This document shows, piece after piece, positions 1-64,000 of a stretch of 64,000 nt of DNA (positions within the stretch are counted from its first letter, which is position 1; each line of letters opens with the position of its first letter). Under the pieces are notes generated by a model. That model searched no databases. It was not told the DNA's origin and was given only the letters and a program-made list of their open reading frames with translations. A program made the translations under genes and the position numbers. The DNA is from Kaistella sp. 97-N-M2 (GTDB taxonomy: Bacteria > Bacteroidota > Bacteroidia > Flavobacteriales > Weeksellaceae). The stretch is taken from NCBI RefSeq assembly GCF_021513235.1, contig NZ_CP090976.1, positions 1,860,001-1,924,000 of the forward strand. The letters run 5' to 3'.

Positions 1-486
1 ACCGTCGATTCTGGCGACAGTTACTTCAGACATTGGTCCGTTGAAAGGAATATCGGTAATTGCGATGGCAGCAGAAGCGGCTAATCCAGCCAAAGATTCC
101 GGCATACATTCTTTATCATAAGAAATCAGGGAAATCATCACCTGAACTTCTGCATGAAAATCGGAGGGAAAAAGTGGACGCAAAACGCGGTCAACCAATC
201 TCATTGTTAAAATTTCTTCGTCGGAGGGTCTTGCTTCTCTTCTGAAAAAGTTTCCCGGAATTTTTCCTGCGGAATAAAATTTCTCTCTGTAATCTACTGT
301 TAATGGTAAGAAATCAACACCCGGTTTCGCATCTTTGCTGGCGACCACCGTTGCAAGAAGCATGGTGCCTCCCATTGTTACTACTACAGCGCCATTAGCC
401 TGTTTTGCTAATTTTCCTGTTTCGATGGTGATTTCTCTGCCATCGCTTAATTGAATTTTTTCAATAATTGCTTGTGGAGCATTCAT
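1..486 (-). CDS. pnp: Polyribonucleotide nucleotidyltransferase (PNPase), N-terminal part
   Basis: Phosphorolytic 3'-5' exoribonuclease of the RNA degradosome, acting in the cytoplasm. Only the first 162 codons lie in the window; the gene runs off the left edge. The reverse-strand translation begins [16 protein letters not shown] and contains the strongly conserved first RNase PH-like domain, including [21 protein letters not shown] (about residues 75-95) and [12 protein letters not shown] (about residues 108-119). The ATG at 486-484 is preceded by a leader with a -7 promoter box at 562-555. rpsO lies upstream on the same strand, the usual rpsO-pnp order, but here a small gene on the opposite strand sits between them. 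Identification is firm from conserved motifs; length and C-terminal KH/S1 domains cannot be judged. Confidence 0.95.
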
Positions 487-504
487 AAAATTTGTTCGTC
501 TTTG

Positions 505-522
505 GCACTCCGTATTGAGTGC
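505..522 (-). promoter_or_regulatory. Hairpin in the pnp leader
   Basis: GCACTC (505-510) pairs with GAGTGC (517-522) around a 6-base loop. It lies between the predicted pnp -7 box and the pnp start codon, so it would be in the 5' leader of the mRNA. In enterobacteria a pnp leader stem is used for autoregulation. Whether this short stem does the same is only an inference. Confidence 0.35.
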
Positions 523-554
523 GTTATTATTTAATGTATTTAAATTTTCGAGGG

Positions 555-562
555 CAAATATA
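555..562 (-). promoter_or_regulatory. Candidate -7 promoter box of pnp
   Basis: Read on the minus strand this is TATATTTG, a full match to the Bacteroidota -7 consensus TAnnTTTG. It lies about 70 bases upstream of the pnp ATG. No convincing -33 TTG is visible. Confidence 0.5.
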
Positions 563-820
563 CGGAAATTTGGCGATTTTGCAGGAGCGCCGATTGTGAG
601 GGTAAAACGGAAGTTTTTCTGCGCTGTATGCCTGCTACCAAAGAGAGTAGAGAAAAGAACGTCATTCCGCTGAACACGAACTGATTAAACAAAAGGATTT
701 TAAAACCTCAAAATAACTTCGTGATTTAAATTTAAGAAAAAACAATTATTGCAGGCTTTTCGGCACAAATTTGGTTACCGAATTACGCATAACATATTTA
801 TAACATTAAAAATAAACATT
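563..820. other. Intergenic stretch between pnp and the GlsB-like gene
   Basis: This is most of the 334-base gap between the divergent pnp and GlsB-like genes. Apart from the pnp promoter and leader it shows no ORF with coding character, no tRNA and no clear repeat. The reading frame upstream of the GlsB-like ATG stays open to a TTG at 751 but looks unlike protein. Confidence 0.5.
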
Positions 821-1063
821 ATGGGAATTCTTTGGACATTAATTATCGGAGCCATTGCAGGCTGGTTAGGATCACAAATTTTTAAAGGTGGAAGCCTTGG
901 ATTAATCGGGAATATTATTGTAGGTATTATCGGTGGTTTTATTGGGTACTGGTTATTAGGCGGCAGACTGGGCGAGGGCGTAGTAGGCGAAATTTTAACA
1001 GGTACAATTGGTGCCATTGTATTGCTGGCGATTGTAAATCTCTTTACCAGAGGAAGGGTGTAA
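821..1063 (+). CDS. GlsB/YeaQ/YmgE family small membrane protein
   Basis: An 80-residue, very hydrophobic, glycine-rich protein with about three membrane segments: MGILWTLIIGAIAGWLGS (residues 1-18), a second around residues 26-47 and a third around residues 56-75. GxxxG spacing and the IGAIAGWLGS motif are typical of the GlsB/YeaQ/YmgE transglycosylase-associated family, which is linked to stress responses but has no settled biochemical role. I chose the ATG at 821; an in-frame upstream extension to 749 lacks coding character and begins with a TTG. A rho-independent terminator follows at 1090-1121, so it is probably a single-gene transcript. It separates rpsO from pnp on the opposite strand. 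Confidence 0.85.
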   Translation: MGILWTLIIGAIAGWLGSQIFKGGSLGLIGNIIVGIIGGFIGYWLLGGRLGEGVVGEILTGTIGAIVLLAIVNLFTRGRV

Positions 1064-1089
1064 GAATAAATTTACTTCGAAAAAATCAA

Positions 1090-1121
1090 TTAGCAACTTA
1101 GAAATAGGTTGCTAACTTTTT
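1090..1121 (+). terminator. Intrinsic terminator of the GlsB-like gene
   Basis: TTAGCAAC (1090-1097) and GTTGCTAA (1108-1115) form an 8-bp stem followed by CTTTTT. It lies 27 bases after the stop codon. Confidence 0.75.
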
Positions 1122-1143
1122 ATGTTAAAGCGGATTTTAAAAG

Positions 1144-1184
1144 TAAAAAAAGCAACTTCAAATTGAAGTTGCTTTTCTTTTTTG
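1144..1184. terminator. Bidirectional terminator, mainly for rpsO
   Basis: AGCAACTTCAA (1151-1161) and TTGAAGTTGCT (1163-1173) are perfect inverted arms, flanked by an A run on the left and a T run on the right. It can therefore terminate in both directions. It lies just downstream of the rpsO stop on the minus strand and backs up the terminator at 1090. Confidence 0.75.
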
Positions 1185-1197
1185 TTGCGAAGAACGA

Positions 1198-1467
1198 TTA
1201 TTTTCTTAATCCCAATTCTGCAATAATAGCTCTGTATCGATTAATATCTTTCTTTTTAAGATAATCTAATAGCGCTTTTCTTTTACCTACCAAAAGGACC
1301 AAAGAGCGCTCGGTTGCGTAATCTTTATGGTTTTTTTTAAGGTGACCTGAAAGGTGGTTAATTCTGAAAGTAAAAAGGGCAACTTGTCCTTCTGCGCTTC
1401 CTGTGTCTGCGTCAGACTTTCCATGTTTTGCGAAGATCTCTTTCTTCGTGTCAGTTGTTAGGTACAT
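1198..1467 (-). CDS. rpsO: 30S ribosomal protein S15
   Basis: S15 is a primary 16S rRNA-binding protein of the small subunit platform. The 89-residue product has the family's exact usual length and its landmarks: DTGSAEGQVALFTFRI (about residues 21-36), HLSGHLKKNHKDYATERSL (about residues 38-56) and a C-terminal YLKKKDINRYRAIIAELGLRK. The ATG at 1467 is preceded by a -7 box at 1510-1503, giving a leader of only about 30 bases. It precedes pnp on the same strand, a widely conserved neighbourhood, although the GlsB-like gene and its terminators now separate the two. Confidence 0.98.
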   Translation of the reverse strand: MYLTTDTKKEIFAKHGKSDADTGSAEGQVALFTFRINHLSGHLKKNHKDYATERSLVLLVGKRKALLDYLKKKDINRYRAIIAELGLRK

Positions 1468-1502
1468 TCCAATATTATTTAATGATTATTATGTAATGGG
1501 TG

Positions 1503-1510
1503 CAAAAGTA
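1503..1510 (-). promoter_or_regulatory. Candidate -7 promoter box of rpsO
   Basis: Reads TACTTTTG on the minus strand, a full TAnnTTTG match, 36 bases upstream of the rpsO start. No clear -33 element. Confidence 0.55.
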
Positions 1511-1590
1511 CAATTATTATTTGAAACCGAATCTATAATTGGTTTATAAAATTTTGGTTTTCAAACGTTAATAATTTCTTAAAATTTTTA

Positions 1591-1620
1591 TTGTTAATCC
1601 GCTGAATGGCAGTATTTTTG
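1591..1620 (+). promoter_or_regulatory. Promoter of the lipoprotein gene at 1636
   Basis: TTG at 1591-1593 and TATTTTTG at 1613-1620 match the -33/-7 consensus with 19 bases between them. The -7 box ends 15 bases before the ATG at 1636, so the leader is very short. This argues against the alternative ATG at 1606, which would lie inside the promoter. Confidence 0.65.
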
Positions 1621-1635
1621 CAACAACACCCAATA

Positions 1636-2193
1636 ATGAAAAATTTCTATCTCCTGACCTTTTCTCTTCTGACCATTATTTCTTTAACTGCCTGTCAGTC
1701 AGCTTATGCGCAAAATGCCAAAACACTTAAAGATTTAAAGGGTATCAATATTTTATATTTTAACCCCGAAGTTTTTCCGGACATCGAAGAAATTAAAGAT
1801 CCCACGTATTCGGCTTTTTATGCTGCCGTTTCGGAGAAAAACCATCATTTTCGCAATTACAAAATGCTTCGTGTAGATTCTTATATTCCCTTTGATTCTG
1901 TGGATGCCGAATCCATCATGGAATTTTGCCGGAATAATAACGCGCAGTTTGCCATTGTACCCAAGGTGAAATATTTTAAAGTAGGTTTCGGTAAATATAT
2001 TTTTTCCAATCAGGTAATCGTCAGTTTGAAAATGTTCGATTCGGCTGGAAAGATGGTGGCACAGACTGATTATGATACTTTCAAAAAAAATGCGCGCATA
2101 CTGGGTTCTGCCGAAAATTCTATTAAAATCGGTACCGAAGGCGCCATGAATAACATGGCAAAAGACTTTTCAAAAAGCAAAAGATTTTTCTAA
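1636..2193 (+). CDS. Putative lipoprotein of unknown function
   Basis: The 185-residue product starts MKNFYLLTFSLLTIISLTAC: a lipoprotein signal peptide with the lipobox ending LTAC (cysteine 20). The mature part has no motif I can assign. It has an alternating charged/aromatic pattern, for example FRNYKMLRVDSYIPFDS, a single Cys near the middle, and a basic C-terminus KSKRFF. It is probably anchored in the outer or inner membrane facing the periplasm. It stands alone, with its own promoter at 1591-1620, and mgtE downstream has a separate -7 box. I do not recognise the family. Confidence 0.6.
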   Translation: MKNFYLLTFSLLTIISLTACQSAYAQNAKTLKDLKGINILYFNPEVFPDIEEIKDPTYSAFYAAVSEKNHHFRNYKMLRVDSYIPFDSVDAESIMEFCRNNNAQFAIVPKVKYFKVGFGKYIFSNQVIVSLKMFDSAGKMVAQTDYDTFKKNARILGSAENSIKIGTEGAMNNMAKDFSKSKRFF

Positions 2194-2261
2194 AGCGCTC
2201 ACCAATCCAATCCTATATCTAAATTTCTCCTCTTTATTCGTCTGTTTGGAAGTTTTTGGGT

Positions 2262-2269
2262 TAATTTTG
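2262..2269 (+). promoter_or_regulatory. Candidate -7 promoter box of mgtE
   Basis: TAATTTTG matches TAnnTTTG and ends 20 bases before the predicted GTG start at 2290. A -33 element at standard spacing is not evident. Confidence 0.45.
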
Positions 2270-2289
2270 CAATTCTATAAAAAGAAATT

Positions 2290-3609
2290 GTGCAAAGTAA
2301 AGAACTGGTTTTTAACCCCGCAGATATCGCAGAAACGCTCAGCGAACTTCACGCTGATGAGCGTCTTTTGGCTTTCCTGAAAGTTCCGAAGCAGTACAAA
2401 GCCGACGTTTTTTCACATCTAGATCCCGATTTTCAGGAAGAAACCATTCGAAGCATCGGCAGCGAAGAGGTTTCGGAGATCCTGAATGCCATGACGCCCG
2501 ATGACAGAACGGCCCTGTTCGAGGATTTTCCGGATGAACTCATTAAGTCCTCCATCAACCTTTTAAATCCGAAAGAACGCCGCATTGCACTGAAGCTTTT
2601 GGGATATGATTCGGATTCCATCGCGCGTTTGATGACGCCGTACTACATTCAGATTCGAAAAGAATGGACCGTTCAGAAATGTCTGCAGCAGATAAAAAAG
2701 GTGGGTAAAAAGATGGAAACCATGAACCATCTTTATGTGGTGGATGAACGAAACCAGCTTATCGACGATATAGCCATCGGATCTTTGCTCTTGGCAGAAG
2801 AAGATACTTTAATTTCCGACCTTACCGATAACCATTTTGTTGCCATTACAACAACGACTTCCAAAGAAGACGCTGTACAATACTTCGAGAAATATGACCG
2901 CACTGCGCTGCCGATTGTCACCGAAGCCGGAGTTTTGGTGGGAATTGTGACGATTGATGATATTTTAGATCAAATCGAATCCCAGAATACGGAAGACATT
3001 CAGAAATTCGGGGGTTTAGATGCGCTCGATTTGCCGTATATTCAGACATCCTGGACGGAAATGATCAAGAAACGCGCAACGTGGCTCGTTATTTTATTTT
3101 TTTCCGAAATGCTAACCGCTTCGGCCATGGGTTATTTTGAGCATGAAATTCAAAAAGCCGTGGTTCTTGCCCTTTTTGTTCCTTTAATTATTTCCAGTGG
3201 CGGTAATTCCGGGTCTCAAGCCGCAACTTTGATCATCCGGGCGATGGCTTTGCAGGAAATCACGCTGAAAGACTGGTGGTATGTCATGCGCAAAGAGATT
3301 GTTTCGGGCGTTTGTTTGGGCGGAATTCTGGGCTTTATCGGCTTTTTTAGGATTATGGCGTGGCAAAAAATGGGTTTGTTTGATTACGGCGAATACTGGA
3401 TGTTTGTAGCCCTCAGCATTTCCTGCTCGTTGGTTTTAATCGTGCTTTGGGGTACGCTATCCGGTTCCATGATTCCGTTTGTTTTGAAAAGGCTGAAACT
3501 CGATCCGGCCACGTCTTCCGCACCGTTTGTTGCTACGTTGGTGGATGTTACGGGCTTGATCATCTATTTTACGATCGCCGGATTTTTTCTCAGCGGTAGG
3601 ATGCTTTAA
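2290..3609 (+). CDS. mgtE: Magnesium transporter MgtE
   Basis: Mg2+ channel/transporter of the inner membrane. The 439 residues show the family order: an N-terminal helical MgtE_N domain (about residues 10-110, with repeated DFPDEL/NPKERR-type helices), a CBS pair (about residues 112-245, [14 protein letters not shown] and [17 protein letters not shown]), then a five-helix pore (about residues 265-437). The pore signature [17 protein letters not shown] is intact (about residues 296-312). The start is a GTG, just after a -7 box; no ATG fits the conserved N-terminus better. It stands alone between a lipoprotein gene and a BtuF-like gene, so context adds nothing. The cytosolic N and CBS domains normally sense Mg2+ and gate the pore. 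Confidence 0.95.
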
Positions 3610-3658
3610 AATTCTTTCGAAATTTTCTGGGCTTTCCCATTCAAATTTTCACAAAATC

Positions 3659-4387
3659 ATGAAGATAATTTCCCTTGTTCCCAGCCTTACAGAAACACTT
3701 TTCGACTTTGGTCTGACCGATAAGGAAGTAATCGGGAGAACAAAATTCTGCATTCATCCGAAAGACCTGGTGAAAAATGTCGCCGTTATTGGTGGGACAA
3801 AAAATCTTAATATCGATAAAATTAGGGCGCTGAAACCTGACTTGATTATCGCCAACAAAGAAGAGAACGACAAAATTCAGGTGGAAGAACTGATGAAAGA
3901 TTTTAACGTTTGGGTCACCGATATCGAAACGCTGGAAGACAACAAACAATTCCTCACCGAACTCGGAACGATCTTAAAAAAGGAAGAATCAGCCAGGAAA
4001 TTTAACGCGCAAATCAATGCGGTGTTTAGTTTGAATAAAACCGCTGAACCTAAAAAGGTGGCGTATTTAATCTGGAAAAATCCTTATATGACGGTGGGTT
4101 CGGATACATTTATTCACGAAATCATTCAAGAATTAGGTTTCAAAAATCTATTTGAAAACCACAAGAGATATCCGGAAATTTCGATTGAGGAAATGAAAAA
4201 TGCGGACTTTATCTTTTTATCCACGGAGCCTTTTCCGTTTCAACAAAAACATATTGAGGAACTCCAAAAAGAATTACCAACCCAGAAAATTATTTTGGTC
4301 GATGGCGAAGCTTTTTCCTGGTACGGAACGCATTTGGCGAAATGCGCAGACTATTACCGGACTTTTCAAACAGAAAATTTTATATAA
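3659..4387 (+). CDS. BtuF-like helical-backbone metal/cobalamin receptor protein, apparently without signal peptide
   Basis: The 242 residues match the periplasmic-binding superfamily that includes BtuF: MKIISLVPSLTETLFDFGL at the N-terminus, the IGRTKFCIHP and IGGTKNLNIDKIRALKPDLIIANKEE segments, and a second lobe from about residue 125. BtuF-type proteins normally bind vitamin B12 or metal chelates for an ABC importer. Here translation starts directly at the domain (MKIISLVPS) with no export signal, and no permease or ATPase gene is adjacent. Either it works in the cytoplasm or the assignment to transport is too generous. The ATG at 3659 is the only sensible start. Family placement is fairly sure; ligand and role are unknown. 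Confidence 0.7.
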   Translation: MKIISLVPSLTETLFDFGLTDKEVIGRTKFCIHPKDLVKNVAVIGGTKNLNIDKIRALKPDLIIANKEENDKIQVEELMKDFNVWVTDIETLEDNKQFLTELGTILKKEESARKFNAQINAVFSLNKTAEPKKVAYLIWKNPYMTVGSDTFIHEIIQELGFKNLFENHKRYPEISIEEMKNADFIFLSTEPFPFQQKHIEELQKELPTQKIILVDGEAFSWYGTHLAKCADYYRTFQTENFI

Positions 4388-4412
4388 AAAAAGACTCCCT
4401 TTCGAAAGTCTT
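4385..4412 (-). terminator. Intrinsic terminator of dapA
   Basis: AAGACT (4391-4396) and AGTCTT (4407-4412) form a short stem. On the minus strand it is followed by a T run (positions 4392-4386). It lies just beyond the dapA stop, and may also slow transcripts from the BtuF-like gene. Confidence 0.5.
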
Positions 4413-4437
4413 CTCTATAATTTTTTGGGGTTTAAAA

Positions 4438-5310
4438 TTAGATATTTTTCATCTCCGCTTTAATTTTATCCTGTAAACCATCGCTCGCCCTTACCAAAGG
4501 CAGACGCAAATAATTTTTTATAATTCCTTTCTCGGCTAACACCATTTTAATTCCCGCAGGATTTCCTTCGGCGAAAATCAGGCGTGTAATCTCCACGAGT
4601 TTGTTGTGAATTTCGTAGGCTTCTTTCACTTTTCCGTCGAAAGCCAGCTGAACCATCGTTGAAAATTCTTTCGGATAGCCCTGTCCGATCACAGAGATCA
4701 CCCCATTTCCGCCCGCTAAAGTGACAGGAAGCGTAAATTCATCGTCGCCCGAAACCAAGGTGAAGTTTTCCGGTTTTTGTCTCAAAATATCGAAATATTG
4801 AAGAATGTTCGGCGCGGCTTCTTTAATCATCATTAAATTCGGAAACTCTTTCGCCAATCTTAAGGTCGTCGCGGCTTCGATATTTTGTCCGGTTCTTGAG
4901 GGAACATTGTAAATGATAATCTTTTTTCCGGTGCCGGCCAACATTTTGTAATGCTGATAAAGCCCTTCCTGACTCGGTTTGTTGTAATACGGGGAAACGG
5001 AAAGTACGGCTTCGAACGCGGAAAGATCAGCTTCTTCGATTTGCTTTTTCACCTCCATCGTGTTATTGCCGCCAATCCCGAGAACCAACGGAACGCGACC
5101 CTTGTTCGCCTTTACAATGTGATTAATTACCTGTAATTTTTCTTCTGTTGAAAGGGTTGCCGCTTCTGCGGTGGTTCCCAGAACCACCAGATAATTAGTG
5201 CCGTTCTCAATATTGTAGTCAACCAGTTTCGTTAAGGCCTCAAAATCTAGGGATAAATGTTCGTTAAACGGCGTCACCAAAGCCACACCAACTCCTTTTA
5301 AATTGCTCAT
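4438..5310 (-). CDS. dapA: 4-hydroxy-tetrahydrodipicolinate synthase
   Basis: Condenses pyruvate with aspartate semialdehyde in lysine and diaminopimelate synthesis. The 290-residue product has the usual length and TIM-barrel landmarks: GVGVALVTPFN near the N-terminus, LGTTAEAATLS (about residues 44-54, normally GTTGE), SPYYNKPSQEGLYQHY, IIYNVPSRTGQ with the active-site Tyr, and MMIKEAA with the Schiff-base Lys. The only deviation is Ala for the second Gly in GTTGE. The ATG at 5310 is preceded by a -7 box 20 bases away. It is monocistronic and divergent from the 5'-nucleotidase pair. Confidence 0.95.
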   Translation of the reverse strand: MSNLKGVGVALVTPFNEHLSLDFEALTKLVDYNIENGTNYLVVLGTTAEAATLSTEEKLQVINHIVKANKGRVPLVLGIGGNNTMEVKKQIEEADLSAFEAVLSVSPYYNKPSQEGLYQHYKMLAGTGKKIIIYNVPSRTGQNIEAATTLRLAKEFPNLMMIKEAAPNILQYFDILRQKPENFTLVSGDDEFTLPVTLAGGNGVISVIGQGYPKEFSTMVQLAFDGKVKEAYEIHNKLVEITRLIFAEGNPAGIKMVLAEKGIIKNYLRLPLVRASDGLQDKIKAEMKNI

Positions 5311-5329
5311 TCTTATAAAATTAATGTTT

Positions 5330-5337
5330 CAAAAATA
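5330..5337 (-). promoter_or_regulatory. Candidate -7 promoter box of dapA
   Basis: Minus-strand TATTTTTG, a full TAnnTTTG match, 20 bases upstream of the dapA ATG. Confidence 0.55.
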
Positions 5338-5392
5338 CAAAATTTAATGCGAGAATTTGTGAAAAAAAAAGCGAAGTTTATATTCATATCTT

Positions 5393-5400
5393 TATATTTG
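5393..5400 (+). promoter_or_regulatory. Candidate -7 promoter box of the 5'-nucleotidase pair
   Basis: TATATTTG, a full TAnnTTTG match, ends 20 bases before the ATG at 5421. Confidence 0.55.
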
Positions 5401-5420
5401 CAACACTACATTTTACCTCA

Positions 5421-6191
5421 ATGAAAATAAAATTTCTCGTATTCGGTCTGGCCGCGCTGTCTCTTTCTGCGTGTAAAGCACCGCTCAATATTGCACAGGT
5501 TCAAACCGAAAAAAACATTTCCATCGCGAAAGATTTGCCGGAAGATCAAAATTTTAATACAGTTATCGAACCTTACAAAGAAGAACTGGAAGGCAAGATG
5601 AACAAAAAAATTTCTTACACCGCAGTTGATCTAAATAAACAGGGCGACAACAGTAATCTGGGAAATCTCCTCGCCGATTATACGTTTGAAGGTGCGGACG
5701 AATGGGCGAAAAAAAACGGCATTCCGGGTGGAGTAGATGCTGCCGTAATTAATGTGGGCGGAATTCGGTCGACGATAGGCGCTGGTGATATTTTGACGAA
5801 AAGTATTTACGAAGTGATGCCGTTCGAAAACGAAGTTCTTATTGTGAAGATGAAAGGAGCTGATCTAAAAGGCCTTTTCGATTACTACTTGACTACGCAG
5901 AAAAACAATCCCGTATCCCATTTATACATTGAAACTGAAAACGGAATGACGGTAAAAGAGCTCGTAAACGGAAAAGAAGTGGAAGCTACGAAAGAGTATT
6001 ACATCGCGACATCCGACTATCTGGCAATGGGTGGTGATAATATGGCTTTCTTCGGGAAAGGCGAGTTAATTTCGACGGGCATTAAGCTGCGCGATCTTTT
6101 TCTTGAGAAATTTCAAAACAATCCACAAGTTGTGGCACCAATCGATATCCGTTTAAATTTTAAAAACAGAAAAAACACGACCAATGAATAG
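5421..6191 (+). CDS. 5'-nucleotidase C-terminal-domain lipoprotein
   Basis: The 256 residues begin with a lipoprotein signal (MKIKFLVFGLAALSLSAC, Cys18). The rest corresponds to the C-terminal substrate-binding domain of UshA-type 5'-nucleotidases: DNSNLGNLLADY (about residues 74-85), VINVGGIRSTIGAGDIL (about residues 109-125), YEVMPFENEVLIVKMKG (about residues 129-145) and SDYLAMGGDNM. In UshA this domain is fused behind the metallophosphatase domain. Here it is a separate gene, upstream of and overlapping the phosphatase gene by 8 bases, which indicates translational coupling. The two probably act together in the periplasm on nucleotides. Promoter at 5393-5400. Confidence 0.85.
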   Translation: MKIKFLVFGLAALSLSACKAPLNIAQVQTEKNISIAKDLPEDQNFNTVIEPYKEELEGKMNKKISYTAVDLNKQGDNSNLGNLLADYTFEGADEWAKKNGIPGGVDAAVINVGGIRSTIGAGDILTKSIYEVMPFENEVLIVKMKGADLKGLFDYYLTTQKNNPVSHLYIETENGMTVKELVNGKEVEATKEYYIATSDYLAMGGDNMAFFGKGELISTGIKLRDLFLEKFQNNPQVVAPIDIRLNFKNRKNTTNE

Positions 6192-7134
6192 AAAGCAGTT
6201 TTTAAAAACAATTGGTGGCGGGACTTTAGCCATGACTTTAGCGCCAAATTTGTTGATGGCAGAAAACTTTAAACTCCTAAATCTTAAATCCGAATATAAA
6301 CTGACGATTCTTCATACCAACGATCAGCACAGCAGAATTGAACCGTTTGAGGCGAGTTATACGAGAAATCCAAACCAGGGCGGTTTTGCAAGACGCGCCG
6401 CTTTAATCGAAAAGATCCGGAGCGAAAACAAAAATGTGTTGCTGCTGGATTCGGGCGATACTTTTCAGGGAACGCCATACTTCAATTTTTTTGGCGGCGA
6501 ACTCGAATTCAAACTCATGTCGATGATGGGTTACGATGCTTCTACAATGGGAAACCATGATTTTGATAACGGTTTGGCCGGCTTCAAAAAAGTGCAGCCC
6601 AGTGCGAAATTTCCGTTTATCTGTTCCAATTACGATTTCACAAATACCATACTCGACGGACAAACCCTTCCCTATAAAGTTTTTAATAAAAACGGAATTA
6701 AAGTCGGAATTTTTGGTGTAGGAATTGAACTGGCGGGTCTGGTTGGAAAGAAAGATTATGGTGAAACGGTTTACAAAGATCCTGTAGAAATCGCCCAACA
6801 TTACTCGGAGTTTTTAAGAAACGATAAAAAATGCGATCTCGTTATTTGTCTTTCGCACATTGGATATGACTACAAAGACAATACGGACAAAATTTCAGAT
6901 AAAATTTTGGCGGCAAAAACCGATGGAATCGATTTGATCTTAGGCGGTCACACGCATACTTTCTTGCCGGAACCGCAAAAGTTCAGCAACAGAAAAGGAA
7001 AGACGGTATTGGTAAATCAGGTAGGCTGGGCCGGACTGCTTTTAGGAAAACTGGATTTTTATTTCGATAAAAGTAAAAGTGTGAAAAATATTTCATGGAA
7101 TAATCAAGTTATAGATGATACCATTCTAGTTTAA
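6184..7134 (+). CDS. 5'-nucleotidase/metallophosphatase-domain protein
   Basis: The 316 residues carry the calcineurin-like metallophosphatase domain of 5'-nucleotidases. Metal ligands are visible: LHTNDQHSRIE (Asp and His, about residues 43-53), LLLDSGDTFQGT (about residues 86-97), GNHDFDNG (about residues 122-129), a His in CLSHIGYD and GGHTHTF (about residues 254-260). The N-terminus MNRKQFLKTIGGGTLAMTLAPNLLMA resembles a Tat-type or short signal, with a lysine instead of the second arginine, so the export route is uncertain. The gene overlaps the C-terminal-domain gene and porZ follows 4 bases after its stop. It is the catalytic half of a split enzyme. Confidence 0.88.
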   Translation: MNRKQFLKTIGGGTLAMTLAPNLLMAENFKLLNLKSEYKLTILHTNDQHSRIEPFEASYTRNPNQGGFARRAALIEKIRSENKNVLLLDSGDTFQGTPYFNFFGGELEFKLMSMMGYDASTMGNHDFDNGLAGFKKVQPSAKFPFICSNYDFTNTILDGQTLPYKVFNKNGIKVGIFGVGIELAGLVGKKDYGETVYKDPVEIAQHYSEFLRNDKKCDLVICLSHIGYDYKDNTDKISDKILAAKTDGIDLILGGHTHTFLPEPQKFSNRKGKTVLVNQVGWAGLLLGKLDFYFDKSKSVKNISWNNQVIDDTILV

Positions 7135-7138
7135 AACG

Positions 7139-9361
7139 ATGAAAAAATTACTACCCTTTTTATTTCTTCTTTCAGTAAGCATTTCCGCGCAGATTATTTC
7201 GTCGAACAAATGGACGGATTTATTTTCTTACAACAACGTTTTGGCCATCCGCGAAGACAACGGAAAACTGATTGCAGCGACGGAAAACGGTATATTTTTT
7301 TACACGCCTGCAACGGGCGAAATTACAAAACTTTCCAAAGCAAACGGTTTGCACGAGGTGAAGATCTCTGCATTTGATTACAATCCTGTTACAAAGATCG
7401 GTTTGGTGGGCTACCAGAACGGGTCGATGGATGTAATTACACCGGAAGGAATAACTTATGTGGTTGATATTCCGATTGCTCAAGGGTATAATGGCAATAA
7501 AAAAATCAATCATATTTCAATTACGGGAGACAAGGCCGTTATTTCCGTCGGTTACGGCGTTTCAATTTTTAAATTGGATAAAAAAGAATTCGGCGACTCT
7601 TCCTTTTTTACCAGCGGCGGCACTTACGAAGCAGCGAAAGAAGCAACCATTCAAGACAACGTAGTGTTTGTAGTTACCGCAACAGGCCTGAAATCACATG
7701 AAATGGATGTTACCTTTCCAATTTATTCCAGTTGGAATACCATCGCGGCCGGAAGTTTCAGCCAAATGGCGGGTGGCAGTGTCCTGGCCTTTTCTAATTC
7801 CAGTACGGTACAGTTTGGAAATGGAGGTACATTCTCGACCTTGGCGCAAACTTTTTCGAATATACAGGATGTAATGGTTACCGATCAAAATATTATCGTG
7901 GCAGATCTTAATGCAGTTTCTGTTTTTGATAATACCGGAACTTTTATAAGATCTTATACCGCGAGTGAGTCCTTAAATACGGGATATTTTTCTTCTTCGA
8001 AAATCTATGCAGGCTCGAAACTAGCGGGAATGCTTGCGGAGTCGGGAGAATCGCTGAAACCTGATGGACCGTATAACAATGCATCTTATAAATTAGATAT
8101 TGTAGGAAACCAAATCGTAGTTTCTTCCGGCGGAAGAGATGCGTTTAATGAGCCTATTTACAGAGGTTTGGGCTATTATCATTATGACGGGACCAAGTGG
8201 ATTTATCCGGATCTATTTAAAAATACGTCAACCCAATTTAATATTCTGGATGCCGTCATCAACCCGTCGAAACCGGGAGAGATTTTCTTTACAAATTACA
8301 CGCCGTTTGATGGTACGAAAGGCATTTACAAAATGGATAATGACCAGTTTGCTAAAATTTACGCAAGCACGGGTGGCTTCAATAATCTGACGGTTGGGAT
8401 GACCTTCGATGAAAACAATCAGCTTTTCGTATCAGAAGTACTCAACAACGACAAGATAGGATTTTATTACTACAATGCAACTTCAGATAATTTTACTTTA
8501 GTTAATGTAGTTACGGCAGGGCGCGCCCAGAAACCTTTTACGAAAGATGGAATTCTATTTATTCCGGATCCTGTTTTTACTGGCGGTGGCCTTTTGATTT
8601 ATGATTACAATAACACGCCCTCTTCCCTTAGTGATGACCGTTTTAAAATGTTAAAAAAAGTAAATAATCTGCCGGCGGATGGGGTGGTGTCTGCAGCGAT
8701 CGATAAAAACGACGATATTTGGATCGGAACCCGGATTGGTTTAAGAATAATAGGAAATCCCGCCAACATTATTACGGAAAATAATCCACAGGCCGAACCG
8801 ATTATCATCGAAGAAAATGGTCTTGGCGAAGAGCTTTTCCGCGACAGTAATGTTTTGCAGATTGAAGTGGACGCCGGAAATCAAAAATGGATTTCTATTG
8901 ATGGCGGCGGCGTTTTCTATCTCAGTTCGAACGGAGAGCAAACCCTGAAACATTTTACGCGGTCCAATTCGCCGCTGCCCAGCGATAACATAACCGATAT
9001 TAAGGTTGATAATCTTACAGGAAAAGTATATTTTGCCACGTTGGAAGGGATTATGGTTTATCAGGGCGATATTCTGGAGGTAACAGAGAACTTTGGGAAT
9101 GTTTTGGTTTACCCGAATCCGGTTGTTTATTCCAGATACAAAGGAAATGTAACCATTCGCGGCCTTGCGGAAAAAACAAATATCAGAATTACCGATGCGG
9201 CCGGAAACCTTGTTCATCAGGCAGTCTCCAGAGGTGGCTATTACGAGTGGAATCTTAACAATCATCGTGGAGTGCGCGTGGCATCCGGAATTTATTTTGT
9301 TCTGATGACCAACGCAGACGGAACCGACACTGCCACGGCGAAAATTGCAGTTGTAAATTAA
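7139..9361 (+). CDS. porZ: PorZ-like type IX secretion system protein with C-terminal sorting domain
   Basis: The 740 residues have a signal peptide (MKKLLPFLFLLSVSISAQ), then beta-propeller-like repeats beginning WTDLFSYNNVLAIREDNGKL and GLHEVKISAFDYNPVTKIGLVGYQNG. The first part resembles PorZ, the attachment-complex component that delivers anionic lipopolysaccharide to type IX cargo. Two-component-regulator-propeller-like repeats appear near residues 510-650, for example AAIDKNDDIWIGTRIGLRII. The tail YPNPVVYSRYKGNVTIRG ... GIYFVLMTNADGTDTATAKIAVVN looks like a type A sorting domain, which PorZ also carries. It overlaps recO by one base (TAATG). Family assignment is good; experimental function is inferred from the homologue. 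Confidence 0.85.
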   Translation: MKKLLPFLFLLSVSISAQIISSNKWTDLFSYNNVLAIREDNGKLIAATENGIFFYTPATGEITKLSKANGLHEVKISAFDYNPVTKIGLVGYQNGSMDVITPEGITYVVDIPIAQGYNGNKKINHISITGDKAVISVGYGVSIFKLDKKEFGDSSFFTSGGTYEAAKEATIQDNVVFVVTATGLKSHEMDVTFPIYSSWNTIAAGSFSQMAGGSVLAFSNSSTVQFGNGGTFSTLAQTFSNIQDVMVTDQNIIVADLNAVSVFDNTGTFIRSYTASESLNTGYFSSSKIYAGSKLAGMLAESGESLKPDGPYNNASYKLDIVGNQIVVSSGGRDAFNEPIYRGLGYYHYDGTKWIYPDLFKNTSTQFNILDAVINPSKPGEIFFTNYTPFDGTKGIYKMDNDQFAKIYASTGGFNNLTVGMTFDENNQLFVSEVLNNDKIGFYYYNATSDNFTLVNVVTAGRAQKPFTKDGILFIPDPVFTGGGLLIYDYNNTPSSLSDDRFKMLKKVNNLPADGVVSAAIDKNDDIWIGTRIGLRIIGNPANIITENNPQAEPIIIEENGLGEELFRDSNVLQIEVDAGNQKWISIDGGGVFYLSSNGEQTLKHFTRSNSPLPSDNITDIKVDNLTGKVYFATLEGIMVYQGDILEVTENFGNVLVYPNPVVYSRYKGNVTIRGLAEKTNIRITDAAGNLVHQAVSRGGYYEWNLNNHRGVRVASGIYFVLMTNADGTDTATAKIAVVN

Positions 9362-10049
9362 TGCTGAGCCAAACATGTTTTCTGCTCTCTTATGTTAAAT
9401 ATGGCGACAAGGGTGCGGTTTTAAACTGCTTCTCCAGAAATAACGGCTACGAAAGCTTTTTTGCGCCCAATATTTATGCTCCCAGAAACAGGCAGAAGTC
9501 TTACTTGTTTCCGCTTCAGGAAATTCAAATTACATTCGCCGCGAAAAAGAGAGGAGACAGCCTGCAAAATGTTTTGAAAATTGAAAAGGCAGAAAATACC
9601 GAAGAGGTTAATAATGTGAATGTAAACTCTATTCTTTTTTTTATTGCAGATTTATTGAATCAGATTTTAAAGGAAGAACAGCATTCCGAAAAGATGTATG
9701 ACGAAATTAAGATGTTTTTGGGAGAACTCAATTTAAAAAATTACGACGCCCACATTGGATTGATCTTTCGCATTCTCCTTCGCCAGGGGATTTCCCCTTA
9801 TTTGCAGATTTGCGCTACGTAAATCCCGAAAGCGGAAATTTTACCGATCAGCAGTCCGTACAGTTATTTGATGAAGAAATAACCGGCGTTTGGAAGAACT
9901 TCATTACCTCCGAAAACATTTACGGAATTAAATTGCCCAGAAATCTCCGTAAAAAAATGATACAGTCTTTAATGTATTACTACAGCCTTCACATCGATGG
10001 TTTTCGTGAACCCGTTTCCCTGAGCGTTATACAACAGATTTATGATTAA
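9361..10049 (+). pseudogene. recO: DNA repair protein RecO, frameshifted
   Basis: RecO is a recombination mediator in the RecFOR pathway. An N-terminal OB-fold part is read from 9361 (LSQTCFLLSYVKYGDKGAVLNCFSRNNG). The helical C-terminal part (LRYVNPESGNFTDQQSVQLF ... YYYSLHIDGFREPVSLSVIQQIYD) is read in the -1 frame to 10049. The frames meet near GISP / LFADLRYV, about 9790-9804, in a GGGGATTTCCCC stretch. Restoring one base gives a continuous product of about 229 residues. As written the first frame stops at 9822. The C-terminus overlaps the acyltransferase gene on the other strand by 23 bases. This may be a true mutation or a homopolymer sequencing error. Confidence 0.8.
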
Positions 10050-11040
10050 ATTTTCTTTTCAGAACAGGTTTTTCAATAAAGTTCCAGACAAACACTGAGA
10101 AGATGACGACTAACGCTAAACACGAAAAGAAGGCGTAAAAGGAATACCTTTCGAATAATTTCTCCTGAACGAAAATTTGTATAATGGGAAAATGTACAAG
10201 ATATACCCCGTAAGAAAAGTCCCCGTATTTAGCAAATTTCTTCAAAGGGAGCTTCAGGTAGGCCGCCCAAAAAATACCGATTCCTAAAGCGAAAGGTGTG
10301 ACCAGATTCACCGAAAATATTCCTTTCTCCAGTATTACAATTCCCACCGCAAAAGGCAAGAGCAAATTGATTTGTTTTTTGAAAAATGCAAGGTTTAAAA
10401 ACAGGAGAATTCCGGTAGCGAAATAGGAAAGAACTCCCGGAAGTTGCCGCGAAAGTTCATCTTTGCCATTATGCGCTAAAAGAGAGGAATAAAGAATGGA
10501 AAAAATGTAGATCGCTGTTAAAATAATATTTTTTCGACCTTTACTTTTGTTTTGCAGCGCGTAAAACAGAAACGGAATGAAAATATAAAACATTAACTCT
10601 ACCTTAATCGTCCAAAGCGAGCCATTGACGGCGCAAATGTAATTGTTACCAAAAACCCCGTCGATACACGGCTGCAGGAAATTCATAAAGAATAAATTCA
10701 CGCCCAGATATTTGAGCCAGTCCGTTGAAAAGTAATCCAGAAAATTTTTATCGGAAAAAAGAAACAGAAACACTGAAAAAAAGAGCACCACAAAAAAATA
10801 GGCGGGAAAAATTCTCCTCGCCCTATTGATGGCATATTTTTTTAGATCCCGAAACTTATCGTAGCTCGAATAGATTAAAAAGCCACTGATGATAAAAAAG
10901 CAAAATACGCTGTAGTTGGGCATCGCGGCGAAGAATTCGTTGTTAAATTCTGGTCGCGCACTTAAAATGATCGTATGGCCAATAACAACTAAAAATGCGA
11001 AAACAAATCGCAAAAAATCGAAGTTATTGGCATGTTTCAT
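10027..11040 (-). CDS. Acyltransferase 3 family membrane protein
   Basis: The 337-residue polytopic protein has about ten hydrophobic helices and the acyltransferase-3 hallmark at its N-terminus: FLRFVFAFLVVIGHTIIL with the conserved Arg and His, followed by FFIISGFLIYSSYDK, and FSYGVYLVHFPIIQ near residue 276. Members O-acylate surface sugars or lipids using acyl-CoA donors. The start is 3 bases downstream of the preceding lipoprotein stop, so the two form an operon. The acceptor is unknown: no glycosyltransferase cluster is nearby. Confidence 0.88.
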   Translation of the reverse strand: MKHANNFDFLRFVFAFLVVIGHTIILSARPEFNNEFFAAMPNYSVFCFFIISGFLIYSSYDKFRDLKKYAINRARRIFPAYFFVVLFFSVFLFLFSDKNFLDYFSTDWLKYLGVNLFFMNFLQPCIDGVFGNNYICAVNGSLWTIKVELMFYIFIPFLFYALQNKSKGRKNIILTAIYIFSILYSSLLAHNGKDELSRQLPGVLSYFATGILLFLNLAFFKKQINLLLPFAVGIVILEKGIFSVNLVTPFALGIGIFWAAYLKLPLKKFAKYGDFSYGVYLVHFPIIQIFVQEKLFERYSFYAFFSCLALVVIFSVFVWNFIEKPVLKRKFNHKSVV

Positions 11041-11043
11041 AGG

Positions 11044-11766
11044 TTATCTCGGGTCGGGTGCGGTTGTACTTTTATACACCTGAAAGTTAAAAACAAAACT
11101 TCTGTTTCTAAGCGAAATATCGGAATAATTAAAGTAGGGATCTCTGGCAAACGCCGCTCTGGACGGAACAATGATCACGCCCTGCATATTATAATTACTT
11201 TCGTCGGAAATGTCGAAAGCTTTGAACTTGAGAAGCGCTTCCTTAAAACCTTCAATCTCGTAGTAACTGCGCTGTTTTGCCTCTGCTGTGGTTCCATTCT
11301 GCAAAACACTTTGTTTTACGTAAAAATAAGCCGGATCCACTTCCGGTACGCCACTTCCGGCTACATTGTTTCTAAAGGAAAAACCTGAGGAATAACCAAC
11401 TTTTCCATCAGTATTCGTGGCGACATAAGAATTGGCAATCTGCATAATTTTAATAATATCGCTGGAGCCAATTACGGTGCCAGGTTCCGGCTGTGCGCCC
11501 TCTCTCATGATGTAAATAACGCCTGAAGGTAAAGTTACAGGTTCCAGATCAGCCAACTTAACGTTCACGGTATCAGTTTCAACGTAATTTTTTATAATTC
11601 CTTTGGCGTCGAGATAGTGGGTTTGCAAAAAGCTTTGTGCGGCCTGGTCGTCGTAAGTGTTTTGCGTCTCGATGCTTACTTCTTCAATGGCGTCTACATT
11701 GTCATCTTTTCGACAGGAAATAATGGCGATTGAAGCTAAAGCCAGATATAAGAATCTTTTTTTCAT
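11044..11766 (-). CDS. Surface-type lipoprotein, possibly FKBP-related
   Basis: The 240 residues start with a lipoprotein signal (MKKRFLYLALASIAIISC), giving a mature N-terminus CRKDDN. A basic residue followed by two acidic residues after the Cys resembles the Bacteroidota surface-export signal for lipoproteins, so surface exposure is plausible. The C-terminal 100 residues (YEIEGFKEALLKFKAFDISD ... NYNMQGVIIVPSRAAFARDP ... SFVFNFQVYKS) recall the layout of diverged FKBP-type prolyl isomerase lipoproteins of this group, but I cannot confirm active-site residues. It is the first gene of an operon with the acyltransferase; promoter at 11814-11807. Confidence 0.6.
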   Translation of the reverse strand: MKKRFLYLALASIAIISCRKDDNVDAIEEVSIETQNTYDDQAAQSFLQTHYLDAKGIIKNYVETDTVNVKLADLEPVTLPSGVIYIMREGAQPEPGTVIGSSDIIKIMQIANSYVATNTDGKVGYSSGFSFRNNVAGSGVPEVDPAYFYVKQSVLQNGTTAEAKQRSYYEIEGFKEALLKFKAFDISDESNYNMQGVIIVPSRAAFARDPYFNYSDISLRNRSFVFNFQVYKSTTAPDPR

Positions 11767-11806
11767 TTTTATAATTATCGTTAAATTGCTAAAATTTTTA
11801 ATCCAG

Positions 11807-11814
11807 CAAAAGTA
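11807..11814 (-). promoter_or_regulatory. Candidate -7 box of the lipoprotein/acyltransferase operon
   Basis: Minus-strand TACTTTTG (TAnnTTTG), 41 bases upstream of the lipoprotein ATG. It lies in the 58-base divergent gap shared with hslR. Confidence 0.5.
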
Positions 11815-11824
11815 TAAATAAATT

Positions 11825-12262
11825 ATGAGAATAGATAAATTTTTATGGTGCGTGCGTTTTTACAAAACCCGAAGCATTGCGGCCGACGAAATAAAAAAGA
11901 ACCGGGTGTCCCTCGGAAATCAGCCCGTAAAAAGTTCAAAGGAAGTGAAAGAGGGAGATCTCATCAAAATCAGAAAAAACCAGATCGACTATCAGATTAA
12001 AATTTTACAGATACCGAAGAGCAGAATGAGCGCGAAACTGGTGCCATTGTATATTGTTGATAAAACCGAGAAAGAACAGTATGAAGTTCTGAAACAGCGA
12101 AAACTAACCCAGGATTATTACCGCATCAAAGGCGAAGGCAGACCCACCAAAAGAGACCGCCGCGCGATGGACGAATTTGTGGAAAACGACGGCACCGCTG
12201 AAATGGAAGGTGGCGAGTGGGATTTGTTTTTTAGTGACGTTGAAGATGGATCGGCCGATTAA
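11825..12262 (+). CDS. hslR: S4-domain RNA-binding protein, Hsp15/HslR type
   Basis: The 145 residues begin MRIDKFLWCVRFYKTRSIAADEIKKNRVSLGN, a textbook S4 RNA-binding domain in the Hsp15 arrangement, followed by VKEGDLIKIRKNQIDYQIKIL. The basic C-terminal extension (GEGRPTKRDRRAMDEF, about residues 107-122) is typical. Hsp15 binds stalled 50S subunits carrying peptidyl-tRNA. It is divergent from the lipoprotein operon and its last four bases overlap the end of aroK on the opposite strand. Confidence 0.88.
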   Translation: MRIDKFLWCVRFYKTRSIAADEIKKNRVSLGNQPVKSSKEVKEGDLIKIRKNQIDYQIKILQIPKSRMSAKLVPLYIVDKTEKEQYEVLKQRKLTQDYYRIKGEGRPTKRDRRAMDEFVENDGTAEMEGGEWDLFFSDVEDGSAD

Positions 12263-12768
12263 AGCAGTGCTTTGATCTCTGCCACGATTTGGTCGACTTC
12301 TTTGCCGTCTGTATCCACCGTGAATTTTGCCTGAGCGTAATAATGATTTCTTTCAAAAAGATGTTTTGCGATAAATTCGGGTAAATCTCCATCAGGAATA
12401 TCAGCGATTAAAGGTCGTTTGCTTTTCTGTTTTAAAAGTCTCTGAGAAAGAGTAGTGACGGAGGTTCGTAGAAAAATACTTTCCGAATGATGGTTAATCA
12501 TCTCGATGTTGTTGTAATAAGCCGGTGTTCCGCCGCCCACACTCAAAATGAGGTCGGTTTCGTGGACCAAAATTTCCTCTAAAAGTCGGCGTTCCTCCTT
12601 CCGAAAGTAGATTTCACCCCTTTTTTCGAATATTTGCGGGATCGTTAAATTATTTTTCAAAGAAATGTAGTGATCCAGGTCAATTAATTTTAGGTCCAAA
12701 TCCTGGCTCAAAACTTTGGAAACGTGTGATTTGCCACTTCCCATGTATCCTATCAGCGAAATTTTCAT
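12259..12768 (-). CDS. aroK: Shikimate kinase
   Basis: Phosphorylates shikimate in the chorismate pathway. The 169-residue product has MKISLIGYMGSGKSHVSKVLSQ with the Walker A P-loop GYMGSGKS (about residues 7-14), LIDLDHYISLKNNLTIPQIFEKRGE (Asp of the shikimate site), EIYFRKEERRLL (FR-x-E), VGGGTPAY (GGG motif) and KSKRPLIAD (R of the lid). I take the ATG at 12768: the frame is open for 28 more codons upstream, but that part has no homology-like character and overlaps the tRNA promoter region. Monocistronic, convergent with hslR. Confidence 0.93.
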   Translation of the reverse strand: MKISLIGYMGSGKSHVSKVLSQDLDLKLIDLDHYISLKNNLTIPQIFEKRGEIYFRKEERRLLEEILVHETDLILSVGGGTPAYYNNIEMINHHSESIFLRTSVTTLSQRLLKQKSKRPLIADIPDGDLPEFIAKHLFERNHYYAQAKFTVDTDGKEVDQIVAEIKALL

Positions 12769-12800
12769 GTTTTTATTTTGCACAAAGTACCAGAAAAATT

Positions 12801-12829
12801 TTGAGATTTTAAAAAAAGACCTATCTTTG
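12801..12829 (+). promoter_or_regulatory. Promoter of the tRNA cluster
   Basis: TTG (12801-12803) and TATCTTTG (12822-12829) match the -33/-7 consensus with 18 bases between. The -7 box ends 42 bases before the first tRNA. It is one of the best promoter matches in the window. Confidence 0.75.
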
Positions 12830-12871
12830 CACCACTTTAAAAAGGGAAGCAATTCTAATTTAAATGTGACC

Positions 12872-12944
12872 GACTCGGTAGCTCAGCTGGTAGAGCAATA
12901 CACTTTTAATGTATGGGTCCTGGGTTCGAATCCCAGCCGGGTCA
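12872..12944 (+). tRNA. tRNA-Lys(TTT), copy 1
   Basis: Full cloverleaf of 73 bases: acceptor GACTCGG pairs with CCGGGTC (one G-T pair), D arm GCTCAGCTGGTAGAGC, anticodon arm ATACA-CTTTTAA-TGTAT with anticodon TTT, and T arm CTGGG-TTCGAAT-CCCAG. CCA is not encoded. Its sequence is identical to copy 2 at 13158-13230. Confidence 0.97.
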
Positions 12945-12982
12945 CAAGCGAAAAAATTCCGTAATTTTTACGGATTTTTTTT

Positions 12983-13065
12983 GCCTGCGTGGTGAAATTG
13001 GTAGACACGCCATCTTGAGGGGGTGGTTTCCTATGGATGTGCTGGTTCGAGTCCAGTCGCAGGCA
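12983..13065 (+). tRNA. tRNA-Leu(GAG)
   Basis: Class II tRNA of 83 bases. Acceptor GCCTGCG pairs with CGCAGGC. The anticodon arm is CCATC-TTGAGGG-GGTGG, giving anticodon GAG. A long variable arm follows, then T arm GCTGG-TTCGAGT-CCAGT. CCA is not encoded. It lies 38 bases after tRNA-Lys copy 1. Confidence 0.93.
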
Positions 13066-13157
13066 CTACAAAAATCAGCGGTGAATGATCATCGGTAAAT
13101 GATTATATTTTTAATTATTTATCTCCCATCAATCATCATTGATAAAAAAAAATATCC

Positions 13158-13230
13158 GACTCGGTAGCTCAGCTGGTAGAGCAATACACTTTTAATGTAT
13201 GGGTCCTGGGTTCGAATCCCAGCCGGGTCA
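13158..13230 (+). tRNA. tRNA-Lys(TTT), copy 2
   Basis: Identical over all 73 bases to copy 1, including the unencoded CCA. It is the last gene of the Lys-Leu-Lys cluster and is followed directly by a terminator. Confidence 0.97.
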
Positions 13231-13235
13231 CAAAG

Positions 13236-13264
13236 AATTACTCTTAACAGGGTAATTTTTTTTT
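13236..13264 (+). terminator. Terminator of the tRNA cluster
   Basis: AATTACTC (13236-13243) and GGGTAATT (13250-13257, one G-T pair) form a stem followed by a run of T to 13264. Confidence 0.7.
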
Positions 13265-13291
13265 CATATTAATATTTTGTGATTTGGTGTT

Positions 13292-13318
13292 AAAAGTCTT
13301 CCCAGCGGGAAGACTTTT
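13292..13318. terminator. Strong hairpin terminator downstream of panC
   Basis: AAAAGTCTTCCC (13292-13303) and GGGAAGACTTTT (13307-13318) form a perfect 12-bp stem with a 3-base loop. It is symmetrical, so it can act in both directions: for panC on the minus strand and as a backup for the tRNA cluster. Confidence 0.75.
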
Positions 13319-13338
13319 GGCTTTAGGAGAAGTTGTTT

Positions 13339-14187
13339 TTAATCCAAATGAATATTATCAATCAGTCGCACGTCATTCACAAAAACCACGATAAAGGCCC
13401 GGTAGTCGTGTCCTCTGTAGAAAAAGTCGGTTTCTTTTAAGGTGTTTTCGTCCGCAATTTGAAAATATTCCAGAACCATCCCGCGCTGGTCTTCGAAAAT
13501 ATCTTTTACCCGAAGATTAATTTCCGGCAGCGTAAGGACTCGAAACCAGTCGTTTACTTTCAACAGCGTTTCATGGATGACTTTTGCCGCTTTTCTTTGG
13601 TCGGGGCTAAGCCGCTCATTGCGCGAACTCATTGCCAAACCGTTTTCTTCGCGATAAATCTTAACACCGTGAATTTTCACGGGCAGCTGTAATTTTTGTA
13701 CTAATTTTTTGATGATGGCAAGCTGCTGAAAATCCTTTTCACCGAAATAGGCATTGTCGGGCTTTACCTGACGTAATAATTCTTCAACCACGGTACCCAC
13801 GCCGTCGAAATGTCCCGGGCGGAATTTTCCTTCCATTTCATTTTCCAGGCCCTCAAAATCGTAAGTTTTACTTTTTAGCCCGTCGGGATATAAATCTGAA
13901 ACTTCCGGAATATAAACCGCGTCCACAAAGGCAGATTCTTCCAGCATTTTAAGGTCATTTTCGATATTGCGCGGATATTTTTCCAGATCGCCGGCATTAT
14001 TAAATTGGGTAGGATTTACAAAAATAGAGGAGAACACCAGGTCGTTTTCTTTTGCGGCGGCCTCATAAAGGGAAATATGACCCCGATGAAGCGCACCCAT
14101 TGTTGGCGCGAAACCGATTTTTTTGCCCATTTCCTTTTGCCTCTCCACATAATCGTGCAAGGTCTTTTTTGATCGAAAGATTTTCAT
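13339..14187 (-). CDS. panC: Pantothenate synthetase (pantoate-beta-alanine ligase)
   Basis: Makes pantothenate from pantoate and beta-alanine with ATP. The 282-residue product has the usual length and the nucleotidyltransferase motifs: GFAPTMGALHRGHISLY (about residues 26-42, HxGH), SIFVNPTQFN, FRPGHFDGVGTVVEEL, YFGEKDFQQLAIIKKLV and GLAMSSRNERLS (KMSKS equivalent). The ATG at 14187 matches the family N-terminus. It is divergent from the glycogen-synthase-like gene with 195 bases between the two start codons. Confidence 0.96.
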   Translation of the reverse strand: MKIFRSKKTLHDYVERQKEMGKKIGFAPTMGALHRGHISLYEAAAKENDLVFSSIFVNPTQFNNAGDLEKYPRNIENDLKMLEESAFVDAVYIPEVSDLYPDGLKSKTYDFEGLENEMEGKFRPGHFDGVGTVVEELLRQVKPDNAYFGEKDFQQLAIIKKLVQKLQLPVKIHGVKIYREENGLAMSSRNERLSPDQRKAAKVIHETLLKVNDWFRVLTLPEINLRVKDIFEDQRGMVLEYFQIADENTLKETDFFYRGHDYRAFIVVFVNDVRLIDNIHLD

Positions 14188-14329
14188 AGTTTATTTATAT
14201 CAATGTAAAAATAGGGATTTCCCGCAAAAAATTCAGTACTTCAAAAAAAAATATTTTGCCGAAAAATGAAGGGTTTCAAATTATAATTATTAAAATATGT
14301 TAATTAAAAATTATTCGTTTAAAATTTTG

Positions 14330-14337
14330 TAATTTTG
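14330..14337 (+). promoter_or_regulatory. Candidate -7 box of the glycogen-synthase-like / DUF4270 / glmS operon
   Basis: TAATTTTG, a full TAnnTTTG match, 45 bases before the ATG at 14383. It overlaps an alternative TTG start at 14335, which supports the downstream ATG. Confidence 0.5.
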
Positions 14338-14382
14338 CACAGTAGAATTTTCTGCCTAAAAATACGAAGAACGATAGAATTT

Positions 14383-15153
14383 ATGCCGAACCAAAAAATA
14401 TTATACGTCACCACGGAGATGTTTCCATACCAGGAAGATAGCAATATCGCAACCATGGTGAGTAAGATGGCACTCAAAATGCACCAGGACTCAAACGATG
14501 TTAGAGTGTTTATGCCAAGATTTGGACAGATTAGCGAACGCAAGTTTCAGCTTCACGAAGTAATTCGTCTTTCCGGGATGAATATCATCATCAATGATCT
14601 GGATCAACCCCTTATTATTAAAGTAGCTTCCCTGCCGGGAGAAAGGCTTCAGGTGTATTTTATTGATAATGACGAGTACTTCAAAAGAAAGCAGTTTTAT
14701 GTTGATGATGAAGGAAAACCCTTCGACGACAACGATGAGCGGGCAATTTTCTTCGCCAGAGGAGTAATTGAAACCATCAAAAAATTGAACTGGGTTCCGG
14801 ATGTTATTCACCTGAACGGCTGGATGGCTTCATTTATCCCTGTATACCTAAAAACTTTTTACAAAAACGACTCTTATTTTAATGATTCGAAACTTGTTCT
14901 TTCTGTTTATAATGAAGAAGACTTTGCGCTCTCTGAAAAGGTAGAAGAAAAAATGAAATTCGACAATATTACCGCTTTAAAAGCGTTTAAAAAACCAAGT
15001 TTTCAGCAATTCGTCATGGAAAGTATGGATTTGGTAGATGTAGTGATTAAAGGCGACGAGTTCTTACAGGATGAACTCAGCGAAGCTTTTGATAAAACAA
15101 AAACTACAAAATCCGAATACGTGAACGCGGATTCAATCGACAAGTTATACTAA
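14383..15153 (+). CDS. Glycogen/starch synthase-like protein, catalytic N-terminal (GT5) domain only
   Basis: The 256 residues start MPNQKILYVTTEMFPYQEDSNIATMVSKMALKM, like the N-terminal Rossmann domain of GT5 glycogen synthases, followed by VRVFMPRFGQISERKF, FARGVIETIKKLNWVPDVIHLNGWMASFIPVYL. A full glycogen synthase has about 470 residues with a second GT-B domain carrying the donor-binding and catalytic residues. That half is missing here, and the next gene starts 16 bases later. The N-terminal KxGGLxDV donor loop is also replaced (PYQEDSNIATMV). It is therefore probably not a normal synthase. The order panC, this gene, DUF4270, glmS seems conserved in related Flavobacteriia, as far as I recall. 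Confidence 0.75.
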   Translation: MPNQKILYVTTEMFPYQEDSNIATMVSKMALKMHQDSNDVRVFMPRFGQISERKFQLHEVIRLSGMNIIINDLDQPLIIKVASLPGERLQVYFIDNDEYFKRKQFYVDDEGKPFDDNDERAIFFARGVIETIKKLNWVPDVIHLNGWMASFIPVYLKTFYKNDSYFNDSKLVLSVYNEEDFALSEKVEEKMKFDNITALKAFKKPSFQQFVMESMDLVDVVIKGDEFLQDELSEAFDKTKTTKSEYVNADSIDKLY

Positions 15154-15169
15154 TCAATTTTAAATTTTA

Positions 15170-16744
15170 ATGATAAATAATATTCAAAGATTATTCAAAA
15201 TTACCGCTGCTTTGGTAATTGGGAGTGTAATGTTATGGAGTTGTGAGCCGGATGCAGATCAACTTGGATCGCAATTTTTTCAGAACGGTGCGCAGGGTAC
15301 GGAAGCGCTTTTTCCCGTTATTGCGTATAATGTAAATAATGGCGACTCCATCCGAACAGATGCGGTGCGCCTGAACAGTGCGGCACTTGGTGCTTTTAGC
15401 GAGCCTCAGTTCGGTTTGCAGAAAGCCGCGTATGTTACACAGGTAAGATTAAGTTCTTACGCTCCGAATTTTGGAACCAATCCGGTTATCGACTCTGCAG
15501 TGATGGTAATTAAACCCGTTTACGCAGCAGACTCTTTAACCACAACAACCGTAGAAGATTATATTTATCCGGATGGTGCGGTACCTGCAAAAAAAGTGGT
15601 CGTGAGTTATCCCGTGACGAAATACGGAAATACCAAATTGAATAATAGAACGATTTTTAATATTAAGGTCAACGAGGTAAACGAGTTTTTAGGTTCCAGT
15701 GCAGACCAGGTTAGATCGAATAAAATCGTAACAACAGGAGAGGTAATTGGGTCGAAAGTTTTTAACGGCGATATCACTTCCATAACTATTACCAAAGATT
15801 CCGATAACAGTACTCTTTTCGAAAGAGCGGCATCTCTAAGAATTCCATTGGATTCAACGTTTTTTCAAAATAAGATTGTTAATGCTGCCGCAAATAATTT
15901 GAGTGATGCTGCAACTTTTATCAGATATTTTAAAGGCCTTAAAATTTCAGTTGATGAAAACGACGGCTATATTTTCAATATCGATCCGAACTCAATACAG
16001 GTGAATTTGTATTATAAAAAAGATAAAGTGGATGGTACAACAACCACGAGAGAATCTGCAATATATGCGCTGGATCTGGGTTCCGCAAATGCCCATTTCA
16101 GTCAAATTACGTTCGACCGAGCGTCTACTCCTTCTGCTGCTGCGTTGGCTTCCGCTAATCTGCAAACCGGTGATGCAAGAATATTTGCCCAGGGTATGGG
16201 AGGACCGGGAATTGGAATTCGCGTTCCTTTGCAAACGGTCAACACGATCAAAGATTTATACAAAAATGATAAAGCGGGTATTATTTCTGCGAAAATTCGA
16301 ATTTACACCGCTAAAGACAACTGGGACAATTCTTATAAAAAACCGGATAACTTCGTTGTGAGACAAAGAGATCTGACTCCGGAAACAGGCGAGCCGGTAT
16401 ATTTGAATGATTTTCTTACCGATATGAGCACCTTGGCGTATACCGGACTTTACAATTTGGTAAAAGCCTACGACCTGGATAAAAATCCGGCGCACTACGA
16501 CATTGGAATCACGCAGACTTTTAAAGATATTATTGAGAAAGAAGCCAAAAACAATGATCTTGTTTTGAACGTGGGTAATTACACCACGGATCCGGCGGGC
16601 AATTTATTAGGGTTTCAATATTCGGCACTCGGTCAGCAGAATTTTAATTCAAGGTCCTTCACGCCGTATCGTGCTGTATTTGTAGGAACTGATGCTGGAA
16701 ATGAAAATGCTGCCCAGCTAATTCTGACGTACGGTAAAAAATAA
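15170..16744 (+). CDS. DUF4270-type lipoprotein
   Basis: The 524 residues begin with a lipoprotein signal ending SVMLWSC (Cys25) and CEPDADQLGSQFF, the recognisable start of DUF4270 proteins. The body is rich in beta-type segments, such as LRIPLDSTFFQNKI and NDGYIFNIDPNSIQVNLYYKK, and ends NAAQLILTYGKK. The family is confined to Bacteroidota, predicted to be cell-envelope associated, and has no known biochemical role. It lies 16 bases after the glycogen-synthase-like gene and 25 bases before glmS, so it is probably cotranscribed with genes of cell-wall sugar metabolism. Confidence 0.85.
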   Translation: MINNIQRLFKITAALVIGSVMLWSCEPDADQLGSQFFQNGAQGTEALFPVIAYNVNNGDSIRTDAVRLNSAALGAFSEPQFGLQKAAYVTQVRLSSYAPNFGTNPVIDSAVMVIKPVYAADSLTTTTVEDYIYPDGAVPAKKVVVSYPVTKYGNTKLNNRTIFNIKVNEVNEFLGSSADQVRSNKIVTTGEVIGSKVFNGDITSITITKDSDNSTLFERAASLRIPLDSTFFQNKIVNAAANNLSDAATFIRYFKGLKISVDENDGYIFNIDPNSIQVNLYYKKDKVDGTTTTRESAIYALDLGSANAHFSQITFDRASTPSAAALASANLQTGDARIFAQGMGGPGIGIRVPLQTVNTIKDLYKNDKAGIISAKIRIYTAKDNWDNSYKKPDNFVVRQRDLTPETGEPVYLNDFLTDMSTLAYTGLYNLVKAYDLDKNPAHYDIGITQTFKDIIEKEAKNNDLVLNVGNYTTDPAGNLLGFQYSALGQQNFNSRSFTPYRAVFVGTDAGNENAAQLILTYGKK

Positions 16745-16769
16745 CAATAATAAATTAAAGAATAAATAT

Positions 16770-18621
<1,852 letters not shown>

Positions 18622-18663
18622 AATAAATGTTAATTTTTATGAAATAATCCAAACAATTTTTCG

Positions 18664-18697
18664 TTTTGGAAAAAAAATCATAATTGTTTTTCCAAAA
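18664..18697. promoter_or_regulatory. Inverted repeat upstream of gldK
   Basis: TTTTGGAAAAA (18664-18674) and TTTTTCCAAAA (18687-18697) are perfect 11-bp arms around 12 bases. It sits between glmS and gldK and covers the candidate -33 TTG (18684-18686) of gldK. It could be a regulator site for the gld operon or a weak terminator of glmS; it lacks a following T run. Confidence 0.4.
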
Positions 18698-18702
18698 AAT
18701 TA

Positions 18703-18710
18703 TATATTTA
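18703..18710 (+). promoter_or_regulatory. Candidate -7 box of the gldKLMN operon
   Basis: TATATTTA matches TAnnTTTG in seven of eight positions and lies 22 bases before the gldK ATG. TTG at 18684-18686 is a possible -33 with 16 bases between. Confidence 0.4.
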
Positions 18711-18732
18711 CCGCTTAATTTCCAAAAATAGC

Positions 18733-20148
18733 ATGAACAAAATATTTCTTGTATTACTATCCGCCACTCTTATTATTTCCTGTTCCAAACGCGGCAGTTC
18801 CAGCGCCGGAAAGCCTGGAGTTAAAGGGGAATTGGTGCCAAAAGGAAAATCCAAATCTTTTGTAGCAGAAAGACCTTACGGAATGGTTGCAATTCCAGCG
18901 GGCTCTTATGTTATGGGTCTTGCTGATCAGGATTTTACCAACACGCCAGAAAAAGCCAATCTTAAAACCGTTACCGTTTCTTCCTTTTTTATGGATGAAA
19001 CCGAAATTACCAATGCGGAATATCGTGTTTTTATTAATTATGTGCGGGATTCCGTTGTTCGTTCTTTGTTGGCTGAAGCAGCTGGAGATGGTGGTACAGA
19101 CGGAGACGGAAGTGCCATTGGAGATTTTGCTTACCTGTCTAAAAAAGCCGGCGAAGATAAAACGGCTTATCAGGAATTTATGGAGTCTCAAGGTGGTAGA
19201 GATGGCTATAATGAATCTAAGAAATTAGACTGGAATGTTCCACTGCGCTGGAAAACTTCGGAATATCCGGATGCGCAGTACGCGGAAATTTTAGAGTCTG
19301 TTTATATTCCACCCGCAGAAAGAATCAACAACGAAAGAATTATCGATACCCGTAAATTGCTTTACGCTTACAATTGGGAAGATATCGAATCGGCAGTTAA
19401 AGAGAAATCGCGCGGTTCAAAATATTTGAAAAAAGAAAGTATTGCGGTTTATCCCGATACAACAGTTTGGATCAAAGATTTTAATTATGCCTACAACGAA
19501 CCTCTTTATGATGGGTATTTTTGGCACAGTGCCTACAAAAACTATCCAGTAGTGGGGGTAACCTGGGATCAGGCAAGAGCTTACTGTAATTTTAAATCGA
19601 AGTTAAAGTCCGATTACAATGAAGCCTTGAAAAAGAAAAAACAAAAACCGATGTCTTTCCGTCTTCCAACGGAAGCAGAGTGGGAATATGCGGCCAGAGG
19701 CGGTAGAGAGAATGCAACCTATCCTTGGGGCGGTCCTTACTTGCAGGATGACAGAGGATGTTATTTAGCGAATTTTAAACCGAAACGTGGTAATTACATC
19801 GAGGATGAGAAGAAAGGAACGTACACCTATACCGCACCTGTGAAACAATTTGAAAAAAATGGTTTTGGATTGTTTGATATGGCGGGAAATGTAGCGGAAT
19901 GGACCGAGTCTCCTTACAGCAACTCAACCTATGAATTTGCATCTACTTTAAATCCATATTTATCCAATCAGGCTTACAGAGAAGAGAAAAAATCGGTTAG
20001 GGGTGGTTCTTGGAAAGATGTAGGTTACCTTTTGATGAATGGGGCCCGCGATTATGAACGGAAAGATTCTGCCAGAAGTTATATCGGTTTCCGAACGGTA
20101 CAGGATATTCCGGAAGGAACGGCTAAATTCAAAAAAAGAACAAAATAG
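18733..20148 (+). CDS. gldK: Gliding motility / type IX secretion lipoprotein GldK
   Basis: GldK (PorK) is an outer-membrane lipoprotein that forms the periplasmic ring of the type IX secretion system with GldN. The 471 residues begin with a lipoprotein signal ending LIISC (Cys16). They contain the formylglycine-generating-enzyme-like fold: IPAGSYVMG, FFMDETEITNAEYRVF, SFRLPTEAEWEYAARGG, GLFDMAGNVAEWTESP and VRGGSWKDVGYLLMNGARDY. First gene of gldK-gldL-gldM-gldN, with about 50-base gaps. The cluster is needed to secrete the sorting-domain proteins found elsewhere in the window. Confidence 0.95.
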   Translation: MNKIFLVLLSATLIISCSKRGSSSAGKPGVKGELVPKGKSKSFVAERPYGMVAIPAGSYVMGLADQDFTNTPEKANLKTVTVSSFFMDETEITNAEYRVFINYVRDSVVRSLLAEAAGDGGTDGDGSAIGDFAYLSKKAGEDKTAYQEFMESQGGRDGYNESKKLDWNVPLRWKTSEYPDAQYAEILESVYIPPAERINNERIIDTRKLLYAYNWEDIESAVKEKSRGSKYLKKESIAVYPDTTVWIKDFNYAYNEPLYDGYFWHSAYKNYPVVGVTWDQARAYCNFKSKLKSDYNEALKKKKQKPMSFRLPTEAEWEYAARGGRENATYPWGGPYLQDDRGCYLANFKPKRGNYIEDEKKGTYTYTAPVKQFEKNGFGLFDMAGNVAEWTESPYSNSTYEFASTLNPYLSNQAYREEKKSVRGGSWKDVGYLLMNGARDYERKDSARSYIGFRTVQDIPEGTAKFKKRTK

Positions 20149-20201
20149 ACTTTGAAAAAACAAAACAAATAATAAATTACTAACCAACAAATTACCAACT
20201 C

Positions 20202-20888
20202 ATGTTTAAAACTAAGGAAGCCACATACAACTTTATCTATTCCATTGGCGCTGCAATCGTAATTTTAGGGGCCCTTTTCAAAATGACTCACTGGAGTATC
20301 GGACCTCTTACCGGAAATGTAACCCTTGCTATTGGTTTGATAACCGAAGCGATCATCTTTACCATCTTTGCCTTCGATATTCCTAAATCTGAAGAATCCT
20401 ACGCGTGGGAAAATGTTTACCCTGAATTATTAGACTCGCATGCAGAACCAAACCCAAAACACTCCTCGCTGGCGCTACAATCCGCAGAAGTAAAAGAATT
20501 GGAAACCTCCCTGTCTGATAAATTAGATAAAATGCTGGCTGATGCCAAACTGGACGTTAGCCTTTTTGACCGTTTAAGAACTGGAATCGATAAATTCTCC
20601 TCCTCCGTGGATCAAATTAACCAAACGGTGGATGTTAGCGGTTCTACTCAAAAATACAATGATCAGTTAATGCTTGCAGCAAGCCATCTTGAAAGCATGA
20701 ACGCACTGTACGCCCTTCAGTTGGAACACGGTAGAACGCAGACCGAATACAGCAAAAAATATGTTGAAGACATGCAGCGATCTGCAGCTCATTCCGAGAA
20801 ATTCAATGAAGAATTATCCGGATTAACCTCAAACTTAAACAGTCTAAACAGAGTTTACGGCGGAATGCTAAGCGCAATGAAATCATAA
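20202..20888 (+). CDS. gldL: Gliding motility / type IX secretion motor protein GldL
   Basis: GldL (PorL) is an inner-membrane protein that forms the proton-driven motor of the type IX system with GldM. The 228 residues show two membrane helices near the N-terminus (about residues 10-32, with the family's KMTHWSIGPLTGN loop between, and residues 40-63 with a conserved Glu in IGLITEAIIFTIFAF). A long soluble coiled tail follows, with heptad-like segments such as VKELETSLSDKLDKMLADAK and FNEELSGLTSNLNSLNRVYGGMLSAM at the C-terminus, a family signature. Confidence 0.95.
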   Translation: MFKTKEATYNFIYSIGAAIVILGALFKMTHWSIGPLTGNVTLAIGLITEAIIFTIFAFDIPKSEESYAWENVYPELLDSHAEPNPKHSSLALQSAEVKELETSLSDKLDKMLADAKLDVSLFDRLRTGIDKFSSSVDQINQTVDVSGSTQKYNDQLMLAASHLESMNALYALQLEHGRTQTEYSKKYVEDMQRSAAHSEKFNEELSGLTSNLNSLNRVYGGMLSAMKS

Positions 20889-20940
20889 TTTCCTCTCCAT
20901 TTATATTTAAAATTTAAACTATTAACAAAATTTACTAAAA

Positions 20941-22506
20941 ATGGCACAGGGAAAACAGACGCCTCGTCAGAAGATGATCAACTTGATGTATCTTGTTTTC
21001 ATTGCAATGTTAGCAATGCAGATCGATCAGGAAATCATCAGATCATACAAAGATACTACGGGTTCTTTGGAGGAAACCAGAACACTTACCGAGAACAACA
21101 ATACCATCTTTAAGAAAACCTTGGAAGCGAAAGCTGCCAATACGCCAGATACTTTTTCCGCCCCGTTGGAGCGGTATAAAGGTTTGGAAGCCAAAGCGGA
21201 TGATCTGGTTCAAAGCATCGAAGGACTTAAAATTGAACTTAGCAAGGAAGCAGAATATAATAAAAATGAGCTGGATATTCAGGAGAGTTTTGCCTCACTG
21301 AACAATACAGAACCTTCAACTAATATTTTTTTCGCAGCGGGTGACGAAAATAAACCATCAAAAAAAGCTAACGATCTTAAACTTAAAATTGAAGCTTTTA
21401 AATCGTATATCAACCAGACTTTCGGCTCCAATAATTTGATGAAAGCGGTTGTTGACAGAACGAACAAGCAGATGGTAACCGAATATAAAGAATTAAGAAA
21501 CGGTAAAAATTGGGTTCAGTACAAATTTTACAACCAGCCCTTGATCGCTGCTCTTTCTAATCTGGAAGTTATACAGTCTTCCGCCAGAGGTATTCAAGGT
21601 GATGCTTTATCAGTAATGCTTCAGGAAAAAGTAGACGCAGATATTAAATTTGATGCTTACCAGGCGATCGTCTCTGCACCAACTATCGTGCTTCAGGGTG
21701 AAACTGCACAAGGTAAAGTTGCTATTGGTAATTATTCCAGCAACGTTCCGGGATTATCAATGCCAGGTTTAACCGTGACCAACGGTCAGGGCGTAAGAAA
21801 CCTCGATACAGGATCTTTAGGCGATAAAAGTTTTGCGGGAACTATCTCTTTCAAAGATGTTAATGGTAAAGAAATTCCTTTGAATTACAGTCATACCTAC
21901 ACCGTTGTTCCTGGAGCAAAGGAAGTGGCCTTCGAAAGTGGTGCTTTATTATCTGCAGACAAAATGCAGGTTTTATACAGAGGATTGCCAAATCCCATTT
22001 CAGGTTCAATACTTGGCGCAAATAACGCGCAGACTACGTTATCTGCCTCCGGCGCATCTGTTTCGAAAACAGGCGGCGGAACTTGGGTAGTAACGCCAGG
22101 AGGAGGAAGTTCCACAACATTAACGATTTCTGGTAAGGGACCAAAAGGCGAAACGATTTCAAAAGCCTTTCCTTTCCGCATTAAAAATGTGCCGCCACCA
22201 ATTGGTTTAATTCAGGGTAAAAACATAGTATCCATGCCAGCCAGTTCTATCCCGAACCAAAGAGTATCTGCAGACATGCCGGATTTCGATTTCCCGGTAA
22301 GTTTTACCGTAAACAGTTTTATGTTTAAAGTGCCCGGTAAAGCAGCAATGCTCATCAACGGAAGTTCTTTAAGTGCTGTCGGAAATCTTACAAAAGGATT
22401 AAGAAATGGCGATATCGCTTACGTCTTTAATATTCAGGCAACAGCAACAGGTTTGGGTAATCAACAGTTAAAAAACGTAGGCAACGTCATAATAAACGTA
22501 CAGTAA
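20941..22506 (+). CDS. gldM: Gliding motility / type IX secretion motor protein GldM
   Basis: GldM (PorM) spans the periplasm and transmits motor rotation from GldL to the GldK/GldN ring. The 521 residues open MAQGKQTPRQKMINLMYLVFIAMLAMQ, a short cytoplasmic stretch and a single membrane helix, then a long periplasmic part. Segments such as FYNQPLIAALSNLEVIQSSAR (N-terminal helical domain) and GISGKGPKG-like and FRIKNVPPPIGLIQGK (C-terminal beta domains) match the family. Length is typical. It is the third gene of gldKLMN. Confidence 0.95.
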   Translation: MAQGKQTPRQKMINLMYLVFIAMLAMQIDQEIIRSYKDTTGSLEETRTLTENNNTIFKKTLEAKAANTPDTFSAPLERYKGLEAKADDLVQSIEGLKIELSKEAEYNKNELDIQESFASLNNTEPSTNIFFAAGDENKPSKKANDLKLKIEAFKSYINQTFGSNNLMKAVVDRTNKQMVTEYKELRNGKNWVQYKFYNQPLIAALSNLEVIQSSARGIQGDALSVMLQEKVDADIKFDAYQAIVSAPTIVLQGETAQGKVAIGNYSSNVPGLSMPGLTVTNGQGVRNLDTGSLGDKSFAGTISFKDVNGKEIPLNYSHTYTVVPGAKEVAFESGALLSADKMQVLYRGLPNPISGSILGANNAQTTLSASGASVSKTGGGTWVVTPGGGSSTTLTISGKGPKGETISKAFPFRIKNVPPPIGLIQGKNIVSMPASSIPNQRVSADMPDFDFPVSFTVNSFMFKVPGKAAMLINGSSLSAVGNLTKGLRNGDIAYVFNIQATATGLGNQQLKNVGNVIINVQ

Positions 22507-22557
22507 AATCGTTAGTGATTTAATATTTAAGAGGGTCATCCGTACAAAAAATTTAGA

Positions 22558-23640
22558 ATGAAAAAGGTCATATTACTACTTCTTGCTTTAACTTTCAGCG
22601 GTGCTGGAGCTCAAACCAAGAAAAAAACGAAAAGAAAAGCCAAGCCTAAAGCTGCAGCGGTGGTCGCTGCGAAAGAGGACCAAGGTGCCGATATGGGCAA
22701 TATCGATTCCCTGGTAAATGCTTATGCTACGCCGGCGGTTCCGGAAGAGCCGATCAATTCGATGTCTATTTTAAATGCCAAATCGCCCGAATCTTTCCGT
22801 AAATTTCGGGAGACCGGGATGATTAAGCAGGGAGATTCTATGGTTTCTACCAGGATTACGCCTTTGAAATATGGTTTTATCGAGGATAAAGATATTTTGA
22901 AAAGCATGGTTGTTTGGGAGATCATCGATATGAACGACAAATTAAATCAGCCTTTTTATCATAATGAAGATGGTTTGGTTTCGCAAAACAAATCGCTGTA
23001 TCAAATTTTGTTCGATGCTATTAACGACGGCAGAATCAAAGAAGTTTATGACGACGAATTGTTCTCTGTTCGGTTAGACCCGGATGCCATTCAGGCGCGG
23101 ATTAAAAATGCGGTGATGAGCGACGCGGGTATCGATAAAATGAACGAAAACGGCGCGCTGACGGAAGAAGAAAAGAAAGAATATACCAACGTGTACGAAA
23201 CTAAGACCGAAAATGTAAAAGTTTTGAAAATCAAAGGAATGTGGTATATCGACCGTCGCGACAGCCAGATGAAATACAGATTGTTAGGCATTGCGGCAAT
23301 GGGTCAGGATCCGTCAACAATGGGCCAGTATGGGCCGGATGGTCAACCTTTAGCGTCGAAAGATGAATTGATCGATCTTTTCTGGGTATATTATCCGGAT
23401 GCGCGCGAAGTTCTTGCAAACTCAATCGTTTTCAACAACAAAAATCTTTCGTCCGATATTTCTTTTGATGATTTGCTGAACGCGAGAAGATTTTCTACTA
23501 TTATCTACAAATCCGATAACGGTTTAGGAAACGGCGTTATTAAAGATTATATTCCACGCGACGCCGATGCACAGCTGGAAGAAAGCGAAAGAATCAAAGG
23601 ACAGATCCTTCAAATGGAAAATGATATGTGGAATTATTAA
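22558..23640 (+). CDS. gldN: Gliding motility / type IX secretion ring protein GldN
   Basis: GldN (PorN) is a periplasmic partner of GldK in the outer-membrane-associated ring. The 360 residues have a signal peptide (MKKVILLLLALTFSGAGAQ), a lysine-rich linker KKKTKRKAKPKAAAVVAAK, then the conserved core, including YGFIEDKDILKSMVVWEIID, FYHNEDGLVSQNKSLYQIL, VLKIKGMWYIDRRDSQMKYR and LGIAAMGQD. It is the last gene of the operon and is followed by a strong terminator at 23661-23691. Confidence 0.95.
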   Translation: MKKVILLLLALTFSGAGAQTKKKTKRKAKPKAAAVVAAKEDQGADMGNIDSLVNAYATPAVPEEPINSMSILNAKSPESFRKFRETGMIKQGDSMVSTRITPLKYGFIEDKDILKSMVVWEIIDMNDKLNQPFYHNEDGLVSQNKSLYQILFDAINDGRIKEVYDDELFSVRLDPDAIQARIKNAVMSDAGIDKMNENGALTEEEKKEYTNVYETKTENVKVLKIKGMWYIDRRDSQMKYRLLGIAAMGQDPSTMGQYGPDGQPLASKDELIDLFWVYYPDAREVLANSIVFNNKNLSSDISFDDLLNARRFSTIIYKSDNGLGNGVIKDYIPRDADAQLEESERIKGQILQMENDMWNY

Positions 23641-23660
23641 TTTCACTTGAAAATATCCCA

Positions 23661-23691
23661 AAACCTGAGTATTTTTACTCAGGTTTTTTTT
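23661..23691 (+). terminator. Terminator of the gldKLMN operon
   Basis: AACCTGAGT (23662-23670) and ACTCAGGTT (23677-23685) form a 9-bp stem with a 6-base loop, followed by a run of T to 23691. Confidence 0.85.
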
Positions 23692-23708
23692 ATTGAATTT
23701 TTATAACG

Positions 23709-24746
23709 ATGAAAATGAAAAATGTTGATTATATAATTGTCGGCGATGGTTACGCGGCAGTTTTTCTTGCACACCAGCTCATAACAAATAACAAATCTTT
23801 TGTCGTCTTTTCGGGAGCGGGAAAAGGCGCTTCCAAGGTTTCCGCCGGCGTTATCAATCCCGTCGTTTTAAAGAAATTTACCACTTTTTGGCTCGCAGAA
23901 GAACAAATCGTTTTCTTAAACGCAACCCTTGCCGAAATGGAAGAATATATGGGTAAAAATTATTTGATTCCCGCGCAGATTCACCGAATTTTTCACGATG
24001 AAAATGAAAAAGATCTGTGGCTCAGTAAAACCCAAACCGAGGAATTGGAACCTTTTCTGGATCCCGAATTTCAAACTTTAGATAGTATTAAAAACCCTTT
24101 TGGAACCGGTGCTGTAAAGAAATCTGCGCGCTTAAATGTAGAAGAATTTTTCACGGATTTTTTAAATTATTTTGAAAATAAAGGCCAGCTGATTCGGGAG
24201 CAGTTCGATTATTCCGTGGTGCAGGCCAATACGTACAAAAACCTTAATTTTAAAAATATTGTTTTCTGTGAAGGAATGGGGGTGAGAAAAAATCCGTTTT
24301 TTAAGGAAATTCCCGTTATTCCAAACAAAGGACATCATTTGAAAGTTAAACTATCAAGACCTTTGAGCCACCAACACACTTTAAAGAAAAAACATTTTCT
24401 TTTTCCCTTGAAAGACGACCTTTATTATTACGGCGGAACATACGATCCCAATGAACGAGAAAACGAGATCGATGATTTTAAAGTGGTGGAACTGATCGAA
24501 GGATTGCAAGCCTTTTACCCACACGATTTTGAAACCGTCGAAATTAACTATGGTTTTCGTCCTACGGTAAAGGACCGCCGGCCGATTTTAGGAAATCATC
24601 CGGACCATTCGAATTTTTATATTTTTAACGGTTTGGGCGCGCGTGGGATTTTAAACGGATGCTATTTTTCGCAGGAACTTTTTCAGCACATCGAAAACGG
24701 AAAAGATCTAATGTCCGAGGTAGATATCAAACGTTTCATTAAATAG
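23709..24746 (+). CDS. FAD-dependent oxidoreductase (DAO family)
   Basis: The 345 residues begin with a Rossmann dinucleotide fold, VDYIIVGDGYAAVFLAHQL (about residues 5-23), a variant of GxGxxG with GDGYAA. A further conserved segment, GASKVSAGVINPVVLKKF, is found in D-amino-acid-oxidase-like enzymes. The C-terminus has the second FAD contact in FNGLGARGILNGCYFSQEL (GLGxRG). The substrate cannot be told from sequence: glycine oxidase-like and tRNA-modification enzymes share this architecture. It follows gldN after a terminator and has no operon partner. The start could be ATG 23709 or 23715. Confidence 0.8.
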   Translation: MKMKNVDYIIVGDGYAAVFLAHQLITNNKSFVVFSGAGKGASKVSAGVINPVVLKKFTTFWLAEEQIVFLNATLAEMEEYMGKNYLIPAQIHRIFHDENEKDLWLSKTQTEELEPFLDPEFQTLDSIKNPFGTGAVKKSARLNVEEFFTDFLNYFENKGQLIREQFDYSVVQANTYKNLNFKNIVFCEGMGVRKNPFFKEIPVIPNKGHHLKVKLSRPLSHQHTLKKKHFLFPLKDDLYYYGGTYDPNERENEIDDFKVVELIEGLQAFYPHDFETVEINYGFRPTVKDRRPILGNHPDHSNFYIFNGLGARGILNGCYFSQELFQHIENGKDLMSEVDIKRFIK

Positions 24747-24863
24747 ATCATCCAAAATGTTCCAGTGAAGTCCTAGTCTTCGAAATAAGTTAGATATTCT
24801 CTCTGTTGGACTTTCAATAGTTGATTATTAATTTTAATTCCTTAAAAACGCACACTATAAACT

Positions 24864-25787
24864 ATGAAATTTAAAAAACTCGTTGCGCTTGAGCCGCTAA
24901 ATTTAATTCCTTCCGCGGAAAAAAGTCTGCACTCTTTTGCTGAAAATGTGATAATCTACAATGATCGACCTGCGAATGTAGAAGAGATCGTTGCGCGGAT
25001 TGGTGATGCTGATGCAGTTCTGGTGAGTTATACGACGACCCTGGGGCGTGAATCTCTGGAACAGTGTTCGCTCCTCAAATACATCGGAATGTGCTGCTCG
25101 CTCTACAGCCCGGAAAGTGCCAACGTTGATATCCCTTTTGCAAATTCGCGTGGCATCACGGTTACCGGTATTCGGGATTATGGCGATGAAGGCGTGGTAG
25201 AATATGTCGTCAGCGAACTGATCAGATGTCTGCACGGTTTCGGAAACAATAAGGACGGGACGTCCAGAAAACCCTGGCGTGAAATTCCACGCGAAATCAC
25301 AGGATTAAAAGTTGGGATTATAGGTCTCGGCAAATCGGGCGGCATGATCGCCGATGCGCTTCAGTTTTTCGGCGCAGAAATCTCTTATTTTTCCCGCACC
25401 AGAAAGGCAGAACAGGAAAAAAAGGGATTTAAGTTTTTGCCTTTGAATGTACTGCTTGAACAGAATGAAGTCCTTGTTACCTGTTTAAATAAAAATACGG
25501 TTCTCCTGCATGAAGCAGAGTTTAAACATTTGGGTATTCGCAAAATACTTTTCAACACGGGTTTATCGCCCGCGTGGGAGGAGGAACCGTTTGTAAAATG
25601 GCTGTTGAAAGATAACCTTGTTTACTGTGATACTGTAGGTGCGCTAGGTTCTGAAAAATTAGTGGATCATCCAAATGTGGTTTGCATGGAAGTCTCTTCA
25701 GGCAGGACGCAGCAGGCATTTATCCGGTTGAGTGAAAAAGTTTTGGCCAATATTACCCATCATCTTAAAAAACAATTGGCGACGTAA
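24864..25787 (+). CDS. NAD(P)-dependent D-2-hydroxyacid dehydrogenase family protein
   Basis: The 307 residues show the D-isomer-specific dehydrogenase layout. Catalytic-domain halves flank an NAD-binding domain with LKVGIIGLGKSGGMIADALQFFG (GxGxxG, about residues 150-172) and an Arg in YFSRTRKAE that suggests NADP preference. The usual catalytic Arg/Glu/His segment is altered: NTGLSPAWEEEPF replaces the common N-x-x-R motif. It may therefore not act as a standard hydroxyacid dehydrogenase. The C-terminal end overlaps the next gene on the other strand by 23 bases. Substrate unknown. Confidence 0.7.
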   Translation: MKFKKLVALEPLNLIPSAEKSLHSFAENVIIYNDRPANVEEIVARIGDADAVLVSYTTTLGRESLEQCSLLKYIGMCCSLYSPESANVDIPFANSRGITVTGIRDYGDEGVVEYVVSELIRCLHGFGNNKDGTSRKPWREIPREITGLKVGIIGLGKSGGMIADALQFFGAEISYFSRTRKAEQEKKGFKFLPLNVLLEQNEVLVTCLNKNTVLLHEAEFKHLGIRKILFNTGLSPAWEEEPFVKWLLKDNLVYCDTVGALGSEKLVDHPNVVCMEVSSGRTQQAFIRLSEKVLANITHHLKKQLAT

Positions 25788-26565
25788 TATTGCGCAGCGT
25801 GTTCACTACGCTCCACCCCGCAATTTGGGCGGTTTGGCTGTAAACTTCGATAACGGCGTTAATCTGCTCACTTTTGAGCTCAATACGGTGATTATCACCT
25901 ACAAAGTTTGGCACCGAGTTAATTGAAACCTTAATGTTTTCCGGACCTGTCGACGCTAAAGCTGCCGCAACCGCCACATTAACGCGGGTCGGAAAAAGAG
26001 CAATGGCTTCTGCCGCGTTGCCTTCAAAAACCTGGCGCGCTTCTGTTTGCAACCCTTCCTCATAAATTTCTGTGTTTTTCAAAGAATTCGGGCCTTTTTT
26101 CGTTTCAAAGCTAACTTCACTTTTTTCCATTAAAGATACCGTTCTCAAGACATCAAAACCACCAATCGCACCGGAAGCTAAATGCACGCGCGTTTCGTTT
26201 TCTGCTGCGGTTTTCGCCACGAGTTTATAAAATTCTTCGTCCGCAAATGCACCGATAGACAGTGTTACAATTGAAGAACCGTTTTTCAGGGCGGGAACTG
26301 CCAACTCCTTTAAAGAAGATGGTGAGGCGGTTTCCACAATGTAATCGGGTTGAAGATGAAGAAGTTCATTTAATGAATGACAGGGCGTACAATCGTAACC
26401 AAAATTTAAACTTTGGATTTTTTTTGCGATATTTTCCGCCTTTTCGAACGTTCTGGAATAAGTGCCGATTAACCGGTAATCCGGTAATAATCCTTTTATA
26501 AAAGCGTCTAACACAATATTCGCAAGTTTTCCACAACCTACTATTGCCAAAGTTTTAGTTTCCAT
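25765..26565 (-). CDS. L-aspartate dehydrogenase-like (NadX-type) oxidoreductase
   Basis: The 266-residue product has an N-terminal Rossmann motif (TLAIVGCGKLANIVLDAFI) and the DUF108 hallmarks VHLASGAIGGFDVLRTVSL (about residues 126-144) and ALFPTRVNVAVAAALAS (about residues 183-199). NadX oxidises L-aspartate to iminoaspartate for NAD synthesis. Whether aspartate is the substrate here is an inference: no nadA or nadC lies nearby. I start at the ATG at 26565, where the dehydrogenase fold begins; the frame continues 34 codons upstream without family character. Convergent with the hydroxyacid dehydrogenase gene. Confidence 0.8.
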   Translation of the reverse strand: METKTLAIVGCGKLANIVLDAFIKGLLPDYRLIGTYSRTFEKAENIAKKIQSLNFGYDCTPCHSLNELLHLQPDYIVETASPSSLKELAVPALKNGSSIVTLSIGAFADEEFYKLVAKTAAENETRVHLASGAIGGFDVLRTVSLMEKSEVSFETKKGPNSLKNTEIYEEGLQTEARQVFEGNAAEAIALFPTRVNVAVAAALASTGPENIKVSINSVPNFVGDNHRIELKSEQINAVIEVYSQTAQIAGWSVVNTLRNITSPIVF

Positions 26566-27184
26566 TCTGCGAACATAATACTTATATTTTACCATCGCAA
26601 AAAATGGAGGTATCAACTTCTTGCTGACTGGCGTTATTGTTAAATTAATTTCTGCGTCGGTGGACACTAAAAATAGTCTCCTGTTAAGACAGTTTCCAGG
26701 ATATAAAATTTTTTTTTCTACACGATTAAAATTCGAACAGATTTATTTGATCATCACCTTCTACAAATACCAAATAAATTTTTTTCAATAAATCAAAATG
26801 GATGTCAGTTTTTGTAGTGACCGTCTTAACTAAACAACCTTATAATATATTTTTACCTCCGTAATACAATAAGAAATAATCCGCATATTTAATCTAAAAT
26901 GCAATCGATTACTAAATATTTTCGAAGTATTAATATATCTCAATTGCAATAAAAAATTTATGGTTTTTTGCGCCCGCATTTTGCGACTCCATATTACTTA
27001 GAAATCCTCAAACGTTGGGCACTAAATGAAAGAACCGAGCTCGCAGCTATCCTTTAGGGTGTTGATGTTGGGTTGTCTCCTGACAATTTATCTTTCTCCT
27101 TTCCCAAAATAAGTTTTTGGTTTTACAAAAACACAGGTTTCTCAAAATACTTCAAAATAATTTTCGCCAATTGAAAAAAAATAT
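26566..27184. other. Long intergenic stretch at the left edge of the pectin locus
   Basis: About 620 bases, very A+T rich, with no ORF that looks coding. Short fragments such as GTCTCCTGTTAAGACAGTTTCCAGG (in parts, 26679-26700) and GTTGTCTCCTGACAATTT (27071-27088) look like remnants of something older. I cannot identify them. The kduI promoter and operator begin at its right end. Confidence 0.45.
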
Positions 27185-27206
27185 TACATTTGTGTAATCG
27201 ATTACA
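27185..27206 (+). promoter_or_regulatory. kduI operon promoter with LacI-type operator (site 1)
   Basis: -7 box TACATTTG (27185-27192) is followed without a gap by the perfect palindrome TGTAATCGATTACA (27193-27206). The start codon is at 27222. The operator would cover the transcription start. Four further copies occur at 39008, 46916, 50976 and 51171. The LacI-family protein encoded at 37827-38840 is the candidate repressor. Confidence 0.85.
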
Positions 27207-27221
27207 TTTAAAGATTTAATT

Positions 27222-28058
27222 ATGACAAAGTATAGCTTTAGATACGCCTCTCATCCGGATGATGCTAAAAATTACGACACGGCCAGAATAAGAAAGGAGT
27301 TTCTAATCGACAATTTATTTTCCGCAGATGAGATCAATTTGGTGTATTCCATGTACGATCGCCTCATTGTGGGTGGAGCGAGGCCTGTGGAAAGTGAACT
27401 GAAACTTGAAACAATTCCCTACCTGAAATCCGAAAATTTTCTGGACCGGAGAGAACTGGGGATTATCAATGTTGGTGGTGAAGGTGAAGTTTCTGTTGAC
27501 GGCGAAAAATTTAGGCTTAATAAAAAAGAAGCTTTATATGTTGGCATGGGGATCAAGGAAGTTACTTTCAAAAGTACGACGGGCGAACCGGCATTATTCT
27601 ATCTGAATTCTGCCCCCGCGCACAAAAATTTCCCAAATAAAAAAATTACGAAAGAAAATGCAGAGATTGTGCATCTGGGGGATGATAATACGGCTAATAA
27701 AAGGATATTAAATAAACTCATTGTTAACAGCATTGTCGAAACCTGCCAGTTGCAAATGGGTCTTACAGAACTTTTACCGGGTAACATCTGGAATACAATG
27801 CCTTCTCATACGCACGAAAGGAGGATGGAAGCTTATTTTTATTTCGATCTTGAAGAAGGTCAAACGGTTTCTCATTTTATGGGACAGCCCCAGGAAACCA
27901 GACATATTTTTATGCAAAACAATGAGGCGGTTTTTTCCCCGGAATGGTCAATTCATTCAGGAGCCGGAACATCAAATTATTCCTTTATCTGGGGAATGGC
28001 CGGAGAAAATTTAGATTACGGAGATATGGATATTGTTGCAGCAAACGAACTAAAATAA
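27222..28058 (+). CDS. kduI: 5-dehydro-4-deoxy-D-glucuronate isomerase
   Basis: Converts 5-keto-4-deoxyuronate (DKI) to 2,5-diketo-3-deoxygluconate (DKII) in unsaturated-uronate catabolism, in the cytoplasm. The 278 residues have the family's usual length and the zinc site: MPSHTHERRMEAYFYFDL (about residues 193-210; two His and Glu) and WSIHSGAGTSNYSFIWGMAGEN (last His, about residues 246-267). The N-terminus MTKYSFRYASHPDDAKNYDT is also typical. First gene of a ten-gene catabolic operon to 37787, under operator site 1. kduD starts 4 bases after its stop. Confidence 0.96.
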   Translation: MTKYSFRYASHPDDAKNYDTARIRKEFLIDNLFSADEINLVYSMYDRLIVGGARPVESELKLETIPYLKSENFLDRRELGIINVGGEGEVSVDGEKFRLNKKEALYVGMGIKEVTFKSTTGEPALFYLNSAPAHKNFPNKKITKENAEIVHLGDDNTANKRILNKLIVNSIVETCQLQMGLTELLPGNIWNTMPSHTHERRMEAYFYFDLEEGQTVSHFMGQPQETRHIFMQNNEAVFSPEWSIHSGAGTSNYSFIWGMAGENLDYGDMDIVAANELK

Positions 28059-28062
28059 GCAG

Positions 28063-28847
28063 ATGAATTTATTTGACTTAAAAGGCAAAAACGCACTCAT
28101 CACAGGCGGAAGTCACGGTTTGGGAATGGCAATGGCAGAAGCTTTGGCAGAAGCCGGCGCGCAGATTATCATCACCGGAAATACGCCGGAAAAAATGAAA
28201 AATGCGCTCGAACATTATCACTCCAAAGGATATTCTGCGAAAGGATATTTGTTCGATGTGACGGATGAAATCCAGGCAAAAAAAATGTAGAATTAATTTC
28301 CCATGAAGTTGGCGATATTCATATTTTAGTCAATAACGCCGGAATTATCAAAAGAGAACCTGCAATTTCCATGGAAGTTTCAGAATTCAGAAAAGTGATT
28401 GATGTGGATTTGGTTGGTCCTTTTATCATGTCTCAATTGGTTGCAAAGCAAATGATAGCGCGTAAGGAAGGCAAAATTATTAATATCTGTTCCATGATGA
28501 GCGAACTCGGCAGAAGCACAGTTTCTGCGTATGCTGCAGCAAAAGGTGGTCTAAAAATGCTCACAAAAAATCTCGCCACAGAATGGGCAAAACACAATAT
28601 CCAGGTTAATGGAATTGGTCCCGGATATTTCGCGACCACGCAAACGGAGCCGATTCGTGTAGATGGACATCCCTTCAACGAATTTATTATCAGCCGTACT
28701 CCCGCCGCAAGATGGGGAAATCCGGAAGATTTAGGCGGCGCTGCAATTTTTTTAGCCTCCAAAGCGAGCGATTTTGTAAATGGACAGATTATTTATGTAG
28801 ATGGCGGAATCCTTGCAACCATCGGCAAACCTTCGAATGAAGGTTAA
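28063..28847 (+). CDS. kduD: 2-dehydro-3-deoxy-D-gluconate 5-dehydrogenase, with an in-gene frameshift
   Basis: Short-chain dehydrogenase that reduces DKII to 2-keto-3-deoxygluconate. The N-terminal part (28063-28290) has FDLKGKNALITGGSHGLGMAMAEAL with the TGGxxGxG cofactor site. The rest has ILVNNAGIIKREP, the catalytic SxnYxxxK as STVSAYAAAKGGLKMLTKNL, and NGIGPGYFATTQT. The frames break at a run of eight A (28278-28285): as written a TAG follows at 28288-28290. One extra A, or a -1 shift on A-AAA-AAA, restores a continuous protein of about 261 residues, the normal length. It could be sequencing error, slippage or a recent mutation. Confidence 0.88.
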
Positions 28848-28879
28848 TTAGTAAAGCGGAATATTTTTTTGGGCAGCTA

Positions 28880-29000
28880 AGAACTTCGTTCGTAAACTTT
28901 GATAAAAGCCTTCGCTTTTATCTCGTTTATGCCCTTCGTTCCCGCTCGATTTTATATCGGGATACACTCAGGTCGGGCTGCGCAAGTATCGCAAGAACAA
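28880..29000. repeat. Hairpin-rich intergenic element between kduD and uxaC
   Basis: Contains a perfect 9-bp stem with a 4-base loop, GATAAAAGC (28901-28909) and GCTTTTATC (28914-28922), then CCCGCTCGATTTTATATCGGG-type dyads near 28949-28970. Base composition is richer in G+C than the flanks, with TCGGGCTGCGCAAG near 28972-28985. It resembles dispersed non-coding repeats that I remember from Flavobacteriia genomes, but I could not verify this. It interrupts an otherwise tightly spaced operon. Confidence 0.45.
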
Positions 29001-29024
29001 AATAAGTTATAGAAACAAAATAAA

Positions 29025-30425
29025 ATGAGCAAGAATTTCATCCACGATAATTTCCTTTTAGAAAACAAATTTGCCGAAGAATTGTACCACAATTATTCTA
29101 AAAATCAACCTATTATCGATTATCATAATCATCTTTCCCCGAAATTAATTGCGGAAAACAATATCTTCGATAATATTACCGATGTCTGGATCAAAGGAGA
29201 TCATTACAAATGGAGAGCGATGCGGACTTTAGGAATTAATGAAAATTTTATCACCGGAAATGCTTCCGACAAAGATAAATTTCTACAATGGGGAAAAACC
29301 GTTCCTTATACCATGAGAAATCCTTTGTACCATTGGACTCACTTAGAATTAGCGCGTTATTTCGACATTAATGTATTGTTGAATGAAAGATCTGCCGAAA
29401 AAATCTATGAAGAAACTTCCGCGAAATTACAAACGCCGGAATTTTCTACTCAGAATTTATTGAAAAAAGTCAAAGCAGAACTCGTTTGTACGACTGAAGA
29501 TCCAATTGATAATTTAGAATATCATCAACAATATAAAACGCAAAATGCTGGTGTAAAAATGAGCACTGCTTTTCGTCCGGACAAAGCAATTTTGATTGAA
29601 AACGACGGTTACAACGATTATATAGATACTCTAGGAAAAGTTGCAGACGTAATGATTCACAATTATCAGGATCTAAAAGATGCACTCCGTAAAAGAATTG
29701 TTTTCTTTAATGATAATGGTTGCAAGCTTTGCGATCACGGTTTAGATCAAATATATTTCGAAAACTTTACAGAAAGTGAAATCACCGAAATCTTTAAAAA
29801 TAAAAGAGAAAATAAATCCATTTCTCATCAGGACGCATTGAAATTTCAAAGTGCCATTTTAATTTTTCTCGCAGAAACTTACCACGAATTTGGTTGGGTT
29901 CAGCAATTTCATTTAGGTGCTTTGCGAAATAATAATGCAAGAATGTTGAAGGTTTTAGGTCCGGACACCGGTTGGGATTCGATCGGCGATTTTTCTCAGG
30001 CGGAAAAATTATCAAAATTTTTAAATGCGCTTGATTCCAAAGATAAATTGGCAAAAACGATCCTTTATAACTTAAATCCTGCTGACAATGAAGTTTTGGC
30101 AACAATGATCGGGAATTTTAATGACGGAAGCGTGAAAGGAAAAGTACAGTTCGGTTCCGGATGGTGGTTTCTCGACCAAAAAGACGGCATGACGAAACAA
30201 ATGAACGCGCTTTCCAACATGGGATTAATTTCCTGTTTTATCGGAATGTTAACCGATTCCAGAAGCTTCTTATCATTCCCAAGACACGAATATTTCCGTA
30301 GAGTTTTATGTAATCTTTTAGGAAAAGAAATCGAAAGTGGTGAACTTCCAAATGAGATGGAATGGATCGGGAAAATGGTTTCCGACATCAGTTACAACAA
30401 TGCGAAAGAATATTTTAATTTTTAA
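29025..30425 (+). CDS. uxaC: Glucuronate/galacturonate isomerase
   Basis: Converts D-galacturonate to D-tagaturonate (and glucuronate to fructuronate), the first step of the non-lyase branch. The 466 residues match the family length and motifs: FIHDNFLLENKFAEELYHNY, QPIIDYHNHLSPKLIAEN (metal-binding HNH, about residues 33-38), ITDVWIKGDHYKWRAMRTLG, TTEDPIDNLEYH, ALRNNNARMLKVLGPDTGWDSIGD and LGKEIESGELPNE near the end. It lies in the kduI operon after a 177-base gap holding a hairpin element. Confidence 0.96.
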   Translation: MSKNFIHDNFLLENKFAEELYHNYSKNQPIIDYHNHLSPKLIAENNIFDNITDVWIKGDHYKWRAMRTLGINENFITGNASDKDKFLQWGKTVPYTMRNPLYHWTHLELARYFDINVLLNERSAEKIYEETSAKLQTPEFSTQNLLKKVKAELVCTTEDPIDNLEYHQQYKTQNAGVKMSTAFRPDKAILIENDGYNDYIDTLGKVADVMIHNYQDLKDALRKRIVFFNDNGCKLCDHGLDQIYFENFTESEITEIFKNKRENKSISHQDALKFQSAILIFLAETYHEFGWVQQFHLGALRNNNARMLKVLGPDTGWDSIGDFSQAEKLSKFLNALDSKDKLAKTILYNLNPADNEVLATMIGNFNDGSVKGKVQFGSGWWFLDQKDGMTKQMNALSNMGLISCFIGMLTDSRSFLSFPRHEYFRRVLCNLLGKEIESGELPNEMEWIGKMVSDISYNNAKEYFNF

Positions 30426-30436
30426 AATAAACCAAA

Positions 30437-30760
30437 ATGTTTTTAGAACAAAGCGATTACAATTGGGAAAAAATAGATGAAAATCTGGACAGAGCAGTGG
30501 CAGGTTACGATGATTCTTTGATGCTTACAATTGTGCGTTTCAAAAAAGGCGGAATTGGAAAATTGCATCAACATATCCATTCACAGGTTGCTTACATCGC
30601 TTCAGGATCTTTTGAAGTTCAGATCGAAGACGAGAAAAAAATATTAAAAAAGGGCGATTCATTTTTTCTGAAAACCAATTTGATGCACGGAGTGGTTTGT
30701 CTGGAAGATGGCGTTTTAATTGAATCTTTCAGCCCGATGCGCGAAGATTTCGTGAAATAA
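30437..30760 (+). CDS. kdgF: Cupin protein, KdgF type
   Basis: KdgF speeds conversion of 4,5-unsaturated galacturonate to 5-keto-4-deoxyuronate, the step before KduI. The 107-residue single-domain cupin has metal ligands in GKLHQHIHSQVAYIASGSFEV (about residues 36-56: His, His, Gln) and FFLKTNLMHGVVCLEDG (His). Length and operon position between uxaC and kdgK fit KdgF well. Other small cupins share this fold, so the name rests on context as well as motifs. Confidence 0.8.
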   Translation: MFLEQSDYNWEKIDENLDRAVAGYDDSLMLTIVRFKKGGIGKLHQHIHSQVAYIASGSFEVQIEDEKKILKKGDSFFLKTNLMHGVVCLEDGVLIESFSPMREDFVK

Positions 30761-30841
30761 AAAATAAGAAGTTCAGGTAGAAATTTAGCACAGAAAAGTA
30801 AAATTTCTCATTAAAAAATTAACAAAAAAACAAATCATACA

Positions 30842-31885
30842 ATGTCAAAAAAAGTAGTAACATTTGGAGAGATCATGTTGAGATTGGCTCCTCAAGGATT
30901 TTTAAGATTTTCACAGGCCGATAACTTCGATGTGGTTTATGGTGGTGGAGAATCAAATGTGGCTGTATCCTTAGCAAATTACGGTATTCCTGTAGATTTT
31001 GTAACTCGTTTGCCGAAAAATGATATCGGAGAATGTGCCATGATGGAAATGCGTAAAAGAGGAGTTGGCGTTGATAAAATTGTTTGGGGCGGTGATCGTC
31101 TGGGAATTTATTTCCTGGAAACCGGCGCTGTTTCCCGCGGAAGCAAAGTGGTTTATGACCGTGCTCATTCCTCAATGTCCGAAATTCAGCCGGGAATGAT
31201 CGACTGGGAAAAAGTTTTCGAAGGCGTGGAATGGTTCCACTGGACCGGAATTACACCTGCGATTTCTCAAAGTTCTGCAGATGTTTGTTTAGAAGCCGTG
31301 AAAGTTGCCAGTAGAATGGGAATTACCATTTCTACCGACCTTAATTACCGCGCAAAATTATGGAAATACGGCGGCGATAGAGAAGCAATTATGACAGAAC
31401 TGACTTCTCACTGCGACGTAATTTTAGGAAATGAAGAAGATGCTGAAATGCATTTCGGTATCAAACCGGATGGACACGCTGTTCAAACTCATGGTCACGA
31501 CGTAAAAGCGGAAGCATTTTTAAATGTTTGCGAGCAAATGATGGCAAAATTCCCGAAAGCGAAAAAAGTGATCACCACTTTAAGAGGTTCAATTTCAGCT
31601 TCCCATAATACTTGGGCCGGAGTTTTATATGATGGAAAACAAATGTTGCAAACCCGTCAATATCAAATTACAGATATCGTGGATCGCGTTGGTGGTGGCG
31701 ATTCTTTCATGGGCGGATTAATTTATGGCTTGTTAACTTATCCGGATAACGATCAAAACGCTTTAGATTTCGCAGTTGCAGCTTCTTGTTTGAAACACAC
31801 CATCAAAGGTGACGCGAACTTGGTAACCGTCGATGAGGTAAATAAATTAATGGGCGGCGACGCTTCCGGTAGAGTTGCGAGATAG
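30842..31885 (+). CDS. kdgK: 2-dehydro-3-deoxygluconokinase
   Basis: Phosphorylates 2-keto-3-deoxygluconate to KDPG, where the unsaturated and galacturonate branches meet. The 347-residue PfkB-family sugar kinase has KKVVTFGEIMLRLAPQG at the N-terminus, VYGGGESNVAVSLANYG (substrate GG motif, about residues 33-49), STDLNYRAKLWK, and the ATP/catalytic signature IVDRVGGGDSFMGGLIYGLL (about residues 279-298; the catalytic Asp is in GGGD). Length is typical of the longer Bacteroidota KdgK. eda lies two genes downstream. Confidence 0.94.
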   Translation: MSKKVVTFGEIMLRLAPQGFLRFSQADNFDVVYGGGESNVAVSLANYGIPVDFVTRLPKNDIGECAMMEMRKRGVGVDKIVWGGDRLGIYFLETGAVSRGSKVVYDRAHSSMSEIQPGMIDWEKVFEGVEWFHWTGITPAISQSSADVCLEAVKVASRMGITISTDLNYRAKLWKYGGDREAIMTELTSHCDVILGNEEDAEMHFGIKPDGHAVQTHGHDVKAEAFLNVCEQMMAKFPKAKKVITTLRGSISASHNTWAGVLYDGKQMLQTRQYQITDIVDRVGGGDSFMGGLIYGLLTYPDNDQNALDFAVAASCLKHTIKGDANLVTVDEVNKLMGGDASGRVAR

Positions 31886-31904
31886 AATGTAGTTGATGGT
31901 TTAC

Positions 31905-31991
31905 AGTTGATAGTTGTCAGTTATTAATAAGCAATTATCAGCTTAATCCAAAAATATAATTCCAAAAACCCTCAACTGACAACTAACAACT
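31905..31991. repeat. Inverted repeat between kdgK and the YhcH-family gene
   Basis: AGTTGATAGTTGTCAGTT (31905-31922) and AACTGACAACTAACAACT (31974-31991) are inverted copies matching at 17 of 18 positions, separated by 51 bases. AGTTGTCAGTT-type words are a familiar dispersed intergenic repeat type in Bacteroidota. It lies inside the kduI operon, so the mRNA could fold here. Confidence 0.55.
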
Positions 31992-32002
31992 GATAACTAA
32001 AT

Positions 32003-32458
32003 ATGATCATCGATACTTTAAAAAACGCCGATAAATACACCAGTTTGCATCCTTTATTTGCAAAAGCTTTTGATTATTTAAAGCAAAATAACTTAGCAAA
32101 ATTACCGGACGGAACCGTAGAAATTGCAGAAGGTTTAAAAGCCATCATCAGCAATAAACCCGGTAAAACAAAAGAATTTAGTTTAGAAAAATTTGAATGC
32201 CATCAGCAGAATATAGATATTCAGGTTTGTGTAAAAGGAAAAGAAATCATCGGCTGGAAACCTTTAGAAAATTGTAAATCCAAAAAAACCAATTATGATG
32301 CTAATAAAGACGTACAGTTTTTTCTGGATGAGCCGGAAACATTTTTTCAGTTGCACAGCGGTCAGTTTGCCATTTTTTATCCGGAAGATGTGCATGCACC
32401 AATGATCGGTAAAGACGACGATCTGATCAAAAAAATAGTTTTTAAAGTTAAAATTTAA
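32003..32458 (+). CDS. YhcH/YjgK/YiaL family protein
   Basis: The 151-residue protein has the DUF386 layout: MIIDTLKNADKYTSLHPLFAKAFDYL, VEIAEGLKAIISN, ECHQQNIDIQVCVKGKEIIGW (with the HxxNID motif, about residues 71-85) and FAIFYPEDVHAPMIGKDD (His of the metal site). The fold is cupin-like and binds a metal. Family members accompany sugar-acid and sialic-acid catabolism, but no agreed reaction exists. It lies in the kduI operon between kdgK and eda, which suggests a step, perhaps anomer or isomer handling, in uronate metabolism. Confidence 0.85.
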   Translation: MIIDTLKNADKYTSLHPLFAKAFDYLKQNNLAKLPDGTVEIAEGLKAIISNKPGKTKEFSLEKFECHQQNIDIQVCVKGKEIIGWKPLENCKSKKTNYDANKDVQFFLDEPETFFQLHSGQFAIFYPEDVHAPMIGKDDDLIKKIVFKVKI

Positions 32459-32469
32459 GTTCAAATCCA

Positions 32470-33132
32470 ATGACAAATAATACACAGACAGTTTCCGATG
32501 CCATTGTAAAACAGGGAATGCTTCCATTATATTTTAATCCAAGCGAAGAAGTAACCCTTGAGATTTTAAAAAGCATCTACAGAGCCGGAGTTCGTGCCGT
32601 AGAATATACCAATCGTGGAGCTGCAGCTTTAGAAAATTTCAAGAAAATGGTAGAAATCCGCGATGCAGAAATGCCTGATTTGTTGCTCGGAATTGGAACC
32701 ATCAAAAACTTAGATCAGGCGAAACAATTTTTAGACGCAAAAGCTGATTTTTTCATCAGTCCGGGATATGTGCCGGAAGTTGCAGAATTTTTAATTGCCA
32801 AAGATTTGTTTTACAGCCCGGGTTGTATGACGCCAACTGAAATTATTGCCGCAGAAAATGCCGGTGTAAAATTCATCAAATTATTCCCCGGAAATATGCT
32901 CGGTCCGGATTTTTTGAGTGGAATTAAAGATATTTTCCCGAATCTTTTATTTATGCCAACTGGCGGAGTTGATACTACGGAAAATAACATTTCGGGTTGG
33001 TTCAAAGCCGGCGTTTCGGCCGTAGGAATGGGAAGTAAACTCATCAGCAAACCTTTAATGGAAGCAAAAGATTACGCAACGATTCAAGCCGAAACCAAAA
33101 AAGTTCTGGACTTGCTCCAAACCATCAAATAG
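32470..33132 (+). CDS. eda: 2-dehydro-3-deoxy-phosphogluconate aldolase
   Basis: Splits KDPG into pyruvate and glyceraldehyde-3-phosphate, ending the pathway. The 220-residue class I aldolase has GMLPLYFNPSEEVTLEI, VRAVEYTNRGAAAL (Glu of the active site), GIGTIKNLDQAKQFLDAKADFFISPGYVPEV, and the Schiff-base Lys in GVKFIKLFPGNMLGPDF (about residues 133-149). MPTGGVDTTENNISGWFKAG is the phosphate-binding loop. It lies 11 bases after the YhcH-family gene and 27 before the transporter. Confidence 0.94.
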   Translation: MTNNTQTVSDAIVKQGMLPLYFNPSEEVTLEILKSIYRAGVRAVEYTNRGAAALENFKKMVEIRDAEMPDLLLGIGTIKNLDQAKQFLDAKADFFISPGYVPEVAEFLIAKDLFYSPGCMTPTEIIAAENAGVKFIKLFPGNMLGPDFLSGIKDIFPNLLFMPTGGVDTTENNISGWFKAGVSAVGMGSKLISKPLMEAKDYATIQAETKKVLDLLQTIK

Positions 33133-33159
33133 TTCTTCATTTATTTAAAGATTACTCCT

Positions 33160-34695
33160 ATGGAACAGAAAATTTCTACAAAACAAACCAGCTTCAGGTG
33201 GACCATTTGCACCTTGCTTTTTTTGGCAACCACTATTAATTATATGGACAGACAGGTTTTGTCCCTTACCTGGAAGGATTTTATAGAACCCGAGTTTCAC
33301 TGGAATAATAATGATTACGGGAATATTACGGCTCTGTTTTCAATTTTTTATGCAGTAAGTATGTTCTTCGCCGGCAAATTTGTGGATTGGTTAGATACGA
33401 AAAAAGGGTTCTTGTGGGCAATCGGAATTTGGTCTGTCGGCGCTTGTTTACACGCATTTTGCGGAATTGCAACCTCCGGTTTTATAACAGGCGACTGGAT
33501 CATGAGTTTTGAAGGGTCCAAAGAAGCTTTAGCAAAAGTTGATAACACCGCTTTGATCATCAGTACAAGTGTTACCTTATTTATTTTCGCGAGATTAATT
33601 TTAGCAGTTGGTGAAGCTGGAAATTTCCCGGCGGCCATCAAAACAACAGCAGAATTTTTCCCGAAAAAAGACCGCGCTTTTGCGACGAGTATTTTTAATG
33701 CCGGAGCAACTGTTGGAGCCTTAGCCGCACCTTTAACGATTCCATTTATTGCAGCCGCTTATGGTTGGGAAATGGCGTTCATTGTAATTGGAGCTTTAGG
33801 ATTTTTATGGATGGGACTTTGGCAATTTTATTATCAAAAACCGCACAGGTGTAAAAAACTCAATAAAGAGGAACTCACCTATATTCAGCAGGATGATACG
33901 GAAGAAGAATGTGCAAAAACAAATTCCGGCGAAAAAACGAAAGGTTTCACCTTTGCACAGGCTTTTAAACACAGACAAACGTGGTCATTTATTTTCGGGA
34001 AATTTTTAACCGATGGAGTTTGGTGGTTCTATCTTTTCTGGACGCCGGCTTATCTGAGTTCCGTGTACGGAATGGACAGCAAGCAGAGTGCAATCCCCTT
34101 ATTTATCCTTTATGCCATTACTTTACTTTCGATCATCGGCGGATGGTTGCCAAGATATTTTGTCGATAAAAAGGGTATGAATCCTTACTCCGGCCGAATG
34201 AAAGCGATGTTGATTTTTGCCTTTTTTCCGCTTCTAGCCCTGATTGCGCAGCCTGCCGGAAGTATTTCCTTTTGGTTCCCGGTCATCATCATTGGGATTG
34301 CAGGGGCCGCACATCAGGCCTGGTCCGCAAATATTTTCTCCGTTGTTGGAGACATGTTCCCGAGAAGAGCCATCGCAACAATTACCGGTATTGGCGGAAT
34401 GGCAGGAGGATTAGGATCTTTTTTAATCAATAAAGGCTCGGGCGTATTATTCGATTATTCGCATAAAACATGGACTACTATCGATGGCGTACCCTTTCTA
34501 GAAAAATATCCGCAATACGCTACAGAACGGATTCCTGAAGATTTATTTAAAACAATAAAAGCTTCCGGAGCTGTACTTTCCGACGGAATTGATACAGGAT
34601 ACATGATTATTTTCTCCGTTTGTGCGGTCGCCTATTTAATCGCCTGGTTTATTATGAAATCATTAGTCCCGAAATATAAAGTTATAATAGATTGA
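33160..34695 (+). CDS. MFS hexuronate transporter, ExuT type
   Basis: Probable proton symporter of galacturonate/glucuronate across the inner membrane. The 511 residues have twelve hydrophobic segments and the anion:cation symporter signature NYMDRQVLSLTWKDF (about residues 27-41), GEAGNFPAAIKTTAEFFPKKDRAFATSIFNAGATVGALAAP, and a long cytoplasmic loop near residues 228-265. An inserted loop around residues 105-125 (GDWIMSFEGSKEALAKVD) makes it longer than E. coli ExuT. uxaB starts 5 bases after its stop. Confidence 0.88.
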   Translation: MEQKISTKQTSFRWTICTLLFLATTINYMDRQVLSLTWKDFIEPEFHWNNNDYGNITALFSIFYAVSMFFAGKFVDWLDTKKGFLWAIGIWSVGACLHAFCGIATSGFITGDWIMSFEGSKEALAKVDNTALIISTSVTLFIFARLILAVGEAGNFPAAIKTTAEFFPKKDRAFATSIFNAGATVGALAAPLTIPFIAAAYGWEMAFIVIGALGFLWMGLWQFYYQKPHRCKKLNKEELTYIQQDDTEEECAKTNSGEKTKGFTFAQAFKHRQTWSFIFGKFLTDGVWWFYLFWTPAYLSSVYGMDSKQSAIPLFILYAITLLSIIGGWLPRYFVDKKGMNPYSGRMKAMLIFAFFPLLALIAQPAGSISFWFPVIIIGIAGAAHQAWSANIFSVVGDMFPRRAIATITGIGGMAGGLGSFLINKGSGVLFDYSHKTWTTIDGVPFLEKYPQYATERIPEDLFKTIKASGAVLSDGIDTGYMIIFSVCAVAYLIAWFIMKSLVPKYKVIID

Positions 34696-34700
34696 TCACT

Positions 34701-36164
34701 ATGGAAAGTCAGACAAAAACTAAATTAAGCCGCGAAAATTACGGTTCAAAAAATATTCTTCCAATAAAAGTCCTCCAGTTTGGAGAGGGAAATTTCCTTC
34801 GTGCTTTTGTAGATTATGCTTTTTACAAACTCAATAAAGAACTCGGATTTGATGCCGGAATTGCCTTGGTTCAGCCGCTACCAGGCGGCATGGTCGATCT
34901 TATCGAAAAGCAGGATGGGTTATATACTTTATTTTTAAACGGAATTAAAAGCAAAAAAGAAATTCAGGAAATTTATCTCATCGATAACGTGGTGAAGTGT
35001 GTTGATCCGTACAAGGATTTTCAGGATTATCTTGATCTTGCCAAAATTGATTCTCTCGAATTTGTCATATCAAATACCACCGAAGCCGGAATAGAATTCG
35101 TGGATACTGACGTTATTTCTAACCAAAGTCCACAATCATTTCCCGCAAAATTAGCCGTTTTCCTTTATCAAAGATTTATGCATTTTAAAGGTGATCAGAC
35201 GAAAGGTTTAACCATAATTCCATGTGAACTGATCAACTTTAATGCTGATACTTTGAAAAAAGTTTTGATGCAATATTGTGATTTATGGAACCTGGAAATT
35301 GAATTTAAAAACTGGATTTCCGACGCCTGTTCTTTCCACAATACTTTGGTAGATCGCATTGTTCCAGGTTATCCAAGAAATGAAATCGATCAGTATAACG
35401 ACAAACTGGAATATCACGATGATATTTTGGTTACCGCAGAACCATTTTTTCTTTGGGTAATTGAAGGTGGCGAAGATTTAAAAGCTAAATTACCTTTTCA
35501 CAAAACCAATCTGGACGTGAAAATTGTAGAAGATATGCAACCGTACCGCACGAGAAAAGTGCGAATTCTGAACGGAATTCATACCGCAATGGTTCCTTTT
35601 TCCATTATGTATGGAAATAAAACCGTGCAACAATCGATGGATAATGATTTTACAGGAAATTTTATCGAGAAATTGACTTACGAAGAAATTGTTCCGACTT
35701 TGGATATGGACAAAGAAGATCTGAAAAATTTCGCAGATGAGGTGATGGATCGTTTCAGAAATCCGTTCATCAAGCATCAACTTTCAGATATTGCTTTAAA
35801 CTCAATTCCAAAATTTAAAGTTCGCGTTTTACCTACGATTTTGGAATATGAAAAAGAACAGGGAAAACTTCCTTTAAATCTGGTTTTCGGATTGGCTGCA
35901 ACCATCAGATTTTATCAGGGAAGTTGGCAAAATGAAGCACTTCCCGTAAAAGATTCTCCGGAAATTGTGGAAACAATGAATCAATATTGGAGCGGAAATG
36001 ATCTGGAGAAAACAGTTTCAGAGACATTGGGAAATTTGGAATTCTGGGATCAGGATCTGAATAAAATAGAAGGTTTACAAAACGCAATTACGGTTGCAAT
36101 TTCAGAAATCGATAAAAACGGTATTGAAAAAGGGTACCAAAATTACATAGAACAGTTTTCTTAA
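34701..36164 (+). CDS. uxaB: Tagaturonate reductase (altronate oxidoreductase)
   Basis: Reduces D-tagaturonate to D-altronate with NADH. The 487 residues belong to the mannitol dehydrogenase family: ILPIKVLQFGEGNFLRAFVDYAF (cofactor fold), SNTTEAGIEF, CSFHNTLVDRIVPGYPR (domain junction), and KVRILNGIHTAMVP with the catalytic Lys, Asn and His. I start at ATG 34701; a TTG three codons upstream overlaps the transporter stop and is less likely. The genes are closely packed, suggesting coupled expression. Confidence 0.94.
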   Translation: MESQTKTKLSRENYGSKNILPIKVLQFGEGNFLRAFVDYAFYKLNKELGFDAGIALVQPLPGGMVDLIEKQDGLYTLFLNGIKSKKEIQEIYLIDNVVKCVDPYKDFQDYLDLAKIDSLEFVISNTTEAGIEFVDTDVISNQSPQSFPAKLAVFLYQRFMHFKGDQTKGLTIIPCELINFNADTLKKVLMQYCDLWNLEIEFKNWISDACSFHNTLVDRIVPGYPRNEIDQYNDKLEYHDDILVTAEPFFLWVIEGGEDLKAKLPFHKTNLDVKIVEDMQPYRTRKVRILNGIHTAMVPFSIMYGNKTVQQSMDNDFTGNFIEKLTYEEIVPTLDMDKEDLKNFADEVMDRFRNPFIKHQLSDIALNSIPKFKVRVLPTILEYEKEQGKLPLNLVFGLAATIRFYQGSWQNEALPVKDSPEIVETMNQYWSGNDLEKTVSETLGNLEFWDQDLNKIEGLQNAITVAISEIDKNGIEKGYQNYIEQFS

Positions 36165-36176
36165 AATTGATAGAAA

Positions 36177-37787
36177 ATGAAAAAATTAATGAAGGTGAAT
36201 GCTTTAGACAACGTTATTGTTGCTTTGCAAAACCTGGAACAGGGCGAAAACGTAACTTTTGAAAATCAAGAAATTGTTACCGAAACTGCCGTAAAAGCTA
36301 AACATAAAATTGCCGAAAAAGATTTCGAAGTTGGTGATCATATTATTATGTATGGCGTTTTGGTGGGTAAGGCGAGTCAACCAATAAAAAGAGGCGAAGT
36401 AATTACCACCGAAAATGTAAAACATCAAAGTGAAAAAGTTTTCGGGAAAAACGGAAATTTAGGGTGGAATGTTCCCAATGTTGATCGGTGGAAAGATAAA
36501 ACATTCAACGGATTTCATCGTGCAGATGGACAGGTTGGAACTAAAAATGTATGGTTGTTTTTTCCTTTAGTTTTCTGTGAAAATAAAAATATCGAGAAAC
36601 TGAAAGAGATTTTCGAGAATGAATTGTTGCCTAAAAAAGAAGTTTCTTACAAAAATTTCCTCCGTTCTTTAATTGAAGAAAAAAATATTGCTGAAGTTGA
36701 AGATCAATCTCGAAATGAAAATCTTTTAGATAATATCGAAGTGAAATTCATCAATCATCAAGGTGGATGTGGCGGAATTCGTCAGGATTCTGAACTCCTG
36801 GCAAAATTATTAGCAGGTTATGTGAATAATCCTAATGTTGCAGGAGCAACAGTTTTGAGTTTGGGTTGCCAGAATTTGCAGGTGAATATCTTTCAGGATG
36901 CATTGAAGGAAATGAGTCCAAACAGCGATAAAGAAATTTTGATCTACGAACAACAGCAAATTGGAACGACGGATAAAATGTTTCAAATGGTGATCAAAGA
37001 TTCTTTTGAAGCCATTAAAAGAGCCAATCAAATTCAAAGAAAACCGGCGCCTTTATCAAAATTAAGTATTGGTTTGGAATGTGGCGGTTCCGATGGATTT
37101 TCCGGAATTTCTGCAAACCCCGCTTTAGGAGTTGTTTCTGATATTTTCGCTGCTCTGGGTGGAAAAACGATTTTAGCAGAATTTCCCGAATTATGCGGCG
37201 TAGAACAGGAATTAATGAACCGTTGTGTGGATGAAGAAAAAGCAGATAAGTTTTTAACTTTAATGAAAGCTTTTGAAAAATCCGTTGTTGATGCGGGTTC
37301 AGGTTTCGACATGAATCCATCTCCCGGAAATATTAAAGACGGATTAATTACTGATGCCATGAAATCTGCCGGAGCTTCTAAAAAAGGTGGAACTGCGCCT
37401 ATTGTAGATGTTTTGGATTACGGTGAATATATTTCAAAACCGGGTTTAAACCTATTGAATACGCCTGGAAATGATGCAGAATGTACTACCGGATTGGTTG
37501 GAGCAGGAGCGACCGTGGTTTTATTTACTACCGGTTTAGGAAATCCGATGGGAAATCCAATTGCGCCGGTTGTGAAAATTTCTTCCAATTCTGCTTTGAT
37601 CGAAAGAATGCATGATATCATCGATGTGAATGCAGGAACCGTCATTACAGGCGAAAAAACCATTCAGGAAGTGGGCGAAGAAATTGTAGATTACATCATC
37701 GAACTGGCAAGTGGAAACGTAGAAACAAAAGCAGACCAACTGAAACAGGACGTGTTTATTCCCTGGAAAAGAGGGGTTTCGTTATAA
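36177..37787 (+). CDS. uxaA: Altronate dehydratase
   Basis: Dehydrates D-altronate to 2-keto-3-deoxygluconate. The 536 residues include an N-terminal SAF-type domain (about residues 1-90) and the catalytic part with VGTKNVWLFFPLVFCENKN, INHQGGCGGIRQDSELLAKLLAGY (about residues 193-216), LSIGLECGGSDGFSGISANPALG (about residues 295-317) and a C-terminal GNPIAPVVKISSNS. The single polypeptide matches the usual UxaA architecture. Last gene of the kduI operon, ending in a bidirectional terminator shared with the convergent LacI gene. Confidence 0.95.
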   Translation: MKKLMKVNALDNVIVALQNLEQGENVTFENQEIVTETAVKAKHKIAEKDFEVGDHIIMYGVLVGKASQPIKRGEVITTENVKHQSEKVFGKNGNLGWNVPNVDRWKDKTFNGFHRADGQVGTKNVWLFFPLVFCENKNIEKLKEIFENELLPKKEVSYKNFLRSLIEEKNIAEVEDQSRNENLLDNIEVKFINHQGGCGGIRQDSELLAKLLAGYVNNPNVAGATVLSLGCQNLQVNIFQDALKEMSPNSDKEILIYEQQQIGTTDKMFQMVIKDSFEAIKRANQIQRKPAPLSKLSIGLECGGSDGFSGISANPALGVVSDIFAALGGKTILAEFPELCGVEQELMNRCVDEEKADKFLTLMKAFEKSVVDAGSGFDMNPSPGNIKDGLITDAMKSAGASKKGGTAPIVDVLDYGEYISKPGLNLLNTPGNDAECTTGLVGAGATVVLFTTGLGNPMGNPIAPVVKISSNSALIERMHDIIDVNAGTVITGEKTIQEVGEEIVDYIIELASGNVETKADQLKQDVFIPWKRGVSL

Positions 37788-37794
37788 AATGAAA

Positions 37795-37826
37795 AGAGGA
37801 ATTAAATAATTCCTCTTTTTTTTATC
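37795..37826. terminator. Bidirectional terminator between uxaA and the LacI-family gene
   Basis: AAGAGGAATT (37797-37806) and AATTCCTCTT (37811-37820) form a 10-bp stem with a 4-base loop, followed on the plus strand by a T run to 37826 and on the minus strand by a short T run. Confidence 0.8.
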
Positions 37827-38840
37827 TTATTTTTTGGATGATTTCCGAATGACTAATTTTGGTTCCATAACCACTTTCTTTTCTATTTTCACCATATCAG
37901 GACTGTTCACCTGCTCCAGAAATACCTTCGCCGTCATTTTGCCCATATCTTCCGGGAACTGATCGATGCTGCTGATGGAAAGTTCTTCGTAATCCGTGAA
38001 GGGTTCGTTGGCAAAACCAATCACAGCAACCTCCTGCGGAATCTTGATTTTGCGTGCTTTCAATTCCTGAATGGCACCGAGCGCTACAAAATCACTTGAA
38101 GAAAAAATAGCGTCGGGCTTGTCTGCCAAAGAAAAAAGCTGCTCGATGGCAAGTTTTCCTTCTTCAATTTTGCTGTTAGTTCTCATCACCAAATCTTCTC
38201 TGTAATCGATTCCATGGTCTGCCAAGGCTTGTTGGTAGCCCGCGTGCCTGTCGCGAAATATTTCAATCGCAAAATCGCCCGAGGCTAAATGCGCAATCTT
38301 CCGGCAACCTTGCTCTATGAGGTGCTTTGTCGCCATGTACCCGCCAGAAAAATCGTCAATGGTCACGGAACTCACGCCATCCATGGTTTTTTTTCGGTCA
38401 AAGAAAATTAGAGGAATGTTCTTTTTTAGTATTTTTTCGAACTGCTCGCTCTGTTTGCTGGAAGTTGATAAAAATATGGCATCCACCTGAGAATTAATCA
38501 GTGACTCAATGTTATTAATTTCTTTCGTTTCATCATTATGACTTTGGCAAATAATGATGTGATAGCCACTGGGATTGAGTTCATCTTCTATTCCCCGAAT
38601 AACGGAACTGAAAAAATTGGTGTTAATTCTGGGAACAATGACGCCGATATTGTTGCTTTTACCGCTTTTTAAAGCAAGTGCCAGTTTATTAGGTTCGTAA
38701 TTCATTTTTTTTGCGGTTTCCAGGACGAGCTTTTTGGTGGCTTCGCTGATGTTCTTGTTTCCGTTTAATGCTCTGGAAACCGTTGCCGCAGTCACATTCA
38801 ATACTTTAGCGATATCGTATATCGTTATTTTTTTGACCAT
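37827..38840 (-). CDS. LacI-family transcriptional regulator, candidate repressor of the pectin locus
   Basis: The 337 residues have a LacI helix-turn-helix (ITIYDIAKVLNVTAATVSRALNGNKNISEATKKL, split here into residues 4-22 and 23-37), a hinge (NKLALALKSGKSNNIGVIVP) and a sugar-binding core with ligand-contact regions SSSDFVALGAIQELKARKIKIP and GFANEPFTDYEELSISSIDQ. The inducer is probably a pathway intermediate such as KDG, but nothing here proves it. It is the only regulator in the 30-kb locus. Its likely operators are the palindromes TGTAATCGATTACA found at five locus promoters. It is divergent from the GH28-SusC-SusD operon and convergent with uxaA. Confidence 0.9.
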   Translation of the reverse strand: MVKKITIYDIAKVLNVTAATVSRALNGNKNISEATKKLVLETAKKMNYEPNKLALALKSGKSNNIGVIVPRINTNFFSSVIRGIEDELNPSGYHIIICQSHNDETKEINNIESLINSQVDAIFLSTSSKQSEQFEKILKKNIPLIFFDRKKTMDGVSSVTIDDFSGGYMATKHLIEQGCRKIAHLASGDFAIEIFRDRHAGYQQALADHGIDYREDLVMRTNSKIEEGKLAIEQLFSLADKPDAIFSSSDFVALGAIQELKARKIKIPQEVAVIGFANEPFTDYEELSISSIDQFPEDMGKMTAKVFLEQVNSPDMVKIEKKVVMEPKLVIRKSSKK

Positions 38841-38891
38841 AATTTAATCAGTATTTTTTAGTGAATTGTAAATAAATCACAGAATATAATG

Positions 38892-38899
38892 CAAATCTA
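38892..38899 (-). promoter_or_regulatory. Candidate -7 box of the LacI-family gene
   Basis: Minus-strand TAGATTTG (TAnnTTTG), 51 bases upstream of the start codon. No operator palindrome is attached to it, so autoregulation is not evident. Confidence 0.5.
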
Positions 38900-38978
38900 A
38901 TATTTTCGCAAGGATTATGGCGGTAAAAAATCGAATTATTCGAAACAGGTGGAATTAATCATAAATTAATTAAAAATA

Positions 38979-39021
38979 TTTGTGTGTTTAACCAATTTGT
39001 TTATATTTGTAATCGATTACA
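38979..39021 (+). promoter_or_regulatory. GH28-SusC-SusD promoter with LacI-type operator (site 2)
   Basis: -33 TTTG (38979-38982), -7 TATATTTG (39002-39009) and the perfect palindrome TGTAATCGATTACA (39008-39021). Here the operator overlaps the last two bases of the -7 box, two bases closer than at the other sites. The start codon is at 39032. Confidence 0.85.
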
Positions 39022-39031
39022 TTATTGCACT

Positions 39032-40507
39032 ATGAGAAACTTATTTTTAAACAACACCTGTCTGGCAGAGCGTTTATCGCGCTTTTTGACTTTAGTTCTG
39101 GGTGTCCTTTTACTTACCGCCTGCAGCCCAAAAAAAGTCACAGCAACTGATTTCGGGGAAAATTTTCCTCTCGAGCAAATGCTGAAAATTGAAAAAAGTA
39201 TTAAAGAGCCTGTTTTCAAAAATAAAGTATATAATATTTTAGATTTTGGTGCTGTGGCTGATGGCAAAACAATGGCTACGGCGAGTATTAAAAAAGCAAT
39301 TGAAACCTGCTCAAAAAATGGAGGCGGAATGGTTTTGGTTCCGGCGGGCAAATTTTTAAGCGGCCCAATTCATCTGGAAAGCAATGTGAATCTTCATGTT
39401 TCCGAAGGTGCGGAAATTTTGTTCAGCACAAACCCGCAGGATTTTTATCCTTTGGTGCATACTTCCTTTGAAGGAATGGAATTAATGAACTACTCACCTT
39501 TAATCTACGGAAAAAATAAAAAGAATATTGCAATCACCGGAAAAGGAACTTTAAACGGACAGGCGAGCAGCGCAAACTGGTGGCCCTGGAAAGGTAAAAC
39601 TTCGGAAGGTTCTATTTACGGCTGGAATCCCGGCGACCCGAGTCAGTTGGACAAAGGAAATTTGCCTGTTTTGATGGATATGGCAGAAAACAATGTGCCG
39701 CTGGAGCAACGCATTTTTGGAAACGGGCATTATTTACGGCCTAATTTCATCGAGCCTTTTGAGTGTGAAAATGTATTAATTAAAGACGTCAATATCATCA
39801 ATGCGCCTTTCTGGATTATTCATCCTTTAAAATCGAAAAACGTAATTGTTGACGGTGTAAATATTAAAAGTCACGGCCCGAATAATGATGGGTGCGACCC
39901 GGAATATTCTCAGAATGTGCTCATCAAAAATACCACCTTCAATACTGGAGATGATTGTATCGCCATAAAAGCGGGTCGGGATGCGGAAGGAAGAAGAGTG
40001 GGGATTATGACGGAAAATGTGATCGTAAGAGACTGCAAGATGATCGACGGGCACGGTGGCGTGGTCATTGGGAGCGAAATGTCTGCAGGAGTGAAAAATG
40101 TTTTTGTGTACAACTGTTTTATGGACAGTCCTTTACTGGATCGCGCCATCCGTTTAAAAACGAATACGAGAAGAGGCGGAACGGTTGACGGATTTTACGT
40201 GAAAAACCTTACGGTGGGCCAGGTGAAAGAAGCTGTTCTGCATATTACCATGAACTATGCAATTTATGGCGATCAAAAAGGAAACAACATCCCAACCATC
40301 AAAAATATCTTTCTGGAAGACGTTAAAGTTAAAAATGGTGGCAAATACGCCATTTTCGCGGAAGGACTGGACCAGTCTAAAATACAGAATATTACTTTTA
40401 AAAATGTGACGATCGATAAGGTTGCAGAAAACTTCAAACTTAAAAATGTGGAGAATCTAAAACTCATCAATACCACCATTAATAACCAAAAAATCGAAAA
40501 GCCATAA
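39032..40507 (+). CDS. Glycoside hydrolase family 28 (polygalacturonase-type), lipoprotein
   Basis: The 491 residues begin with a lipoprotein signal: the hydrophobic stretch around LTLVLGVLLLTAC gives Cys32. They then have the right-handed beta-helix fold. GH28 catalytic motifs are present: PNNDGCDPEYS (NTD equivalent), NTGDDCIAIKAG (DD), GHGGVVIGSE (GHG) and RAIRLKTNTRRGG (RIK). It probably cuts polygalacturonan or oligogalacturonides at the outer membrane. I use the ATG at 39032; the upstream extension to 38984 runs through the promoter and operator. First gene of the operon with SusC and SusD. Confidence 0.92.
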   Translation: MRNLFLNNTCLAERLSRFLTLVLGVLLLTACSPKKVTATDFGENFPLEQMLKIEKSIKEPVFKNKVYNILDFGAVADGKTMATASIKKAIETCSKNGGGMVLVPAGKFLSGPIHLESNVNLHVSEGAEILFSTNPQDFYPLVHTSFEGMELMNYSPLIYGKNKKNIAITGKGTLNGQASSANWWPWKGKTSEGSIYGWNPGDPSQLDKGNLPVLMDMAENNVPLEQRIFGNGHYLRPNFIEPFECENVLIKDVNIINAPFWIIHPLKSKNVIVDGVNIKSHGPNNDGCDPEYSQNVLIKNTTFNTGDDCIAIKAGRDAEGRRVGIMTENVIVRDCKMIDGHGGVVIGSEMSAGVKNVFVYNCFMDSPLLDRAIRLKTNTRRGGTVDGFYVKNLTVGQVKEAVLHITMNYAIYGDQKGNNIPTIKNIFLEDVKVKNGGKYAIFAEGLDQSKIQNITFKNVTIDKVAENFKLKNVENLKLINTTINNQKIEKP

Positions 40508-40524
40508 CCAAATTATTGTAAATT

Positions 40525-43500
40525 ATGAAAAACAAAAGTTTACTAACGCCCACATTAAAGCTTACTGTTGCAGTATGTGCTTTACTGTCTGCACCTGGTT
40601 TCTATGCCCAACAAAAAGCTAACGATACAGTAACACGTCAGAAAAATATCGAAGAAGTAGTGATGATCGGCTACGGAACGGCCAAAAAAGGAGATCTTAC
40701 CGGTTCGGTGTCGAGTTTGAAAGGCTCGGATCTTGTACAGGTACCCGTTTCTAACGTGGCAGAAGCATTAACCGGAAAAATTGCCGGTGTAAAAATTAAT
40801 ACCACCGAAGGATCACCCGATTCGGAAGTCAGTATCAGAATTCGGGGTGGCGGTTCCATCACCCAAGACAGTTCTCCTTTGATTATCGTTGATGGATTTC
40901 CGGTCAACAGCATGTCCGACGTTTCACCTTCGGATATTGAAAACTTAACCATTTTGAAAGATGCTTCTTCCACGGCAATATATGGTTCCAGAGGTGCGTA
41001 TGGCGTAATATTAATCACCACAAAAAGCGGCAGATCCGGCAAATTGCAGGTGAGTTTTAATACATACAGCGGATTTAAACAGAAAGCAAATTCACTGGAT
41101 GTACTTTCGCCGCTGGATTACTTAAAATGGCAGTACGAATATGCCACCCTCGACGGTTCTTTGGAAAAATATACCAAGTATTTCGGAGATTATAACCAGA
41201 TGGGAAATTTTGCAAATGCAACCCCAATCGATTGGCAAAAAGAAATTTTCGGACGAACGGGAACGGTTTTAAGCAACGATATCTCCATCCGGGGCGGGAG
41301 CGAAAAAACAACCTACAATATTAATTTGGCGCGTTACGACGAAAAAGCAATTATGTTGGGTTCTGATTTGAAGCGGGAAAATCTGTCTGTTAATTTGAAA
41401 AGCAAACCCACGGATAAGTTGAACCTTTCGGTCACTTTCAGACATTCCAACACTGTTATTAACGGCGGCGGAACCAATGAGCAGAACGAAGTTTCGTCCG
41501 CCGATTCCCGACTGAAAAATGCCGTCCTTTACACGCCTTTCTATGTTCCTGGATTAACGGTAGAAGATGCGGATGCTACTGAAGACGATACTTTAATCAA
41601 TCCGTATACTTCTGTTACAGATAATGACCGTACTCAGGAGAGAAGAAATTATAATATTCAGGGAAGCGTAGGATACAAGATCATTAAAAACTTGCAGTTC
41701 AAATCTGATATCGGCGTCGATTTTTACCGGTACAAAGATGCGCGTTTCTATGGCAAAGGAACCTATTATGTGAAGAATGTGCCGTTGGCAGATTTTCAGG
41801 GAAAGCCTGCTGTAGTGACTTTTAACAGGGAAGACCGCCGGTTTAGAAATTCAAACACTTTAAATTACGATTTCAAGGCATTAATGGGCGAGGATCACAG
41901 CCTGAAATTATTGTTGGGCCAGGAAATGATTATCAGCCAGCGAAATACCGTAACAAATGTTGTTCACGGATTTCCGTCGGATTTTACTTTCGAAGATGCC
42001 CTAAATATTTCTACGGTGGGCAAGCCACAATCTGTAGGGAATGTTACCGATCCGGATGATAAATTATTGTCATTTTTTGGGCGTGTAAACTATGATTTTA
42101 AAAACCGGTATTTATTTACTGCGACCATGAGAGCAGATGGATCCAGTAAATTTTCCAGCGGCAACAAGTGGGGATATTTTCCTTCTGCGGCCGTTGCATG
42201 GAAGGCCAATGAAGAAAACTTCTTAAAAGACGTGTCTTGGATAGATCTCTTAAAAGTTAGGTTGAGCTATGGTCAAGCGGGAAACAATAATATTCCTGCC
42301 GGACAACAGATTCAAACCTTTACCAATTTACCCAGTAGCTGGATTAATAATGTGAGCAACTACTGGGCTACGGAAAAGATTTTATTTAATTCAAACTTGA
42401 AGTGGGAAACTACAGTTACCCAAAATGTTGGTTTGGACTTCGACTTTTTTAAAGGCAGAGTAAGCGGTTCGGTAGAACTTTACAAAAACCTGACGAAAGA
42501 TTTACTAATTCTCTTCCCCCTCCCAGGTTCAGGTTATGATGGCCAGTACCAAAATATTGGAGAAAACCAAAACAAAGGACTCGAAGCTTCTGTAAGTGTG
42601 GATGTCTTACGAAAAGAAGAAGCGAGTGTTAATTTCTCTTTCAATATTGGGTTTAATAAAAACCGTATTAATGATCTTGGGCCCTTGGTGTCGCAGTATT
42701 TCTCAAGTACCTGGAATCCTGCTATTGCTGCAGAGTTTCAGTTAAAAGTTGGCGAACCCATCGGGCAAATCTTTGGTTATTTAAACGATGGCCGCTATGA
42801 AGTATCTGATTTTGATTACAATGAAACCTCCGGCGTTTACACGCTGAAAGAAGGAGTAACCAACGCTTCTACCATTGTAGGCACAGTTAAACCGGGTACC
42901 ATGAAACTGAAAGATATAACAGGAGACGGAAAAGTTGATGCCAATGACCGAACGATTATCGGCGACACCAGCCCGAAATATACAGGAGGTTTTAATTTGA
43001 ACACGACGTTTAAAAACTTCGATTTCTCCGCTGCTTTCAACTTTACTGTTGGAAACGACATTTATAATGCAAATAAAATTGAAAATACCACCGGAACGCC
43101 TTCCGCTCCAAACGGACAGTACCGTAATTTAACAACGGAACAAATGGATGGTGTACGATGGACGAATATCGATCCAAATACCGGTGCAACCGTTACAGAT
43201 CCTACAGCCCTGGCTGCTTTAAATGCGAACACCACCATGTGGTCTCCATTTATGTCGCGTTTTGTTTTAAGTGATTATGCCATCGAAGACGGCTCTTTTT
43301 TAAGACTTAATAATGTAACTTTAGGATACAGTTTGCCAAGATCTTTCACGTCCCAAATTGGACTTTCTAAAATTAGAGTGTATGCCACAGCGAATAATGT
43401 TTTTGTTTTAACCAAATATTCGGGCTTGGATCCGGAGGTTTCTACAAGAAGAAAAACCGCTTTAACACCGGGCGTCGATTATTCGCCTTATCCTAAAAGC

Positions 43501-43536
43501 AGAATGTATGTTTTGGGATTAAATGTTAATTTCTAA
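40525..43536 (+). CDS. SusC-like TonB-dependent outer-membrane transporter
   Basis: Imports oligosaccharides bound by the SusD-like partner. The 1003 residues have a signal peptide (ending around SAPGFYAQQ), a TonB-box/plug start IEEVVMIGYGTAKKGDLTGSVSSLKGSDL and the plug segment SIRIRGGGSITQDSSPLIIVDGFPVNS, then a 22-strand-type barrel ending YPKSRMYVLGLNVNF. The usual N-terminal carboxypeptidase-like domain is absent, and there is no anti-sigma-interacting extension, which fits regulation by LacI rather than an ECF sigma factor. It lies 17 bases after GH28 and 19 before SusD. Confidence 0.96.
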   Translation: MKNKSLLTPTLKLTVAVCALLSAPGFYAQQKANDTVTRQKNIEEVVMIGYGTAKKGDLTGSVSSLKGSDLVQVPVSNVAEALTGKIAGVKINTTEGSPDSEVSIRIRGGGSITQDSSPLIIVDGFPVNSMSDVSPSDIENLTILKDASSTAIYGSRGAYGVILITTKSGRSGKLQVSFNTYSGFKQKANSLDVLSPLDYLKWQYEYATLDGSLEKYTKYFGDYNQMGNFANATPIDWQKEIFGRTGTVLSNDISIRGGSEKTTYNINLARYDEKAIMLGSDLKRENLSVNLKSKPTDKLNLSVTFRHSNTVINGGGTNEQNEVSSADSRLKNAVLYTPFYVPGLTVEDADATEDDTLINPYTSVTDNDRTQERRNYNIQGSVGYKIIKNLQFKSDIGVDFYRYKDARFYGKGTYYVKNVPLADFQGKPAVVTFNREDRRFRNSNTLNYDFKALMGEDHSLKLLLGQEMIISQRNTVTNVVHGFPSDFTFEDALNISTVGKPQSVGNVTDPDDKLLSFFGRVNYDFKNRYLFTATMRADGSSKFSSGNKWGYFPSAAVAWKANEENFLKDVSWIDLLKVRLSYGQAGNNNIPAGQQIQTFTNLPSSWINNVSNYWATEKILFNSNLKWETTVTQNVGLDFDFFKGRVSGSVELYKNLTKDLLILFPLPGSGYDGQYQNIGENQNKGLEASVSVDVLRKEEASVNFSFNIGFNKNRINDLGPLVSQYFSSTWNPAIAAEFQLKVGEPIGQIFGYLNDGRYEVSDFDYNETSGVYTLKEGVTNASTIVGTVKPGTMKLKDITGDGKVDANDRTIIGDTSPKYTGGFNLNTTFKNFDFSAAFNFTVGNDIYNANKIENTTGTPSAPNGQYRNLTTEQMDGVRWTNIDPNTGATVTDPTALAALNANTTMWSPFMSRFVLSDYAIEDGSFLRLNNVTLGYSLPRSFTSQIGLSKIRVYATANNVFVLTKYSGLDPEVSTRRKTALTPGVDYSPYPKSRMYVLGLNVNF

Positions 43537-43555
43537 CTACTAAATTTAATTTAAA

Positions 43556-45364
43556 ATGAAAAATTATTTAATAATATCAGGACTCGCACTTGTTTCTATT
43601 TTTGCATCTTGTTCAGATTTTGCTGATGATTTCCTGACAACGGATTCTGCCTCTTCTTTAGACGAAGCCAAAATCTTCTCTACGGCAAGTTTAGCTGAAG
43701 GTGCAGTAAATGGAATTAAAATTCCCTTCGGCGATACCGAGTCTTATCGCGGTCGGTTTTTGCCCTGGTACGGGATGAATACCGATACCGATTGGTACAA
43801 CGCCTCGGAATCCACCTCCAGTGATAAAGCAGATTTGGCCACATACGACGCCAAACCCAATAACAGCGAAATGAATAAGGTAACCAATGTCTGGGCAACA
43901 GGAATGTACGCAGGTATTGAGAGAGCAAACATTTGTATTCGTGGTTTAAGGGCATATGGAAATCCCACGCCAGGATCCGATCTTGGCTATTTATTGGGCG
44001 AAGCTTTAACCTTGCGTGCGGTTTATTACGCAGATTTGCTGAAAGCCTGGGGCGATGTGCCCGCCAGGTTTGAGCCGATTACACCGGAAACTGTATATCT
44101 CGCAAAATCGAGAGACCTTATTTACAAACAGATAATTGCAAATCTTGGGGAAGCGGCAACTTTGGTTCCGTGGCCCAACGGAAATGCTGCCACCACCTCC
44201 GTCGAAAGAGTGAATAAAGCATTTGTAAAAGGTCTCCGCGCAAGGTTGGCCCTGGCAGCATCTGGCTACCAGCAATATCCGGACGGTGTGAGACGAAGTA
44301 ACGATCCGGAATTAGCCGTTTCGAAAATGTATCCGCTTGCACTCGCCGAAACCCGCGAAATTATCGCAAGCGGGACAGCAAAACTTGAAACATCGTTCGA
44401 AGGCCTATGGAAAAAATACAATCAGGAAAATACTTCCGCGGGCGGCGAATCGCTTTGGGAAATACCGTTTGGCGCGGGTAGAGGCAGAATGCTCTTTACT
44501 TTTGCGGTTACACATACTGGTGTGGACCAGTATCAGGGGAATGGTGCAAACAGAGGTGGCCAGGGCGGCCCTTTGCCCACCGTTTTTTATGATTATGACA
44601 CGAAGGATTTGCGAAGAGATGTTACGTGTGTGCCTTACAAATGGGGTACGCCCAACTCCACAGTATTGACGAATAATTTTCCGACCGCAAAACAGGAATT
44701 AAGCGTACTGAACCGCTGGTTTTTCGGAAAATACAGATATGAATGGATGAGCAGAAGAGTTACTTCTACCAATGACGATGGCGTAAATAAAATGTATATG
44801 CGCTACGGAGAAATCTTATTAATGGCGGCTGAAACGGCAAACGAGCTGGAAGGTCCTGCTGCAGCTGCAGTTTATTTGAAAATGCTTCGTAAAAGAGCCT
44901 TTTCTGCTGCAGATCAGGCGCAAAAAGTAGAGGCATACGTGAATGCTTTAGGCAGTAAAACGGCTATGTTTAATGCTATTGTTGAAGAACAGAAGTTTGA
45001 ATTTACCGGTGAAATGGAAAGAAAACAGGCGCTCATCCGCTGGAATCTCCTCGGATCTAAAATGGCACAGGCAAAATTAGATATGACCGACTTGAAAAAC
45101 CGCACGGGAGCTTACGCCGACGTTCCGTCAACGCTTTATTACAAGTATGCCGCTGATAACGAATCTCTTGTTATCTATGGTTTAAACAGAGGCGAATTTA
45201 CAAATCCGGGAGCAGGCTACACTTCGTTTAACTGGACCGCTTTGTCAGATTCTAAAATTAATTCCCTTTACAGAAATAATCCGGATGCGAAACAGTTTTG
45301 GCCCATCTGGCAGGTCTTTTTAGACTCCAGTAATGGTCTGTTGGTCAATGATTATGGCTACTAG
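43556..45364 (+). CDS. SusD/RagB-family glycan-binding lipoprotein
   Basis: Outer-membrane lipoprotein that captures glycan for the SusC-like channel. The 602 residues start with a lipoprotein signal (LVSIFASC, Cys19), then show TPR-like helices with the SusD landmarks ERANICIRGLRAYG, LLGEALTLRAVYYADLLKAWGDVPARFEP and FVKGLRARLALAASGYQQ. The C-terminal part has MYMRYGEILLMAAETANEL and RWNLLGSKM. Probably specific for pectin fragments. Last gene of its operon; a strong terminator follows at 45387-45438. Confidence 0.96.
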   Translation: MKNYLIISGLALVSIFASCSDFADDFLTTDSASSLDEAKIFSTASLAEGAVNGIKIPFGDTESYRGRFLPWYGMNTDTDWYNASESTSSDKADLATYDAKPNNSEMNKVTNVWATGMYAGIERANICIRGLRAYGNPTPGSDLGYLLGEALTLRAVYYADLLKAWGDVPARFEPITPETVYLAKSRDLIYKQIIANLGEAATLVPWPNGNAATTSVERVNKAFVKGLRARLALAASGYQQYPDGVRRSNDPELAVSKMYPLALAETREIIASGTAKLETSFEGLWKKYNQENTSAGGESLWEIPFGAGRGRMLFTFAVTHTGVDQYQGNGANRGGQGGPLPTVFYDYDTKDLRRDVTCVPYKWGTPNSTVLTNNFPTAKQELSVLNRWFFGKYRYEWMSRRVTSTNDDGVNKMYMRYGEILLMAAETANELEGPAAAAVYLKMLRKRAFSAADQAQKVEAYVNALGSKTAMFNAIVEEQKFEFTGEMERKQALIRWNLLGSKMAQAKLDMTDLKNRTGAYADVPSTLYYKYAADNESLVIYGLNRGEFTNPGAGYTSFNWTALSDSKINSLYRNNPDAKQFWPIWQVFLDSSNGLLVNDYGY

Positions 45365-45386
45365 TAATTCCTAAAATAATCCTTAC

Positions 45387-45438
45387 AACCTGCCTTCTTT
45401 TTTAAAATAATTTTTAAAAGTCGGGCAGGTTTTTTTTC
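45387..45438 (+). terminator. Terminator after the SusD gene
   Basis: AACCTGCC (45387-45394) and GGCAGGTT (45424-45431) form an 8-bp stem with a 29-base loop, followed by a run of T to 45438. Confidence 0.7.
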
Positions 45439-45459
45439 TGTTTAATTTCTCGGTAAACG

Positions 45460-45478
45460 CTCATGAACATCTCATGAA
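45460..45478 (+). promoter_or_regulatory. Direct repeat upstream of the PL1 pectate lyase gene
   Basis: CTCATGAA occurs at 45460-45467 and again at 45471-45478, exactly one helical turn (11 bases) apart. It lies between the SusD terminator and the pectate lyase start at 45528. The LacI-type operator is absent here. It could be a site for another regulator. Confidence 0.35.
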
Positions 45479-45527
45479 TTGAAGTGTTGTCATTCTGATA
45501 AAATTCACTCTTTAAAAAATTAATGCA

Positions 45528-46850
45528 ATGAAAAAATACATTTTCTGTCTGCTATTGAACCTTATTTTCACTTACAATTACACCCAGAACTATTACCTGC
45601 CAACGCCACAGGGCTACGGTGCAAATACGACGGGCGGCGGAAATGCAAGCGCTGTTACTGTTACCACGTTTGCGGAATTAAAATCAAATTTAACTGCGGC
45701 CGGTGCAAAAGTAATCCTGGTTTCCGGTACGATCACAATTCCATCGGGACAGGCGATCAGCGCGGTGGTGACGAACAAATCTCTTATTGGTTTGCCCGGT
45801 GCGACGCTTATTAACGACAATCAAACTTCCGGTGCCGGGATTCTCTATTTGAAACCGGGATCTAATAATGTGATCATCCGTAATTTGATATTCAAAGGTC
45901 CCGGCGCTTATGATATTGATGGAAAAGATAATTTAACGGCCGATGGCGCGCTTAATCTTTGGGTTGACCACTGCGAATTTCAGGATGGGCAGGATGGAAA
46001 TTTCGATATTAAAGGAAAATCGGATAACGTGTCCGTCTCCTGGTGCAAATTCACGTATCTAAAGCCACCTGTCGCAGGCGGGTCGGGAGGGTCCAATGAC
46101 CATCGGTTTTCTAATCTGGTCGGCAGCAGCGCCACCGATTTTCCGGAAGATGGAAAGTACAGCATCACGTTTCAAAATAATTATTGGGGCGAAGGCGTGA
46201 AAGGCAGAATGCCCAGAGCCAGAAATGCAGAACTTCATATAATAAGTTGTTTTTATAATACATCCGTTGCCGGAGCCACAGGAATTGGTTTGGGTGGCGG
46301 CGCCAATAATTCGACGTGCTACGTTCAAAATACGAACTTTAAAAAAGTGGCTACGGTTTTCAGCCCGGCTCCCGGGGACGGTGGTACAGTTGCCATCAAT
46401 TATGTAAATTCCCTTAGAAGTCCATCTAATCTTGGGACCGTTTTGGCTCCAACTTATGTTACAACACCCATTCCGGTGGAAGACGTGGAGGGGATTCTGA
46501 CAGATGCTACGTGTGGCGCCGGCGCTACTTTACAGGTTTCGGCTTCGGGACTTATTACACCGAGTATTTGTACCGGTTTGGGAGTTAAGAATGCTTTCGG
46601 TACTGCGGGTCGGAAATTAGATTGTACACCGACCGCAAACCACGAATTACAAATTAAGATTCCGGCCGCGAACTTCGGAAATACCACATTTCAGGTTTTT
46701 TCTCCCACCGGACAACTGCTTCTTACCAAAAACAAAATTCTTAAGTCCACTTTGTCGACACTCGATGTAAACCAATTACAGTCAGGAATTTATGTGCTTT
46801 CTGGCCGGAATGAGCAGGATTCGCTGCAGTGTAAGTTTTACCGGAACTGA
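45528..46850 (+). CDS. Polysaccharide lyase family 1 pectate lyase with a type IX sorting tail
   Basis: Secreted pectate lyase that cleaves homogalacturonan by beta-elimination. The 440 residues have a signal peptide, then the PL1 beta-helix: VTVTTFAELKSNLTAAGAKVI, LWVDHCEFQDGQDGNFDIKG (vWiDH and calcium Asp), SNDHRFSNLVG and NNYWGEGVKGRMPRARNAELHI (RxPxxR, catalytic Arg region, about residues 220-236). The last 75 residues (NHELQIKIPAANFGN ... FQVFSPTGQLLL ... GIYVLSG) look like a type A sorting domain. It has no LacI operator, unlike its neighbours; a direct repeat sits upstream. Confidence 0.92.
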   Translation: MKKYIFCLLLNLIFTYNYTQNYYLPTPQGYGANTTGGGNASAVTVTTFAELKSNLTAAGAKVILVSGTITIPSGQAISAVVTNKSLIGLPGATLINDNQTSGAGILYLKPGSNNVIIRNLIFKGPGAYDIDGKDNLTADGALNLWVDHCEFQDGQDGNFDIKGKSDNVSVSWCKFTYLKPPVAGGSGGSNDHRFSNLVGSSATDFPEDGKYSITFQNNYWGEGVKGRMPRARNAELHIISCFYNTSVAGATGIGLGGGANNSTCYVQNTNFKKVATVFSPAPGDGGTVAINYVNSLRSPSNLGTVLAPTYVTTPIPVEDVEGILTDATCGAGATLQVSASGLITPSICTGLGVKNAFGTAGRKLDCTPTANHELQIKIPAANFGNTTFQVFSPTGQLLLTKNKILKSTLSTLDVNQLQSGIYVLSGRNEQDSLQCKFYRN

Positions 46851-46884
46851 TAAGCTTCGAAACAAAAAAAATAAAAAAGAATTC

Positions 46885-46929
46885 TTGCACACTTTCTAAA
46901 AATATTTTACATTTGTGTAATCGATTACG
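46885..46929 (+). promoter_or_regulatory. Promoter with LacI-type operator (site 3)
   Basis: -33 TTG (46885-46887), -7 TACATTTG (46908-46915) and the near-perfect palindrome TGTAATCGATTACG (46916-46929; 13 of 14). The start codon of the small secreted protein is at 46974. Confidence 0.8.
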
Positions 46930-46973
46930 ATCGATATAATTAAATAAAAATCAACAACTTAAAATTCATTGTC

Positions 46974-47747
46974 ATGAAAAAAAAATTACTTTCTTTGGTA
47001 GGAGCGCTTCTTATTTCAGCCTTCTCTACAGCACAAACTACAACCTGGAATTTTAGCGATGCTATCTGGCCGGTAAGCTCCGGTTATGCCGCACCAACAG
47101 TTGTCAATAACTTAGGGTTCATCACAGGAACAACTACAACTATGGGCGCGATCGAAGCAAACTCTGCCACGATAGACGGAATTTCTTTTACGCAGCGCTT
47201 AAAATTTAACGGTGGAAGTTATGCCTCAGGTACCACTAATTTTGCCATGCCTACACAGCGAGCCATGTATTTTGATGTGACCGGAAATTCAAGCATCAAA
47301 ATTTGGTACAAAAACGGTGGTGGTGGTAACCGTACACTCTACGTCACGAACGGTACGTCCGTCATCAGCTCATTCCTTTACACAGATTCCACTGTAGGTC
47401 AGGTTGCTTCTGTAAACTACACCGGCGGTGCAGGGAGAATTTACATTGCTGCAGATCAGGCGATGAATGTTTATCAGATTACTGCTACAAATGTTGGAAC
47501 TACCGCAACATTAGGCGCTTCCAACGTTACTAAAAATACCACGCAGGTATACGCGGTTGGAAATCAGGTAAATATTGCTAAAACAGCAGGTAATACTCAA
47601 GTTGAGGTTTACACCATGAATGGTGCTTTGGTAAAAACGCTGAATGCAAAATCTGACACAAGCTTTCAATTATCTAACAAAGGAGTTTACATTGTAAATG
47701 TGAAATCTGACAACGGTTCAGTTTCTACGAAAGTGATGATCAAATAA
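46974..47747 (+). CDS. Small secreted protein with a pectate-lyase-associated (carbohydrate-binding-like) domain and sorting tail
   Basis: The 257 residues have a signal peptide (MKKKLLSLVGALLISAFSTA), then one domain of about 160 residues starting TTTWNFSDAIWPVSSGY with IDGISFTQRLKFNGG, RAMYFDVTGNSSIKIWYK and RTLYVTNG. It resembles accessory domains attached to pectate lyases in this group. It ends in a sorting tail (QVEVYTMNGALVKTLNAKS, GVYIVNVKS, STKVMIK). No catalytic motif is seen, so it may bind pectin without cutting it. It has its own promoter and operator and its own terminator: a single-gene unit in the regulon. Confidence 0.65.
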   Translation: MKKKLLSLVGALLISAFSTAQTTTWNFSDAIWPVSSGYAAPTVVNNLGFITGTTTTMGAIEANSATIDGISFTQRLKFNGGSYASGTTNFAMPTQRAMYFDVTGNSSIKIWYKNGGGGNRTLYVTNGTSVISSFLYTDSTVGQVASVNYTGGAGRIYIAADQAMNVYQITATNVGTTATLGASNVTKNTTQVYAVGNQVNIAKTAGNTQVEVYTMNGALVKTLNAKSDTSFQLSNKGVYIVNVKSDNGSVSTKVMIK

Positions 47748-47775
47748 TAATTTTCATATCCAATTTTTCAGGGAG

Positions 47776-47802
47776 CGGCAATTTATTATTGCCGTTTTTT
47801 TT
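47776..47802 (+). terminator. Terminator of the small secreted protein gene
   Basis: CGGCAAT (47776-47782) and ATTGCCG (47788-47794) form a 7-bp stem with a 5-base loop, followed by eight T. Confidence 0.85.
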
Positions 47803-48383
47803 GTGGGCGACTGTCTCAACTGAAAATTGTACTCAGGAGAAGATTACGATTTCTCATAAGACCATATTTCCGTTGGCAGCTAAGTGATGTTATCAGCTTT
47901 TGTCAATTTGCAGGAAAGCGGCAAATTTAATTAAATTGAGTTTCACGCAGTTCATTCGTTTGATTATTTTCCTATTCGAACCGCCGTTCAGGCACTTATC
48001 TATAAGATTACGTCATCCGCGTTCAGAAAAGATGACTTTCCTAAAGAATTTTTAATAGAGGGGTGAACAGTATGAAAAAGGTAAAATGTTCTCCTAATCC
48101 TTCATGCTCAAAGAAGACGAATTTGGCTTAGATAAAATGTATTTGAAAGGGTAAAGCGTACGAGAAACATTAAAAATTTGCTTACCCTAAATTCATTCGA
48201 TGCAACAATTTATAGGTTTAGAACGTGATTATTAAAACACTTCGACGTATAAGGATGGTCTTACCGTGCACCTTCGCTTCTTAGAAACGTTCGCAGTTTG
48301 TCGGCACTGATTTCCAGACTTCGCTAAATCAATCGCTGTCTATTAATTGAAGTTTTTTCACCGTAGATTATACGGATCGATCA
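47803..48383. other. Gene-poor stretch with decayed coding fragments
   Basis: About 580 bases without an intact ORF. Two short protein-like pieces remain in different frames on the plus strand: FRKDDFPKEFLIEG (about 48018-48063) and LKEDEFGLDKMYLKG (about 48110-48154), each ending in a stop. They look like the remains of one broken gene, identity unknown. No terminal inverted repeats or transposase motif could be recognised. Confidence 0.4.
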
Positions 48384-48415
48384 CAAAAAAAAGGATAGCC
48401 ATTACGCTATCCTTT
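48384..48415 (-). terminator. Terminator of the large pectate lyase gene
   Basis: AAGGATAGC (48391-48399) and GCTATCCTT (48406-48414) form a 9-bp stem with a 6-base loop. On the minus strand it is followed by a T run (to 48384). Confidence 0.85.
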
Positions 48416-48438
48416 CCTGTTAAATTAAAGTCCGGTTT

Positions 48439-50940
48439 CTATTTTTTAAGAACCTTATGATATTGAATTCCCTGATTCGTTTTTACATGAACAAAGTACA
48501 AGCCTGTTTTCAAGGCGCTCAAATTGATGTTTTGGGCTTTTCCCGCCACCGTTTTTACGAGTTGTCCCGCTGCATTGTAAACCGAAATGTTTTCAATATT
48601 CACACTGGATGGAAGAACAAAATTCAAAACCTCGCGCACGGGATTCGGATATAACTGCAATTTTTCATTGTTTTGAGTGGCGTTTTCGGTCGCCAACGTT
48701 CCGGAATATTCCGTTTTAATGTAGTAAAGGTTCGCCGTGTCACCTTTTGAAATAACGTGCGCTCCTGCTGCAACCGCAGGAATTTTTACCACACCGTCAA
48801 CTGCGGTATAACTTACGCCGTCCAGCTTTATTTTTTTCGCAAAACCCGGATCGAAAACCAAAGTCAAAGTCGAAACTGCGGTCGTATTGTATGAAATTTG
48901 GGTGGGCGTTTCTATTTTTAATCTTGCCGTTAAAATTAGGCCATCATACGTAGTAGATCCCGGCGTCGAATTAATGTTGGCTGCCGTGAAGGTATAGAAG
49001 GTGCTGTTTAAACCAGTGGCAGTGAAATTATGAATTAAATCTCCCGATGAAGGTGGATTGTCATCAACCGAAATATTTCCTGTTCCTTCCACCGGTGTTC
49101 CTGCCGAACCGGACGTGGTAACTGTAAAGCTGACATTTGCTGTTGGTGTTCCGGAAACCGTGATCGTTTTCGCAGTGATATCCTTTACAAAAGTAATTCC
49201 ATTCGCAGGCAAACCGCTCACCGTGGCATCATCTGCAGTTCCGCCCCAGGTATAAACCATATTGGCGATTGCACTTCCGCTGGCTACCGTTTGATCGTTA
49301 TTATCGGGTACCAGTAGCGTTTGAGTACTTACCACAACTGGAGTTTCGCCCTGCACATAAACCAATCCCGACTGGTAGTTAACAAGTAACGCTTTTAACG
49401 CCGAATTAATGGCGTAAGAAGTATCATCTACCGCGTTGTTAAAGGCAAAGGAAATATCGCCTCCGGAAACACGGCCCGCATACTGCATTACCTGATCTCT
49501 GGCTGCCTCCGGCTCCTGAACAACAAGAGTGTTGATGTAAAGCGCCGGATTCGTATCAAAATTATTATAAGTATTTCCGCCTTTTTTAGATTTGATGCTG
49601 GCTGGGATTACTTCGCCTCTGGTGCTCGTAACTACCGCATCAAATTCGATAGGATTGTTCACCGCATCGTATGCCGCAAAACGTTGCTGCCCGCTCATCA
49701 TATTATTGAAAGCTTTGATGGTTCCGCCTGCTTCACCGGAAAAGGTTCCTTCGGCGCCGTTAAAAGTATCCGTTCCCTGCTGCGAGGTCAACATAGGATA
49801 TTTCGCATTTCTAAAATAATTTCCTTCCATAAATACAGAAGAACCTAAGGTTGACCCCGCACCGTATTTTGAATTTCCATCGTAATAATTGTTGTAAACG
49901 TGAGCAGAATAATATCTTACCCGTGGATGGCGGGAATCGGAATGATCATACCAATTATGGTGATAGGTGATATAAAGGTCTGCCATGGTACCTTCACTTA
50001 AACCTAAAAGATTGCTTTTACCACTGTCCCAAAAATGGTTATAAGAAAAAGTAACGTCTGTAGATTTTTTACAGTCCAGCGCGCCATCGCCTTTCACCTG
50101 ATCAGCGTCGCCGCCGGCAGCGCCGTAAAACATATCGCAGTTATGAACCCAAATGTGATCATTTCCCTGCTGTAATCCTACATTGTCACCTTCGTTGGCA
50201 TCAGTTAACATGAAACCGATATTTCTAATCTCAATATTAGAAGCATTCTTCACGCGAATTCCCCAACCGTTTGCCACAGCATCGGATCCAACTCCTTCGA
50301 TGGTGATGGAGCCATTTGCATTGTTTTTATTTTCAACTACGATGTCTCCTGCCAACATATTGCTGAGGTCCGTAATATTTCCGATCATTCGCACGACCAA
50401 AGGTCTGGAATCGCCTCCTTTTTTAAAGCCGTCCAGAATATTCTGTAAACCGATGCATGGATTTGAAGTGGCACCCGTGACGTTTAAAGAAACCGTGTTT
50501 TTTGTGTTTTGGGTAATGTAAATAACCAGAGCGTTATTTTTTAGAGTTCCGTCGAAATTATACCCACCCGGCAATCTTCCGCCACGGTAGGCAAAACCGG
50601 TTCGGTCATGTGCAACCACGTTGATAGGCGAAGATGCTGTTCTTGCTCCCTCTACGCCGTCGGTTACTGCTGCAACTTTAAGGGTATAAACACCCGCAGC
50701 CAAGCCCAGAACATCTGCACGAAAATAAGAACCATAGCTTCGGATCAACTGCGTATCAATCTTTTTGTCGGTGAAACCACCGCCGGAATAATAAACGTTA
50801 TAACTGTCGGCATTTTCCACCGGCTCCCATTTGATATAGGCCGATTCAAGCCAGCCCGTTTCTTGTGTGATGGTTACAGACTGCGCCTGTAAGGTAAATG
50901 ACATTATTAGGAATGCCAAAAAAAATAGTAATTTTTTCAT
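48439..50940 (-). CDS. Large modular pectate lyase with type IX sorting domain
   Basis: The 833 residues are modular. A signal peptide (MKKLLFFLAFLIMSFTLQAQ) is followed by a fibronectin-III-like domain (about residues 21-110) and a PL1-type pectate lyase domain (about residues 113-500) with IWVHNCDMFYGAAGGDADQ, KSTDVTFSYNHFWDSGKSN and YHHNWYDHSDSRHPRVR (catalytic RxPxxR). Then come an Ig-like segment (about residues 550-632), a further accessory domain starting LIHNFTATGLNSTFYTF, and a sorting domain (NEKLQLYPNPVREVLNF ... GLYFVHVKTNQGIQYHKVLKK). Secretion by the type IX system to the cell surface or medium is inferred. Monocistronic, with operator site 4 upstream. Confidence 0.92.
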   Translation of the reverse strand: MKKLLFFLAFLIMSFTLQAQSVTITQETGWLESAYIKWEPVENADSYNVYYSGGGFTDKKIDTQLIRSYGSYFRADVLGLAAGVYTLKVAAVTDGVEGARTASSPINVVAHDRTGFAYRGGRLPGGYNFDGTLKNNALVIYITQNTKNTVSLNVTGATSNPCIGLQNILDGFKKGGDSRPLVVRMIGNITDLSNMLAGDIVVENKNNANGSITIEGVGSDAVANGWGIRVKNASNIEIRNIGFMLTDANEGDNVGLQQGNDHIWVHNCDMFYGAAGGDADQVKGDGALDCKKSTDVTFSYNHFWDSGKSNLLGLSEGTMADLYITYHHNWYDHSDSRHPRVRYYSAHVYNNYYDGNSKYGAGSTLGSSVFMEGNYFRNAKYPMLTSQQGTDTFNGAEGTFSGEAGGTIKAFNNMMSGQQRFAAYDAVNNPIEFDAVVTSTRGEVIPASIKSKKGGNTYNNFDTNPALYINTLVVQEPEAARDQVMQYAGRVSGGDISFAFNNAVDDTSYAINSALKALLVNYQSGLVYVQGETPVVVSTQTLLVPDNNDQTVASGSAIANMVYTWGGTADDATVSGLPANGITFVKDITAKTITVSGTPTANVSFTVTTSGSAGTPVEGTGNISVDDNPPSSGDLIHNFTATGLNSTFYTFTAANINSTPGSTTYDGLILTARLKIETPTQISYNTTAVSTLTLVFDPGFAKKIKLDGVSYTAVDGVVKIPAVAAGAHVISKGDTANLYYIKTEYSGTLATENATQNNEKLQLYPNPVREVLNFVLPSSVNIENISVYNAAGQLVKTVAGKAQNINLSALKTGLYFVHVKTNQGIQYHKVLKK

Positions 50941-50966
50941 TTTTGAATTGGTTAAATTAGAGTTCG

Positions 50967-50997
50967 TTACATTAATGTAATGGATTACACAAATCTA
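50967..50997 (-). promoter_or_regulatory. Promoter of the large pectate lyase with LacI-type operator (site 4)
   Basis: On the minus strand the -7 box TAGATTTG (50997-50990) is directly followed by TGTAATCCATTACA (50989-50976; 13 of 14). A second perfect palindrome TTACATTAATGTAA (50967-50980) overlaps its far end by 5 bases and shares the TGTAA/TTACA half-sites. It may be an additional repressor contact. Confidence 0.75.
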
Positions 50998-51138
50998 GAA
51001 AAAAAATTGAAACATTAAATTATTTTTGTAAAAAAATATTAAAAACGTTGCAAAGTCAGTAATATTCCGCTCCTTTCACCATCGATTTTTCGGATTATGT
51101 TAATTTTTGCCTTAGAAGGCTTAAATAAAAGTGCTTTT

Positions 51139-51184
51139 TTTGCCCTCGTCGCCAAAATTTTTTAGATTTGTGTAATCGATTGCT
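51139..51184 (+). promoter_or_regulatory. Promoter of the esterase-GH28 operon with degenerate LacI-type operator (site 5)
   Basis: -33 TTTG (51139-51142), -7 TAGATTTG (51163-51170), then TGTAATCGATTGCT (51171-51184; 12 of 14, with the right half-site weakened). The ATG is at 51204. The divergent pectate lyase promoter lies about 170 bases away. Confidence 0.7.
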
Positions 51185-51203
51185 AAAAATCATAAAAATT
51201 TTG

Positions 51204-52106
51204 ATGTTCAGATATTTCTTTTTCCTCTTCTGCTTTGTTCCAGTGAAGACGGTCTTTTCTCAAATGATAAAAGATACTGCCTTCTCTGTTAATTCAGCGT
51301 ACGAAAAAAACATCAAAAATTATCCGTCAATAAAGAAAGTAAGACTTCAGCTTAGTCCGCACCTACAACATTTACGGGATGTCGTTTACAGCACGGCTGC
51401 CGGGAGACCGCTCCATTTCGGCGCTTTTATTAATGAAACACAGGAAATGTTACCCGCGGTAATCATAATTCACGGCGGTGGCTGGAAATCAGGTTCGAAA
51501 GAAATGCAGAATCCATTGGCACAGAAAATCGCTGTCGCCGGCTATCAAACATTTACTTTAGAATATCGACTTTCCGACGAAGCGAAATATCCCGCAGCAA
51601 TTGATGATGTACGCGACGCTATTAATTTCATCAAAGAAAATTCAGAAAAATTTAAAATTAACGCAGCGAAGATTGCCATCTTGGGTTGCTCTTCCGGTGG
51701 ACAAATGGCCGCCTTAATTGGTGCAAAATATTCAGCGAAAGTAAATGCCGTTATCGACGTAGACGGTATTTTAGCGTTTCATCATCCCGATTCCGAAGAG
51801 GCAAAAATGGCTGCATTATGGTTGGGCGGATCTTATGAAGAAATTCCTCAGATTTGGAACGATGCGTCGGCTCTAACTCATGTTTCAGAAAAAACACCTC
51901 CGTTTTTATTCATCAACAGTCAATTCAAAAGATTCAGTGCGGGACAGAATGATTTTATACTGAAACTGAATGAATTTGGCATTTACTCTGAGGTGCGAAA
52001 AATTGAAAACAGTCCGCACCCTTTTTGGCTGTTTGATCCCTGGTTTCAGCCGACGATTGGTTATATTACGCAGTTTTTAAATCTACAATTCAAAAATAAT
52101 AATTGA
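51204..52106 (+). CDS. Secreted alpha/beta hydrolase, probable carbohydrate esterase
   Basis: The 300 residues have a signal peptide (MFRYFFFLFCFVPVKTVFSQ) and an alpha/beta-hydrolase fold of the esterase/lipase type: oxyanion-hole motif IIHGGGWKSGSKEM (about residues 90-103), TLEYRLSDEAKYPAAIDDVRDAI, the nucleophile elbow AILGCSSGGQMAALIG (GxSxG, about residues 160-175) and a late His in NSPHPFWLFDP. Position at the head of a pectin operon suggests deacetylation or other de-esterification of pectin. The exact ester is unknown. I use the ATG at 51204; the frame upstream crosses the operator. Confidence 0.82.
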   Translation: MFRYFFFLFCFVPVKTVFSQMIKDTAFSVNSAYEKNIKNYPSIKKVRLQLSPHLQHLRDVVYSTAAGRPLHFGAFINETQEMLPAVIIIHGGGWKSGSKEMQNPLAQKIAVAGYQTFTLEYRLSDEAKYPAAIDDVRDAINFIKENSEKFKINAAKIAILGCSSGGQMAALIGAKYSAKVNAVIDVDGILAFHHPDSEEAKMAALWLGGSYEEIPQIWNDASALTHVSEKTPPFLFINSQFKRFSAGQNDFILKLNEFGIYSEVRKIENSPHPFWLFDPWFQPTIGYITQFLNLQFKNNN

Positions 52107-52155
52107 TGAGAATGAGGTTTTCAAATCCTGATCATTAAAATTTAAAAATTTACCT

Positions 52156-53124
52156 ATGAAAATTTATTCAGCAGCATTTATTGCTATAATATTTACCCAG
52201 ATTACCAGTTGTACCGCTCAAAAATCGGTTTCTTCAGAGGTACAAAAAACGCACGCCGAAATTTCCATCAAAGAAGGTGGAAAATGGAACGGTAGAAAAT
52301 ATGAGGGCGGAACCTGGAAAAGTGTTCAGTCGCACACTTTAAATCCGTTGCACACCGATCATTCCTTTGATATCCGGTATGAAGGGCCGGGTTGGGAAAG
52401 TAATAAAATTGCGTATCGCTTGTATTTAGACTGGAGAAATGCAATCGATATTTTCGGGAAAACTTCTGAAAAAATAGTTCTTCCACAGGTTGGATTAGAC
52501 GGTTTTGAATCTTATCATCTAAAGCAGGAGTGGGGTTCCGATATTTTAAAAGTGGGAAAAGGTCAAGGTTTAGGTTCCATCGCCAGAATTGTGGATGGTA
52601 AAATGTATCATTTCGAAACGGTGGAAAAAACAACTGCAGCGGTAGAAAATACTTCCAAAAGTTCCTCAGTAAACATTCATTACAAAGGTTGGAAAACGCT
52701 TGATGATAAAATTGATCTCAACGCAAAACTTTCCATTTTTCCGGATGAAAGATTTACAGAATATACCTTCACACCATCCGCAGAAATTGAAGGAATTGCA
52801 ACCGGAATTGTGAAACTTAAAAATTTGGACGTGATCCAGAAAAACAGTGCAAACGGAAAATGGGGATATATCGCAACTTACGGTAATCAATCGATGTTTG
52901 ATGACGGTTTAGGAATGGCGCTTTTCTATGAAACTTCTACCGTTTCGGAAGTGAAAGATGGTCCTTTCGATCATTTGGTCGTTTTCAAACCTACTACAAA
53001 AGCGGTTACTTATTATTTTTTAGCAGCTTGGGAAAAGGAGCAAAACGCAATAAAAACGAAAGCGGAATTCCAGAATTACATCGACACAAAATTGGCGGAA
53101 TTGAATTCTAAAAGTAAATTGTAA
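52156..53124 (+). CDS. DUF4861-family lipoprotein
   Basis: The 322 residues begin with a lipoprotein signal (AFIAIIFTQITSC, Cys19) and contain the family's core: SFDIRYEGPGWESNKIAYRLYLDWRNAID (in two conserved pieces, about residues 73-101), QVGLDGFESYHLKQEWGSDILKVG and GFGLGSIARI-like GQGLGSIARIVDGKMYHF. DUF4861 proteins accompany GH105 in pectin and rhamnogalacturonan loci of Bacteroidota, but their activity is not known to me. It lies 49 bases after the esterase and 19 before GH105. Confidence 0.8.
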   Translation: MKIYSAAFIAIIFTQITSCTAQKSVSSEVQKTHAEISIKEGGKWNGRKYEGGTWKSVQSHTLNPLHTDHSFDIRYEGPGWESNKIAYRLYLDWRNAIDIFGKTSEKIVLPQVGLDGFESYHLKQEWGSDILKVGKGQGLGSIARIVDGKMYHFETVEKTTAAVENTSKSSSVNIHYKGWKTLDDKIDLNAKLSIFPDERFTEYTFTPSAEIEGIATGIVKLKNLDVIQKNSANGKWGYIATYGNQSMFDDGLGMALFYETSTVSEVKDGPFDHLVVFKPTTKAVTYYFLAAWEKEQNAIKTKAEFQNYIDTKLAELNSKSKL

Positions 53125-53143
53125 ATCATCTAAAAAATTAAGC

Positions 53144-54364
53144 ATGCAGAATACCAGTTTTAGACAGTTTTTTTTCTTGTTTTCCACACTTTCAATATTT
53201 TTTGCGGTGAGTTGTTCTGCTGTGAAAAATTCTGAAAAATCGGGTGAAAATGTAATTCCAACCACCAAAAAATGGTCGGAAAGAATGGCGTTAACTTTAA
53301 TGAAAAATCACCCGGAAGCTTATCAGATCGACGGAAAAACGGAGCCAAAATGGGATTATGTTCACGGTTTGGTGATGACAGGTTTTGAACAGTTGTACAA
53401 AGAAACCAAAAATCAAAAATATTTCGACTATGTAAAAGGTTACGCGGATTCTACCATCGATGAAAAGGGAAAAATTCCTTCTTACAAATTCGAAAATTAC
53501 AACATCGATATGCTTGAAGCCGGAAATATTTTGTTCGATCTTTATGATAAAACCAAAGATGAAAGATATCTTACCGCGATGCAAAAATTAAGAAGTCAGT
53601 TAGAAACCCATCCCAGAACTTCGGAAGGCGGATTTTGGCACAAGAAAATTTATCCCAATCAAATGTGGCTGGATGGATTGTTTATGGGCGCTCCATTTTA
53701 CGCGCATTATACCACGAAATTTGAAAACGGAAAAAATTTAGATGATGTCGCTCTTCAGTTTGAAACCATTCAAAAACATTTGGTAGATCCGAAAACGGGC
53801 TTACTTTATCACGGTTGGGACGAAAGTAAAAAAATGGATTGGGCGAATAAAACTACGGGAACTTCGCCGAATTTTTGGTCCAGATCTCTCGGTTGGTACG
53901 TCATGGCTTTAGTTGATGTGCTCGATTATTTCCCGGAAGATCATCCGAAAAGAGCTGAATTGATTTCTTATCTGAATTCAAGTTCTGCCGCAATCGCAAA
54001 ATTTCAGGATCCAAGCGGGTTATGGTATCAAGTAACTGACAAAGGAAATGTCGGCGGAAATTATTTGGAAGGTTCCGGTTCTGCGATGTTCGTTTATGCT
54101 TTTGCAAAAGGCGCGAACAAAGGTTATTTGCCGAAAAAATACAAATCAATTGCTACCAAAGGTTTTGATGGAATGATTAAAAACCTGGTTAAAGTTTCTC
54201 CAAATGGCGAAGTTGTTATTACCAACGTTTGCGCTGTTGCGGGTCTAGGCGGAAATCCTTATCGTGACGGTTCGTTCGAATATTATGTGAATGAAAGAAA
54301 ACAGGATAATGATCCAAAAGCGACCGGACCATTTATTTTGGGCGCTTTGGAACTGAATAAGTAG
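53144..54364 (+). CDS. Glycoside hydrolase family 105 unsaturated uronyl hydrolase
   Basis: Removes the unsaturated uronic acid left at the non-reducing end by lyases, feeding KdgF and KduI. The 406 residues begin with a lipoprotein-type signal (IFFAVSC, about Cys24) and have the (alpha/alpha)6-barrel motifs WDYVHGLVMTGFEQLY, YNIDMLEAGNILFDLYDKT, QMWLDGLFMGAPFYAHY (catalytic Asp), LLYHGWDES and FWSRSLGWYVMALVDVLDYFP. GGNYLEGSGSAMFVYAFAKGAN is also typical. Lipid anchoring in the periplasm is likely. The CE8 gene starts immediately after its stop. Confidence 0.93.
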   Translation: MQNTSFRQFFFLFSTLSIFFAVSCSAVKNSEKSGENVIPTTKKWSERMALTLMKNHPEAYQIDGKTEPKWDYVHGLVMTGFEQLYKETKNQKYFDYVKGYADSTIDEKGKIPSYKFENYNIDMLEAGNILFDLYDKTKDERYLTAMQKLRSQLETHPRTSEGGFWHKKIYPNQMWLDGLFMGAPFYAHYTTKFENGKNLDDVALQFETIQKHLVDPKTGLLYHGWDESKKMDWANKTTGTSPNFWSRSLGWYVMALVDVLDYFPEDHPKRAELISYLNSSSAAIAKFQDPSGLWYQVTDKGNVGGNYLEGSGSAMFVYAFAKGANKGYLPKKYKSIATKGFDGMIKNLVKVSPNGEVVITNVCAVAGLGGNPYRDGSFEYYVNERKQDNDPKATGPFILGALELNK

Positions 54365-55336
54365 ATGATGAAAACTTTTCTCGTTGCATTTTCGCTCTTA
54401 ATTTCTGTGCTTAATTTTGCGCAGGATAAAAGCTTCTACACCGTTTCGAAAGACGGGAGCGGAGATTTTGTAACCATTCAGGATGCTATCAATAATACGA
54501 AAGCTTTTCCAGGCGAAAGAATTACGATCTTCATTAAAAACGGCATTTACAAAGCGAAAGTTAAGCTTCACGAATGGAATTCTACGCTTAGTTTAATTGG
54601 CGAAAGCAAAGATTCTACAATCATCACCTATGATGATCATTTTAAAAAAATTGGTTTGGGAAGAAACAGCACGTTTTTCACTCCGACGCTCTTGGTAGAA
54701 GGAAATGACGCGATTTTGAAAAATTTAACCATCGAAAATTCTGCGGGAGATATTGGACAGGCAATCGCTCTAACGATTAACGCAAATCGGGTTGCCATCA
54801 TTAATTGTAAGCTTTTGGGAAATCAAGACACGCTTTACCTGACTGGCGAAGGAAAACAGTATTTTAAAAATTGTTTTATCGAAGGAACAACCGATTTTAT
54901 CTTTGGGAGCGCGACTGCCTTTTTCGAAAACTGCGAAATTTTGAGCAAAAAAGATTCCTACATTACGGCCGCTTCCACGCCAAAAAATACGGAATTTGGT
55001 TTTGTTTTTCAGCAGTGTAGATTTACCGCGGCGAAAGATATTTCGAAAGTTCTTTTAGGACGGCCGTGGCGGATTTATGCGAAAACAGCTATTCTAAATT
55101 CAACTTTAGAAAATCACATTCTTCCTGTTGCTTGGGAAAACTGGGCTAAAAAAGAGGCAGAAAAAACTTCTTTCTATGCTGAATTCAATAATTCCGGAAA
55201 GGGTTCAGATCTCAAAAATCGCGTAAAATGGTCGCATCAATTAACTAAAAAGGAGGCGAAAATGTACACGAAAGAAAATGTTCTGAAAGATTCAAAGCAT
55301 CCTTTCTGGTTTAAAAATGCCGAAAATATTAACTAA
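54365..55336 (+). CDS. Pectinesterase (carbohydrate esterase family 8)
   Basis: Removes methyl esters from homogalacturonan so lyases and GH28 can act. The 323 residues have a signal peptide (MMKTFLVAFSLLISVLNFAQ) and all CE8 landmarks: YTVSKDGSGDFVTIQDAI, RITIFIKNGIYKAKVKL, GQAIALTINANRVAIINCKLLGNQDTLYL (Gln and Asp), TDFIFGSATAFFENCEI (catalytic Asp) and KVLLGRPWRIYAKT (Arg and Trp). Two ATG codons in a row (54365, 54368) follow the GH105 stop with no gap. Probably periplasmic. Confidence 0.95.
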   Translation: MMKTFLVAFSLLISVLNFAQDKSFYTVSKDGSGDFVTIQDAINNTKAFPGERITIFIKNGIYKAKVKLHEWNSTLSLIGESKDSTIITYDDHFKKIGLGRNSTFFTPTLLVEGNDAILKNLTIENSAGDIGQAIALTINANRVAIINCKLLGNQDTLYLTGEGKQYFKNCFIEGTTDFIFGSATAFFENCEILSKKDSYITAASTPKNTEFGFVFQQCRFTAAKDISKVLLGRPWRIYAKTAILNSTLENHILPVAWENWAKKEAEKTSFYAEFNNSGKGSDLKNRVKWSHQLTKKEAKMYTKENVLKDSKHPFWFKNAENIN

Positions 55337-55344
55337 ATTTTTTT

Positions 55345-56112
55345 TTGAATATGAAAGTTTATTCCTTTATCACAGGTGCGATTCTGCTTTTAACAGGTTG
55401 CAAAAGTTCAGAATCCATGAATAAAAACGCCAAAAATATCACCATGTTCACCATTGGAGATTCCACGATGGCCAATAAAGTAAAACCCGATGAAAACCCT
55501 GAAAGAGGTTGGGTTCAGGTTTTAGCACCGTTTTTTAATGACAATGTGACGATCAGAAATCATGCAGTAAATGGCAGAAGTACCAAAAGTTTTCGCGAAC
55601 TGGGACATTGGAAAAACGTGATAGATTCTATAAAACCGGGAAATTATCTTTTGATCCAGTTTGGACATAATGATGGCAAAGAAACCGATCCGGCAAGATA
55701 TACCAATCCGCAAACTTCTTACCGCTATAATCTAATCAATTATATTGAAGAAGCACGTGCAAAAGGCGCAATTCCAATCATGTTATCGTCCATTGCACGC
55801 AGAAAATTTAATAAGGAAGGAGTACTTTTAGATGCGCACGGAAATTATACTTTGGTGGCAAGATTAGTTGCTCAGGAAATGAATGTTCCCTTCATCGATA
55901 TGCAGTATCTTACCGAAAATCTGGAAATGAAATACGGACCTGAAGGTTCGGCAAAATTACATTTGCATTATGCAAAAGGTGAAGATCCCTATTATCCGGA
56001 CGGAATTGATGACAACACGCATTTATCGATTTTGGGTGCCACAGAAGTTGCTAAACTTTTCGTGGAAGATCTGAAAAGACAAAATATACCTTTGGCAAAA
56101 TATTTAAAATAA
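55345..56112 (+). CDS. Rhamnogalacturonan acetylesterase-like SGNH hydrolase
   Basis: Removes acetyl groups from pectin, most likely from rhamnogalacturonan-I. The 255 residues start with a lipoprotein signal (ILLLTGC, about Cys19) and show the four SGNH blocks: FTIGDSTMANKVKPDENP (Ser), AVNGRSTKSFRELG (Gly), LIQFGHNDGKET (Asn) and DGIDDNTHLSILG (Asp/His). This arrangement matches carbohydrate esterase family 12. It lies 8 bases after CE8 and 24 before the second GH28. Start may be ATG 55345 or 55351. Confidence 0.92.
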   Translation: MNMKVYSFITGAILLLTGCKSSESMNKNAKNITMFTIGDSTMANKVKPDENPERGWVQVLAPFFNDNVTIRNHAVNGRSTKSFRELGHWKNVIDSIKPGNYLLIQFGHNDGKETDPARYTNPQTSYRYNLINYIEEARAKGAIPIMLSSIARRKFNKEGVLLDAHGNYTLVARLVAQEMNVPFIDMQYLTENLEMKYGPEGSAKLHLHYAKGEDPYYPDGIDDNTHLSILGATEVAKLFVEDLKRQNIPLAKYLK

Positions 56113-56136
56113 AAATTCTCCTTTAATTTTCTAAGC

Positions 56137-57624
56137 ATGAAAAAAATATCAGTTCTCTTCATCGTCATTTTCTCCATGATCAGTTGCAAAGCGCAAACAA
56201 ATCCCATCGAATACTACATTAAAAACGCACCTTTCGAATTTGGTGAAATGGTTTTGCCCACAATCCCGGAAACTTCCTATAATATTAAGGATTTCGGCGG
56301 TGTTGGAAACGGAACTACTTTAAATACAAAAGCGTTTGAAAAAGCAATTTCCACCATTAGTGAAAAAGGCGGGGGAAAATTAATCGTTCCAGCCGGAATT
56401 TGGTTAACGGGACCGATCGAACTGAAAAGTAAGATCAATTTTCATGTAGAAAAAGGCGCAATTGTGCAGTTTTCAAGCGACATCAATCAATTTCCGATGC
56501 GTGAATATTCCAAAGGAAAATTTGATGTGACACCACCGATTTGGGGAAATAATTTAAAAGATGTTGCGTTCACCGGTGACGGAATTTTCGATGGAGCAGG
56601 AGAAGCCTGGAGACCGGTGAAAAAATTTAAATTGAGCAAAGAAGATTGGGCGAAATTAATTGTGAAAGGCGGAGTTCTGAGCGAAGACGGTAAAATTTGG
56701 TGGCCAAGTGTAAATGCTTTGAACGGCGAAAAATTATCAAAAATAATTTCTGCTAATAAAAATGCGACGATCGCAGACTACGAAATTCTTCATCATTATT
56801 TACGTCCGATGATGTTCACTTTATCCAAAGTGACCAATCTGCTAATCGACGGACCGACTTTCAGAAATTCCCCGAAATTTGTTATTAATCCTAAAAATAT
56901 AACCAATTTGGTCATTAGAAATACGACAGTTTACAACCCGAAATGGGCGCAAAATGGCGATGGAATCGACATCAGTGCCTCGAAAAATGTGATTATTTAC
57001 AACACGAAAGTAAATGCAGGAGACGACGGAATCTGCATGAAATCCAGTGGTGAACCGAAAAACGGCGAAGCGAATCTTCAAAATATTATTATTGCAGAAT
57101 GCACGGTTTATGAAGGTCATGGTGGTTTTGTAATTGGAAGTAATACGGATGGCGGAATGAAAAATATTTTCGTTTCCAACTGTCTTTTTGACGGAACAGA
57201 TATAGGTATTCGGGTGAAAAGTAATTCCGGTCGAGGTGGAGATGTAAGTAAAATTTACATTCAAAATATTGAGATGAAAAACATTGTGGAAGAAGCAGTT
57301 TTGTTTGATACTTTTTACGCAGATGCTCCGGCAGGAAGCAGCAAAGAAAGTCAGGACGCGCAATTTACAGGGGATAAAATTCCTTATCTGCACGATTTTT
57401 ACATCAGCAACATCAACTGTGAAAGTGCAGAAACTGCCTTCAGTTTTACGGGGCTTCCTAATAAATTAATTGAAAATCTGTATTTTAAAAATGTCAACAT
57501 TAACGCAAAACATGATATTGTCGGAAAAAATGCAGCAAATCTTGTTTTCGAAAATGTAAAAATCAACAACAGCAGCGATTTCGAAATTGACAGCGCGTTG
57601 AAAAGTGCGATAATAAAGAAGTAG
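56137..57624 (+). CDS. Second GH28 family polygalacturonase-type lipoprotein
   Basis: The 495 residues begin with a lipoprotein signal (FSMISC, Cys17). GH28 catalytic motifs are intact: NGDGIDISASKNV (NTD equivalent), NAGDDGICMKSSG (DD), GHGGFVIGSNTDGG (GHG) and IGIRVKSNSGRGG (RIK). An insertion near residues 160-205 (LSKEDWAKLIVKGGVLSEDGK) distinguishes it from the first GH28 copy. It probably trims oligogalacturonides in the periplasm. Last gene of the 51204-57624 operon; a bidirectional terminator shared with tRNA-Ser follows. Confidence 0.93.
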   Translation: MKKISVLFIVIFSMISCKAQTNPIEYYIKNAPFEFGEMVLPTIPETSYNIKDFGGVGNGTTLNTKAFEKAISTISEKGGGKLIVPAGIWLTGPIELKSKINFHVEKGAIVQFSSDINQFPMREYSKGKFDVTPPIWGNNLKDVAFTGDGIFDGAGEAWRPVKKFKLSKEDWAKLIVKGGVLSEDGKIWWPSVNALNGEKLSKIISANKNATIADYEILHHYLRPMMFTLSKVTNLLIDGPTFRNSPKFVINPKNITNLVIRNTTVYNPKWAQNGDGIDISASKNVIIYNTKVNAGDDGICMKSSGEPKNGEANLQNIIIAECTVYEGHGGFVIGSNTDGGMKNIFVSNCLFDGTDIGIRVKSNSGRGGDVSKIYIQNIEMKNIVEEAVLFDTFYADAPAGSSKESQDAQFTGDKIPYLHDFYISNINCESAETAFSFTGLPNKLIENLYFKNVNINAKHDIVGKNAANLVFENVKINNSSDFEIDSALKSAIIKK

Positions 57625-57654
57625 AGACTTACCGCAAGATTTTACATTCAGCAC

Positions 57655-57687
57655 AAAAAAAATCAGGAAAGTTTTCCTGATTTTTTT
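57655..57687. terminator. Bidirectional terminator between GH28 and tRNA-Ser
   Basis: TCAGGAAA (57663-57670) and TTTCCTGA (57673-57680) are flanked by an A run on the left and seven T on the right. It closes the GH28 operon on the plus strand and the tRNA on the minus strand. Confidence 0.75.
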
Positions 57688-57688
57688 G

Positions 57689-57775
57689 TAGAGAGGAAGG
57701 GATTCGAACCCTCGGTACAGTTGCCCGTACACTAGCTTTCCAGGCTAGCTCCTTCAACCACTCGGACACCTCTCT
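57689..57775 (-). tRNA. tRNA-Ser(GGA)
   Basis: Minus-strand class II cloverleaf of 87 bases. Acceptor AGAGAGG pairs with CCTCTCT, the anticodon arm is CTAGC-CTGGAAA-GCTAG, giving anticodon GGA, and the long variable arm and the T arm GAGGG-TTCGAAT-CCCTT are present (one T-arm pair is G-T). CCA is not encoded. Promoter at 57796-57789. Confidence 0.94.
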
Positions 57776-57788
57776 GAATTGAAGACTG

Positions 57789-57796
57789 CAAAAATA
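57789..57796 (-). promoter_or_regulatory. Candidate -7 promoter box of tRNA-Ser
   Basis: Minus-strand TATTTTTG, a full TAnnTTTG match, 14 bases upstream of the mature tRNA. Confidence 0.6.
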
Positions 57797-57844
57797 GGGT
57801 AATTATTTGAATTCTAAAAATCGAATATTCAAAAATGTGAAAAT

Positions 57845-58864
57845 TTAATTTTCCGAGACCTCGCCACACAGGTTTTTAGAGAAATTTTCCGCGAAAGTTC
57901 CGGTGTAATTGGGATTGTCCAGAAGATGCATTGCTTTTGTAATAGCACTTTCCGACGTAATATCGTTTCCGCTAATGGCGCCGATCTTCTTAAAAATATT
58001 CGAGTTCGTATATTTTCCGAATCTTATTCCGCCCGACACGCATTGCGAAATCACGACGATCTCTGTGTCCTGGTCGCGCAGACTTTGCAAAGTACGCTGC
58101 GTTTTTTCCGTATTAAAAATGGTTCCGGAGCCGAAAACCTGCAGCACCAAGACTTTGACGTTCGGGATTTCGTTAAAGTGATTCAGATGCATTCCCGGGA
58201 AGATGCGCCAGAACAAAACATCCTGCGAAATATGATTGTCCACGCGAAAAGGTTCCGACGTTTTGTTGCGCCATAAACAATCTTTAGACACGTTCAAATG
58301 CACGCCCGACTGTCCTAAAACCGGATAGTTCGGCGTTTGGTACGCATCAAAAAATTCGGCAGAATATTTCAGAGTGCGGTTGCCGCGCAGCAGTTTATAC
58401 TCAAAATAAACCGCAACTTCCTGAATCACCGCCTCGTCATTTTCATACAAACTTGCATAATAAAGTCCGGTCAAAAGATTTTCTTTCGCATCCGTACGCA
58501 AATCGCCGATGGGCAGCTGCGAACCCGTTAAGATGACAGGTTTGGTTAAGTTTTTCAGCATAAAACTCAGTGCCGACGCGGTGTACGACATTGTATCCGT
58601 TCCGTGCAAAATCAGAAAGCCGTCGTAGTTATCGTAATTTTTGCCGATGTAATTGGCGATGATTTTCCACTCTTCCGGTCCCATATCCGAGGAATCCAGC
58701 GGCTTTTTAAAGGGATGAACCGAAACTTCGCATTCCAAAAGTTTCATTTCCGGAATTTTTTTAAAAATATTTCCAAAATCGAAAGCCTGCAGGCTGCCCG
58801 TTTCGTAATCTTTTTCCATCCCGATCGTTCCGCCCGTATAAATTAGAAGCACTTTTCTTTTCAT
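57845..58864 (-). CDS. ansA: L-asparaginase, cytoplasmic type I
   Basis: Hydrolyses asparagine to aspartate and ammonia. The 339 residues show both asparaginase signatures: VLLIYTGGTIGMEKDYETG (first catalytic Thr, about residues 5-23) and GFLILHGTDTMSYTASALSFML (second Thr/Asp, about residues 82-103), plus PVILTGSQLPIGDLRTDAKENL. No signal peptide, and the length and N-terminus suit the type I, cytoplasmic enzyme. Monocistronic; -7 box at 58877-58870. It is outside the pectin regulon. Confidence 0.93.
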   Translation of the reverse strand: MKRKVLLIYTGGTIGMEKDYETGSLQAFDFGNIFKKIPEMKLLECEVSVHPFKKPLDSSDMGPEEWKIIANYIGKNYDNYDGFLILHGTDTMSYTASALSFMLKNLTKPVILTGSQLPIGDLRTDAKENLLTGLYYASLYENDEAVIQEVAVYFEYKLLRGNRTLKYSAEFFDAYQTPNYPVLGQSGVHLNVSKDCLWRNKTSEPFRVDNHISQDVLFWRIFPGMHLNHFNEIPNVKVLVLQVFGSGTIFNTEKTQRTLQSLRDQDTEIVVISQCVSGGIRFGKYTNSNIFKKIGAISGNDITSESAITKAMHLLDNPNYTGTFAENFSKNLCGEVSEN

Positions 58865-58869
58865 AGGCT

Positions 58870-58877
58870 CAAAAATA
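58870..58877 (-). promoter_or_regulatory. Candidate -7 promoter box of the asparaginase gene
   Basis: Minus-strand TATTTTTG, 6 bases upstream of the ATG at 58864. The transcript would be almost leaderless. Confidence 0.5.
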
Positions 58878-58917
58878 CGGTATTTCGCAGAATAAGAAAA
58901 ATGAAGATTTGGGCAAT

Positions 58918-58962
58918 TTTTTTAGATTTTTCCCTGCCATTGCCCTGCAAAAATCTAAAAAA
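58918..58962. repeat. Perfect 14-bp inverted repeat
   Basis: TTTTTTAGATTTTT (58918-58931) and AAAAATCTAAAAAA (58949-58962) flank a 17-base G+C-rich spacer (CCCTGCCATTGCCCTGC). It lies just upstream of the asparaginase gene and opens a 300-base repeat-rich patch. Confidence 0.7.
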
Positions 58963-59051
58963 CCGGGCTCTTCGTTTCAATTCCTCCCCGCCGCGGAGGG
59001 TCCGGGATTTCCACTGCGATCCCTATTGCGCTTAGCGGACTGCAAGGAAGG
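58963..59051. repeat. G+C-rich non-coding segment, possible dispersed repeat
   Basis: Contains CCCCGCCGCGGAGGGTCCGGG and GGATTTCCACTGCGATCCCT-type words. I associate such words with dispersed non-coding repeats in Flavobacteriia genomes, but cannot verify this here. No ORF or RNA gene recognised. Confidence 0.35.
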
Positions 59052-59084
59052 AGCGCTGTTAGAGCTTTGAGCTCTAACAGCGCT
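59052..59084. repeat. REP-like hairpin A
   Basis: AGCGCTGTTAGAGC (59052-59065) and GCTCTAACAGCGCT (59071-59084): a perfect 14-bp stem with a TTTGA loop. Closely related to hairpin A' at 59276-59308. Confidence 0.8.
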
Positions 59085-59098
59085 TGCTACGCGTTATC

Positions 59099-59132
59099 AT
59101 TACTCTTTTGGCGCTCGCTTCGCTCGCGCCAC
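59099..59132 (+). repeat. Direct repeat B, copy 1
   Basis: A 34-base unit beginning ATTACTCTTTTGGCGCTCGC and ending TTCGCTCGCGCCAC. It repeats at 59230-59263 with one mismatch. Internally GGCGC and GCGCC pair imperfectly. Confidence 0.85.
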
Positions 59133-59149
59133 CAAATTTTTTTAAGTTT

Positions 59150-59229
59150 GCCACTATTACACGAATCGTCCTGGTTTATAATCAACAGTAAAATCCGTGC
59201 GCCTCCATTAGTGCATTCGTGGCAAAAAA
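59150..59229. repeat. Palindrome-like core between the two B repeats
   Basis: The ends TTTGCCACTATTACACGAAT (about 59147-59166) and ATTAGTGCATTCGTGGCA (about 59206-59223) are partly inverted copies. This type of CACGAAT/ATTCGTG element recurs in many Bacteroidota genomes by my recollection; unverified here. Confidence 0.45.
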
Positions 59230-59263
59230 ATTACCCTTTTGGCGCTCGCTTCGCTCGCGCCAC
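59230..59263 (+). repeat. Direct repeat B, copy 2
   Basis: Second copy of the 34-base unit at 59099-59132, with C for T at one position. Same orientation as copy 1. Confidence 0.85.
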
Positions 59264-59275
59264 AAAACTTTCACA

Positions 59276-59308
59276 AGCGTTGTTAGCGCTTCAAGCGCTA
59301 ACAACGCT
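59276..59308. repeat. REP-like hairpin A'
   Basis: AGCGTTGTTAGCGCT (59276-59290) and AGCGCTAACAACGCT (59294-59308): a perfect 15-bp stem with a TCA loop. It sits directly upstream of the -7 box of the TrmH-family gene. Confidence 0.8.
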
Positions 59309-59322
59309 CCCCAAAAAATCCC

Positions 59323-59330
59323 TACTTTTG
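59323..59330 (+). promoter_or_regulatory. -7 promoter box of the TrmH-family gene
   Basis: TACTTTTG (TAnnTTTG) ends 5 bases before the ATG at 59336, so the mRNA would be leaderless or nearly so. The -33 region falls inside hairpin A'. Confidence 0.55.
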
Positions 59331-59335
59331 AACCC

Positions 59336-59995
59336 ATGAAAGACCTCCAAACCTTCGAATACCTCCAGCAATTCCTTACGCCAGAACGCTTGCAGAAGAT
59401 CAATCATTTCGCGCCCGAAAGTTCCGATTTTGTTTTGCCGGTGATCGAAGACGTTTATCAGTTCCGCAACGCAGCGGCCATCGTTCGGTCGGTCGAAGCC
59501 TGTGGATTTCATAAAATCGTGGCGATGGAAAGTAAAAATGAGTTCAATCCCAATCTTCGCGTCACGAAGGGCGCCGAAACCTGGGTAGAGGTGGAGCGGC
59601 TCCCGCACAGCATCGAATCTTTAAGTCAGATAAAAGACAGAGGGTATCAAATTCTCGCGGTTTCTCCGGAAAAAAATGCCACGCTCTTGCCGGATTACCA
59701 AATAACGCAACCTGTAGCTTTGGTTTTCGGCACCGAAAAAGAAGGTGTAACGCCGGAGATTTTAGACTTCGCCGACGAAACTTTGGCCATTCCGATGTAC
59801 GGCTTTACGCGAAGTTATAATGTTTCAGTGGCCGCGGCGATTTGCGTTTATGAGCTCAAGCAAAAATTATTGCGGTCAGATATCAACTATAAGCTTTCGG
59901 AAGACAAACTCTGGCAGCTGAAAGTTCGCTGGGCCGCGAATTCGATTAAAAGCGGCGAACAGATTTTAGCAAAATATCTGAGAGACAATTCCTAA
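59336..59995 (+). CDS. TrmH/SpoU-family RNA 2'-O-methyltransferase
   Basis: The 219 residues belong to the SPOUT class that methylates ribose in tRNA or rRNA. Motifs: VIEDVYQFRNAAAIVRSVEACGFHKIVAM (motif 1 with the Asn/Arg), QPVALVFGTEKEGVTPEIL (motif 2, S-adenosylmethionine knot) and IPMYGFTRSYNVSVAAAICVYEL (motif 3). Length and the C-terminal helix suit a TrmH-like tRNA Gm18 enzyme, but the site is not provable. I start at ATG 59336. The frame continues upstream to 59219 through the repeats, but that part is repeat-derived and sits before the promoter. Confidence 0.85.
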   Translation: MKDLQTFEYLQQFLTPERLQKINHFAPESSDFVLPVIEDVYQFRNAAAIVRSVEACGFHKIVAMESKNEFNPNLRVTKGAETWVEVERLPHSIESLSQIKDRGYQILAVSPEKNATLLPDYQITQPVALVFGTEKEGVTPEILDFADETLAIPMYGFTRSYNVSVAAAICVYELKQKLLRSDINYKLSEDKLWQLKVRWAANSIKSGEQILAKYLRDNS

Positions 59996-60006
59996 AAAGT
60001 ACCATC

Positions 60007-60361
60007 ATGGGTATTGAACTTTTAGAAAATCCTTTATTTAATATCACTTTTTTTGGCGGAACTGTATTTATTCTGGCCGGATTGGTACAACTAAAATTTC
60101 CGCCGACGAAAATTAATTCACTGTAAGGATATCGAAGTGTTTCCTCCATGAAATCTCAGGAAATGGGATTTTGCCCAAAAATTTTCCGCGAAAGAATTGA
60201 TAAAATTGGGCTTTTTGTTATCGTTGTCGTCTTTAGTAGCGATCGGTACCAATTTTAACAATTCCATCAATTTAGTCATCGGTTTATTTTTGATGATCCT
60301 GCTTGTAATTATTCTTTTAGTAAGAGTTGAATGGGCGATTAAAGCAAAATTCAAAAACTAA
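60007..60361 (+). pseudogene. Broken SdpI-family membrane protein gene
   Basis: The plus strand encodes MGIELLENPLFNITFFGGTV with a first membrane helix, then TAA at 60124-60126 exactly where SdpI proteins have Tyr in LYGYR. Translation continues GYRSVSSMKSQE, then shifts frame at 60160-60164 into WDFAQKFSAKELIKLGFLL and two more hydrophobic segments, ending VEWAIKAKFKN at 60361. The YGYR...SMK-Q..W.FAQ order is the SdpI/YfhL hallmark. One stop and one frameshift in about 117 codons point to a pseudogene; errors in the sequence are the alternative. Confidence 0.75.
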
Positions 60362-60396
60362 AAATGTACGAATTAATAAATCATCACATCAAATAA

Positions 60397-61107
60397 TCAA
60401 CGCATCAATCCGTAATTCCACGCCGCCACAAAAACGCCCGCGGTTTCCGTACGCAATCTTTGCTTTCCGAGCGAAACAGCTTTTACGCCTTTTTCTGCCA
60501 AGATTTGAATTTCTTTATCCGAAAAATCACCTTCCGGACCTATCAAAAAAGTTATTTTTTGCTGTTGATCCTGCTTAGTCTGGCTGAGCAAGTTTAAATC
60601 AATCCGCTCCAGATTTTCGTTGCAGTGGGCGACAAAAGTGGTTTTTGGATTGATTTCTTTAATGAAATCGGAGAATTTTGTTAATTCGTTGATGATGGGA
60701 AAATGAGTCCGCAAACTCTGTTTCGACGCTCCTACACTTTGCTTGCGGATCTTTTCAATGTTGACATTCTTTCGTTCCGTTTGCTCGGTTTGCAGTAACG
60801 TAATTTCCGAAATACCCATTTCCGTGGCTTTTTCCACAAAAAATTCAATTCGGTCGATATTTTTCGTGGGAGCGATTGCAATGTGAAGTTGTCGGGAGAA
60901 ATCCGGCAAATTTTTGGTGATTTCCTGAACTTCAAGCGAAACTTTTTTCCCTTCAAACACCAGATTCCCTTTTGCTAAATTTCCTTTGCCGTCGGTGACG
61001 AAAATTTCTTCGCCGGAGCGCATGCGCAAAACTTTTACAATATGCGTTTGTTCTTCATTGTCGATATGGACGCGATCTCCCGTTATTTCTCCGTAAAATA
61101 ATTTCAT
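60397..61107 (-). CDS. rsmE: 16S rRNA (uracil1498-N3)-methyltransferase
   Basis: Methylates U1498 in the decoding centre of 16S rRNA. The 236 residues show the RsmE layout: N-terminal PUA-like domain (DEQTHIVKVLRMRSGEEIFVTDGKGN region, about residues 18-43), then the SPOUT domain with IAPTKNIDRIEFFVEKATEMGISEITLL, KQSVGASKQSLRTHFP, TFLIGPEGDFSDKEI (about residues 178-192) and VSLGKQRLRTETAGVFVAAWN (knot). Length is typical. It is the last of three minus-strand genes (tsaD, a small unknown gene, rsmE) with short gaps, so probably cotranscribed. Confidence 0.94.
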   Translation of the reverse strand: MKLFYGEITGDRVHIDNEEQTHIVKVLRMRSGEEIFVTDGKGNLAKGNLVFEGKKVSLEVQEITKNLPDFSRQLHIAIAPTKNIDRIEFFVEKATEMGISEITLLQTEQTERKNVNIEKIRKQSVGASKQSLRTHFPIINELTKFSDFIKEINPKTTFVAHCNENLERIDLNLLSQTKQDQQQKITFLIGPEGDFSDKEIQILAEKGVKAVSLGKQRLRTETAGVFVAAWNYGLMR

Positions 61108-61138
61108 TTAAAGTTTCTTTTTTTAATTGAATACTATA

Positions 61139-61546
61139 TCACGGTTTCAGATAATTATTCTCACTTAAAAAGGCCACGCCGGTTTTGATGGTCGTGTAAA
61201 CATCAGTGTCGCATTGCCGGTAACTGCAAGGGTAAATTTCTTCGATCCATTTTTCATTACTGAAAATTAAATTTAAATATTCCGTTTTTCTGAGATTATT
61301 TTTGAGGGAGAGGTAATCGCCTTCTTTTGGGGTGAAAGCAAAACTAAAAACGTTTTCAGTATTTATTTTTTCGAGAAACTCCTCTTTAATGTCGTGCAGG
61401 TACCCGATTTCGGAACTTTCATTCAGAAAATCCGATTCTTCCGTCGGTGCTTCAGTTTTTCCGACGACCGTTTCTAAGATCCAGTAATACCGGGAACTTT
61501 TTTTGGAGTGCGATACGAGGACTTTTTCTTCTAATAATATTTTCAT
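61139..61546 (-). CDS. Hypothetical protein in the tsaD-rsmE cluster
   Basis: A 135-residue soluble protein without signal peptide or membrane segment. It begins MKILLEEKVLVSHSKKSSRYYW, is acidic in the middle (APTEESDFLNESSEIG) and ends FLSENNYLKP. CSYRQCDTDV near residue 107 contains two cysteines. I do not recognise the family. Spacing of 17 bases to tsaD and 31 to rsmE suggests a shared transcript, and coding character is supported by base use and ATG start. Confidence 0.6.
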   Translation of the reverse strand: MKILLEEKVLVSHSKKSSRYYWILETVVGKTEAPTEESDFLNESSEIGYLHDIKEEFLEKINTENVFSFAFTPKEGDYLSLKNNLRKTEYLNLIFSNEKWIEEIYPCSYRQCDTDVYTTIKTGVAFLSENNYLKP

Positions 61547-61563
61547 GTGAAAGTTGTAATCTG

Positions 61564-62616
61564 TTAATCTTTTGCCTGAACATCTTTTTTAAAGCTCTCC
61601 TCAATATCATATCGTGAAGTGGCCGAAACGGACAGATCGGCAAATTCACCGCGGTCATATTTTAATTTCGCCACCATCGCGATCATTGCAGCGTTGTCTG
61701 TGGTATATTCAAACTTCGGAATGTAAATGTTCCAACCCAATTTCGCTGTATTTTTCTGCATGGCCTCTCGTAGGCCGGAATTTGCAGAAACGCCGCCAGC
61801 AATGGCAACTTCATTGATGTTAAGGTCCTTCGCGGCTTTTTCCAGTTTATTCATCAATATTTCGACGAGGGTTTTTTGAACGGAAGAGCAAAGATCTTCC
61901 AGATTTTCTTTGATGAAATCTGGATTTTTCTTCATTTCTTTCTGAATAAAATACAGCACAGAAGTTTTGATGCCGCTAAATGAATAATTATAATTGTCGA
62001 TGCGTGGTTTGTTGAACTGAATAGCTTCTGCGTTTCCGTTTTTTGCCAAACGATCGACAATAGGACCGGCCGGATAATCGAGACCGAAAATTTTTCCGAT
62101 CTTGTCAAAGGCTTCGCCCGCGGCATCATCGATGGTTTTACCCATGATTTCCATATCAAAATAATCTTTCACCAAAACGATCATCGTATGGCCGCCGGAC
62201 ACCGTTAAACACAAAAAGGGAAATTTAGGCGGATTGGGATTGGCATCTTCGATAAAATGCGCCAAAATGTGTGCCTGCAAATGGTTAACCTCAATCAAAG
62301 GAACCTTCAAACTCATCGACAAAGATTTCGCGAAAGAAGTTCCTACGAGCAAAGACCCCAAAAGTCCGGGACCGCGCGTAAAACCAATGGCAGAAATATC
62401 TTTTTGTTGTATATTTGCTTTGCTCACAGATTTTTGTACCACCGGGATAATATTTTGCTGATGGGCACGAGAAGCCAGCTCGGGAACAACACCACCATAT
62501 TCGTTGTGGATCTCCTGGTTGGCTGCAATGTTGGAAAGGATTTTATTTCCCTGAAGAATTGCTGCTGAAGTATCGTCGCAGGACGATTCTATACCTAAAA
62601 TTATTGAGTCGCTCAT
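61564..62616 (-). CDS. tsaD: tRNA N6-adenosine threonylcarbamoyltransferase
   Basis: Catalytic subunit of t6A modification at position 37 of ANN-decoding tRNAs. The 350 residues have the ASKHA fold with ILGIESSCDDTSAAIL, VSKANIQQKDISAIGFTRGPGLLGSLLVG, the metal-binding HxxxH in VNHLQAHILAHF (about residues 110-121), FLCLTVSGGHTMIVLV, DDAAGEAFDKIGKIFGLDYPAGP and AIAGGVSANSGLREAM. Length is usual. The ATG at 62616 lies only 4 bases from the divergent tamB start at 62621, so its promoter must lie within the tamB coding sequence (62632-62625). Confidence 0.96.
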   Translation of the reverse strand: MSDSIILGIESSCDDTSAAILQGNKILSNIAANQEIHNEYGGVVPELASRAHQQNIIPVVQKSVSKANIQQKDISAIGFTRGPGLLGSLLVGTSFAKSLSMSLKVPLIEVNHLQAHILAHFIEDANPNPPKFPFLCLTVSGGHTMIVLVKDYFDMEIMGKTIDDAAGEAFDKIGKIFGLDYPAGPIVDRLAKNGNAEAIQFNKPRIDNYNYSFSGIKTSVLYFIQKEMKKNPDFIKENLEDLCSSVQKTLVEILMNKLEKAAKDLNINEVAIAGGVSANSGLREAMQKNTAKLGWNIYIPKFEYTTDNAAMIAMVAKLKYDRGEFADLSVSATSRYDIEESFKKDVQAKD

Positions 62617-62620
62617 AACA

Positions 62621-64000
62621 ATGGCAAATTTAGAGAATAATAACGATAACGAAAATAAAAGATCTGTCGCGGAGAATATTGGCGATCAGATTCAGCATAC
62701 CGCCGAGAACGTGAGCGGTAAGGTGCAGGAAACGGTAAAAGATGCGGGACAACTTGCTTCCGATGCAATTCGTCATCCTGTCGATACCGCGAAAGAATTT
62801 GGCGAACAGGCCGCAAAAGACGTCACCAGCTACAAATGGTGGGCAAAATTGCTGCTCGCTGTTTTTTGGATTGCGCTTTTTCTGGTGGCTTCCTTTTTCG
62901 TGATCGTAAGTCTTCCGGCCACCAAAAACTGGGCTGCCCAAAAGGTCATCGAAAAACTGAATAAAGATTTAAAATCCCAAATGTCTTTTGAAAGCGTGGA
63001 AGTCAACTATTTTGGGGATATTCATATTCACAAAGTTGCCATAAAAGATTATAAGAACTTTCAGTTTTTAAAAGCAAATGAACTTTATGCGGATTCGAAC
63101 TGGTTCTCCATCATCAGCAATTCGCGCAACATGCAGTTTCAGTCCTTATCGTTAAAAAACCTGGATTTAAAAGTTATCACCTATAAAGGCGACAGCATTT
63201 CCAATTTCGTACGTTTCGTAGATCTCTTCAACACGCCTTCGCCCACGGTTAAAAAAGAACCTTTTCAGTTGAAATCGCGTATTTTCATCACCGATTCCAG
63301 GGTTTCCATCATCAATCAAAACAGTGAAGGTGAGGCCGGCAAATGGCTTACAGCGACGAACGTTAATGTGGTGGTTCCAGAACTGAAAGTGAACGGCTCC
63401 AATGTTTTTGCGCAGATCAATAACATGCGCTTCATCACGGAACGGTGGGGTAAAAAACATATTGTCGACACGTTTTCCGCGGATTTGGCGCTCACCAAAC
63501 AGTTTCTTTCCTTAAAAGATCTAACTATTAATACGGATCATTCTTTACTACAGGGCGATGTAAAATTCAATCTGAACAACGGTTCCTGGGCAGATTTTGC
63601 CGACCGCGTGCGCTGGGATATGGCCATGCAGCAGGGAAGTCAGATCAGCGGTTACGATATCAGCTATTTTGTGACGAACTGGGATAATTATAAACCCATC
63701 AACATTTCGGGCACAATGACGGGACCTTTAAATAAATTTTATCTGGATGATTTTCTTGTTCGCAATTCAAAAGTAAACATCCGCACACAGACCATGAAGG
63801 TTTCTAATATTCTAAAAGGCGATTTCCGGATTGAAACCAACCATCTTTCCACCGATTTTACCTATCGTGATCTGAAAGACATGATGCCAACCTTCATCTC
63901 TTCCAAAATGAAAAATTTTGCCGATGATTTTGGCCGCTTAAAATATAATGGTGCCGTTCGCGTGACGCCAAAAGAAGTTTTTGTGCCCAAAGCCAATTTA
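62621..64000 (+). CDS. tamB: TamB-like (DUF490 / AsmA-type) envelope protein, N-terminal part
   Basis: The first 460 codons; the gene runs off the right edge. After a variable charged start with amphipathic segments (MANLENNNDNENKRSVAENI ... SGKVQETVKDAGQLASDAIRH) comes one membrane anchor (WWAKLLLAVFWIALFLVASFFVIVSLP, about residues 73-99). A long beta-rich region follows, with FESVEVNYFGDIHIHKVAIKDYKNF and later LRDLTIN-like repeats, as in TamB/AsmA proteins. Family members form periplasm-spanning grooves thought to move lipids to the outer membrane. No partner BamA-like gene is visible here. The N-terminal apolipoprotein-like helix stretch before the anchor is unusual for TamB. Confidence 0.75.
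   Translation, partial: MANLENNNDNENKRSVAENIGDQIQHTAENVSGKVQETVKDAGQLASDAIRHPVDTAKEFGEQAAKDVTSYKWWAKLLLAVFWIALFLVASFFVIVSLPATKNWAAQKVIEKLNKDLKSQMSFESVEVNYFGDIHIHKVAIKDYKNFQFLKANELYADSNWFSIISNSRNMQFQSLSLKNLDLKVITYKGDSISNFVRFVDLFNTPSPTVKKEPFQLKSRIFITDSRVSIINQNSEGEAGKWLTATNVNVVVPELKVNGSNVFAQINNMRFITERWGKKHIVDTFSADLALTKQFLSLKDLTINTDHSLLQGDVKFNLNNGSWADFADRVRWDMAMQQGSQISGYDISYFVTNWDNYKPINISGTMTGPLNKFYLDDFLVRNSKVNIRTQTMKVSNILKGDFRIETNHLSTDFTYRDLKDMMPTFISSKMKNFADDFGRLKYNGAVRVTPKEVFVPKANL
62625..62632 (-). promoter_or_regulatory. -7 promoter box of tsaD inside the tamB coding sequence
   Basis: Minus-strand TAAATTTG (TAnnTTTG), ending 8 bases before the tsaD ATG. It occupies codons 2-4 of tamB. The tsaD mRNA would therefore be almost leaderless. 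Confidence 0.5.

Follow-up and report, generated by a model that had tools for sequence, protein, structure and literature searches.

A predicted stand-alone pectin-binding protein with a type IX sorting tail in a flavobacterial pectin locus

SusE, SusF and SGBP-B are outer-membrane proteins, typically lipoproteins. Other modules of relevance to pectin are borne by enzymes, including the pectin-binding CBM77 (Pfam PF18283; PDB 5fu5) and the beta-sandwich domains of two lyases, recorded as ‘pectate disaccharide-lyase’ (8x8h) and ‘pectate lyase family 9’ (8wc1). BT0996-C, a Lys-rich beta-sandwich carbohydrate-binding module (CBM) of an RG-II enzyme, has been proposed to use charge to keep its enzyme on the polygalacturonate backbone (PMC9843283). 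Induction of the pectin locus has been documented by proteomics in Flavobacterium, and the part of that report considered here names no protein of the kind described below (PMC8056085).

Here we describe P0001, a 257-residue exported protein encoded in a window of 64,000 nucleotides (the whole stretch of DNA analysed) from Kaistella sp. 97-N-M2, contig NZ_CP090976.1, a genome whose nearest named relatives are Kaistella palustris and Epilithonimonas mollis. P0001 is probably a stand-alone pectin-binding protein, exported through the type IX secretion system (T9SS) and predicted to hold substrate near the pectin enzymes and SusCD. It would work like SusE/SusF and SGBP-B proteins such as CHU_1279 (PMC12016534), as a predicted non-catalytic surface glycan binder in a SusCD locus, but on inspection its signal region proved to contain no lipobox Cys, and it ends in a T9SS sorting tail instead; a SusE/SusF-type lipoprotein identity was rejected on these grounds.

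The PL9 domains resemble P0001 in their beta-sandwich, three Arg residues and pectin context, but are parts of lyases, whereas P0001 is a separate protein with a T9SS tail, and identity is 20–23%. CBM77 has the same general fold and is present on the adjoining PL1 enzyme, but is shorter (~110 residues, against ~155 for the P0001 domain) and finds no Pfam match in P0001. The likeness to BT0996-C lies in the beta-sandwich CBM; P0001 differs in having Arg and Trp rather than Lys and in being unattached to an enzyme. Its domain has a pI of 7.9 (4.8–8.8 across the family) and is not strongly basic, unlike BT0996-C, which we counted against the pectin-binder reading. The most economical reading is a non-catalytic, T9SS-exported pectin binder, induced alongside the pectin enzymes, that works like an SGBP and is built like an enzyme CBM cut loose with its own sorting tail.

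The gene, its export signals and its regulation

Features of the gene and its surroundings are collected in Table 1. A preliminary sequence-only reading of this DNA had described a protein made of a signal peptide, one domain and a sorting tail, and this architecture was upheld by the open reading frame, by tail matches to TIGR04183 (38 bits, cut-off 23) and PF18962 (28.5, cut-off 27) and by a beta-sandwich of ~155 residues, joined to the tail by a short linker. The N-terminus, MKKKLLSLVGALLISAFSTAQ, reads as a textbook Sec signal, judged from sequence alone, and the T9SS translocon gene sprA is present in the genome (SprA, 2043 bits). A Sec signal assigned by eye, a tail scoring above cut-off and a translocon in the same genome together mark P0001 as a predicted T9SS type-A cargo. 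It would be exported by Sec and then by T9SS, with the sorting tail removed on attachment to, or release at, the outer surface.

Table 1. Features of P0001 and its locus, in window coordinates
Feature	Position	Strand	Basis or remark
LacI-family regulator, presumed operator binder	37827..38840	-	orthologues 52-87% identity in relatives’ pectin loci
GH28, SusC, SusD, PL1 pectate lyase (pectin-locus operon upstream of P0001)	38984..46850	+	
Bacteroidetes-type promoter TTG-N20-TACATTTG	46885..46915	+	pattern scan; consensus TTG-N17..23-TANNTTTG
LacI-type operator GTAATCGATTAC	46917..46928	.	perfect palindrome, directly 3′ of the -7 element
P0001 gene	46974-47747	+	257 aa, exported protein
Signal peptide, residues 1-21	46974..47036	+	by eye, no lipobox; low confidence and unstructured in the model
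CBM-like beta-sandwich domain, residues 22-176	47037..47501	+	conserved W25, D68, R75, P93, R96, W111, R120
T9SS type-A C-terminal sorting domain, residues 197-257	47562..47744	+	TIGR04183, PF18962; structural match to T9SS CTDs 5ag8, 8gl6, 8gl8
Intrinsic terminator, hairpin then U8	~47770-47803	+	RNA fold -15.9 kcal/mol, z -2.5
PL1 pectate lyase + CBM77 + T9SS tail	48439..50940	-	CBM77 E 2.5e-27; constant partner of the P0001 family

The middle region of P0001 matched no family in Pfam or NCBIfam, and a Pfam scan of 19 diverse homologues produced only chance-level matches. A match to NCBIfam NF052644 (T9SS DNase; 23 bits against a cut-off of 260, span 3–255) was rejected; the signal and tail common to both probably account for most of it. 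We also discarded a dermatan-sulfate epimerase from the single-sequence PDB search (E 0.27, chance level), as well as candidate paralogues in the same genome: their weak matches all took in the tail, and searching with the profile of the domain brought up no second copy.

Perfect copies of GTAATCGATTAC occur exactly three times in the 2.87-Mb genome (one contig), at window positions 27194, 39009 and 46917, all in the pectin locus. The arrangement of promoter and operator seen at P0001 recurs at 39009, ahead of the GH28 gene, and at 51172, ahead of an esterase operon, where the operator has one mismatch. The sequence-only reading had called the P0001 operator private: an operator does sit at the promoter of this gene, but it is one site among those of a locus-wide LacI-type regulon. 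The protein that binds it is presumably the LacI-family regulator of Table 1.

Genome-wide there are nine copies with one mismatch, four of them in the pectin locus, one of these four inside the lacI coding sequence. Those at 26901, 50977 and 51172 precede other genes of the locus and, with the three perfect copies, outline a multi-operon LacI-type regulon. The esterase/GH105 operon also contains a DUF4861 protein (window 52156–53124, E 5.6e-63) that is kept in the pectin loci of many relatives.

Among 48 homologue genes, 90% had an operator with at most two mismatches between −150 and +50. The figure was 1.25% when upstream sequences were shuffled, and 10% for the remaining ORFs of these loci, a set that includes other pectin operon heads. 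The operator core AATCGATT was invariant across 44 aligned sites, which is partly due to the selection of matches with at most three mismatches. A palindromic operator at the promoter, kept with the orthologues, points to membership of P0001 in a LacI-type pectin regulon, in which a LacI-family repressor at GTAATCGATTAC would keep the gene off and pectin-derived sugars would relieve repression.

The strong terminator claimed for the gene was confirmed by its hairpin, U8 tract and folding energy, though a simple terminator scan did not list it. The claim that the gene forms its own transcription unit held in part: promoter, operator and terminator are all in place, but the 123 bp that separate the PL1 gene from P0001 yielded no terminator, so that read-through from the SusCD-PL1 operon is possible and exclusivity is half shown. 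P0001 can thus also be the last gene of a GH28-SusC-SusD-PL1 read-through transcript. Between P0001 and the PL1-CBM77 gene, ~600 bp of the window (47850–48430) contain no ORF of at least 120 aa and possibly represent decayed coding sequence.

Fold and relatives of the domain

An AlphaFold2 model of P0001 (m75b21c493ca9), built from a four-sequence alignment and with a mean pLDDT of 74, was all-beta. Its best structural matches, over 142–143 residues, were 8x8h (Z 18.5, with 142 of 144 residues aligned at 1.9 Å) and, after it, 8wc1 (Z 17.0), with all remaining chains in the comparison at Z ≤10.9. Both entries are titled ‘a carbohydrate binding domain of a putative pectate lyase’, and it is from these titles that their carbohydrate-binding role is taken here. 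Independently of the model, a search of 177,635 PDB sequences with the P0001 family HMM placed the same two entries at the top (8wc1, E 9.6e-4; 8x8h, E 0.019), neither of which was retrieved by a single-sequence search with P0001. The HMM alignment to the two entries matched R75, R96 and R120 and, in 8wc1, also the C-terminal NxY motif (N165-x-Y167).

On the model, the P0001 domain is predicted to have the same fold, over its full length, as these PL9-associated domains, and the profile search suggests that homology is detectable at the sequence level; the ~155-residue beta-sandwich would be a diverged relative of PL9 pectate lyase carbohydrate-binding domains. The combination of profile and structure-prediction searches envisaged in the sequence-only reading delivered a match by both routes. 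A named family with a known role, which that reading had given as grounds for its refutation, was found nowhere in the sequence libraries and nearly so by structure, in the shape of the PL9-associated CBMs.

Comparison of the model with CBM77 (5fu5) gave Z 10.3 over 116 of 117 residues; CBM4-2, CBM35, CBM22 and CBM6 scored similarly, which marks a general beta-sandwich CBM class. Membership of CBM77 itself, brought to mind by an eye-catching DG-x-TxRLK resemblance to the neighbouring enzyme, was rejected after PF18283 gave no match to P0001 up to E 1 and profile comparison with local CBM77 domains returned a probability of 0.2%. In a scan of the genome, CBM77 scored above cut-off only in the PL1 enzyme adjoining P0001.

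Large CE8 pectinesterases of flavobacterial pectin loci (~1072 aa; L048:12333-15551 and equivalents) begin with an unnamed stretch of ~190 aa, the ‘VWDFGA’ module, Pfam covering the CE8 part only. The P0001 family profile recognised this module (hmmsearch E 1.6e-6, hhalign E 3.2e-7), making a distant common ancestry detectable. Both are secreted and encoded in the same loci, but the CE8 module is fused to an esterase, whereas that of P0001 stands alone. The window’s own pectin locus contains no large CE8 of this kind.

Predicted function and genomic context

Positions conserved across 71 domains include Trp25, Phe27, Asp68, Arg75, Gly80, Pro93, Arg96, Trp111 and Arg120. At least 97% of these domains retain W25, and the same holds for R96, W111 and R120 (97–99% for these three), D68 is the only well-conserved acidic residue (93%) and no His is well conserved, in keeping with the earlier statement that the protein has no catalytic motif. 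Searches of Pfam and NCBIfam matched P0001 to no catalytic family of polysaccharide lyases or carbohydrate esterases, and no conserved catalytic set was found. Conserved Trp and Arg residues in the absence of such a set argue for binding rather than catalysis, and the guanidinium and aromatic groups fit recognition of an acidic sugar polymer.

P0001 is predicted most likely to help retain pectin at the cell surface, not to cleave it, and appears to be a variant of the CBM type found in pectate lyases that stands alone and is exported by T9SS, its binding and surface location both being predictions. It would bind homogalacturonan or its oligomers, probably via R75, R96, W111 and R120, and would keep this substrate close to the PL1, PL1-CBM77 and CE8 enzymes secreted with it and to the SusCD importer. 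As a prediction, the surface pectin-binding protein put forward in the sequence-only reading is well supported by the PL9 CBM fold match, the pectin-locus context, the conserved operator and the T9SS tail.

Among 320 genomes from the bacterial family to which this genome belongs, 27 were found to have the P0001 family, with 46 domain matches, often as a tandem pair; this recurrence, together with an operator kept with the gene, indicates that P0001 is more than a chance occurrence. Within one genus of a sister family, 25 of the 299 genomes had a homologue. Pectin genes surrounded the homologues in 34 of 41 neighbourhoods sampled across the two families (by Pfam names, SusC/SusD, PL1, PL1-CBM77, large CE8, esterases, GH88/105-type and GH28), while the seven neighbourhoods with no pectin genes were counted against the pectin-binder reading. 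Two neighbourhoods (L042 and L047) contain only a PL1-CBM77 gene and a P0001 homologue, back to back.

The PL1-CBM77-T9SS lyase accompanies P0001 in all 27 positive genomes, compared with 50 of 320 genomes overall, an association inflated by genome kinship that yet spans seven genera. Homologues are also placed directly after PL1 or the large CE8. Such companionship would suit a partner module that binds and so tethers the PL1 and CE8 enzymes or the SusCD complex, while itself binding little glycan. We consider this unlikely, since the structures closest to P0001 are domains described as carbohydrate-binding and its Trp/Arg set looks more like a glycan site than a protein interface. No P0001 homologue was found in 23 of the 50 genomes with PL1-CBM77, so P0001 is not essential for the role of that enzyme.

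P0001 might instead be a surface adhesin or matrix protein for acidic glycans generally, merely co-regulated with pectin use. Homologues outside pectin loci (L099, L102, L103, L105 and L109), a homologue that forms the N-terminal domain of a very large Ig-repeat/laminin-G surface protein (L090) and the divergence of tandem copies, which fall in separate clades of the domain tree, all lend something to this view. Retention of a pectin-type operator in pectin-less neighbourhoods (L053, L090, L105 and L109) and the predominance of pectin loci around the homologues speak against it, and we judge it improbable. Least credible is a new small pectin-active lyase or esterase with no recognised catalytic motif, also raised in the sequence-only reading: P0001 does belong to a pectin regulon, is secreted like the surrounding enzymes and has a middle region outside known Pfam and NCBIfam families, but its all-beta CBM-type fold lies close to non-catalytic PL9 lyase domains, it shows no conserved acid/base/nucleophile set and, with a sole well-conserved acidic position and no His, a catalytic set is hard to place, which makes this reading very improbable.

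As a pectin-binding protein, P0001 may have wider meaning. The sorting tail was the only part of such proteins named by the family libraries searched; as a pectin-binding module free of any enzyme, the domain can now be given a name and put to the test. In two bacterial families, the P0001 family appears to be a part of pectin use that is locked into the regulon and, if binding is confirmed, would represent a second way, beside lipoprotein SGBPs, for Bacteroidota to hold substrate at the cell surface. The location of tandem copies in separate clades suggests more than one duplication. More speculatively, and with considerable doubt, we propose that stand-alone pectin-binding modules delivered by T9SS make up an undescribed family, which acts as an SGBP of flavobacterial pectin loci, including those of gliding species, has arisen from an enzyme-borne CBM that became independent and was tandem-duplicated more than once, and maybe couples attachment or the capture of pectin to movement over plant surfaces.

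In two neighbourhoods (L067 and L068), a P0001 homologue coexists with an fn3/DUF5123 protein encoded after SusD; there, it may be the latter that serves as the classical SGBP, with the homologue as an addition. The small clade comprising L099, L102 and L103 lacks both the pectin operator and pectin neighbours, and in L102 and L103 the homologue lies near 2-oxoglutarate dehydrogenase E1. The large surface-type protein of L090 (L090:2083-8790, minus strand; 2235 aa) combines its N-terminal CBM-like domain of the P0001 type with five HYDIN-like Ig domains, laminin-G and a T9SS tail, and the near-operator GCAATCGATTGC lies upstream of its gene.
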